Part shown: positions 1 through 40,242 of the stretch, in pieces
How the letters are laid out: each line of letters opens with the position of its first letter
Position numbering within the stretch: the first letter of the stretch is position 1
NCBI GenBank assembly: GCA_009380045.1
Contig: WHSN01000015.1
Coordinates: forward strand, 1 to 40,242
DNA from: Luteitalea sp.
GTDB lineage: Bacteria > Acidobacteriota > Vicinamibacteria > Vicinamibacterales > CAVVIG01
Length of the DNA: 40,242 bases
Direction: 5' to 3'
Program-made: the position numbers and the translations under genes
Notes under the pieces: model-generated
What the model was told of the DNA's origin: nothing
Database searches by the model: none
Seen by the model: only the letters and a program-made list of their open reading frames with translations

Positions 1-78
1 ACGAAGAAGTTGAGACGCCGGACGCGTACGCGCGGCTGTGCGCGCGAAAGCCCGTCCGGCCGAAACCCGGCGCTCACG

Positions 79-906
79 TCACTTCTGGCGCGTCAAGCTC
101 TTGAGGCGATCGAACTCGGGGCGGGGCAGCGAGACGCTGCCGGGGCCGCCACCGCCGTGCGCGTCGTCGGCGTGGTAGTCCGACCCGCCGCTGACCGCGA
201 GTTCGAGGTCCGCTGCGAGGTCGAGATAGTGGCGGGTGGCGCGCGCGTCATGGTCGGTGTGGTAGGCCTCGAGCGCGTCCATCCCTGCGGCCGCGAATGC
301 CGGAATCCACTCATCGTGCTCGACGAGAACCGGGTGCGCGAGGGAGGCGACGCCGCCGGCGCCGTGAATCCTGCTGAACACCTCCTCCGGGGAGGGCCCG
401 ACCCGCGGCACGAAAGCCGGGCGACCGGGCGACAGCCAGCGGTCGAACGCGTCGCTGACGTTCTCGACGTGGCCGCCCGCGACCAGCGCGCGGGCAATCC
501 ACGGCCGGCCCGCCGATCTCGATGAGTCTTCGAGACCCGGCTGGAGAACCGCCTCGGCATCGAGCGTGATGCCGTTCGCCGCCAGGCGCGCGATCATCTC
601 ACGCACGCGATCGACGCGCCGCCGGCGCTGTTCGGCGAGAAACGCCTGCAGACCGCCAGCTGCGGCATCGATGAAGTACCCGAGCACGTGGACATCCGAG
701 CCGTCGACGACGGCGGTGATCTCGATGCCGGCGACGAACTCGACGCCGGCGCGGCTGCAGGATTCCGCCACGGCGGCGCAGCCGGCGACGGTGTCGTGAT
801 CGGTCACGCTCAGCACCTGCACGCCGGCGCGTGCCGCGCGGTCGACCAGTTCGCGCGGCGTGCAGCGGCCGTCCGAGGCGGTGGTATGGGTGTGGAGATC
901 GATCAC
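79..906 (-). CDS. PHP domain metal-dependent phosphoesterase (TrpH/YciV-like)
   Basis: VIDLHTHTTASDGRCTPRELV, SVTDHDT, HVLGYFID, SLAHPVL, SGGSDYH motifs; GTG start at 906 overlaps the upstream stop (GTGA). The longer 338-aa ORF start is probably not real. Confidence 0.9.
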   Translation of the reverse strand: MIDLHTHTTASDGRCTPRELVDRAARAGVQVLSVTDHDTVAGCAAVAESCSRAGVEFVAGIEITAVVDGSDVHVLGYFIDAAAGGLQAFLAEQRRRRVDRVREMIARLAANGITLDAEAVLQPGLEDSSRSAGRPWIARALVAGGHVENVSDAFDRWLSPGRPAFVPRVGPSPEEVFSRIHGAGGVASLAHPVLVEHDEWIPAFAAAGMDALEAYHTDHDARATRHYLDLAADLELAVSGGSDYHADDAHGGGGPGSVSLPRPEFDRLKSLTRQK

Positions 907-1856
907 AGAGCGGGTGTGACGCCTTCGTCCGAGCGGCGCAGGCCGAGCCGCTGGCGCAGGGCGCGGTATTCGTCGATCAGGAGATCGCGATGCGCGCGCT
1001 CTTCGTCCGCGAACTCGAGAAACACCTGCTTGCCCTCCGAGTCTTCGAACCGGTCGCCGTATTTCTTGAAGAACTTGTGCGAATCCCGCTCGCACTTGAT
1101 GCCGATGAGCAGCGCCTGCAGATCGTCGACGCCGGCGCTCAACTTTTCAGCGCCCTCGGCGAAGATGCCGTTCGCCGCTCCCTTGAAGAACAGGAACGTC
1201 GGTCGCGACTCGAGCAGCGGATCGGTCGCGATCAGCTCCTGGTAACGTTTCTCGAGCGTTCCGAGGTGTTCCTTCTCCTCCGCGGCCAGACGACGAAACA
1301 CGTCACGGCCGCGCGGATCGCTCGTCAGCGTTGCGGCTCGGGTATAGAAGTCGAGGCCGGAGCGCTCCGTCGCCACGGCAATGCGGAGCGCGTCGCGGGC
1401 GAACACCCGCTCGGTGGTCTCGCCGTCGATCGGCGGAATCTTGGCGCCGGTGCGACACTCCTCGCAGGCGCCGTAGACCTGGATGATCGTCTGTTCGGGC
1501 ACGAAATTCCGCGCCGCCGCAATCTCCTCGATGAGCGCTTCCACATCGGAGCTGAGAAACTCGGACGACCGGTGACACTCGTTGCAGACGAAGTGAAAAT
1601 GACGGGGATGGCGGTAGGACGGTTCGAATCGCGAGCGGCCCTCGCCGAAATCGACCTTGCGGGCGATGCCGGCGTTCACCATCCACTGGAGTGTCCGGTA
1701 GACGGTGGCGCGGCCGATCCCTGCATCCTCGCTGCGGACGAGGTCGCACAGATCGTCCGCGCTCAGATGCCCTTTCTGGCGCAGGAAGATGTTGAGGATT
1801 CGGTCCCGCTTGCTCGAACGCTTCCCGCCGACCGGGCGCAGGCCCGAAACATCCAA
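903..1856 (-). CDS. Fur/PerR-family regulator fused to a C-terminal rubrerythrin (ferritin-like diiron) domain
   Basis: N-terminus: GRATVYRTLQWMVNAGIARKV wing-helix, HPRHFHFVCNEC and CEEC zinc site; C-terminus: TERSGLDFY, EEKEH, KCERDSHKFF, DEERAH diiron ligand pattern, all in one uninterrupted ORF. Confidence 0.93.
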   Translation of the reverse strand: MDVSGLRPVGGKRSSKRDRILNIFLRQKGHLSADDLCDLVRSEDAGIGRATVYRTLQWMVNAGIARKVDFGEGRSRFEPSYRHPRHFHFVCNECHRSSEFLSSDVEALIEEIAAARNFVPEQTIIQVYGACEECRTGAKIPPIDGETTERVFARDALRIAVATERSGLDFYTRAATLTSDPRGRDVFRRLAAEEKEHLGTLEKRYQELIATDPLLESRPTFLFFKGAANGIFAEGAEKLSAGVDDLQALLIGIKCERDSHKFFKKYGDRFEDSEGKQVFLEFADEERAHRDLLIDEYRALRQRLGLRRSDEGVTPAL

Positions 1857-1861
1857 GTGCG

Positions 1862-2191
1862 TTATTCGACCGTGAAGGACGACCCGCAGCCGCAGGTGGA
1901 CGTGGCGTTCGGGTTCTTGATCGTGAACCCTCCGCCAGTGACGGTGTCCACGAAGTCGACCTGAGCGCCAGTCAGATACCGGACGCTGATGGGGTCCACG
2001 AACAGCTTGATGCCATGCGACTCGTACACCTGGTCACCCGCACCCTGGCCGTTCTCCTCGATCATCAGGCCATACTGGAAACCCGAGCATCCGCCGCCCT
2101 GGACGAACACACGGAGGCCGCTGCCGGCCTTGTTTTCTTCGGACAGGAGCTCGGTGATTTTGGAGGCGGCCGTTTCCGATACGTTGATCAT
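1862..2191 (-). CDS. erpA: HesB/IscA-family iron-sulfur cluster insertion protein
   Basis: GLRVFVQGGGCSGFQYGL and C-terminal STCGCGSSF; SD-like GAGGAG upstream of ATG at 2191. Confidence 0.93.
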   Translation of the reverse strand: MINVSETAASKITELLSEENKAGSGLRVFVQGGGCSGFQYGLMIEENGQGAGDQVYESHGIKLFVDPISVRYLTGAQVDFVDTVTGGGFTIKNPNATSTCGCGSSFTVE

Positions 2192-2218
2192 CTGAAAATT
2201 TCTCCTCAAGTTACCGCC

Positions 2219-2224
2219 ATTATA
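2219..2224 (-). promoter_or_regulatory. -10 element (TATAAT on minus strand) for erpA operon
   Basis: Plus-strand ATTATA; minus TATAATGGCGGTAACTTGAGGAGAAATTTTCAG-ATG. Confidence 0.5.
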
Positions 2225-2237
2225 CCATTCAGTCTCC

Positions 2238-3164
2238 ATGCCTTACGTCGCCATGGCCCCCGCCGTCCGTGGGACCCGTCTGGCCGCAGCCACGGCCCGC
2301 TGGGACGCAATTCTCGCCCTTCGGCCAGACCTGGCGCCGGCGGTTGAACTGCAGCGCCACCTCCTCGGGGTGATCGGACGGCTGGCGGACACCATCGAAG
2401 AGGGCCGGTTCCCGCGCCTTTCACTGCCGTCGAACTATCTCGCCGCCAAGCTGGCCACCGGTGTTCCCGCCTTGTCGGGCGAGCCAATCCCTCTGCCGGT
2501 CCCGCTGCTCAAACCCGCACTGCTCGAGCTGTGCGAGCATCTGTCGCGAGGCGGAGCAGGCGAGGCGGCAGACCACATCCGGACCGCTCTCGATGAGACG
2601 CGGATGGAAGCCGGTTCGTTGCTGACCGCTTCGCTCAAGCGTGACCAGGCCGCCATTCGAACCGGCGCCGTCCATCGGGGCCTGGCGCCCGATCTCCTGT
2701 GGCTCGTCGCCGAACTGGCCGTCAGTCCGTTCGTCTACATGCTGCAACAGAGCCTGTTCTCCTCAGCGGAGCCGAGCTCTTCATTGCGAAGCTCGACCGA
2801 CGCCTGGCGCCATGGCTACTGCCTGTCGTGCGGCTCCTGGCCGGTTCTGGCCGAAGTCGCCGACGGCCACCGAATCTTACGCTGCTCGTTCTGCGCACTC
2901 GCTTGGGAGCTCGCCACGCACGCGTGCGTCTACTGCGGCCACTCCGGCGAAAAGTTCGTCACCGCCGCACCGGACGGCGACAGGAGCGATCGCCGTCTCG
3001 AAGCCTGCGGCGCGTGCGGCGCGTACCTCAAGACCGCGGATGTCGCGGCGCTGTCGCCGTTCCCGCTCCTGGCGATCGCCGATCTCGAGACAATGGAGCT
3101 CGACACGATGGCGATGGAACACGGCTACGCCCGCCCGCCGATGAAAGATTTCGCCAAACGGTAG
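2238..3164 (+). CDS. fdhE: FdhE-like formate dehydrogenase accessory protein
   Basis: CLSCGSWPVLAEV...LRCSFCALAW...CVYCGHSG...EACGACGAYLKT...MEHGYARPP pattern of FdhE zinc-binding domain. Confidence 0.85.
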   Translation: MPYVAMAPAVRGTRLAAATARWDAILALRPDLAPAVELQRHLLGVIGRLADTIEEGRFPRLSLPSNYLAAKLATGVPALSGEPIPLPVPLLKPALLELCEHLSRGGAGEAADHIRTALDETRMEAGSLLTASLKRDQAAIRTGAVHRGLAPDLLWLVAELAVSPFVYMLQQSLFSSAEPSSSLRSSTDAWRHGYCLSCGSWPVLAEVADGHRILRCSFCALAWELATHACVYCGHSGEKFVTAAPDGDRSDRRLEACGACGAYLKTADVAALSPFPLLAIADLETMELDTMAMEHGYARPPMKDFAKR

Positions 3165-3187
3165 GAGCGCGCCACCGAGCTCAGGGT

Positions 3188-3235
3188 CCACGGAGAGCCC
3201 TAAAAACAGGCCCCGCGATCCTCGGTGCTCCGTGG
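3188..3235. repeat. Inverted-repeat element CCACGGAG...CTCCGTGG
   Basis: 8-bp perfect inverted repeat 3188-3195 / 3228-3235 between convergent fdhE and fumarase. Confidence 0.6.
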
Positions 3236-3240
3236 CCCAA

Positions 3241-3263
3241 GCTCCGGGGCTCACCCCCGGAGC
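3241..3263. terminator. Hairpin GCTCCGGGG-CTCAC-CCCCGGAGC over fumarase stop codon
   Basis: Perfect 9-bp stem; no T-tract, so intrinsic termination is uncertain. Confidence 0.4.
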
Positions 3264-4768
3264 GCCGCCAGCTGCTCCCCGGAGGTTTCTTCGATGTCCC
3301 TGTGCAGGCTGTTGCCGTGCGCGTCCATTGTGACGATCGCCGGGAACGCGTCGACCCGGAGGTGCCACATCGCTTCCGGAGTGCCAAACTCCAGCAGCGA
3401 CACGCCCTCGACCGCCGTGATTGACCGCGCGTAGAACTGCGCCGCCCCGCCGATCGCGTTCAGGTACACCGCGCCGTGCTCTTTCAAGGCGGCGAGCGTC
3501 TTCGCGCCCATGCCTCCCTTGCCGATGACGGCGCGCACGCCGTACCGCTTGATGATCTCGCCCTGATACGGCTCTTCCCGGATGCTCGTGGTCGGGCCGG
3601 CCGCGGTCACGCGCCAGCCGTCGCCCTCTTTCACCACGACGGGGCCGCAGTGGTAGAGGACGGAGCCGCGCAGATCGACCGGCGGCTCGTGCTTCATGAG
3701 ATGCGCGTGTACGGCGTCGCGTCCGGTGAACATGCGTCCCGACACCAGCACCATGTCGCCGACCCTGAGCGCACGCACGTCCTCTTCAGTGAGCGGCGCA
3801 TTCAGCACCAGCTCCTTGCCGGTGCGGACGAATCCGGCCTGATCGATCATCGGAATGATCGGATGCGACGGGTCACGATACAGCCAGGTCCTGATTTCCC
3901 CGGTCGATCGGTCGAGGATCACGCCGAGTCGCCGGAACGCCCAGCAGTCGTAGGCGACCGAGACGAAAAAGCTCGCCGGCAGACGATTGAGCGCTGCCAC
4001 TTTGCACCCGATCAGCGTCACCTTGCCGCCAAACCCCATCGGACCGATCTCGAGCGTGTTCACCGTCGACATCACGGAGGCTTCGAGCTCGGCCAGCCTC
4101 CGATCCGGGTTCACGTCGTCCAGGGTGCGGAACAGCTGCTCCTTCGCGTGCAGATATCCAGAGGTGCGATCGCCGCCGACACAGACCCCCACGGCCCCGG
4201 GACTGCAGCCTTTCCCCTGCGCGTTCCACACCGCGTGGAGGATGCACTTCCTCACACCGTCGAGCGTCCGATCCGCCCGGCCGAGATGCGCCAGGTCGAC
4301 CGGCAGCGCGTACTGCGCGTTGGTGTTCTCGCAGCCGCCGCCCTTCAGAATCAGCTTGACCTCGATGTCGTCCCGTTCCCATTGATCGAAATGGATGATC
4401 GGGGTGCCGGGCCCGAGGTTGTCCCCCGAGTTCTCGCCGGTCAGCGAATCGACCGAATTGGGCCGCAGCTTGCCCCGCCGCGTCGCTTCACGAATCGCGT
4501 CGCGGATCTGGGCGCGCATCCAGATCTGGTTGGCGCCAACCGGGACGTGCACCTCGAAGGTCGGCATCCCGGTGTCCTGGCAGATCGCGCCCTCGTGATC
4601 GACCGCCAGATCGATGTTCTGCGAAATGATCGTCAGCGCCTGTGACGCGCGCGTCCCGGCGGGCTCGGCCGTGGTCGCGATCTTCATCGCCGCCCTGACG
4701 TCGGGCGGGAGATCGGTCGACGTGCGGACAATCAGTTGGAGGACGCTGTCGAAGAATGATGGAAGCAT
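3251..4768 (-). CDS. Class I fumarate hydratase (fused alpha/beta)
   Basis: CQDTGMPTFEVHVP, PGTPIIHFDQWE, KGGGCENTNAQYALP, GSVLYHCGPV, TTSIREEPYQGEIIKRYGVRAVIGKGGMG. Confidence 0.92.
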   Translation of the reverse strand: MLPSFFDSVLQLIVRTSTDLPPDVRAAMKIATTAEPAGTRASQALTIISQNIDLAVDHEGAICQDTGMPTFEVHVPVGANQIWMRAQIRDAIREATRRGKLRPNSVDSLTGENSGDNLGPGTPIIHFDQWERDDIEVKLILKGGGCENTNAQYALPVDLAHLGRADRTLDGVRKCILHAVWNAQGKGCSPGAVGVCVGGDRTSGYLHAKEQLFRTLDDVNPDRRLAELEASVMSTVNTLEIGPMGFGGKVTLIGCKVAALNRLPASFFVSVAYDCWAFRRLGVILDRSTGEIRTWLYRDPSHPIIPMIDQAGFVRTGKELVLNAPLTEEDVRALRVGDMVLVSGRMFTGRDAVHAHLMKHEPPVDLRGSVLYHCGPVVVKEGDGWRVTAAGPTTSIREEPYQGEIIKRYGVRAVIGKGGMGAKTLAALKEHGAVYLNAIGGAAQFYARSITAVEGVSLLEFGTPEAMWHLRVDAFPAIVTMDAHGNSLHRDIEETSGEQLAALRG

Positions 4769-4785
4769 GAGCGTCGGACCCGCCC

Positions 4786-4793
4786 AGTATAAT
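4786..4793. promoter_or_regulatory. Back-to-back -10 elements (AGTATAAT) between fumarase and aspA
   Basis: Plus TATAAT 4788-4793, minus TATACT 4791-4786, inside a 31-bp gap between divergent start codons. Confidence 0.5.
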
Positions 4794-4799
4794 CGAGCG

Positions 4800-6209
4800 A
4801 TGGGATTCCGCACCGAGCGCGACCCGCTGGGCGAGCTGAGGGTTCCCTCGGAGGCGTACTACGGCGTGCAGACCGAGCGCGCGGTCGAGAACTTTCCGAT
4901 CAGCGGTCTCCGCGCCCCGGCCGACCTCATCACCGCAACCATCCTGGTCAAGAAGGCGGCCGCCCGGGCCAACCGGGAGCTCGGCCGACTCGATCCGGCG
5001 ATCGCCGACGCCATTGCCGCGGCGGCTGACGAGATCCTCGCCGGGAAACTGCGCGACCACTTCGTGGTGGACGTCTACCAGGCCGGGGCGGGAACCTCGC
5101 ACAACATGAACGCGAACGAGGTGCTCGCCAATCGTGCGGGGGAGCTCCTGGGCGAGCCGCGCGGATCGTACGCGCGAGTGCATCCCAATGACCACGTGAA
5201 CATGGGGCAGTCGACCAACGACGTGTTCCCCGCTTCGACCCGTCTCGCCCTGCTGCTGGGCTCCGCTCCCCTGGTCGAGGCCGCGCACGCGCTCGTCAAG
5301 AGCCTTTCGCTCAAGGCGGCTGCATTCGCGACCACCGTGAAGACCGGCCGCACGCACCTGCAGGACGCGGTGCCGATCACCCTCGGGCAGGAATTCAGCG
5401 GCTACGCGGCGTGCCTCGCCAGCGGCGCAGACGACGTGGAGCATGCCGCGCGGCAGCTGGAAGAGTTGAACGTCGGCGCCACGGCGGTCGGGACCGGGTT
5501 GAATGCCGGCGACGCGTACCGCGTGCGCGTCGTCGATCTGCTTGCGCGCGAAACGGGTCTCGGCCTGCGGCCGGCGGCCAACCTGTTCCGCGTGACGCAG
5601 AGCATGGGCGACGTGCTCGCCTACTCGGGGGCGATGCGCCGGCTCGCGGTGGAGCTCGGAAAAGTGGCGAGCGACCTTCGGTTGCTCAGCATGGGGCCCC
5701 GCGCGGGGCTGTCGGAGATCGCGCTGCCGGCGGTGCAGCCGGGCTCGTCGATCATGCCCGGCAAGGTGAATCCATCGGTTCCGGAGATGGTGAATCAGGT
5801 GTGCTTCCAGGTCATGGGATGCGACACGACCGTGGCGCTCGCCTGTGAGGCGGGGCAGCTGGAGCTGAACGTGATGATGCCCGTGATCGCATGGAACGCG
5901 CTGCACGCCTCGACGATCCTGAGGACGTCGATCGACGTGTTCCGTGCGCGCTGCGTGGAGGGCATCACCGCCGACGGCGCACGGGCGCGCGAGCTGCTCG
6001 ATCGCAGTACCGCGACGGCGACGGCGCTCAGTCCCTACATCGGCTACGCCGCTACCGCGGAGATCGCCAAGGAATCGGTGACCACCGGGCGGCCAATCCG
6101 CGAGCTCGTGCTCGAGCGGAAGCTGCTCGACGCGCGACAACTCGACGACATTCTGTCCGTCGACGCCATGACGCGCGGTGGCATCGTCGGCGCCAAGGGT
6201 GAGAAATGA
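4800..6209 (+). CDS. aspA: Aspartate ammonia-lyase (aspartase/fumarase class II superfamily)
   Basis: N-terminus GELRVPSEAYYGVQTERAVENFPISG (aspartase-like), HPNDHVNMGQSTNDVFP, PGSSIMPGKVNPSVPEM. Confidence 0.85.
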   Translation: MGFRTERDPLGELRVPSEAYYGVQTERAVENFPISGLRAPADLITATILVKKAAARANRELGRLDPAIADAIAAAADEILAGKLRDHFVVDVYQAGAGTSHNMNANEVLANRAGELLGEPRGSYARVHPNDHVNMGQSTNDVFPASTRLALLLGSAPLVEAAHALVKSLSLKAAAFATTVKTGRTHLQDAVPITLGQEFSGYAACLASGADDVEHAARQLEELNVGATAVGTGLNAGDAYRVRVVDLLARETGLGLRPAANLFRVTQSMGDVLAYSGAMRRLAVELGKVASDLRLLSMGPRAGLSEIALPAVQPGSSIMPGKVNPSVPEMVNQVCFQVMGCDTTVALACEAGQLELNVMMPVIAWNALHASTILRTSIDVFRARCVEGITADGARARELLDRSTATATALSPYIGYAATAEIAKESVTTGRPIRELVLERKLLDARQLDDILSVDAMTRGGIVGAKGEK

Positions 6210-7027
6210 GGCGGCGCGGGCAGGCGGGACGCGGCGGCCGGGGACGGCCGGCAAGGCCCGGAAGGCGGGCGCGTTACTTGTTCGCATGCACGTGTGTCGT
6301 TGGCTTTCTCCTACCCGCCCGAACAGCCCAACCAGCCCTGCCGGCCACCGCCGACTTGCCTGCCCAACCCGCCCCGGGCGTCGTGTCCGCCGCCGCGCAA
6401 TCACGTGCGGCGGTCAGAAAAGGACGGCTGTTTCCGCCAACCGATCTCGGGCTCCTCGAATCGCCCGACAGGGAACAGTGGCAGAAGCCGGATCTGATCA
6501 TGGACGCCCTCAGGATTGGGGAGGGGGACAATGTCGCGGACATGGGCGCGGGCGGCGGGTGGTTTACGGCGCGGCTGGCGAGGCGCGTCTGGCCGACCGG
6601 GCTGGTCTATGCCCAGGATATTCAGCCGACGATGCTCGAAGCGATTGCCCGGATGGTCCAGCGTGAAGGATTGAACAACGTCCGCACCGTCCTTGGCACG
6701 CCGACCGACCCGAAGCTGCCGCCAAATCTCGATGTGGTCCTGATCGTGGACGCGTATCACGAGATGAACGAGGGGCCGGACGTGATCCTGACGCTGCTCC
6801 GGAACATCTCCCGCGCGCTGAAGCCGCAGGGACGGCTCGGGATCGTCGATTTTCTGCCGGGCGGCGGCGGGCCCGGTCCCTCCGCCGAGGAACGGATCGA
6901 CCCGGACGCGGTGATTCGTACGGTCGAGAGCGCCGGTCTCAAGCTCCAGTCGCGCGAGCCGGTGCCGCCGTTTCAATTCCTGCTGGTGTTCGGCCGAGCA
7001 TCCCCCGCGCCGCGTCGGGCGTCGTGA
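6206..7027 (+). CDS. Class I SAM-dependent methyltransferase with N-terminal signal-like segment
   Basis: GDNVADMGAGGGWFTARLARRV motif I, DVVLIVDAYHEM; Arg-rich N-terminus then YLFACTCVVGFLLPARTA; ATGA overlap with aspA. Confidence 0.8.
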   Translation: MRRRGQAGRGGRGRPARPGRRARYLFACTCVVGFLLPARTAQPALPATADLPAQPAPGVVSAAAQSRAAVRKGRLFPPTDLGLLESPDREQWQKPDLIMDALRIGEGDNVADMGAGGGWFTARLARRVWPTGLVYAQDIQPTMLEAIARMVQREGLNNVRTVLGTPTDPKLPPNLDVVLIVDAYHEMNEGPDVILTLLRNISRALKPQGRLGIVDFLPGGGGPGPSAEERIDPDAVIRTVESAGLKLQSREPVPPFQFLLVFGRASPAPRRAS

Positions 7028-7836
7028 CCGTCCGTCCTCCTCGGACCGCCCTCACCATTGCGGGCAGCGATTCCGGCGGCGGAGCTGGCATTCAGGCCGA
7101 CCTCAAGACTTTCGCCGCGCTCGGCGTGTACGGCACCTCTGCCATCGCCGCCATCACGGCCCAGAATACGATCGGGGTGACGGCCGCCGAATCGGTGGGC
7201 ACAGACCTGGTCATCGCGCAGATCGAAGCGGTCGCTGGTGACATCGAGCTGCATGCCACCAAGACCGGCATGCTGGCCACTGCGGCGCTGGTCGAGGCCG
7301 TGGCCGCCACCATCAAGGCGCTCGAGCTGCCGCTGGTGGTCGTCGACCCTGTGATTGTGGCCAAGAGCGGAGATCGTCTGCTCGACGAGGACGCCGTGCA
7401 GGCCATGCGCGCCGAGCTGCTACCGGTTTCCTACGTCGTCACACCAAACATTCCCGAAGCGGAAGTCTTGAGCGGGAGATCGATTGCGTCCTTGAACGAT
7501 GCACGCGATGCCGCGCAACGAATCCATGCGCTTGGTCCCGGCGCGGTGATCGTGAAGGGCGGGCATGGAGTCGGCGCCGAAATCGTCGATCTGCTGTTCG
7601 ACGGCGAGCGATTCGTCGAGTTCCGGACGCCGAGGCTCCGGACGCGGAACACTCACGGCACCGGCTGCACGTTCGCGTCGGCCATCGCCGCGCACCTGGC
7701 GGTCGGGTTCGCGCTGGCCGAGGCTGCCGAGCGGGCACAGGCCTATGTGGCCGGCGCGATTCGACACGGCCTCGCCATCGGTCACGGCCACGGCCCACTC
7801 GATCATTTCTGGACCGGATCGATCCCACGATCCTAG
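7024..7836 (+). CDS. thiD: Hydroxymethylpyrimidine/phosphomethylpyrimidine kinase
   Basis: ALTIAGSDSGGGAGIQADLKTFAALGVYGTSAI, VKGGHG, NTHGTGCTFASAIAA; GTG start overlaps previous stop. Confidence 0.95.
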   Translation: MTVRPPRTALTIAGSDSGGGAGIQADLKTFAALGVYGTSAIAAITAQNTIGVTAAESVGTDLVIAQIEAVAGDIELHATKTGMLATAALVEAVAATIKALELPLVVVDPVIVAKSGDRLLDEDAVQAMRAELLPVSYVVTPNIPEAEVLSGRSIASLNDARDAAQRIHALGPGAVIVKGGHGVGAEIVDLLFDGERFVEFRTPRLRTRNTHGTGCTFASAIAAHLAVGFALAEAAERAQAYVAGAIRHGLAIGHGHGPLDHFWTGSIPRS

Positions 7837-7874
7837 CCGCCGATTCCCGATCCCTCGATCGCGGCTGGGATCGT
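7827..7874. repeat. Palindromic element straddling the thiD stop codon
   Basis: ACGATCCTAGCCGC (7827-7840) vs GCGGCTGGGATCGT (7861-7874): 13/14 complementary, one G.U; 20-nt loop CGATTCCCGATCCCTCGATC. Confidence 0.6.
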
Positions 7875-7993
7875 CCTGTTGAATCCGTGACTACCGGACA
7901 CGACGCCGGGACCGCAGACAGCGCGCAAAGGCCTTCATTCAAGGACACGGTCGCAGATCGCCAAATCGTCGATCGCCTTATTCCGGAGGTCGC

Positions 7994-7999
7994 TATACT
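7994..7999 (+). promoter_or_regulatory. -10 element TATACT 6 nt upstream of moaE GTG
   Basis: CGCTATACTGGACTG-GTG; spacing implies little or no 5' UTR. Confidence 0.4.
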
Positions 8000-8005
8000 G
8001 GACTG

Positions 8006-8509
8006 GTGAGCGTTCCGCTGCTGGCGATCGGGTCGGCTCCACTGGCTCTCGAGCCGTTGATTGCGGCCGTGAGCGGCCCGACTGAGGCGGCCGGGCCGGC
8101 GCCTGGGTCATATGGAGCGGTCGCAGCGTTTCTAGGCCTGGTCCGGAATCACAATCTCGGCCGCGCCGTGCACTACCTGGAGTACGAAGCGTACGAGCCG
8201 CTCGCCTTGCGGGCCTTCGAACATATTGCCGCGGAAACGGCGGAGCGTTGGCCGGGAGTGCGCCTGGCGCTCCACCACCGCGTCGGACGAATCGTCGTCG
8301 GTCAGGCCAGCGTCGCAATAGCAGCGGCCTCGGCGCATCGCGCCGACGCGTTCAGCGCGTGCCGGTACGCCATCGAACGGGTGAAGCAGATCGCGCCGAT
8401 ATGGAAGCGCGAATTCTTCGAGGGGGGCGACGTCTGGATTGAGGGCGCGACGGCCGACCCCGGGGATCAGCAGGCGCGAGCTGCGGCGGAGCGGGTGGCG
8501 TGCGCATAA
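8006..8509 (+). CDS. moaE: Molybdopterin synthase catalytic subunit
   Basis: GAVAAFLGLVRNHN, LEYEAYEPLA, HHRVGRIVVGQASV, RVKQIAPIWKREFFEGGDVWIEG. Confidence 0.93.
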   Translation: MSVPLLAIGSAPLALEPLIAAVSGPTEAAGPAPGSYGAVAAFLGLVRNHNLGRAVHYLEYEAYEPLALRAFEHIAAETAERWPGVRLALHHRVGRIVVGQASVAIAAASAHRADAFSACRYAIERVKQIAPIWKREFFEGGDVWIEGATADPGDQQARAAAERVACA

Positions 8510-8745
8510 CCGTTCGACTGTTTGCGCGCCTGAGAGATATCGCTGGCGCGGCCGAGCTGCGACGCGATGTCGGCCCGGAATCGACGATCGGCACCGTGTG
8601 GCGCCAGCTGGTGCATGAGTTCCCCGACTTCGCCAGCTACGAGCGGTCGATTTCGAGCGCGGTCAATGCCGACTACGCCCGCATGGACCAGGCCGTGAAT
8701 GACGGCGACGAGGTGGCGTTCCTGCCGCCCGTTTCAGGCGGATGA
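8500..8745 (+). CDS. moaD: Molybdopterin synthase sulfur carrier subunit
   Basis: Ubiquitin-like, ends DEVAFLPPVSGG; GTG start overlaps moaE. Confidence 0.92.
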   Translation: MRITVRLFARLRDIAGAAELRRDVGPESTIGTVWRQLVHEFPDFASYERSISSAVNADYARMDQAVNDGDEVAFLPPVSGG

Positions 8746-8765
8746 GGTCCGCGAGCGCAGCCGCG

Positions 8766-8805
8766 TCATCGGCCAGGACCGACGGTCATCGGCCGGTACC
8801 GACAA
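8766..8805. repeat. Imperfect 20-bp tandem duplication directly abutting prfA start
   Basis: TCATCGGCCAGGACCGACGG / TCATCGGCCGGTACCGACAA, 16/20 identical. Confidence 0.6.
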
Positions 8806-9879
8806 ATGTTCGATAAGCTGACGGCAACAGAACAACAGTACGACGAGCTCGTGCAGCGGCTCGGATCGGCGGAGCTCCAGAGCGAGCCGGGCGAGTATCG
8901 AAGGCAGTCGATCATCCTCTCGGAGATCGAGCCGATTGTGGAGCGCTTCCGCGAGTACAAGGCGGTGGCCCGCAGCATTGCCGAAACCGAGGAGATGATC
9001 GGCGGCGGCGATCCGGACATGCGCGATCTCGCGTACGAGGAGCTCAAGTCGCTGGTTGCGCAGCGAGAAGCGCTCACCTCCGACCTGAAGCGGCTCCTCG
9101 TCCCGAAGGATCCCAACGATCAGAAGAACGTGGTCATCGAGATACGCGCCGGCACGGGCGGCGACGAAGCGGCGCTCTTCGCCGCCGAATTGTTCCGCAT
9201 GTACGCGAAGTTCGCCGAGCGCCAGGGTTGGCGTCTCGAGGTGATGTCGAGCAACGACACCGGCGCCGGCGGCCTGAAGGAAGTGATCGCGGTGATCGAG
9301 GGACGGGGGGTCTACAGCAAGCTCAAGTACGAGAGCGGCGGCCACCGCGTACAACGCGTGCCGGCGACAGAGGCCAGCGGCCGCATTCACACCTCGGCGG
9401 CGACGGTTGCGGTGCTCCCCGAGGCCGAAGAGGTTGACGTTCAGATCAACGAGAAAGATCTGCGCGTCGACACTTTCTGCTCGAGCGGCCCCGGCGGCCA
9501 GAGCGTGAACACGACGTACTCCGCGGTGCGCCTCACCCACATCCCGACCGGCGTCGTGGTATCGCAGCAGGACGAAAAATCCCAGGTGAAGAACCGCGCC
9601 AAGGCGATGAAGGTGCTCCGCGCGCGGCTCTACGAGATGGAGCTGCGCAAGCAGCAGGATGCGATCGCGAAAGATCGGCGAAGCCAGGTTGGCACGGGCG
9701 ATCGCTCGGAAAAAATCCGCACCTACAACTTCCCGCAGAACCGCATTACCGACCACCGGATCAACTTCACCACCCATCGGCTCACTGAAGTACTCAACGG
9801 CGACCTGGCCGAGCTGCTCGATGCGGTCAGCACGCATTACCAGTCGGAGAAGCTCAAAGACGCCACCGCGGTTTCCTGA
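8806..9879 (+). CDS. prfA: Peptide chain release factor 1
   Basis: [40 protein letters not shown] (GGQ). Confidence 0.96.
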
Positions 9880-9892
9880 CCTGCGCGGTCAC

Positions 9893-10726
9893 GTGCTCGC
9901 TGCACGGGCACGGCTCGAGCGGGCCGGGCTCACCCCCGACGAAGCGGCCCTGGACGCACGTCTGCTGGCGCAACACGTTCTCGGCTGGGACGCCGCACGA
10001 TTCTTCACCGCCGAAACGGAGCCGGCTCCCGATCACTTCGTCGAGCGGTACGCACCGCTCGTCGACCGTCGGTTGGAACGCGAACCGCTGCCGTACATCA
10101 CCGGCACACGGGAGTTCTGGGATCTGACGTTCGAGGTTTCGCCGGCGGTGCTGATTCCACGGCCCGAGACCGAGCTGCTGGTCGAGGTCGCGCTCGAACG
10201 GTGGCCGCCGGCCGCGCCGCTGCGGGTGGCCGACGTCTGCACCGGCAGCGGGTGCGTGGCAGTGGCGCTGGCGCGCGAGCGTCCGGGATCCGTCATTCTC
10301 GCCACCGATCTCTCGGCCGACGCCCTCGAGATCGCCCGTCGCAACGCGGCTCGGCATCACGTCGGAGAGCAGGTGAGGTTCCTCCGGACGGATCTGCTCG
10401 AAGGTGCGCCAGGTCCGTTCGACCTGATCGTGTCGAACCCGCCCTACGTGCCCGAGGGCGATCGCTTTTCGCTTCAGAGGGAAGTCATCGACTACGAGCC
10501 CGCGCTGGCGCTGTTCGCCGGCGAAGACGGCCTCGACGCGATCGTCAGGCTGACCGACCAAGCGGTGTCCCGCCTGACGCCTGACGGCCTGCTTGCGTTC
10601 GAGTTCGGCGCCGGGCAGGAACCTCGGATTCAAGAGCTGATGGCCCGAACCGATCGCCTGCGGCTGGTCGAGGTGAAAAACGACCTGCAGGGCATCCCGC
10701 GCACGGCGGTCGTCATTCGTACCTGA
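9893..10726 (+). CDS. prmC: Peptide chain release factor N5-glutamine methyltransferase
   Basis: YITGTREFWDLTFEVSPAVLIPRPETELLVE, DVCTGSGCVAVALA, VSNPPYVPEGD (NPPY). Start uncertain (GTG 9893 or CTG 9881). Confidence 0.93.
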   Translation: MLAARARLERAGLTPDEAALDARLLAQHVLGWDAARFFTAETEPAPDHFVERYAPLVDRRLEREPLPYITGTREFWDLTFEVSPAVLIPRPETELLVEVALERWPPAAPLRVADVCTGSGCVAVALARERPGSVILATDLSADALEIARRNAARHHVGEQVRFLRTDLLEGAPGPFDLIVSNPPYVPEGDRFSLQREVIDYEPALALFAGEDGLDAIVRLTDQAVSRLTPDGLLAFEFGAGQEPRIQELMARTDRLRLVEVKNDLQGIPRTAVVIRT

Positions 10727-10750
10727 GGTGCGCCCCCTCCGGTAGTTCCC

Positions 10751-10774
10751 ATCCTGCAATCCTGGAATCCTGAA
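10751..10774. repeat. Three 8-bp units ATCCTGNA
   Basis: ATCCTGCA ATCCTGGA ATCCTGAA. Confidence 0.6.
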
Positions 10775-10801
10775 TTGGCATTCTGGTGTAACGTGCCGAC
10801 T

Positions 10802-11149
10802 ATGGCAGCTGCCTGTCTGTTCTGCAGGATTATCGCGCACGAAATTCCGGCATCGATCGTCTACGAGGACGAGGCCTTGCTGGCGTTCAACGACATCAAC
10901 CCGCAGGCCCCGACGCATGTGCTCCTGGTGCCAAAGCGGCACATCGAGACGTTGAACGACCTGCAGGCCGGTGACGATCAGATTGTCGGCGAGCTCGTGA
11001 GGCGGGCGGCGGCGATCGCGGCGGAGCGGGGAATCTCAGCGACCGGGTTCAGAACCGTCTTCAACACCAACCGGGACGCCGGGCAAACCGTGTTCCACAT
11101 CCACCTGCACCTGCTCGGCGGTCGCAGCCTCCAGTGGCCGCCGGGTTAG
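10802..11149 (+). CDS. HIT family (HINT-type) histidine triad protein
   Basis: CLFCRIIAHEIPASIVYEDEALLAFNDINPQAPTHVLLVPKRHI...TVFHIHLHLLGGR. Confidence 0.93.
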   Translation: MAAACLFCRIIAHEIPASIVYEDEALLAFNDINPQAPTHVLLVPKRHIETLNDLQAGDDQIVGELVRRAAAIAAERGISATGFRTVFNTNRDAGQTVFHIHLHLLGGRSLQWPPG

Positions 11150-11319
11150 AGTTCCTCTCATGCCACGGGCCGCCAGATCTCTAACGGTCGCGGTCACGAG
11201 CTTTCAATCCAGTGCCGATCACGAACACACCCAGTCCAGTACCCTGTCCTTGGTGATTCAGAACGGCAGGTCACAACGATCCCCGCCGAGAAACGACCAG
11301 GAAACCCTCTGACGTTCCG

Positions 11320-12033
11320 CTAGAGAGGACGACCCGACAGGAGCGGTGGCAGCTCGCTGAGTGATCGCACTGTCGGCACTCCGGCGGCGGCCAGCGCCGG
11401 CTCTCGCGGGTGCGGCACCATGCCGCGATGAATGAGCACGGCGCACATGCCGGCGCCCAGCGCTCCTTCGATGTCGTGCCCCACGGTGTCTCCCACCATC
11501 ACCGCCTCGCGCGGCGCGACGTCGAGCAGTTTGAGTGCCGCCTCGAAGATGCTCGGGTGAGGCTTCATGTAGCCGTGTTCCGACGAAGACACCGCTGCGG
11601 CAATCAGCCCGTGCAGCTCGAAGTGCGACTGAAACGAGGCCAGGCACCGATGGGAGTTCGAGATCAGCCCGATGCGCAGGCCGTCGGCCACCAGCGCGCG
11701 CAGCACCGCCGGCGCATCGTCGTAGAGCTCGAAGTGCTGGCAGGCCGCCCACTCCCGGTAGATCTCCCGCGCACACGCGTCGAGCTGCTCGCCCCGTCCG
11801 CCCATCTGCTCGATGATGTGACGCGTATAGCCGACGAATATCTCGTGGTCGTAGCGCGCGTCCTCGGACCGATCGAGCAGCGACGCCGCGCTGGCGATCG
11901 CCTGGCCGAACGCCGCCGGGTCGACGGAAATGCCGAAGCGGGCGCAAAACACTCGATAGCCCTCGCCGCCGAAGGTGGGGCCGGGGTGGATGAGGGTGAA
12001 ATCGACGTCGAAGAAGACCGCACGAACGTTCAT
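11320..12033 (-). CDS. HAD superfamily hydrolase (HAD-IA)
   Basis: AVFFDVDFTLIHPG, ISNSHR, KPHPSIFEAAL, MVGDTVGHDIEGALGAGM. Confidence 0.9.
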   Translation of the reverse strand: MNVRAVFFDVDFTLIHPGPTFGGEGYRVFCARFGISVDPAAFGQAIASAASLLDRSEDARYDHEIFVGYTRHIIEQMGGRGEQLDACAREIYREWAACQHFELYDDAPAVLRALVADGLRIGLISNSHRCLASFQSHFELHGLIAAAVSSSEHGYMKPHPSIFEAALKLLDVAPREAVMVGDTVGHDIEGALGAGMCAVLIHRGMVPHPREPALAAAGVPTVRSLSELPPLLSGRPL

Positions 12034-13298
12034 CAGCCCTGGTATGGACCGGCGACGACCACCGTGGCGCGCTCGGGATCGAGCGGCTGCGCCGCGGCGT
12101 GCACCTCATCGATCGTCACCCGTCCGAGGAGATCAGGCAGGCGGACGTCGTAATCCAGGCCGAGCCCGAAAAACTCTGCCGACTGCAGGAACTGTGCGAT
12201 GGCGGCGTTGGTCTCGAGCGATCGTGGCAGCGAGCCGATCAGATACTGCCGCGACTCGGTCAGTTCCTTGGCGGTTATGCCGGACCGCCGGACCGCCGAC
12301 AGCTCCTCGTCGATCGAAGCGATCGCCCGGTCCACGTTCGGCGCGCTCACACCGGCGCGGATCATCAGCGGTCCTTCGACGATGTTTGGGTCGAACGCGC
12401 TCGACACGTAGTAGGCCATCCCCTGGCGCTCGCGGATGCTGTCGCCGAGCCGGCCACCAAGCGCATACTGACCGAGCGCGTTGTTCATCAGCCAATAGGC
12501 GTAGTACGCCGGATCCCGGCGCGTGATCGTGGTGAACCCATAGGCGATGTCCGCCTGCGACTTGTTCATCATCGGGATCACCCTGCGACGGCGGGACGTG
12601 GCGAGCGGCGGCGGCGACAGATGCACCGGCACCGGGCTGGCCGCACGCCACGAACCAAAGACCTGGTCGGTGATCGCCGCGACGCGGCCGCTGTCGACGT
12701 CACCGACCACGACCACCGTCAGCGCCGCGGGAGCGAAGCGGGCGGCGTGCAGTTCGAGAAGCTGCTCACGGGTCAGATGCTCGACGGTGTCGCTCGTGCC
12801 CTTCTGCGGCCGGCCGTATTCGTGCGACCGGCCGTAGAGCAGCGCCATCAGCTCCTCGACGGCCCGTACCGCTGGATTGTCCTCGTCCTGACGCAGCAGC
12901 GTGATCACCTCGCCCTTGCGCGTGGCGAGCTCGGCGTCGGGCACGGTCGGCGCCGTCACGATGTCCCCCAGCAGCTCGAGAATCGGCTCGACGTCTTCCG
13001 CCAGGCAGGTGCACAGCAGCGAGAACAGGTGGCGGCTGACGACGATGTTCAGGGAGACGCCGCGGTTGTCGAGCTCGTCGGCGATCGCCGCCGCGGACCG
13101 CGTGACGGTGCCGCGGTCGATCACCCGCGACAGCAGATACATGGCGCCCGGCGAACCCGCCGGGTCACAGACCGAGCCGGCGCGCATGGCGACGTTCAAG
13201 GTCACTGCCGGAGTCTTCCGCGTTTCCTTGACGAGGACGATCGCGCCGTTCGAGAGCACGATGCGGGTCGGAGCGAGGCCGGATGCGACGGTGGTCAC
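12033..13298 (-). CDS. M16 family peptidase-like protein lacking HxxEH (non-catalytic partner)
   Basis: M16 fold landmarks (RQGMAYYVSSAFDPN; ELTESRQYLIGSLPRSLETN); position of HxxEH reads MYLLSRVIDRGT. Confidence 0.85.
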   Translation of the reverse strand: MTTVASGLAPTRIVLSNGAIVLVKETRKTPAVTLNVAMRAGSVCDPAGSPGAMYLLSRVIDRGTVTRSAAAIADELDNRGVSLNIVVSRHLFSLLCTCLAEDVEPILELLGDIVTAPTVPDAELATRKGEVITLLRQDEDNPAVRAVEELMALLYGRSHEYGRPQKGTSDTVEHLTREQLLELHAARFAPAALTVVVVGDVDSGRVAAITDQVFGSWRAASPVPVHLSPPPLATSRRRRVIPMMNKSQADIAYGFTTITRRDPAYYAYWLMNNALGQYALGGRLGDSIRERQGMAYYVSSAFDPNIVEGPLMIRAGVSAPNVDRAIASIDEELSAVRRSGITAKELTESRQYLIGSLPRSLETNAAIAQFLQSAEFFGLGLDYDVRLPDLLGRVTIDEVHAAAQPLDPERATVVVAGPYQG

Positions 13299-14608
13299 GA
13301 GACTGGCACTGGCTTGAACCAGCCGACCGTGCGATTCGACGGCGCGAGCAGCGCACGCGCCGCATCGGCGACCTGCTCGAGCGTCGCCGCGGCAATCTGC
13401 GTCGGCAGCGACGTCAGCACATCAACGCTGTTCACCGTCGCGAAGTATCCGATCTGATGCGCGATGTTGGTGACGCTGTCGTCGTCGAACACGAGGCGCG
13501 CCCGCAGCTGCGCCTTGGCGCGGGCGAGCTCGGAAGGGGTGATGCCGTCGCTCCGCACCCGCTCGAGCTCGGTCAGGAGCGGTGTCTCCACCGACTGCAG
13601 CGACGTGCCGTCGGTCGCCGTGGCCGAGATCGTGTACAGGAACGGCTGCTCGGTTGGCAGCATGGCCCCCGAGACGGCGGACGCCAAGCCGGTCTCCACC
13701 AACGCGCGATAGAGGCGGGCGTTCCGTTGCGGCGGCGGCACCCGGAAGCTGCTCCAGAGGTTCACCCCTTTTGCCCCGGTCAACGCCGCATCGAGCAGCA
13801 GAGCCGGCACGAACCGCGGGTCGGATGCGTGCGGCGCGTGATAAGCGACCTTGAGGTAGGCGGTCGTGCCTTCTTTCTCGAGCGTGACTCTCCGTTCCCC
13901 GTTCTGCTCGGGCTCCACGGTGCGAAGCCGCGACGGCGGCGGTCCGGCGGCGATTCGGCCGAAGTGCTTCTCGACCCGGCGCAGTGCCTCGTCGGCATCC
14001 ACGTCGCCGACGATGACCAGCGTCGCGTTGTTCGGGATGTAGTAGCGGCGGTAGTAGCCGTACAAGTCGTCACGGGTCATGGTCTGCAGATCGGTGAGCC
14101 AGCCGATTGTCGGATGGCGGTACGAGTGCGCCTTGAATGCCGCGGCGGTCACTTCCTGATCGAGGAGCTGGTCGGGGTCGTTCTCGCCACCCTGCAGCTC
14201 GGAGATGATCACCGTGCGCTCCGACTCGCAATCGTCAGGATGGTAGAGACACCGGTCCATCCGCTCGGCTTCGATGAACAGCATGCGGTCGAGCGCGTCG
14301 CGGGTGGCGGTCTCGAGGTAGGTGGTTTGATCGATCCAGGTGTAGCCGTTCCAGCTGCCGCCGAACTGCTCGATGATCCCTTTCACCTGGTCGCGCGGGA
14401 TGTTCGCCGTGCCCTTGAAGTTCATGTGCTCGACCCAGTGCGACACCCCGGTGAGCCCCGGCGATTCGTCCTTCGATCCGACCTTGTACCAGCACCAGAC
14501 GGAGGCGAGCGGCGCCGTGTGCTCCGGTCGAATCAGCACTTGCAAGCCGTTGTCGAGAGTGGCGGCGCGAAGAAACGCGCTCTGACGAGCTTCTGCCGAG
14601 GTGGCCAT
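13295..14608 (-). CDS. M16 family zinc metallopeptidase (catalytic)
   Basis: GVSHWVEHMNFKGT (HxxEH), downstream ERTVIISELQGGEND; start 14608 or 14617. Confidence 0.9.
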   Translation of the reverse strand: MATSAEARQSAFLRAATLDNGLQVLIRPEHTAPLASVWCWYKVGSKDESPGLTGVSHWVEHMNFKGTANIPRDQVKGIIEQFGGSWNGYTWIDQTTYLETATRDALDRMLFIEAERMDRCLYHPDDCESERTVIISELQGGENDPDQLLDQEVTAAAFKAHSYRHPTIGWLTDLQTMTRDDLYGYYRRYYIPNNATLVIVGDVDADEALRRVEKHFGRIAAGPPPSRLRTVEPEQNGERRVTLEKEGTTAYLKVAYHAPHASDPRFVPALLLDAALTGAKGVNLWSSFRVPPPQRNARLYRALVETGLASAVSGAMLPTEQPFLYTISATATDGTSLQSVETPLLTELERVRSDGITPSELARAKAQLRARLVFDDDSVTNIAHQIGYFATVNSVDVLTSLPTQIAAATLEQVADAARALLAPSNRTVGWFKPVPVS

Positions 14609-14615
14609 CCGTTCC

Positions 14616-14624
14616 ATTATAAAA
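14616..14624. promoter_or_regulatory. Back-to-back -10 elements (ATTATAAAA) between M16 operon and ileS
   Basis: Minus TATAAT 14621-14616, plus TATAAA 14619-14624. Confidence 0.45.
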
Positions 14625-14637
14625 TCGAAGAGCACCC

Positions 14638-17532
14638 ATGCCTGAGTGGAAAGAAACGGTCAACCTCCCGCGCACGGAATTTCCCATGAAGGCAAGCCTG
14701 CCGGCGAGCGAGCCGCAAACGCTTGCCCGGTGGGCCGCGATGAACCTGTACGGGAGGATTCGGGACGCCCGGAAGGGGGCACCGAAGTTCGTGCTGCACG
14801 ACGGCCCGCCGTATGCGAACGGCAACATTCACATGGGCACGGCGCTGAACAAAATCCTCAAGGATCTGGTGGTGAAATCCCGGTCGATGGCCGGGTTCGA
14901 TGCGCCGTACGTGGTCGGATACGACTGCCACGGGCTGCCGATCGAGCTGCAGGTCGACCGCGAGCTGGGCGCGAAGAAGCGGACCATGTCCACCGCCGAC
15001 TTCTGCCGCGCCTGCCGCGCCTACGCCGAGCGGTTCATCGGCAGCATGACCGACCAGTTCCAGCGTCTGGGCGTCCTCGGCACCTGGGACCAGCCATATC
15101 TGACGATGGACTTCCGGTATCAGGCGGCGATCGCGCGGGCGTTCGGCCGATTCGTGGAGCAGGCGCTGGTCTACAAGGGCAAGAAGCCGGTGCACTGGTG
15201 CATCCACTGCCGGACGGCCCTTGCTGAAGCGGAAGTCGAGTACGAGAATCACTCGTCCCCGTCAATCTACGTGGAGTTTCCGCTCGCACCCGAAAGCGCC
15301 GGCGAGCTCGGGTCGCGTGTGCCCGGCCTCGCGGCACGTGACGTCTCGGTGCTGATCTGGACGACCACGCCCTGGACGATTCCGTCGAACATGGCGATCG
15401 CGTTTCATCCGGAGTTCGACTACGCGGCCTACGACGTCGACGGCCGCGCCGTCATCGTCGCCGAAGCGCTCGCCGGTCAAGTGGCGGCCGCCGCGGGCCG
15501 GACGTTCGGCGAGCCGATCGCCCGCATGAAGGGCGAACAGCTCGAGCGCATCCGCTTCCGGCACCCGCTCTACACGCGCGATTCGATCGGAGTCCTTGGC
15601 GAATACGTCACGCTCGATGCCGGCACCGGCGCCGTGCACACGGCGCCCGGGCACGGAGCCGACGACTTTTCCACCGGCATGCGGTACGGCCTCGACGTCT
15701 ACGCGCCGATCGGGCCGGCCGGTCACTTTCTCGATACCGTCGAACTGTTCGGCGGCATGCGCGTGTTCGATGCGAACCCGCGAATCGAAGAGGCGCTGAA
15801 GGCGCGCGGCCGGCTGTGGCACCGCGAGACCATCTCGCACCAGTATCCGCACTGCTGGCGCTGCCACAACCCGGTGATCTTCCTGGCGACGTCGCAGTGG
15901 TTCATCACCCTGGACGCGGAGGGGCAATCGGTGATCGGCAACCGGCGTTCGGCGATCGACGAGCTGGGATCGGGGATCGGCGATCAGGACTCGGCGGCGA
16001 GGCGGACTCTGCGTGGGGCGGCGCTCGACGCCATCGATCGCGACGTGAAGTGGACACCGCCGTGGGGTCACGACCGGATGTACAACATGGTCGCGCACCG
16101 TCCCGACTGGTGTATCTCGCGTCAGCGCGCGTGGGGGGTGCCGATTCCCGCCGTGGACTGCACCGCCTGCGGCGAAGCGCTGGTCACCGCGGAGCTCGTC
16201 GAGCGGACCGCGGCCGTGTTCGAGCAGTACGGCGCCGACGCGTGGTACGAGCGGCCCACCGAGGAGTTCATCCCGCCGGGGCTGTCCTGCCCGGCGTGCG
16301 GCGGCACCTCGTTCGAGCGCGAAATGAACATCCTGGACGTGTGGTTCGACTCGGGCTCCAGTCACGAGGCGGTGCTTTCGGTGCGCCCGGACCTGACCTG
16401 GCCGGCTGACATGTATCTCGAAGGCAGCGATCAGCATCGCGGCTGGTTCCAGAGCTCCCTGCTGGTCGGGCTTGGCACTCGAGGCCGCCCGCCCTACCGG
16501 GAAGTGCTCACCCACGGTTTCATCGTCGCCGACGACGGTCGGAAGATGTCGAAGTCGCTCGGGAACTCGATCGCGCCGCAGGACATCATCAAGCAGAGCG
16601 GCGCCGACATCCTGAGATTGTGGGTCTCGATGAGCGACTACACGCAGGAGCTCAGGCTCGGCAAGGAGGTCCTGGCCCGCGCGGTTGAAGCGTATCGAAA
16701 GATCCGCAACACCATGCGGTATCTCATCGCCAACCTGTACGACTTCGATCCCAAGAGCGACCTGGTGCCGGTCGCCGAGCTCGAAGAGGTCGACCGCTAC
16801 ATCCTTTCACGCTACGCCGAGATGGGCGGCCGCATCCTTCGCGCCTATGACGCCTACGAGTACGGCACGATTTTCCAGGCGCTGAGCGGGTTCGCGACCG
16901 TCGACCTGAGCGCCTTCTACGCCGACGTCTCCAAGGATCGCCTCTATACCTTCGCCGCGCGTTCGCACGCGCGCCGATCGGGGCAGACCGCCATGTACCG
17001 CATGGCGGACGGTCTCACGCGGCTGCTGGCGCCAATCCTCTCGTTCACCGCAGACGAATTGTGGAGGTTTCTCCCGGGCCCACGCGAAGACTCGGTGCAC
17101 ATCGCGCTCTTCCCGTCGCGGCATGAGCTCGAGGCGCTTTGTGACCGCGGCCTGCTCGAGCGCTGGACCACGCTGACCGCCCTGCGGGAGCGGGTGCTGG
17201 CGGAGATTGAGCCGCTCCGAAAGGACAAACACATCGGCAGCTCGCTGCAGGCCAAGGTGGTGCTGTCGGTGACCGTCCCCGAGCTCGCGGCGCTGGAGCC
17301 TTACGCCGCCCAACTGCCGATGTTGTTCATCGTCTCGGAGGTGGAGCTGCGACCCGCCCCGGCCGATGTCGAGGCACACGGGGAGGTCGAGCCTCGCGTC
17401 AGGATCGAACGGGCGGGCGGCGTGAAGTGCGAGCGATGCTGGCGATACGTCCCGGCGGTCTCCACCGACCCGGCATGGGCCGGATTGTGCGAACGATGCC
17501 ACGACGCGCTGGCCGAACCGGTTCATGGCTGA
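14638..17532 (+). CDS. ileS: Isoleucyl-tRNA synthetase
   Basis: [21 protein letters not shown] (HIGH), [14 protein letters not shown] (KMSKS), C-terminal CERCWRY...CERCH zinc finger. Confidence 0.97.
15922..16008 (+). repeat. In-frame GATCGG-rich insertion within ileS
   Basis: Encodes about [29 protein letters not shown] between ITLDAE and [15 protein letters not shown], where typical IleS (e.g. E. coli [23 protein letters not shown]) has only a few residues. Confidence 0.5.
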
Positions 17533-18043
17533 TCGATCGGCGGGCCTCGTCCACCGGTTGGGCCGATTGGAGATCTGGCTCCCGCTGGCCGTCGTCGTAC
17601 TCGATCAGCTGACGAAGCTGATCGTCCGGCGGCGCCTGCCGCTGCACGACAACGTCACGGTGATCCCCGGGTTCCTCGACTTCACGCACGTCCGGAACAC
17701 CGGCGCCGCATTCGGCGTCCTGAACTCGGTCGATTTCCCGTACAAGACCGCCCTGCTGGCGCTGATTTCGACCGCAGCGCTGATTGGCGTCGCGATCTAC
17801 AGCGCCGGGCTGGCCCGCCAGCAGCTCCTCGCGAGGTTCGGGCTGGCGCTCATCATCGGCGGCGCCGGCGGCAATCTGATCGACCGGCTGATCGACGGAT
17901 CGGTCGTCGATTTCGTCGACGCCTACTGGGGCGCTTACCATTTCTGGGCGTTCAACGTCGCCGATTCGGCGATCACGGTCGGCGTCACGCTGATGATCCT
18001 CGACATGATCGGGGCAGGAAAACATGCATCCAAGACTGTTTGA
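17525..18043 (+). CDS. lspA: Lipoprotein signal peptidase (signal peptidase II)
   Basis: [40 protein letters not shown]. Confidence 0.95.
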
Positions 18044-18845
18044 GCTGCCATGGGAGCTGCCGTATCTGGGCCAGATTACGGTCTACACCTACGGCGTGCT
18101 GCTGGCGAGTGCCTACCTCCTCGGCCTGAAGCTCGCGATGGTCCGCGCCAAGGCGCGCGGCCTCGACCAGACCCGGGTGCTCGATCTGGGCATCTACATC
18201 ATCATCAGCGCGCTGGTCGGCGCCAAGCTGCTCCTTTTCTTCACCGACTTCCGGACATTCACGAGCAATCCGCGGGAACTGCTCACCCTGGTCCGCGCCG
18301 GTGGCGTCTTCTACGGCGGCTTGATCCTGGCGGTGATCGTCGCGCTGTGGTACATCCGGCGCATCGGCCTGCCGCTCTGGACCACCTGCGATGTCTTCGC
18401 TCCGGGCATCGCCCTGGGGCACGTCGTCGGCCGCATCGGCTGCTTCTTCGCCGGATGCTGCTACGGCAAGCCGACCACGGTGTCGTGGGCGATCACCTTC
18501 ACCGACCCGTACGCCGCCACCAACGTCGGCACCCCGCTCAATGTCCCGCTGCACCCGACGCAGTTGTACGAGGCCGGGGCCGAGGCAGTGATTCTGGTGT
18601 TGCTGCTCGGGACCGAATCGCGCGGCACTCGCTTCCCTGGCCGCACCTTCTGGCTCTACATGCTGCTCTATGCAGTCTCCCGCTACGCGATCGAGATCTT
18701 CAGGGGCGACCCGCGAGGCAGCGTGCTCATGTTCTCCACCTCCCAGTTCATCTCGCTGATCCTGGCGCCGCTCGCGGTGATCAGGCTGGTGTATCTCAGA
18801 AGGCGCGGAGCCCCCGCCCCGAAGGTCGCGCGCAAGGCGGCCTGA
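18024..18845 (+). CDS. lgt: Prolipoprotein diacylglyceryl transferase
   Basis: GGVFYGGLILAV, GHVVGRIGCFFAGCCYGKPT, LHPTQLYEA. Confidence 0.95.
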   Translation: MHPRLFELPWELPYLGQITVYTYGVLLASAYLLGLKLAMVRAKARGLDQTRVLDLGIYIIISALVGAKLLLFFTDFRTFTSNPRELLTLVRAGGVFYGGLILAVIVALWYIRRIGLPLWTTCDVFAPGIALGHVVGRIGCFFAGCCYGKPTTVSWAITFTDPYAATNVGTPLNVPLHPTQLYEAGAEAVILVLLLGTESRGTRFPGRTFWLYMLLYAVSRYAIEIFRGDPRGSVLMFSTSQFISLILAPLAVIRLVYLRRRGAPAPKVARKAA

Positions 18846-18852
18846 GAACGAG

Positions 18853-19800
18853 GTGGCGCGCCTCACGTTGACCGTTCCCGAGGACCACGATGGCGCTCGC
18901 CTCGACCGCTTCCTCGCGTCGGTCCTGGCGGAATCCCGGTCGCAGCTTCAGCGCCTGATCAAGGAAGAGCGGGTCCTGGTGGATGGGCGGGCCGCGAAAG
19001 CAAACCAGCCGGTGAAGCCCGGGCAGGTGGTTGTCCTGAACGTGCCGCAGCCGATCGACGCGGCGCCGCAACCGGAGCCGCTCGACGTTCCGATCCTCTA
19101 CCAGGACGCCGATCTCATCGTCGTCGACAAGCCGGCCGGGATGGTGGTGCATCCCGCGGCGGGGCATGAAGGAGGGACGCTGGTGAATGCGCTGCTGCAC
19201 CATGTTGACGATCTGAGCGGGATCGGCGGTGAAAAACGGCCTGGCATCGTCCACCGCCTCGATCGCGGGACCTCGGGGTTGATGGTGGTGGCCAAGCACG
19301 ACGCCGCACACGAGGAGCTCTCACGCCAGTTTCACGATCGCGAGGTGGAAAAGGAGTATCTCGCCCTGGTGTGGGGCGTCGTGCAGGCCGGGCGCAGGAT
19401 CGACGCGCCCATCGGCCGCGATCCGGTTGACCGCAAGAAGATGTCGGCGAAGTCCCGACGGAGCCGCGACGCCGTCACGCGCATTGTCCGGGCCGAGCAT
19501 CTGAACCCTGCTGTGACGCTCGCCCAGATTGCGATTCATACCGGGCGGACCCATCAGATTCGGGTTCATCTGAGCGCGATCGGTCATCCGATCGTGGGCG
19601 ATGCGCTCTATGGAGGCGTGCACCGGCGCGTGCCCGGCGACACTCGGGCGGTGACACGCCTGCAGCGGCCGTTCCTGCACGCGGCACATCTCGTGTTCCT
19701 GCATCCGACCGACCGCCGCCGTATGGACTTCACCAGTGCCCTCCCGCCGGACCTGCAGAGCGTGCTGGACGACCTGCGCGAGAAAAACGCGAAACCCTGA
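18853..19800 (+). CDS. rluD: RluA/RluD family pseudouridine synthase with S4 domain
   Basis: LDRFLAS...RLIKEERVLVDGRAAK (S4), GIVHRLDRGTSGLMVVAK, GRTHQIRVHLSAIGHPIVGD. Confidence 0.93.
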   Translation: MARLTLTVPEDHDGARLDRFLASVLAESRSQLQRLIKEERVLVDGRAAKANQPVKPGQVVVLNVPQPIDAAPQPEPLDVPILYQDADLIVVDKPAGMVVHPAAGHEGGTLVNALLHHVDDLSGIGGEKRPGIVHRLDRGTSGLMVVAKHDAAHEELSRQFHDREVEKEYLALVWGVVQAGRRIDAPIGRDPVDRKKMSAKSRRSRDAVTRIVRAEHLNPAVTLAQIAIHTGRTHQIRVHLSAIGHPIVGDALYGGVHRRVPGDTRAVTRLQRPFLHAAHLVFLHPTDRRRMDFTSALPPDLQSVLDDLREKNAKP

Positions 19801-19837
19801 GCGCCGGACCCTTCGGGGCCGCCGCTCAAGCCGGGCC

Positions 19838-20359
19838 ATGCCCGCTGGAGCCATGATGGAGACTGTCTACAGAGGGCGTGTGTTCTCGGTCGAAGTCGGC
19901 CGGAGGCGCTTTCCGAACGGCCGCGACCACGAGGTGGCGATCGTCCGCCACCCGCCGTCCGTCGTGCTGATCCCGATTGAGGACGATGGGCGCGTGATGC
20001 TGATCAGGCAATACCGGGTGAGCGTCGATCGCGAGCTGTGGGAGCTGCCGGCGGGCAGCCTCGATCCCGGTGAGAGCGCTGAGGCGGCCGCCGCGCGGGA
20101 ATGCGAAGAGGAGATCGGCCTCGCGCCCGGGAAGATCGAGCGGCTGCGGGCGCTGTTCCCGGCCCCTGGATTCTGCGACGAAGAATTGATCTTCTTCCGC
20201 CTGTCCGATCTCCGCGCCCCCGACGCCGGCTCGAGCGCGCGGCCCGACGAGGACGAAGACATCCGGCCGCAGCCGTTCGCGGTGGCCGAGGCGAAAGCGA
20301 TGGTCGCACGGGGCGACATCGTCGATCTCAAGACGGCCTACGCGCTCACGCTGCTCTAG
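19838..20359 (+). CDS. NUDIX hydrolase (ADP-ribose pyrophosphatase type)
   Basis: [28 protein letters not shown] box. Start may be 19838, 19853 or 19856. Confidence 0.9.
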
Positions 20360-22805
20360 GTCGGCGGAGGCACCTGGCTGACCGACCGTGACGCCCGCTT
20401 CGTGATGCGAACGACATCGGAAGACACCGGCTCGAGGGCCAGCGCCAGCACCTCGTCAATCGTCGAGACGAGGTGCACGACCAGATCCTTCCCGAGCTCC
20501 GGCGTGAGATCCTCGTTGATGTTCTTCGCGTTCTGCCTCGGCAAGATGATCTCCTGGATGCCAACGCGACGGGCGGCCAGCACCTTCTCCTTGATACCGC
20601 CAACCGGCAGCACGCGGCCCGACAGGGTAATCTCGCCGGTCATCGCCACGTCCCCTCGGACCGGGCGTCCGGTCAGTTGCGATGCCATCGCCGCGGCCAT
20701 CGTCACGCCCGCCGAAGGGCCGTCCTTGGGAATCGCCCCGGACGGCACGTGCACGTGCATCTCGGCGCTCTTGAAGAAGTCGGGGTCGATGCCGTACTCG
20801 CGCGCGTGGGTGCGCAGCCACGCAGCGCGGCGCGGGCCGATTCCTTCATCACGTCGCCGAGCTGTCCGGTGAGCGTGAGCGAGCCGGTGCCAGCCATGCG
20901 TGACGCTTCGACGAAGAGCACCTCGCCGCCGACGGGCGTCCACGCCATGCCGATCGCGACGCCCGGCTCCTTGGTGCGCTCCTCCATCTCCTCATCGAGG
21001 AACCTGGGCGCGCCGAGCATCTGGCCGACGACCTCCGGCGTCACCTCGACGTGCGCCTCGTCACCCTCCGCCCGACGCCGCGCCGCCTTGCGGCACAACG
21101 CGCCAATCTCGCGCTCGAGGTTCCGGACACCGGCTTCCCGCGTGTATCCCCGGATCACCGCGCGCAACGCATCGGGCGTGAACCGGATGTACTCCGCCGT
21201 CAGCCCGTGGTTCTTCACCTGTTTGTCGACCAGGTGATCGGTGGCGATCTTCAGCTTCTCCTCTTCGGTGTAGCCGGCGATCTCGAGCACCTCCATCCGA
21301 TCCCGAAGCGGAGCCGGGATCGGATCGAGCACATTGGCGGTGGTCACGAACAGCACTTCCGACAGGTCGAACGGCACATCGAGGTAGTGGTCGCGGAACG
21401 TGTAGTTCTGCTCCGGATCGAGCACTTCGAGCAGGGCCGACGACGGATCGCCGCGGAAGTCGGAGCCGAGCTTGTCGATCTCGTCGAGGATGAAGACCGG
21501 GTTCTTGGACTCGGCGCGCCGCAGGCCCTGGATGATCTGTCCGGGCAGGGCCCCGATGTACGTGCGGCGGTGGCCACGGATCTCGGCCTCGTCGCGCATG
21601 CCGCCGAGCGACACGCGAACGAACTTCCGGCCAAGTGACTCGGCTATCGAGCGCGCCAGCGACGTCTTCCCGACGCCCGGAGGCCCGACGAAGCACAAGA
21701 TCGGCCCCTTCACGTCGGGGTTCAGCTTCCTGACCGCGAGGTACTCGAGGATCCGGTCCTTGGCTTTCTCCAGCCCGGAGTGGTCGTTGTTCAGGACCTC
21801 GAGCGTGTGAGGCAGATCGATCACTTCATCGGTCCGCTTCGCCCACGGCAGCGCGACCAGCCAGTCGAGATAGGTGCGGGAGACCGTGTACTCCGCGGCC
21901 GAGGCTGGCATTCTCGACAGGCGATCGAGCTCCCGGAGCGCTTCCTTCTTCACCGGCTCGGGCATCCCGGCGGCCTCGACCTTCTCCGCCAGCTCCTCGA
22001 TCTCCTTCGTCTGATCGTCGCCCTCGCCGAGCTCCTTCTGAATCGCCTTCATCTGCTCCCGCAGGAAATACTCGCGCTGATTCTTTCCGACCTCGGACTG
22101 CACCTGTGACTGGATCTTCGATCCGAGCTCGAGCACCTCGAGCTCCTTGATCAGGATGCGGTTGAGGCTGTCCATGCGGCCGCGGATGTCGAGCGTCTCG
22201 AGCACCTCCTGCTTCACCGGCGTGCTGATCGTCGTCAGGCTCGAGGCGATGAAGTCGGCCAGGCGCCCCGGCTCGGTGATGTTCATCGCCAGCGTCTGCA
22301 GGTCGTCGGACAGAAGCGGCGACAGCGAGACGACCTGCTGGAAATTCGTCTTGATGTTGCGGGCAAGCGCGTCGATCTCGAGCCGATCGGCGTCATTGGT
22401 CCCTTCGTTCGCGGCGTGGACTCTCGCGCGCAGGTACGGCTGGCCGCTGACGATTTCGTCGAGCGCCAGCCTCGCCAGGCCCTGGACGATGAGACGCAGG
22501 CTGCCATCGGGCAGCTTGAACATCTTGTGAATATGAGTGGCGGTCCCGACGGTATACAGGTCCTGCTGCCCGGGCTCCTCGACTGCGGCGTCATGCTGGG
22601 TGAAGACCGCGATCAGCTTGCCGCTGGCAATCGCATCGTCGATGAGGCGTACCGAGCTTTCGCGCGCCACGGCGAGCGGCATGAAAGAATTCGGAAACAG
22701 CACGGTGTCGCGAAGCGGCAGGATCGGCAGCTCGGAAGGAATCGCAAGCGGCCGATCGCCGACCGCGACTTCCTCGGCCTTGATGTCCTCGATCTGATCG
22801 CTCAT
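20356..22805 (-). pseudogene. lon: ATP-dependent Lon protease, apparent single-nucleotide frameshift near 20822
   Basis: 22805-20703 frame: LPILPLRDTVLFPNSFMPL, GPPGVGKTSLARSIAESLGRKF, then [12 protein letters not shown]; continuation [41 protein letters not shown] (catalytic Ser/Lys part) is in the adjacent frame (ORF ending 20356). Confidence 0.9.
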
Positions 22806-22910
22806 GTGCGACCTCCAGACACGACTGAAGTTGTTCGGGAAAACGCCGGTGGGAGGGCGTGCGGGCTCCGCCACCGGCGGAGCCCGCAAAAAGGGTGCGG
22901 GACGCCGAGC

Positions 22911-23369
22911 TTAGACGTCGAGGAAGAGCGACGAGGCGCCACGGCGCGCCACGTTCTGACGCTCGCGCTGCTCGGCCATTTCGCGGGCTTCCTCGCAGTC
23001 TTTGCAGCGGACCGCGAAGGGGAGCGCACGCAGCCGCTTCCCGGCAATCTCCTCCCCGCAGTCGAAGCAGTTGCCGTAATCGCCTTGCTCGAGCCGGGTC
23101 AGCGCATCGTTGATTTTGTTCAACGTCTCGGACTTCATCTGGATGAGCGCGAGCTCGAGGTCCCCCTGGATGTCGGCCTCGGAGCTCTCGACCGCGTCCA
23201 GGACCTCGTTGGACTTGACGCCCCAGGTCCCTTCGGCACGGACGTCGCGCATTTTTCCCTGCACTTCGGCCTGGATTTCGCGACGACGATCTTCGAGCAT
23301 GAGCTTCAGATCGCTGTAACGGGACTGCGTTTGGTTTTCAGTCCCTACCTTCTTCGCCGTATTCTTCAT
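22911..23369 (-). CDS. DksA/TraR family zinc-finger protein
   Basis: TLNKINDALTRLEQGDYGNCFDCGEEIAGKRLRALPFAVRCKDCEE. Confidence 0.88.
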   Translation of the reverse strand: MKNTAKKVGTENQTQSRYSDLKLMLEDRRREIQAEVQGKMRDVRAEGTWGVKSNEVLDAVESSEADIQGDLELALIQMKSETLNKINDALTRLEQGDYGNCFDCGEEIAGKRLRALPFAVRCKDCEEAREMAEQRERQNVARRGASSLFLDV

Positions 23370-23464
23370 GACGCCGCTCCTTCCACTCCTCCCGAAGGGC
23401 CGGGAGACCGCCTGTAAGATTGCTGCTGCCCGTTTATGACGCCCAAGATTCCTGTGTCTTAGCA

Positions 23465-23490
23465 AATATATTGCCAGCGTTTGCCAGCCT
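23465..23490 (-). promoter_or_regulatory. Candidate activator-type promoter: 10-bp-period direct repeat next to -10 TATATT
   Basis: Plus strand AATATA (23465-23470) then TTGCCAGCGT TTGCCAGCCT. Confidence 0.35.
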
Positions 23491-23802
23491 GAGGTTCTAT
23501 CGTCGAAATCCTCGTTCGTCGCCGCTCGATCGCCAAGTAACTAGTATCGGTCAATTGCGGCCCCACCATTTACGCGCTGAGGACCGGCTGAGTCTAGCGA
23601 ACTAAGCGCCGCTATTGCAACAGTTACGACCAGTCGATCGACCGACATGGATCGGTTGATTCCCACGTAACGCTGATTTAGACGCCAATAGAGGCTCCTG
23701 GGTTCTCGGGTATGCGGGGCGTTTGACCGTCCTGTTTCGGAGACGGTCGGTGTCCAGAGAATGACTTGGCTGGCGTTCAATCGTTTCCGGCTGGCGCGGG
23801 CT

Positions 23803-24381
23803 CTATTGGATTTTTGTGTCACGCAATGACATGTTCGGCACAATACCCCGCTCGACGAGGAGACGGCCGCTGCGCGCACTGCCCGTCTTCAGCCACCGTT
23901 CGTGCAGACGCAGCAGATCGGTGTTCGACGAGCACGAAGAGCGCTCGCTGACCTCCGACAGAACGTCGACGAATCCGACGAAATTCTCGGCGAGCTCGGC
24001 AAACACGGGTGAGAGGGCGTCGGTCTCGCGGCGGCTCAGCATGCCATAGGCCACTCCACCGATGCTCACGTAGTAGTCCACATCCACCAGTTTGCGGCGA
24101 AAGGAGTCGGAGAAAAAGCCGCAGACAAACAGCGAGCCGTCGCCGATCTGCTTCAGGCTGGTCCGCTGCTGGACGCCGCCGCTGGCGAGCGCGCGGGCGA
24201 GCTGCACGGCGAGCGGCTCGTCGGTTTCCCGGGCGGGGCGCTGGAGAAAGCCGGCGAGCAACTGCACGACGTAGAAGCTCGTGAGCTCGTGCGCGGCAAT
24301 ACGCTGGTGGGCCAGCGCTTCGTCGACGAGCCCCTTGAAGTATTCAACCGCGGACTCGCGTTGCACTCTCACATCGCTCAT
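23803..24381 (-). CDS. Conserved-looking uncharacterised protein
   Basis: Start MSDVRVQRESAVEYFKGLVDEALAHQ...; CGFFSDSFRRKLVDVDYYVSIGGVAYGMLSRR core; no family I can name with confidence. Confidence 0.75.
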   Translation of the reverse strand: MSDVRVQRESAVEYFKGLVDEALAHQRIAAHELTSFYVVQLLAGFLQRPARETDEPLAVQLARALASGGVQQRTSLKQIGDGSLFVCGFFSDSFRRKLVDVDYYVSIGGVAYGMLSRRETDALSPVFAELAENFVGFVDVLSEVSERSSCSSNTDLLRLHERWLKTGSARSGRLLVERGIVPNMSLRDTKIQ

Positions 24382-24466
24382 ACATCGGCCTCGGACGAAG
24401 GCGCCGTTGCAAGGCGCGTTCCGATGAGTTGGGGAGGCTCGGGCGGAATCATACAATAGAGCACTG

Positions 24467-25108
24467 ATGACGTGTCCCCTTTGCGGCGTCCGAAACGCTC
24501 GCCGGAGCTGTCCCGCGATCGCACAACAGATCTGTGCCCTGTGCTGCGGCACCAAGCGGTTGTCGGAAATCCGTTGCCCCGACGATTGCGGCTATCTGCA
24601 GTCGGCACGGGAACATCCTGCCGCGGCGATCGTCCGCCGGCAGGCACGCGACTGGTCGCTCCTCATCGAAGGCGCGCGTGACTTGAGCGCCACGCAAACC
24701 GACCTGTTCCTGGTGCTCGCGACGTTTCTCGCCGACTACCAGCCGTCGGAGCTTCATATGCTGCTCGACGAAGACGTGACCGAGGCGGCCGGTTCGCTCG
24801 CCGCCACCTTCGAGACTTCGGCCCGCGGCGTCATCTACGAGCATCGGCCGGCCTCGCTGCCCGCCGAGCGGCTGGTCTCGGCCATCAAGCCGTTGCTTGC
24901 TGAGGCAGGGCCGCGTGGCGGATCCTCGTTCGAGCGGGACGCGGCGGTGGTGCTCCGGAAGCTCGAAGACGCAGCGGCGAGGATGAGGAACCTCGAACCG
25001 GCGAACCGCCGCTCATTTGTCGATCTCCTGCGGCGAGTCGTCCGGAAGCCGGGCGGCGAGCCGCCACCGGCCACCCAGACCGAGCCCACTCGCTTGATAC
25101 TGCCGTAA
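24467..25108 (+). CDS. Uncharacterised protein with N-terminal Cys cluster
   Basis: MTCPLCGVRNARRSCPAIAQQICALCCGTKRLSEIRCPDDCGYL, followed by helical region. Confidence 0.8.
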   Translation: MTCPLCGVRNARRSCPAIAQQICALCCGTKRLSEIRCPDDCGYLQSAREHPAAAIVRRQARDWSLLIEGARDLSATQTDLFLVLATFLADYQPSELHMLLDEDVTEAAGSLAATFETSARGVIYEHRPASLPAERLVSAIKPLLAEAGPRGGSSFERDAAVVLRKLEDAAARMRNLEPANRRSFVDLLRRVVRKPGGEPPPATQTEPTRLILP

Positions 25109-25122
25109 GTGCTGGTTATACT
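25094..25122 (+). promoter_or_regulatory. Sigma70-type promoter TTGATA-17-TATACT with embedded inverted repeat
   Basis: TTGATA 25094-25099, TATACT 25117-25122; CCGTAAG (25103-25109)...CTTACGG (25121-25127). Confidence 0.55.
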
Positions 25123-25193
25123 TACGGATTGGGCTATCGGGAAACCGGGTCGGTGATCATCCGAGCGTCGAGACACGTGATCGTTGGCTCTCA

Positions 25194-25273
25194 ATGACCC
25201 GATCACCAGATGACCCGATCACCCGATGACCCGATCACCGGATGACCCGATCACCCGATGACCCAATGACCAG
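25194..25273 (+). repeat. Five 16-bp tandem repeats ATGACCCGATCACCNG upstream of rpmB
   Basis: ATGACCCGATCACCAG, ..CCCG, ..CCGG, ..CCCG, ATGACCCAATGACCAG; each unit is two related 8-mers. Confidence 0.9.
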
Positions 25274-25292
25274 ATTCTCGAGAGGGCAGTCA

Positions 25293-25484
25293 ATGGCGAA
25301 GCGTTGCGAGATATGTGGAAAGACGCCGGTTGTCGGCCGGCAGGTGAGCCATGCGCACAACGTCAGCGCGCGTCGGTTCGAGCCGAACCTGCAATCGGTT
25401 CGCGCCGTGATCAACCGCGGGGTGAAGCGGATTCGCGTCTGCACCCGCTGTCTCCGCTCTCACAAGGTGGTCAAGGCCGCGTGA
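25293..25484 (+). CDS. rpmB: 50S ribosomal protein L28
   Basis: MAKRCEICGKTPVVGRQVSHAHNVSARRFEPNLQ...RIRVCTRCLRS. Confidence 0.95.
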   Translation: MAKRCEICGKTPVVGRQVSHAHNVSARRFEPNLQSVRAVINRGVKRIRVCTRCLRSHKVVKAA

Positions 25485-25861
25485 ACCAGGCGATTTCGAG
25501 TCCGGACGCGCCAACGGCCATCGGACCGTATTCGTCGGCGCTGCGCGCCGGTCAGCTGCTCTTCATCTCCGGCCAGGTGCCGTTCGACCCCGCCACCTCG
25601 GAAATGATCGACGGCGACATCGCCGCCCAAACCCGCCGCGTGCTGCAGAACATCGGCGCGCTGCTCGAAGCCGGCGGGCTGTCCTACGCGTCGGTCGTGC
25701 GGACCACCGTCTTTCTCGCCGACATGGACGACTTCGCCGCGATGAACGACGCCTACCGCACGTTCTTCGCCGAACCCTACCCCGCTCGTTCCACGGTCCA
25801 GGCGGCGCGGCTTCCGCGCGACGCCCGCATCGAGATCGACGTCATCGCCAGCTACGCGTAA
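25481..25861 (+). CDS. ridA: RidA/YjgF family enamine/imine deaminase
   Basis: AIGPYSSALRAGQLLFISGQVPFDP...YPARSTVQAARLPRDARIEIDVIA; GTG overlapping rpmB stop. Confidence 0.92.
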   Translation: MNQAISSPDAPTAIGPYSSALRAGQLLFISGQVPFDPATSEMIDGDIAAQTRRVLQNIGALLEAGGLSYASVVRTTVFLADMDDFAAMNDAYRTFFAEPYPARSTVQAARLPRDARIEIDVIASYA

Positions 25862-26012
25862 CAGCGCGTGGTGCTGATTCGTCAGTTCTGGCGGCCACGA
25901 CGTTTGCCGCAGCGACCACAGCACGCAAATGTTTTTCCAAGCTGAATCGGCGAGGACAGTCCTTGCTAGAGCGGTTCGATCTGCCGTAGCAGTCTTTCAT
26001 CACGACGGCATT

Positions 26013-26079
26013 CACGAAGGAACACGAAGTTTCTTTGCCAAGAAGCTTCGGGATCCTCGTGGCCCTTCGAGGCTTCGTG
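26013..26079. repeat. CACGAAG...CTTCGTG inverted-repeat element
   Basis: CACGAAG at 26013-26019 and 26023-26029, CTTCGTG at 26073-26079 in the ridA/rel convergent gap. Confidence 0.55.
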
Positions 26080-26102
26080 ATACGCGCAATTGAAATCGGC
26101 AC

Positions 26103-28274
26103 CTAGCGCGCGGCCCGGGAAACGTCCAGCACGCCATTCACTCCCCGAAGCGACTTGATCACCTTGTCGAGATGCTTCACGTCGCTGATCTCCACGGTGA
26201 CATCGATCCGCGCCCGCTGGTCTCCGTCGTCGGTGCGCGCTTCCATGTTCTTGATGTTGGTGTTGATGTCGGCGATCTTCGCACTGACGGCTGCGAGCAC
26301 TCCCTTTCGGTCCTCCACCTCCATCGTCAGCTTCACGACGTAGCTGGCGGCGCCGGCACCGCCGACGCTCTTGTCCCACTCCACCTCGATGCGCCGCTCG
26401 GGGTCGTACATCAGGTTCACCACGTTCGGACAGGTCGCCGAATGCACTGACACACCCTTGCCGCGCGTGATGTAGCCGACGATCTTCTCGCCGCGAATCG
26501 GATTGCAGCACCTCGCCCGGAACACCAGCACGTCGTCGGACCCGCGAACCTTGATCTTCTCTTCGCCGCCGCCGAAAGCGCGGCGCACGGCCGACGTGAC
26601 GGCGTTCTCCGGAGCTTTTTCCCGAAGGCCTTCGGGCGGCGCGAGCTTCGACAGCAGTTGCCTGGGTGACAGGGTGCCGTAGCCCATCTGCGCGAACAGG
26701 TCTTCCGGGGTTTTCGCGCCCGCGTCCGCCATCGCCTTCGCGAACGCGTCCGAGTCGACGATGCCTTTGGGATTCTCCAGGTCGTAGCGCCGCAGCTCTT
26801 TCTCGAACACCTTGCGGCCGACGTCGATCGCCCGCGTGCGTTCCTGGAGGCGAATGAGATGCTTGATTTCGTAGCGCGCGTGAGCGGTGACGACAAAGTT
26901 CAGCCAGTCGCGGCTCGGCTTGTGACCCGACTGCGTGATGATCTCCACGATGTCGCCGTTCTTCAGGTGAGCGCGCAGGGGCACCATCTTGCCGTTGACG
27001 CGGGCGCCCATGCACTGATGTCCGACATCGGTGTGGATCGAATAGGCGAAGTCGATTGGCGTTGCGCCGCGGGGAAATGCCTTCACCTGCCCCTTGGGCG
27101 TGAAGGTGTAGACCTCCTCCGGATAGAGGTCGACCTTGAGGTGCTGGATGAACTCCTGCGGGTCGCGGACCTCCTGCTGATACTCGAGGAGCTGGCGCAT
27201 CCACTGGAAGTAGCGCTCGTCCTTCTGGCCGCCGACGCGACCCTCTTTGTACTTCCAGTGCGCGGCGACGCCTTCCTCCGCCATGCGGTGCATTTCCATG
27301 GTGCGAATCTGCACCTCGAACGGCATGCCGTGCTCGCTGACGACCGAGGTGTGCAGCGACTGGTATCCGTTGGGACGCGGCATGGCGATGAAATCCTTGA
27401 TCCGGCCCGGCACCGGCGACCAGGTTTGATGGATGATCCCGAGCGCCGCGTAACAGTCCTTGACGCTGCTGGTAATGATGCGGAGCGCGATGAAGTCGTA
27501 GACCTGATCGAGATCGATCCGCTGCTTCTTCAGCTTCTGATGGATGCTCCAGAGACGCTTGATTCGTCCGTCGATCTCGATCACCGGCACCGATGCCTCG
27601 CCCAGCTTGGTCGCGACATTCGCCTTCAACTGCTCGATCAGCCCTTCGGTGGCGCGGCGGCGCGCGTCGACCCTCCCGCGCAGCATCTCGTAGGGCTGGG
27701 GCTCCAGGTAGCGGAACGACAGCTCCTCGAGCTCGTTCTTCACCTTGCTCATCCCGAGCCGGTTGGCGATCGGCGCGTATATGTCACGGGTCTCCTGCGC
27801 CACCGCGATGCGCTTGTCCTCCGGCATATGGTTGAGCGTCCGCATGTTGTGGAGCCGATCGGCGAGCTTCACCAGAATCACCCGGATGTCGTCGACCATC
27901 GCGAGCAGCATCTTGCGGAAGTTCTCGGCCTGGCGCTCCTCGCTCGACGAGAACGGAATGGCGCCAATCTTGGTGACGCCTTCGACCACGTGGGCGACCT
28001 CCGGACCGAAGAGCTCGCGGATGCGCTCGATGGTCGTCAGCGTGTCCTCGACCACGTCGTGGAGCAGCCCGGCGGCAACCGCGACCGCGTCCAGCTTCAT
28101 GTCGGCCAGGAAATCGGCGACCGCCAGGGGATGAATCAGGTAGGGCTCGCCAGAATGGCGCACCTGTCCCTTGTGCTCGAAGGCGGAGAAGACATAGGCC
28201 CGCCGGAGCAGCTCGACGTCAGCGTCCGGACTGTAGGTCCGGACTTTTTCGAGCAGGTCCTCGAAGCGAATCAT
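26103..28274 (-). CDS. rel: Bifunctional (p)ppGpp synthetase/hydrolase, HD-RelA-TGS-ACT
   Basis: HKGQVRHSGEPYLIHPL, GLLHDVVEDT, RPNGYQSLHTSV, TGS and C-terminal ACT region. Confidence 0.95.
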   Translation of the reverse strand: MIRFEDLLEKVRTYSPDADVELLRRAYVFSAFEHKGQVRHSGEPYLIHPLAVADFLADMKLDAVAVAAGLLHDVVEDTLTTIERIRELFGPEVAHVVEGVTKIGAIPFSSSEERQAENFRKMLLAMVDDIRVILVKLADRLHNMRTLNHMPEDKRIAVAQETRDIYAPIANRLGMSKVKNELEELSFRYLEPQPYEMLRGRVDARRRATEGLIEQLKANVATKLGEASVPVIEIDGRIKRLWSIHQKLKKQRIDLDQVYDFIALRIITSSVKDCYAALGIIHQTWSPVPGRIKDFIAMPRPNGYQSLHTSVVSEHGMPFEVQIRTMEMHRMAEEGVAAHWKYKEGRVGGQKDERYFQWMRQLLEYQQEVRDPQEFIQHLKVDLYPEEVYTFTPKGQVKAFPRGATPIDFAYSIHTDVGHQCMGARVNGKMVPLRAHLKNGDIVEIITQSGHKPSRDWLNFVVTAHARYEIKHLIRLQERTRAIDVGRKVFEKELRRYDLENPKGIVDSDAFAKAMADAGAKTPEDLFAQMGYGTLSPRQLLSKLAPPEGLREKAPENAVTSAVRRAFGGGEEKIKVRGSDDVLVFRARCCNPIRGEKIVGYITRGKGVSVHSATCPNVVNLMYDPERRIEVEWDKSVGGAGAASYVVKLTMEVEDRKGVLAAVSAKIADINTNIKNMEARTDDGDQRARIDVTVEISDVKHLDKVIKSLRGVNGVLDVSRAAR

Positions 28275-28353
28275 GAATACCGGTGTCTAACTATTTTCAG
28301 GTGAACTGTGGCAAAAGGCTATCGAAAGCGGCGGGCGGGGCCCATCGACCACC

Positions 28354-28383
28354 TTGACTTACGTTTTTTTGCTTCACTATACT
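28354..28383 (+). promoter_or_regulatory. Sigma70-type promoter TTGACT-18-TATACT
   Basis: TTGACTTACGTTTTTTTGCTTCACTATACT. Confidence 0.65.
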
Positions 28384-28463
28384 GGCCCGGTTTCGCCCAC
28401 GGCAATTCTCCTCGTCAAGCAGGGAACATCCGGATGAAGAATTACGGCAACAAAGGGGGCTCA

Positions 28464-29435
28464 ATGCGTGCTATGTCGGGAGCGTCGCTCGCGCTGATTG
28501 CGATGCTGACCCTGGGAACGATCGTTTCGTCGGCCTGCTCGCAAGTGGGAGTGGTCCAGGCGAGGAGGGCGTTCAAGCAGGCCAACATGGAATATCAGGC
28601 GCAGAATTATCCAAGGGCGGCCGAGCTGTATGAGGAAGCGCTCCAGAGCGACCCCAACCTGGTTGAAGCGTACTTCTACTTGGGCAACAGTTACGACAAC
28701 CAGTGGAAGCCGAGCCGCAGGGGCGAACCGGAAAACGACGCTCTGATGGACAAGGCCGTGGAAAACTACCAGACGGCGGCCGAGAAGCTCGCCACGGCGA
28801 CTGACGAGGTGCAGCAGACGCTCGGCAAGCGCTCGCTCGAATACCTGCAGGCCGCCTACGGCGCCGACAAGCTCAACGACCCGGCCAAGGCTGAGCCGAT
28901 CGTTCAAAGGATGATCCAGCTCGAGCCGGGCGAGCCGAGCAATTACTTCGTGCTGGCCAAGATCTACGAGGACGCCGGTGCCTATCCCGAATCTGAGGAA
29001 ATGCTCATCAATGCCAGGGAAGTGAAACCGAACGATCCGGCCGTCTACATGACGCTGGCGGGCTTCTACAACCGCCAAGGGGAGTTCGAGAAGACAATCG
29101 AAGCCCTCGAAGAGCGGGCGAAGGTCGAGCCCAACAACCCTGAGGCTTTCCAGACCATCGCTGCCTACTATTGGGACGAGACCCGCGGCGACGCGGCCCT
29201 GAACGACGAGCAGAAGCGCGACTATCTGCAGAAAGGGCTCGAAGCGGTCGATCATGCCCTGCAGATCAGGGCCGACTACGTGGAGGCCCTCACCTTCAAG
29301 GGTCTGCTGCTCAGGCTGCAGGCGAACCTCGAAAAGGATCCCGCCAGGCAGCAGGCTCTCATCAAGGAAGCAGTCGGCTTGAGCGACAGGGCAAACGACC
29401 TGCGCAAGCAGAAAACCGCCGGGACGAGCGACTAG
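28464..29435 (+). CDS. Tetratricopeptide-repeat lipoprotein-like protein
   Basis: Signal peptide MRAMSGASLALIAMLTLGTIVSSAC and TPR units (NYPRAAELYEEALQSDPNLVEAYFYLGNSY). Start could be 28434. Confidence 0.82.
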   Translation: MRAMSGASLALIAMLTLGTIVSSACSQVGVVQARRAFKQANMEYQAQNYPRAAELYEEALQSDPNLVEAYFYLGNSYDNQWKPSRRGEPENDALMDKAVENYQTAAEKLATATDEVQQTLGKRSLEYLQAAYGADKLNDPAKAEPIVQRMIQLEPGEPSNYFVLAKIYEDAGAYPESEEMLINAREVKPNDPAVYMTLAGFYNRQGEFEKTIEALEERAKVEPNNPEAFQTIAAYYWDETRGDAALNDEQKRDYLQKGLEAVDHALQIRADYVEALTFKGLLLRLQANLEKDPARQQALIKEAVGLSDRANDLRKQKTAGTSD

Positions 29436-29475
29436 TCGCCAAACTTCGTCACTCTGCTTCGGATTATTGGATTCA

Positions 29476-29509
29476 GGCCGCCGGGCACCTAGCCCGGCGG
29501 CCTTTTTTT
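29476..29509 (+). terminator. Rho-independent terminator
   Basis: GGCCGCCGGGC-ACCTA-GCCCGGCGGCC-TTTTTTT, 11-bp perfect stem. Confidence 0.95.
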
Positions 29510-29576
29510 CGGAGCCGACACACGGCGAGGGTACAATTGGGTTCTTCCGAACCTCAACTATTTCAGGAGATCGGCC

Positions 29577-32500
29577 ATGAACTGCACGAAGGCGTCGCGC
29601 GCGTTGTGTGCGATCGCGATTGTATTGGGCGGGCTGCTTGCTGTTTCACGTCCAGCTGCCGCTCAGACGACCGGCACCTTGACGGGGGCGGTCAGCGATT
29701 CGACTGGTGGCGTGCTGCCGGGCGCGAGCGTCGTGGCGGTACACACCCCCACCAACACGCGCTACGAAGCCGTGACCGATGCCGCAGGGAACTTCGAGTT
29801 CCCGAACGTGCGCGTCGGCGGGCCCTACTCAGTCACGGCGACCCTGGCGGGCTTCAGAGAGCTGTCCCAGGACCAGATCTTCGTCAATCTCGGGACCGCT
29901 GCCCTCATCCGCTTTCAACTCCAGGTTCAGACTGTTTCCGAAACCGTTACGGTCTTCGCGCAGGTGAACCCAATCATCAATCCGGATCGGACCGGCGCGA
30001 GCGCCACCCTGTACCGCGAAACGATGGAAACGCTGCCGTCTCTCGGCCGGGGTCTCAACGACTTCGCCCGTCTCAACCCGTACTTCCAGACCGACGCCGG
30101 CCGCGGCGGCCTGGTTGTGGTCGGCAAGAACTATCGCTACAACGCCATTCAGATCGACGGCGCCGTCAACAACGACCTGTTCGGCCTGTCCTCGACCGGC
30201 GCACCGGGCGGCCAGGCGGGCACCAACCAGATCAGCCTCGATGCCATCGACGAGATTCAGCTGGTGGTGGCGCCGTTCGACATCCGGCTGGGCGGCTTCA
30301 CCGGCGGTGGCATCAACGCCGTCACCCGTAGCGGCACCAACGCGTTTCATGGCACCGGTTACTATCTCTTCCGCAACAACTCGCTGGTCGGCGACGGCCC
30401 GCTCGAACGTCCGCTCGCGGACTTCACGAACAAGCAGTATGGCGGCAGCCTCGGAGGTCCCGTCGTCAGGGATCGCTTCTTCTTTTTCGCCACGGGAGAG
30501 CAGACGAAGCGCTCGCAGCCGTCCGGCTTTTCGGCGACCGGCGCCTCGGGCGTGAACTTCGGTCATCGCGCCGAGATCCAGCGCGTGACCGACATCCTGC
30601 GGAGCCGTTATGGGTTCGACGCCGGCGGGTTTGACGAGGTCACCTACAATCGCGACGGCGACAAGATCTTCGGCCGCGCCGACTTCAACATCAGCACCGG
30701 ACACCAGCTCACCGCGCGCCATAGCTGGGTGAAAGGCCGCGACCAGCAGTTCGGCTCCCTGAGCGCCCTGGTCTACAGCCTCCCGAATACGCTCTACGGC
30801 ATCACCAACAAGACCAACTCGAGCGTCGTGCAGTTGAACAGCAGCTTTGGCTCGAAGTTCAACGAGTTCCGCGTCGTCTACACCCGCATCCGGGACTTCC
30901 GTGACGTTCCGGTCGAGTTCCCGACGGTGCAGGTGTTCTTCCCGGACAACACCTCGGTGTTTGCAGGGACCGAGCGCTCGTCGCACGCCAACAGCCTCGA
31001 TCAGGACAGCTTCGAGCTGACCAACGACTTTACCTTTTACCAGGGCAAGCACGCGATTACGATCGGCACCCACAACGAGTTCTTCAAGTTCGCCAATCTC
31101 TTCACCCAGCAGCTCTACGGCGAATACATCTTCAACAGCGTCGACCTGTTTGAGCAGGGCGTGGCACAGCAGTACACCCGCAACTTCTCCCGGACCAGCG
31201 ACCCGCTCGAGCAGGCCAGGTTCAGCGTCAAGCAATGGGGCTTCTATGTCGGCGATCGATACCGCGTGAAATCGAACCTCACGCTCACGCTCGGCGCACG
31301 AGTCGACTTGCCGCGCTTCGGCGACACGCCGCTGACCAACCCGCGCACGGCGGATCTGTTCGGACTCAGAACCGATGAGGTTCCGGGCCCGACTCAATTC
31401 TCGCCGCGACTTGGCTTCAACTGGGACCTGCTGAACGATTCGAAACACCAGGTGCGAGGCGGTCTCGGCGTCTTCACCGGGCGCACGCCCTATGTGTGGC
31501 TCTCGAACAACTACTCCGGCACCGGCATCCAGTTCGCCCGATTGAGCCTCTCGCGCAACGCGGCCAACCGGATTCCATTCAACCCCGACCCCAACAATCA
31601 ACCGACGCAGATCGGGAGCGCGACCGGCGCTGCCAGCAACGAGTACAACCTGGTCGATCCCGACTTCGAGTTCCCGGCAGTGCTGCGCTACAACATCGCC
31701 TACGATCACGACCTCGGCGTTCTCGGTCTGATCGCGAGCGCAGAAGTCCTCTACGCTGACACCCTCCAGGAAATTCTCTATCAGAACGTCAACCTGAGAC
31801 CGACCGGCGCCTCGGCGTTCGACGCCCGACCGACGTTCACCCGCGTCGATCCGGCCACGGGCGCGGCGTACCTGCTGACCAACACCACCGAAGGCACGTC
31901 GTGGACGTTCAACACGAAAGTCGAACGGCCGTTCCGCAGCGGCATCTACGGCAGCGCATCGTACCTCTACAACGATGCGACGTCGGTGAACGACGGCACC
32001 TCGAGCACCGCAGCGTCGCAGTTCGGCAACAATCCGGTTCCTGGCGATCCGAACGATCCGCCGGTCACGCTCTCGAACTACGCCACAGGCCATCGGGTGA
32101 ACCTGACCGCGTCCTACACCCATACGTTGTTCCGCGGCATCGACACCACCATCTCGTTCTTCTACAACGGCCAGAGCGGTCAGCCGTTCAAGTACATCTT
32201 CGCCTCCGGGAACGACATCAACGGGGATGTATCCGTCGGCACGGGCTCGGCCGTCAACGACCTGCTCTACGTGCCGGCTAACGCCAACGAAGTGGTTGTC
32301 ACCGGTGGCACGTGGGAACAACTCAACGCCTTCATCGAGGGCGATTCCGGCCTCAGTAAATACCGCGGCCAAATCGTCGAGCGGAATGCGACCCGCCTGC
32401 CCTGGCGCAATGCCGTCGACTTCCGGCTGGCGTTCGGCGTCCCGGTCGGCCGGACCAAAGTCGAGCTGATCGCCGACGTGCAGAATTTTCTGAACATGTT

Positions 32501-32687
32501 CGACAACACCGCCGGCCGGGTGGAAGAGGAGTTCTTCCCAGGTGTTGCACCGATTCGGTTGGCCGGTATGCAGGACGGGAAGCCGGTGTACAATCTGCTG
32601 TTCACGAGCCCGACGTTCACCAAGGGCAGTTATGTGGACCTGTCATCGCGGTGGCAGGCGCAACTGGGAGCGCGGTTCCGCTTCTAA
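29577..32687 (+). CDS. TonB-dependent receptor with N-terminal carboxypeptidase-regulatory-like domain (Oar-like)
   Basis: Signal peptide; TGTLTGAVSDSTGGVLPGASVVAVHTPTNTRYEAVTDAAGNFEFPNVRVGGPYSV; plug and beta-barrel; C-terminal ...RWQAQLGARFRF. Confidence 0.93.
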   Translation: MNCTKASRALCAIAIVLGGLLAVSRPAAAQTTGTLTGAVSDSTGGVLPGASVVAVHTPTNTRYEAVTDAAGNFEFPNVRVGGPYSVTATLAGFRELSQDQIFVNLGTAALIRFQLQVQTVSETVTVFAQVNPIINPDRTGASATLYRETMETLPSLGRGLNDFARLNPYFQTDAGRGGLVVVGKNYRYNAIQIDGAVNNDLFGLSSTGAPGGQAGTNQISLDAIDEIQLVVAPFDIRLGGFTGGGINAVTRSGTNAFHGTGYYLFRNNSLVGDGPLERPLADFTNKQYGGSLGGPVVRDRFFFFATGEQTKRSQPSGFSATGASGVNFGHRAEIQRVTDILRSRYGFDAGGFDEVTYNRDGDKIFGRADFNISTGHQLTARHSWVKGRDQQFGSLSALVYSLPNTLYGITNKTNSSVVQLNSSFGSKFNEFRVVYTRIRDFRDVPVEFPTVQVFFPDNTSVFAGTERSSHANSLDQDSFELTNDFTFYQGKHAITIGTHNEFFKFANLFTQQLYGEYIFNSVDLFEQGVAQQYTRNFSRTSDPLEQARFSVKQWGFYVGDRYRVKSNLTLTLGARVDLPRFGDTPLTNPRTADLFGLRTDEVPGPTQFSPRLGFNWDLLNDSKHQVRGGLGVFTGRTPYVWLSNNYSGTGIQFARLSLSRNAANRIPFNPDPNNQPTQIGSATGAASNEYNLVDPDFEFPAVLRYNIAYDHDLGVLGLIASAEVLYADTLQEILYQNVNLRPTGASAFDARPTFTRVDPATGAAYLLTNTTEGTSWTFNTKVERPFRSGIYGSASYLYNDATSVNDGTSSTAASQFGNNPVPGDPNDPPVTLSNYATGHRVNLTASYTHTLFRGIDTTISFFYNGQSGQPFKYIFASGNDINGDVSVGTGSAVNDLLYVPANANEVVVTGGTWEQLNAFIEGDSGLSKYRGQIVERNATRLPWRNAVDFRLAFGVPVGRTKVELIADVQNFLNMFDNTAGRVEEEFFPGVAPIRLAGMQDGKPVYNLLFTSPTFTKGSYVDLSSRWQAQLGARFRF

Positions 32688-32716
32688 AGCGCATTTCACC
32701 ACCGTGACAGTCTCTC

Positions 32717-32749
32717 GCCTGGGGCAAGCCATTGCCCCGGGCTTTTTTT
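32717..32749 (+). terminator. Rho-independent terminator
   Basis: GCCTGGGGCAA-GCCA-TTGCCCCGGGC-TTTTTTT. Confidence 0.93.
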
Positions 32750-32768
32750 CTGCCTCGGCCTCCGGATC

Positions 32769-33326
32769 ATGACGCCAGAAATCGAGGGTTACCTCGACCA
32801 GTTGCTCTCCATCACGCAGGACCTTCCAGGCGTTGTCGCGGATCTGACCGACGAGCAGTTCAACTGGCAGCGTTCTCCCGGCAGTTGGTCGATTGCGCAG
32901 TGCCTCGATCATCTCAATCTCACCGCCGCGCGATTCCTTCCGGCGATGGATGCGGCGATCGCCGAGGCTCGCCGGAAGGAGATGCTCAGTCCGGGTCCGT
33001 TCAGTTACCCGCTGTTGGAGCGCTGGTTCGTGCGATCGCAGGAGCCGCCGCCGAAGATCCGCGCCCGGGCGCTCAAGCGATTCGTGCCCCGGGCCAGCCT
33101 TTCGATCGGCGAGGTGGTTCCACAGTTCATCGACTGGCAGGAACGGATCGGCGACAGGCTGCGGCGGGCGGACGGGGTTGACCTGCAGCGGGCGAAGCAC
33201 CGGTCTCCGGTCATGGCGCTGTTTACCTGGCGCCTGGGAACGATATTCGCGCTGACGCTTGCGCATGAACGCCGGCACCTCTGGCAGGCGCGGCAGGTCC
33301 GCATCGATCCGAGATTTCCGCGCTGA
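32769..33326 (+). CDS. DinB family protein
   Basis: WSIAQCLDHLNLTAARFLPAM ... HERRHLWQARQVR metal-ligand pattern. Confidence 0.88.
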   Translation: MTPEIEGYLDQLLSITQDLPGVVADLTDEQFNWQRSPGSWSIAQCLDHLNLTAARFLPAMDAAIAEARRKEMLSPGPFSYPLLERWFVRSQEPPPKIRARALKRFVPRASLSIGEVVPQFIDWQERIGDRLRRADGVDLQRAKHRSPVMALFTWRLGTIFALTLAHERRHLWQARQVRIDPRFPR

Positions 33327-33380
33327 AGCCTGCGTGCCGGGAACTGGCGGCCTGCGACTGGCGGCGCCAGTCTTCAAATG

Positions 33381-33410
33381 AAAACGGCCGCCTCTCGGCG
33401 GCCGTTTTTT
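33381..33410. terminator. Bidirectional intrinsic terminator
   Basis: AAAACGGCCGCC-TCTC-GGCGGCCGTTTTTT between convergent dinB-like and exbD. Confidence 0.93.
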
Positions 33411-33434
33411 CGTTCAGCGAACGGTGAGGTGAGG

Positions 33435-33905
33435 CTAGTTGCCCGCGACGCCGGCCGCCCGGCGCATACCGGCGGTGACAATCCCGACCTTGTCGACGCC
33501 GGCGCCCTTCGCCGCGTCGATCACTTCGATGATGTCGCCATAGCGGAGCGACTCCGCACCGGCAATGAACATCGTCTTGTCCTTGCGGGTCTCGAAGATG
33601 TCGCGCAGACGGGTCGACAGATCGGCGATCGTGACATCCTGCTTGTTGACCGAAATGCGGCGGTCGGCCGTGTACTCGATGACGATCTGGCTGACGTCGA
33701 TCTCCTGCTGCTGGTTCGCGGTTTTCGTTTCAGCCGGCAGGTTGATGTCCATCCCGCGCTGAGTGAGCGGGAGGGCAGCCATGAAGATGACGAGCAACAC
33801 GAGCAGCACGTCGATGAGCGGCGTCACGTTCATGTCGGCGCTGGCGTGGAGGTTCTCGCCCTTGACGACTTTTTCAGCGCCGTAGTGCTGATGCGCGTGG
33901 GCCAT
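33435..33905 (-). CDS. ExbD/TolR family biopolymer transport protein
   Basis: MNVTPLIDVLLVLLVIFM. Confidence 0.92.
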   Translation of the reverse strand: MAHAHQHYGAEKVVKGENLHASADMNVTPLIDVLLVLLVIFMAALPLTQRGMDINLPAETKTANQQQEIDVSQIVIEYTADRRISVNKQDVTIADLSTRLRDIFETRKDKTMFIAGAESLRYGDIIEVIDAAKGAGVDKVGIVTAGMRRAAGVAGN

Positions 33906-34345
33906 TAGTTTGCTCCTGCCGGTGGCGGCGTTTGCGTCCGCGGATCGGTGATCAGGCCGATGTCCTCGATTCCCGCCTGACGGAGCTGGTCCATCGCGCT
34001 CATCACGGCGCCGTACTGCGTGTCTTCGTCGGCGCGAATCAGGACCACCTTCTCGCGCTTGGTTTCGAGAATCTCGTTGATCCTCGTGGTGAGCTCGGCT
34101 TCCTGCACCGGCCTGGCGTTCAGAAACGTCGAGCCGTTGGCGGAGATGGCGAGCACGGTCTGCTCGCTGTTCTCGGGTTTCGCCGTGGTGTTGTCGGCCT
34201 TCGGCAGCGTGACGCTGACGCCCTGCTGCAACATCGGGGCAATCAGCATCATGATGATTAGCAGCACCAGCATGACGTCGACGAGCGGCGTCACGTTGAT
34301 ATCGGATTTGACTCCGCCCTGGGCGCCGCCAAGATCCATAGACAT
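33905..34345 (-). CDS. ExbD/TolR family biopolymer transport protein (second copy)
   Basis: INVTPLVDVMLVLLIIMMLIAPMLQQGV; overlaps next start. Confidence 0.92.
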   Translation of the reverse strand: MSMDLGGAQGGVKSDINVTPLVDVMLVLLIIMMLIAPMLQQGVSVTLPKADNTTAKPENSEQTVLAISANGSTFLNARPVQEAELTTRINEILETKREKVVLIRADEDTQYGAVMSAMDQLRQAGIEDIGLITDPRTQTPPPAGAN

Positions 34346-34447
34346 AGGGAACTCTCCTGGACTTTCAGGCTCCTCGCCTAAACCACGGGCTTCAGCGCGA
34401 TGGCCGGCCCGGAGCCTGACGACGGAGCCAAACTACGCCGTCTTCTC

Positions 34448-35119
34448 TTACGCCGTCTTCTTGATGAAGTAGTCGACCAGCTCCGACGACGAGTTGTCCA
34501 TCTCCACATTGAAGTACTCGATGCGGCCGGTCAGGTAATTGTAGAACCAGACCGCCGGAATCGCCACAACTAAACCGAGTGCGGTTTCGACCAGCGCCTC
34601 CGAGATACCCACCGAAACGGCGCCGATACCAGCCGAGCCGCTGGCGCCGATGCCCTGGAACGCGTTGATGACGCCGACGACCGTTCCGAGGAGCCCGACG
34701 AACGGCGCCGTGGAACCGATGGTCGCGAGGGCCGACACGCCCTTCTTCAAGTCGGAGGCGGTGAGCGCCGACGCCCGCTGAATGGCGCGGCGGACCGTGT
34801 CCATGATGTCTTCACGGCTCAAGTTGCTGCCCGACTCCTGCTGGAACTGATATTCCTGCAGGCCGGCGAGGACCACCTTCGCCAGGTGGCTGTAGCGATA
34901 GTTCTTGGAGGACGACAGTGCAATCGCGTCCTTCAAACGCCCATCTTTCAGGTGCTTGGCCACCTGCGGCGCGTACAGCTTCGACTGGTTTCTCGCCTGG
35001 GTATACGTGAAGACCCGCTCGATTGCCACGCCGAACGACCACATCGACATGATGAACAAGATCAACGCCACCGCCTTGGCAACGTAACCCATCTGATTCC
35101 ACATTTCCATCAAATCCAC
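34448..35119 (-). CDS. MotA/TolQ/ExbB proton channel family protein
   Basis: IGSTAPFVGLLGTVVGVINAFQGIGASG, ALVETALGLVVAIPAVWFYNYL. Confidence 0.93.
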   Translation of the reverse strand: MDLMEMWNQMGYVAKAVALILFIMSMWSFGVAIERVFTYTQARNQSKLYAPQVAKHLKDGRLKDAIALSSSKNYRYSHLAKVVLAGLQEYQFQQESGSNLSREDIMDTVRRAIQRASALTASDLKKGVSALATIGSTAPFVGLLGTVVGVINAFQGIGASGSAGIGAVSVGISEALVETALGLVVAIPAVWFYNYLTGRIEYFNVEMDNSSSELVDYFIKKTA

Positions 35120-35173
35120 GGCAAACCCTCCATCGAGACGAAGTTGAATTCTGCGGTGTGTTCTGCGACCTGT

Positions 35174-35899
35174 TTACTGCAGCGTGAAGTTCACCGTGAC
35201 CGTCATGATGACCGGAACCGGTACTCCGTTCAGCAAGGTGGGCGTGAATTGCCACTGCTTGACGGCGTCGAGCGCCGCAGCGTCGAGCAGCGGGATCGAC
35301 CTGAGCACCTTCGCCTCCTGCACGCTTCCGTTCGGACCAATCGTCGCCTCGATGATGACCACTCCCTGCACGCGCGCCGACTGCGCGATTGCGGGATAGC
35401 TCGGCTTGACGTCCTTGGTCTTGGTCGGCGGCTTGATGTTGCCGCCGACACGCACCGGGGCTGCAGGCGGCGGCGGGGGCGGCGGCGGCGGCGCCGCCTC
35501 GAGGCCACCGACGATGCCTCCGGTCACGCCTCCGACAACGCCGCCTTCGATGCCGCTGGCGGCATCGCGAACGCCCTGTTCGATCCCCGTTTCAGGTTTG
35601 ATTTCCGAGGGCGCTTCGACCGGCGCGGCCGTGGGATTCACATCCACGATTGGCTGCGGCGCCTGCGCCGCCTGCGGCGGCGGGGGTGGGGGTGGCGGCG
35701 GCGGAGGCGGGGGCGGGGCCGCCACAAACGCCATCATCGACGGCGGCGTCGGCAGCACGTCGGCTGCCATCAGCGGGATGATGATAACGGCCCCGATAAT
35801 CACCGTATGCACGATGATCGAGAGCGGAACCGTATACCATGCCTTGCTGCCCACCTTGATAGACGGCTCGACGATGTCGCCGAACATGTCACGTGGCAC
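35174..35899 (-). CDS. tonB: TonB family energy transducer with long polyproline linkers
   Basis: PPPPPPPPPPPPP linker, C-terminal SYPAIAQSARVQGVVIIEATIGPNGSVQEAKVLRSIPLLDAAALDAVKQWQFTP. Confidence 0.93.
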   Translation of the reverse strand: MPRDMFGDIVEPSIKVGSKAWYTVPLSIIVHTVIIGAVIIIPLMAADVLPTPPSMMAFVAAPPPPPPPPPPPPPPQAAQAPQPIVDVNPTAAPVEAPSEIKPETGIEQGVRDAASGIEGGVVGGVTGGIVGGLEAAPPPPPPPPPAAPVRVGGNIKPPTKTKDVKPSYPAIAQSARVQGVVIIEATIGPNGSVQEAKVLRSIPLLDAAALDAVKQWQFTPTLLNGVPVPVIMTVTVNFTLQ

Positions 35900-35977
35900 A
35901 GATTGTCTCCTCCTCGGGTCTAGCGTGTTCCTGAAGCCCTGGACCCCGCCGACGCGGCGATCCGGTCAAAGGCGGCG

Positions 35978-36007
35978 ATTATAGTCGCTAAAAAATTGGC
36001 GAGTCAA
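35978..36007 (-). promoter_or_regulatory. Sigma70-type promoter TTGACT-18-TATAAT for tonB-exb operon
   Basis: Minus strand TTGACTCGCCAATTTTTTAGCGACTATAAT. Confidence 0.7.
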
Positions 36008-36054
36008 CGCACTCCAGTGAAGTTAGACACCGGAACCCTGAATTCGGCCATCGC

Positions 36055-38541
36055 TCAGGTGCGCTCCGACCCGATCCGCATCCCGTAGAAGGACCGGTGG
36101 ACGAAGAACATCGAGATCCCGAAGAACACGGCGGCAAGGCTGTGGGTGACGAACGGCCCAGCGTCCACGGCCAGCTTGACCGCGAGCTCGACCGCCAGCA
36201 ACCCGAACAGGGTCGTGAACTTGATCACCGGATTCATTGCCACCGACGAGGTGTCCTTGAACGGGTCGCCCACCGTGTCGCCGACCACCGTCGCCGCATG
36301 GAGCGGCGTCCCCTTCGCCTTTAGTTCGACTTCCACGATCTTCTTCGCGTTGTCCCACGCGCCGCCGGCGTTGGCCATGAAGATCGCCTGATACAGACCG
36401 AACAGCGCGATTGAGATGAGGTAGCCGATGAAGAAGTAGGGCTCCAGGAACGCAAACGCCAGCGTCGAGAAGAAGACGGTGAGAAAGATGTTGAACATCC
36501 CCTTCTGCGCGTACTGGGTGCAGATCTCGACGACCTTCTTGCTGTCGGCGACCGAGGCTTTCTCCGTCGAATCGAGCTTGATGTTCGCCTTGATGAACTC
36601 GACCGCCCGATAGGCGCCGGTCGTCACCGCCTGCGCCGAGGCGCCGGTGAACCAGTAGATCACCGCGCCGCCCGTGATCAGCCCGAGGAAGAATGGCGGA
36701 TGGAGCAGCGACAGCTTCTCGAGATTCAGCGTCAGCCCGTTGGTCAGCACGAAGATAATCGAGAAGATCATCGTCGTGGCGCCGACCACCGCCGTGCCGA
36801 TCAGCACCGGCTTCGCCGTCGCCTTGAACGTGTTCCCGGCGCCGTCGTTCTCCTCGAGCAGATCCTTGGCCCGCTCGAACCGCACGTCGAAGTTGTAGTC
36901 GCGCTTGATCGACTCCTTGATGCCCGGCATGCTCTCGATCACCGACAGCTCGAACACCGACTGGGCGTTGTCGGTGACCGGCCCGTAGGAGTCGACGGCA
37001 ATCGTGACCGGGCCCATGCCGAGGAACCCGAACGCCACCAGGCCGAACGCGAACACCGCAGGCGCCAGCATCAGGTCGGACATCGAAGTACCCATGATGC
37101 TGACCAGATACGCGATCGACATCAGCATCACGATGCTCAAGCCGAGCCAGTAGGCGCTGAAGTTCCCGGCCACGAACCCGGACAGGATGTTCAGGGAGGC
37201 GCCGCCCTCATCGGACGATCTGACCACCTCGCGCACATGCGACGATTCGGTCGAGGTGAACACCTTGACGAACTCAGGGATGATCGCGCCGGCGAGCGTG
37301 CCGCAGGTGATGACCGTCGACAACTTCCACCACAGCGACCCGTCGCCAACGTCCGGAATCAGCACGAACGAGACGATGTAGGTCAGCACCACCGACACGA
37401 CCGAGGTGAGCCAGACCAGCGAGGTGAGCGGCGCCTCGAAGTTCATCTTGTCGACGTCGCCGTACTTGCTCTTCGCCATCGCTTCGTTGATGTAGTAGGA
37501 CGCGCCGCTGGCGATGATCATCATGATGCGCATCACGAACATCCACACCAGCAGCTGTACCTGCACGGTCACGCTGCTCACCGCCAGCAGAATGAAGGAG
37601 ATCAGCGCGACGCCGGTCACGCCGTAGGTCTCGAACCCGTCGGCGCTCGGTCCGACCGAGTCGCCGGCGTTGTCCCCGGTGCAGTCGGCAATCACCCCGG
37701 GATTCCGCGCATCGTCTTCCTTGATGTTGAAGACAATCTTCATCAGGTCCGAGCCGATGTCCGCAATCTTGGTGAAGATGCCGCCGGCGATTCGCAGCGC
37801 CGCGGCGCCGAGCGACTCGCCGATGGCGAAGCCGATGAAGCACGCGCCGGCATACTCGCCCGGAATGAAGAGCAGGATGCACAGCATCAGCAGCAGCTCG
37901 ACGCTGATCAGCAGCATCCCGATGCTCATGCCCGATTGCAGCGGAATCGCGTAGATCGGAAACGGCTTGCCGCGAAGGCTGGCGAACGCGGCGCGGGAGT
38001 TGGCGAACGTGTTGACGCGGATGCCGAACCAGGCGACCCCGTAGCTCCCGCCGATGCCAATCAGTGAAAAGATCAGGATCACCGGCAGCGTGACCGCAAT
38101 CGGCTTGTCCGGGATCGGCGACAGCCATCCGAAATACGCGGCAATGATCACCGCGATGAACGTCCACAGCAGCAGAATGAATCGGCCCTGCGTCACCAGA
38201 TAGGTCTTGCAGGTCTCGTAGATCAGCTCCGACACCTCGAGCATCGCCGGATGGACCGGAAGGTTCTTGAGGTGCGTAAACGTCATCAGCCCGAACAGCA
38301 GACCCAGCCCGCAGACAAGCAGGCCGCTCATGAGCAGCGTGCGCCCGTTGATGCCGTTGAAGTCGACGGTTGACAGGTCTGGAACGACGAGGTTCGCTTC
38401 GCCCCCGGTATGCACGACAGTCTGGGCCGGCGGCGCATCCGGCTGGCTCGCCAGCACGGCGCCAGGGGCCAGACCGACCACACCCGCCACCAACAAAAGG
38501 ACCAGCAACCGTCCCACGATCTTCTGCACTGTCGCGCTCAT
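36055..38541 (-). CDS. hppA: Membrane-bound ion-translocating pyrophosphatase (divergent type)
   Basis: EDDARNPGVIADCTGDNAGDSVGPSADGFETYG and multi-TM architecture; SD GAGGTGAG upstream. Confidence 0.92.
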   Translation of the reverse strand: MSATVQKIVGRLLVLLLVAGVVGLAPGAVLASQPDAPPAQTVVHTGGEANLVVPDLSTVDFNGINGRTLLMSGLLVCGLGLLFGLMTFTHLKNLPVHPAMLEVSELIYETCKTYLVTQGRFILLLWTFIAVIIAAYFGWLSPIPDKPIAVTLPVILIFSLIGIGGSYGVAWFGIRVNTFANSRAAFASLRGKPFPIYAIPLQSGMSIGMLLISVELLLMLCILLFIPGEYAGACFIGFAIGESLGAAALRIAGGIFTKIADIGSDLMKIVFNIKEDDARNPGVIADCTGDNAGDSVGPSADGFETYGVTGVALISFILLAVSSVTVQVQLLVWMFVMRIMMIIASGASYYINEAMAKSKYGDVDKMNFEAPLTSLVWLTSVVSVVLTYIVSFVLIPDVGDGSLWWKLSTVITCGTLAGAIIPEFVKVFTSTESSHVREVVRSSDEGGASLNILSGFVAGNFSAYWLGLSIVMLMSIAYLVSIMGTSMSDLMLAPAVFAFGLVAFGFLGMGPVTIAVDSYGPVTDNAQSVFELSVIESMPGIKESIKRDYNFDVRFERAKDLLEENDGAGNTFKATAKPVLIGTAVVGATTMIFSIIFVLTNGLTLNLEKLSLLHPPFFLGLITGGAVIYWFTGASAQAVTTGAYRAVEFIKANIKLDSTEKASVADSKKVVEICTQYAQKGMFNIFLTVFFSTLAFAFLEPYFFIGYLISIALFGLYQAIFMANAGGAWDNAKKIVEVELKAKGTPLHAATVVGDTVGDPFKDTSSVAMNPVIKFTTLFGLLAVELAVKLAVDAGPFVTHSLAAVFFGISMFFVHRSFYGMRIGSERT

Positions 38542-38636
38542 CTCACCTCACCAATGGTCCGGCTCACCGCCAGACGCTATAGAACCACCCGGCGCCCCCT
38601 CGGGCCCGGCAGACCTCGTCAACAGAAAACGACGGA

Positions 38637-39263
38637 TTATACTCGGAAGTCCTGGACCCGGTCGTCCCCGCGCCAACCTCTGACCCGTGACGGCATCGCC
38701 ATCCCCCCGGTCAGGAAGATCCGGATCCCTTCCTCGACGCTGATGTCCGGAAACGTCGCCTTGTCCCGCTCGCAGATGACAATATCGCCCAGATACAGGT
38801 GGTTGGTCGGCACGTAGACGGCCACCAGCGGCTCGGGCCCCTTTCCGCGGTCAACGGTGAACTCTTTCGTCAGAAAGCCGAGCGCATAGCCCTGTTTCTG
38901 TTCGAGCAGAACCACACGCTTGAAGCCGAATTCGTTGTCCGGCGAAAAGGCCACCACCAGCTGCTTCACCGGCGCGTAAATCGTCCGGAAGACCGGCACC
39001 CGCAGCAGATAGCTCTCGCCCCGCTGCAACACACGCTTGCCGATGACGTTGGTCGCCAACGCCCCGACCAGCATCACGCCGAGGGCGGTCGTCAGGATGC
39101 CGAGGCCCGGAATGTGACGCCCGAGAGCGTCCTGATACAACGGTGACGTGAGGCCGTCGACGATCCGGAAGAGCCAGACGAACGCCGCCACCGTGATGAA
39201 CAGCGGCACGGTGACGAAGAAACCGGCGATGAAGCCCCGGCGAAGCCACTGCATCACTGACAT
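38637..39263 (-). CDS. DUF502 family membrane protein
   Basis: RRGFIAGFFVTVPLFITV...PVFRTIYAPVKQLV...VYVPTNHLYLGDIV; TGATG overlap with uppP stop. Confidence 0.87.
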   Translation of the reverse strand: MSVMQWLRRGFIAGFFVTVPLFITVAAFVWLFRIVDGLTSPLYQDALGRHIPGLGILTTALGVMLVGALATNVIGKRVLQRGESYLLRVPVFRTIYAPVKQLVVAFSPDNEFGFKRVVLLEQKQGYALGFLTKEFTVDRGKGPEPLVAVYVPTNHLYLGDIVICERDKATFPDISVEEGIRIFLTGGMAMPSRVRGWRGDDRVQDFRV

Positions 39264-40126
39264 CAGTGGCGCACCATCCACACCACCACGGCCGCCGCCA
39301 ACGCGAGCCGGTACCCCGCGAACACGTCGAGCGAGTGGCTCGCCAGGAACTGAACGAAATACTTCACCGCGAGGTAGCCGACGATGGCCGAGCTGATGAT
39401 GCCGACGGCGAAGAGCCCGGCGGCGCTCCCGCCGAGACCGACGGCCAGCATGTCGGGGAACTTCAGGACCGCCGCACCGAAAATCGCGATGATGCCCAGG
39501 AGGAAAGTAAAGCGTGCCGCTTCCGCGCGTCGGAGGCCGAGCAGCACCGCCACGGTGATCGTGGCACCCGAGCGTGAGACGCCCGGCACCAGCGCAGCCG
39601 CCTGCGCGCAGCCGATCAGGAACCCTTCTGCCATCGTCAGACTCTCCTCATTGCGCTGCTGAGAGCCGATCCGCTCGGCGGCGAGGAGCCCGATCGCGCC
39701 GAGCGACAACGTGGCCGCCGTGACCGCCGGCGACCGGAATCCCTCCTCGATGGCATCGCCAAAAAAGAGGCCGACGATCACCGCCGGAATGCTGCCGACG
39801 GCCAGCATCCAGATCAGACGGGCCGCCTCGGGCCCGCTTCGGACGTCCTGGCGCTCAATCGACACCGCCTGGCCGATCCTGGCGACCCCAGGGTGGAAGA
39901 GCTGCGGCAGCGACTGCAGCATCGCCGCCAGGTCCCGCCGGAAATACACCACGACCGCCAACAGCGTCCCGATATGTATGGCGACGTCGAACGGCAGCCC
40001 GAATCGGTCGGGGTCGAGGCCGAAAAACAGCCGCGCGAGTATCAGATGCGCGGAGCTCGACACCGGCAGAAACTCGGTGAGCCCCTGGACGACGCCGAGA
40101 AGCGCCGCCTGGATGAGTGTTGGCAC
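39263..40126 (-). CDS. uppP: Undecaprenyl-diphosphatase
   Basis: GVVQGLTEFLPVSSSAHLILA, PGVSRSGATITVAVLLGL. Confidence 0.95.
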   Translation of the reverse strand: MPTLIQAALLGVVQGLTEFLPVSSSAHLILARLFFGLDPDRFGLPFDVAIHIGTLLAVVVYFRRDLAAMLQSLPQLFHPGVARIGQAVSIERQDVRSGPEAARLIWMLAVGSIPAVIVGLFFGDAIEEGFRSPAVTAATLSLGAIGLLAAERIGSQQRNEESLTMAEGFLIGCAQAAALVPGVSRSGATITVAVLLGLRRAEAARFTFLLGIIAIFGAAVLKFPDMLAVGLGGSAAGLFAVGIISSAIVGYLAVKYFVQFLASHSLDVFAGYRLALAAAVVVWMVRH

Positions 40127-40144
40127 AGATTGCGAGATGTCTGT

Positions 40145-40242
40145 CTAGGATGCGCGCGCCTTGCGCTGCGGCTTCGCCTTGCGCGTGGGCTGATGCGGCG
40201 CCGCGGCCGCGGCGGTCGGGGCGGCCGCCGCCCGCGCCACCG
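40145..40242 (-). CDS. C-terminal fragment of an unidentified protein, Ala/Pro/Lys/Arg-rich tail (partial)
   Basis: Minus frame ...VARAAAAPTAAAAAPHQPTRKAKPQRKARAS*, cut by the window edge. Confidence 0.35.
   Translation of the reverse strand, partial: VARAAAAPTAAAAAPHQPTRKAKPQRKARAS

Follow-up and report, generated by a model that had tools for sequence, protein, structure and literature searches.

The window, by which we mean the whole stretch of 40,242 nucleotides analyzed here, contains a gene in which a Fur-family regulator is joined to a ferritin-like diiron domain. The gene lies on the minus strand and forms an operon with erpA. The genes at this locus and the promoter-like element are as follows.

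79 to 906, minus strand: PHP-domain phosphoesterase gene (PF02811), whose GTG start overlaps the TGA stop of the fused gene (GTGA).
903 to 1856, minus strand: fused gene encoding Fur and a ferritin-like diiron domain, identified from its ORF, Pfam matches and relatives with the same fusion.
1862 to 2191, minus strand: erpA, encoding an A-type carrier for Fe-S cluster insertion (NCBIfam ErpA, above cut-off).
2219 to 2224, minus strand: TATAAT, a -10-like element of the erpA-fusion operon, present upstream of erpA in most relatives.
2238 to 3164, plus strand: FdhE-like gene, divergent, between erpA and fumA (weak FdhE matches, below curated cut-offs).
3251 to 4726, minus strand: fumA, encoding a class I (Fe-S) fumarase (Pfam Fumerase and Fumerase_C).

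The fused gene is one ORF of 317 amino acids on the minus strand (codons 906 to 1856 plus a stop extending to 903), with a TTG start codon at 1856 to 1854 and a TGA stop codon at 905 to 903. The plus-strand reading of positions 903 to 1856 gave no meaningful protein, and the coding strand is the minus strand. A sequence-only reading of this DNA had described a single polypeptide comprising a Fur regulator and a diiron domain, and this was borne out by Pfam domain analysis, which matched both FUR and Rubrerythrin within the one ORF. The same reading had noted that a rubredoxin domain is lacking, and none was matched in Pfam or NCBIfam. The features of the protein, all encoded on the minus strand, are given below.

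1449 to 1829, minus strand: Fur domain, residues 10 to 136, a winged helix plus dimerization domain (PF01475, E 1e-24; Foldseek).
1560 to 1769, minus strand: Fur regulatory metal ligands H30 (1767 to 1769), E78 (1623 to 1625), H86 (1599 to 1601), H88 (1593 to 1595) and E99 (1560 to 1562).
1455 to 1586, minus strand: structural Zn(Cys)4 site formed by C91, C94, C131 and C134.
1407 to 1448, minus strand: variable linker, residues 137 to 150 (39% mean identity within the order).
948 to 1406, minus strand: ferritin-like domain, residues 151 to 303, a four-helix bundle with a crossover segment (PF02915, AF2, and PDB relatives 2fzf, 1vjx and 2oh3).
990 to 1367, minus strand: diiron ligands E164 (1365 to 1367), E194 (1275 to 1277), H197 (1266 to 1268), E256 (1089 to 1091), E286 (999 to 1001) and H289 (990 to 992).

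The Pfam FUR match covered residues 10 to 128 with 87.4 bits against a cut-off of 23.1 (E 1e-24), and Foldseek matches of this half were Fur crystal structures (TMt of ~0.8), the best being Francisella tularensis Fur (5nhk). The CNEC and CEEC motifs that had been read as a zinc site were located at residues 91 to 94 and 131 to 134, respectively. All five regulatory ligands and the four zinc-binding cysteines were invariant in the 74 fusion proteins aligned. Asp104 is the residue required by peroxide-sensing PerR and distinguishes PerR from Fur (PMC4866751). The corresponding residue is Glu99 in 74/74 fusion proteins, and the earlier label of PerR was therefore not upheld; judged by its sequence, the regulator half belongs to the Fur type and not to the PerR type. 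It has the fold and the His ligands of PerR but carries Glu99 in place of Asp104, whereas with Fur it shares the winged helix and dimerization fold, the site of three His and two Glu, the Zn(Cys)4 site and the Glu at the key position. The protein differs from Fur in having ~165 extra residues, which make up the ferritin-like diiron domain, in its operon with erpA, and in that no classical Fur boxes were found near iron genes.

The C-terminal half matched Rubrerythrin (PF02915) in two stretches (E 6.6e-13), and this match was found in all 33 members of the fusion family that were tested. The AlphaFold model of the full-length monomer was confident and contained two domains (pLDDT 89.4, pTM 0.83), with C-terminal helices predicted at residues 145 to 177, 181 to 211, 225 to 240, 245 to 269 and 274 to 303; the second half modelled alone gave an AF2 pLDDT of 92.5. 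The ligand pattern claimed previously held as E164, E194xxH197, E256 and E286xxH289, except that the KCERDSH segment contributes E256 only, its His standing outside any ExxH pair.

The description of this half as a complete rubrerythrin was not sustained. Classical rubrerythrin has an extra (seventh) ligand, Glu97, as part of an ExxE in helix C. Aligned to it is Ser259 in the order (51/51 proteins) and A, S, T or N in the distant group. Foldseek matches were moderate, the best being the COG1633-type structures 2fzf and 2oh3, followed by Dps and bacterioferritin, and the closest named relatives in sequence were the PRK12775 ferritin domain, EncB cargo and TM1526/COG1633 proteins (2fzf, 1vjx and 2oh3; NF009413, E 8e-19). 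The sequence and fold matches listed as best for the domain included no classical rubrerythrin. Classical rubrerythrin shares the four-helix diiron domain (PF02915) with the fusion, but the latter has no rubredoxin domain and has Ser at the Glu97-type position. Because of these two differences, and because the nearest relatives are of other types, the earlier term was an overstatement, and on its sequence the C-terminal half is properly termed a ferritin-like diiron domain. The COG1633/TM1526, EncB and PRK12775 domains are free-standing, encapsulin cargo or part of GltD-type enzyme fusions; unlike the domain described here, none is attached to a DNA-binding regulator. One genome of the same order (G048, locus L202) encodes a PRK12775-type ferritin-like domain preceded by a Cys-rich (rubredoxin-like) sequence, from which the fused domain may have been derived.

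The fusion was present in 94 of 100 related genomes, mostly as full-length matches at 58 to 81% identity. Among the exceptions, G036, G094 and G099 gave no match, and G049, G070 and G096 gave weak matches to free-standing Fur only. The order carrying the fusion is likely Vicinamibacterales, of the phylum Acidobacteriota. In a 297-genome sample of the phylum, a diverged fusion (31 to 42% identity) was found in 24 further genomes of other families, together with one further partial match and many genomes with free-standing Fur only. A contig scan beyond these relatives yielded 80 Fur loci, all of them free-standing, and no fusion was found in the whole genomes from which 40 of these loci came. 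The fusion thus has so far been seen only in the phylum of the window, in a biased sample in which other phyla are sparsely covered. No plasmid sequence covering the fusion was found. In a tree of Fur domains, a free-standing acidobacterial Fur (L076) grouped with the fusions of the order (SH-aLRT 93). The base of the C-terminal-domain tree was likewise without resolution, and the trees neither supported nor excluded that the fusion arose once.

Within the order, mean identity was 74% for the Fur part and 75% for the ferritin-like part, compared with 39% for the linker, and dN/dS was ~0.02 to 0.15 in both halves (12 close pairs), indicating purifying selection on both. The six diiron ligands were invariant in 51/51 sequences of the order and in 12/12 from other distant lineages outside family f41. 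Only 16 of the 153 ferritin-domain columns were invariant in these 63 sequences, and all six ligands were among them (P of ~5e-7 under random placement). In f41, at least one diiron ligand was gone in 10 of 11 members and the ferritin-like domain was retained. Loss of the ligands across orthologues, which had been named as refuting evidence, thus gave a mixed picture, with losses in f41 only. That a Fur regulator and a diiron center are physically joined, as had been envisaged, holds across the order, where one conserved gene encodes both and both metal sites are constrained.

The erpA stop codon lies 5 nt ahead of the fusion start, and erpA is directly upstream of the fusion in 52/52 loci of the order. 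The PHP gene follows the fusion in 46 of these 52 loci, some of the remainder being truncated. fumA is found upstream, on the same strand as erpA and the fusion, in 21/52, and the FdhE-like gene is divergent upstream in 28/52. In the window, the class I (Fe-S) fumarase gene (3251 to 4726, minus strand) is head to head with a gene for a class II fumarase/aspartase-type lyase (4797 to 6209, plus strand). The latter belongs to an iron-independent family, and the arrangement of the pair suggests an iron- or oxidant-dependent swap of enzymes. In the distant group, several fusion loci adjoin complex I genes (NuoD and NuoI by sequence). Fe-S proteins appear to be a theme common to the fusion neighborhoods. 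The f41 loci whose proteins have lost diiron ligands are L062 to L070 and L074, and most of them adjoin nuoD/nuoI-like, methionine aminopeptidase and lipoamide dehydrogenase-like genes.

The genome of the window has no Fur-family match other than the fusion, which is also the only Fur-family gene in most of the 27 related genomes that were checked. DtxR-type regulators occur in most relatives, where they may share the control of iron; the genome of the window gave a weak, sub-threshold match only. Classical Fur boxes are nearly absent from this genome, in which two near-consensus sites were found, neither near iron genes. A genome-wide Fur-box search and analysis of the regions upstream of erpA and feoA revealed no operator or regulon for the fusion: no dyad upstream of erpA recurred in more than three loci, and the feoA upstream regions had no palindrome in common. 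An element, GTATACCAAC, precedes the erpA-promoter TATAAT by ~11 bp in L008, L009, L014, L017, L019, L020, L022 and other loci. When strict spacing was required, 7 of the 9 relatives searched had a single genomic copy of GTATACCAAC...TATAAT. This element belongs to the erpA promoter of one family and is missing from that of the window. In L008, L009 and L019, GTATACCAAC pairs with TTGGTATA as an inverted repeat.

The explanation that we tentatively favor, at somewhat less than even confidence, is that the protein is a global Fur regulator serving Fe-S supply, in which a diiron domain responsive to iron and oxidant tunes binding to DNA. Under this explanation, the fusion is the main, and often the sole, Fur-family repressor of the order. 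We infer that both halves bind metal and that the redox state of the diiron site is coupled to DNA binding at target genes. The Fur half would bind Fe(II) at its Fur-type site and, given sufficient iron, repress its targets on DNA. The ferritin-like half would provide a second, dinuclear site that loads Fe(II) and is oxidized by O2 or H2O2, and its occupancy and oxidation would change how the dimer is shaped or how stable it is, so that DNA binding is tuned. A Fur domain that is not itself peroxide reactive would in this way gain an oxygen, peroxide and iron input, much as hemerythrin-type diiron domains supply one to FBXL5 and BRUTUS. Fe-S supply and the enzymes that depend on Fe-S are probably part of the output, since the gene is in an operon with erpA and often lies beside an Fe-S fumarase. 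In favor of this explanation are the single ORF with both domains, the conservation of the fusion and of its ligands, the confident two-domain model, the operon, Glu99, the sole-Fur status, the use of diiron domains as sensors elsewhere, and the unfused Fur genes beside ferritin-like genes in a WOR-3 and a Chloroflexi genome; the operator search that found none, the ligand loss in f41 and the DtxR-type regulators of most relatives speak against it. A broader proposal, which is possible but rather doubtful, is that of a dual-input metalloregulator in which a Fur repressor senses O2/peroxide and iron through its diiron center; it would replace the division of labor between Fur, PerR and OxyR across the order and control Fe-S supply through its own operon.

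Alternatively, the C-terminal domain could be mainly a structural or oligomerization module, or an iron reservoir for the Fur site, with a redox chemistry that does not signal. Fur proteins and ferritin-like proteins both dimerize, which is in keeping with such a role, as is the retention of the whole domain in the 10 of 11 f41 members without a full diiron set. Family f41 is a natural experiment in this respect: because the ligands are lost and the domain is kept, the domain there cannot work solely through its metal. Metal ligands would be superfluous in a pure scaffold, however, and the invariance of all six in 63/63 sequences outside f41, in a domain with so few invariant columns, counts against this role. 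We regard it as unlikely, although it is the strongest competitor of a tuned repressor.

Rather less probable is a bifunctional protein, in which a tethered peroxidase or ferroxidase protects the Fe(II) site of Fur or nearby DNA, by local action or through coregulation. The diiron site is intact, some ferritin-like and rubrerythrin relatives are oxidases or peroxidases, and unfused Fur and ferritin-like genes are neighbors in other phyla (WOR-3 and Chloroflexi), all of which would suit a tethered enzyme. The absence of a rubredoxin domain and of a Glu97-type ligand (Ser259, 51/51) nevertheless indicates that it is not of the classical NADH-peroxidase type, and a regulator would be a low-copy site for a bulk enzyme. 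It is very improbable that the protein is a peroxide sensor of the PerR type to which a detoxifying rubrerythrin was added: H30 and the remaining N-donor ligands are common to PerR and Fur, but the Glu at the Asp104 position in every aligned protein led us to reject a PerR identity. It is scarcely credible that the fusion is an artefact, of genes joined in assembly or of separate products made from an internal start, since, although Val151 is encoded by GTG in 22 of 51 relatives, no internal start is conserved, the linker varies but its frame stays open, and the fusion recurs in 94 related genomes, in two lineages and in single-contig genomes. Its presence in 94/100 relatives, the equal conservation of its halves and the low dN/dS exclude both a mistake in assembly and a fusion in decay. 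These relatives and the low dN/dS, together with the place of all six diiron ligands among the 16 invariant columns, also put the fusion far beyond chance.

In textbooks, Fur and PerR are metal sensors with a single site, and the integration of iron and oxidant signals is usually credited to several regulators. In a group of what are probably abundant soil bacteria, the sole Fur-family protein appears to carry a second, conserved diiron center of the O2/H2O2-reactive type, and this architecture hints at a switch with iron and oxidative state as joint inputs. If the two sites communicate, both signals would be read by one protein.

The diiron domains of FBXL5 and BRUTUS are sensors of iron, O2 and H2O2, and the diiron centers of BRUTUS are reversibly oxidized by O2 and H2O2 and are non-labile once oxidized (PMC12022348). 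These hemerythrin-domain E3 ligases likewise have a diiron domain fused to a regulatory output (PMC12022348). They differ in that they are eukaryotic, belong to an unrelated fold family and act through ubiquitination and not DNA binding. The tuned repressor, if real, would be their bacterial counterpart with an unrelated fold. No paper describing the fusion was found in full-text literature searches on the fusion or its organisms, and no Fur fusion is shown in the searched passages of a paper on rubrerythrin architectures (PMC5114695). This conserved architecture, a variant of the Fur family, is apparently new to the literature.

MbfA, a ferritin-like domain joined to a Vit1 iron exporter, also fuses such a domain to an effector of iron homeostasis, although its effector is a membrane exporter, whereas that of the fusion is a repressor. 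The genome of the window encodes, on another contig (C74, locus L212), an MbfA-like protein in which a Vit1-type membrane domain comes after a ferritin-like domain, as judged from sequence, and its gene adjoins one for a ZIP-like transporter. In one WOR-3 genome (L200) and one Chloroflexi genome (L201), unfused Fur-family genes lie in clusters that hold two or three ferritin-like genes, a possible unfused counterpart of the fusion.
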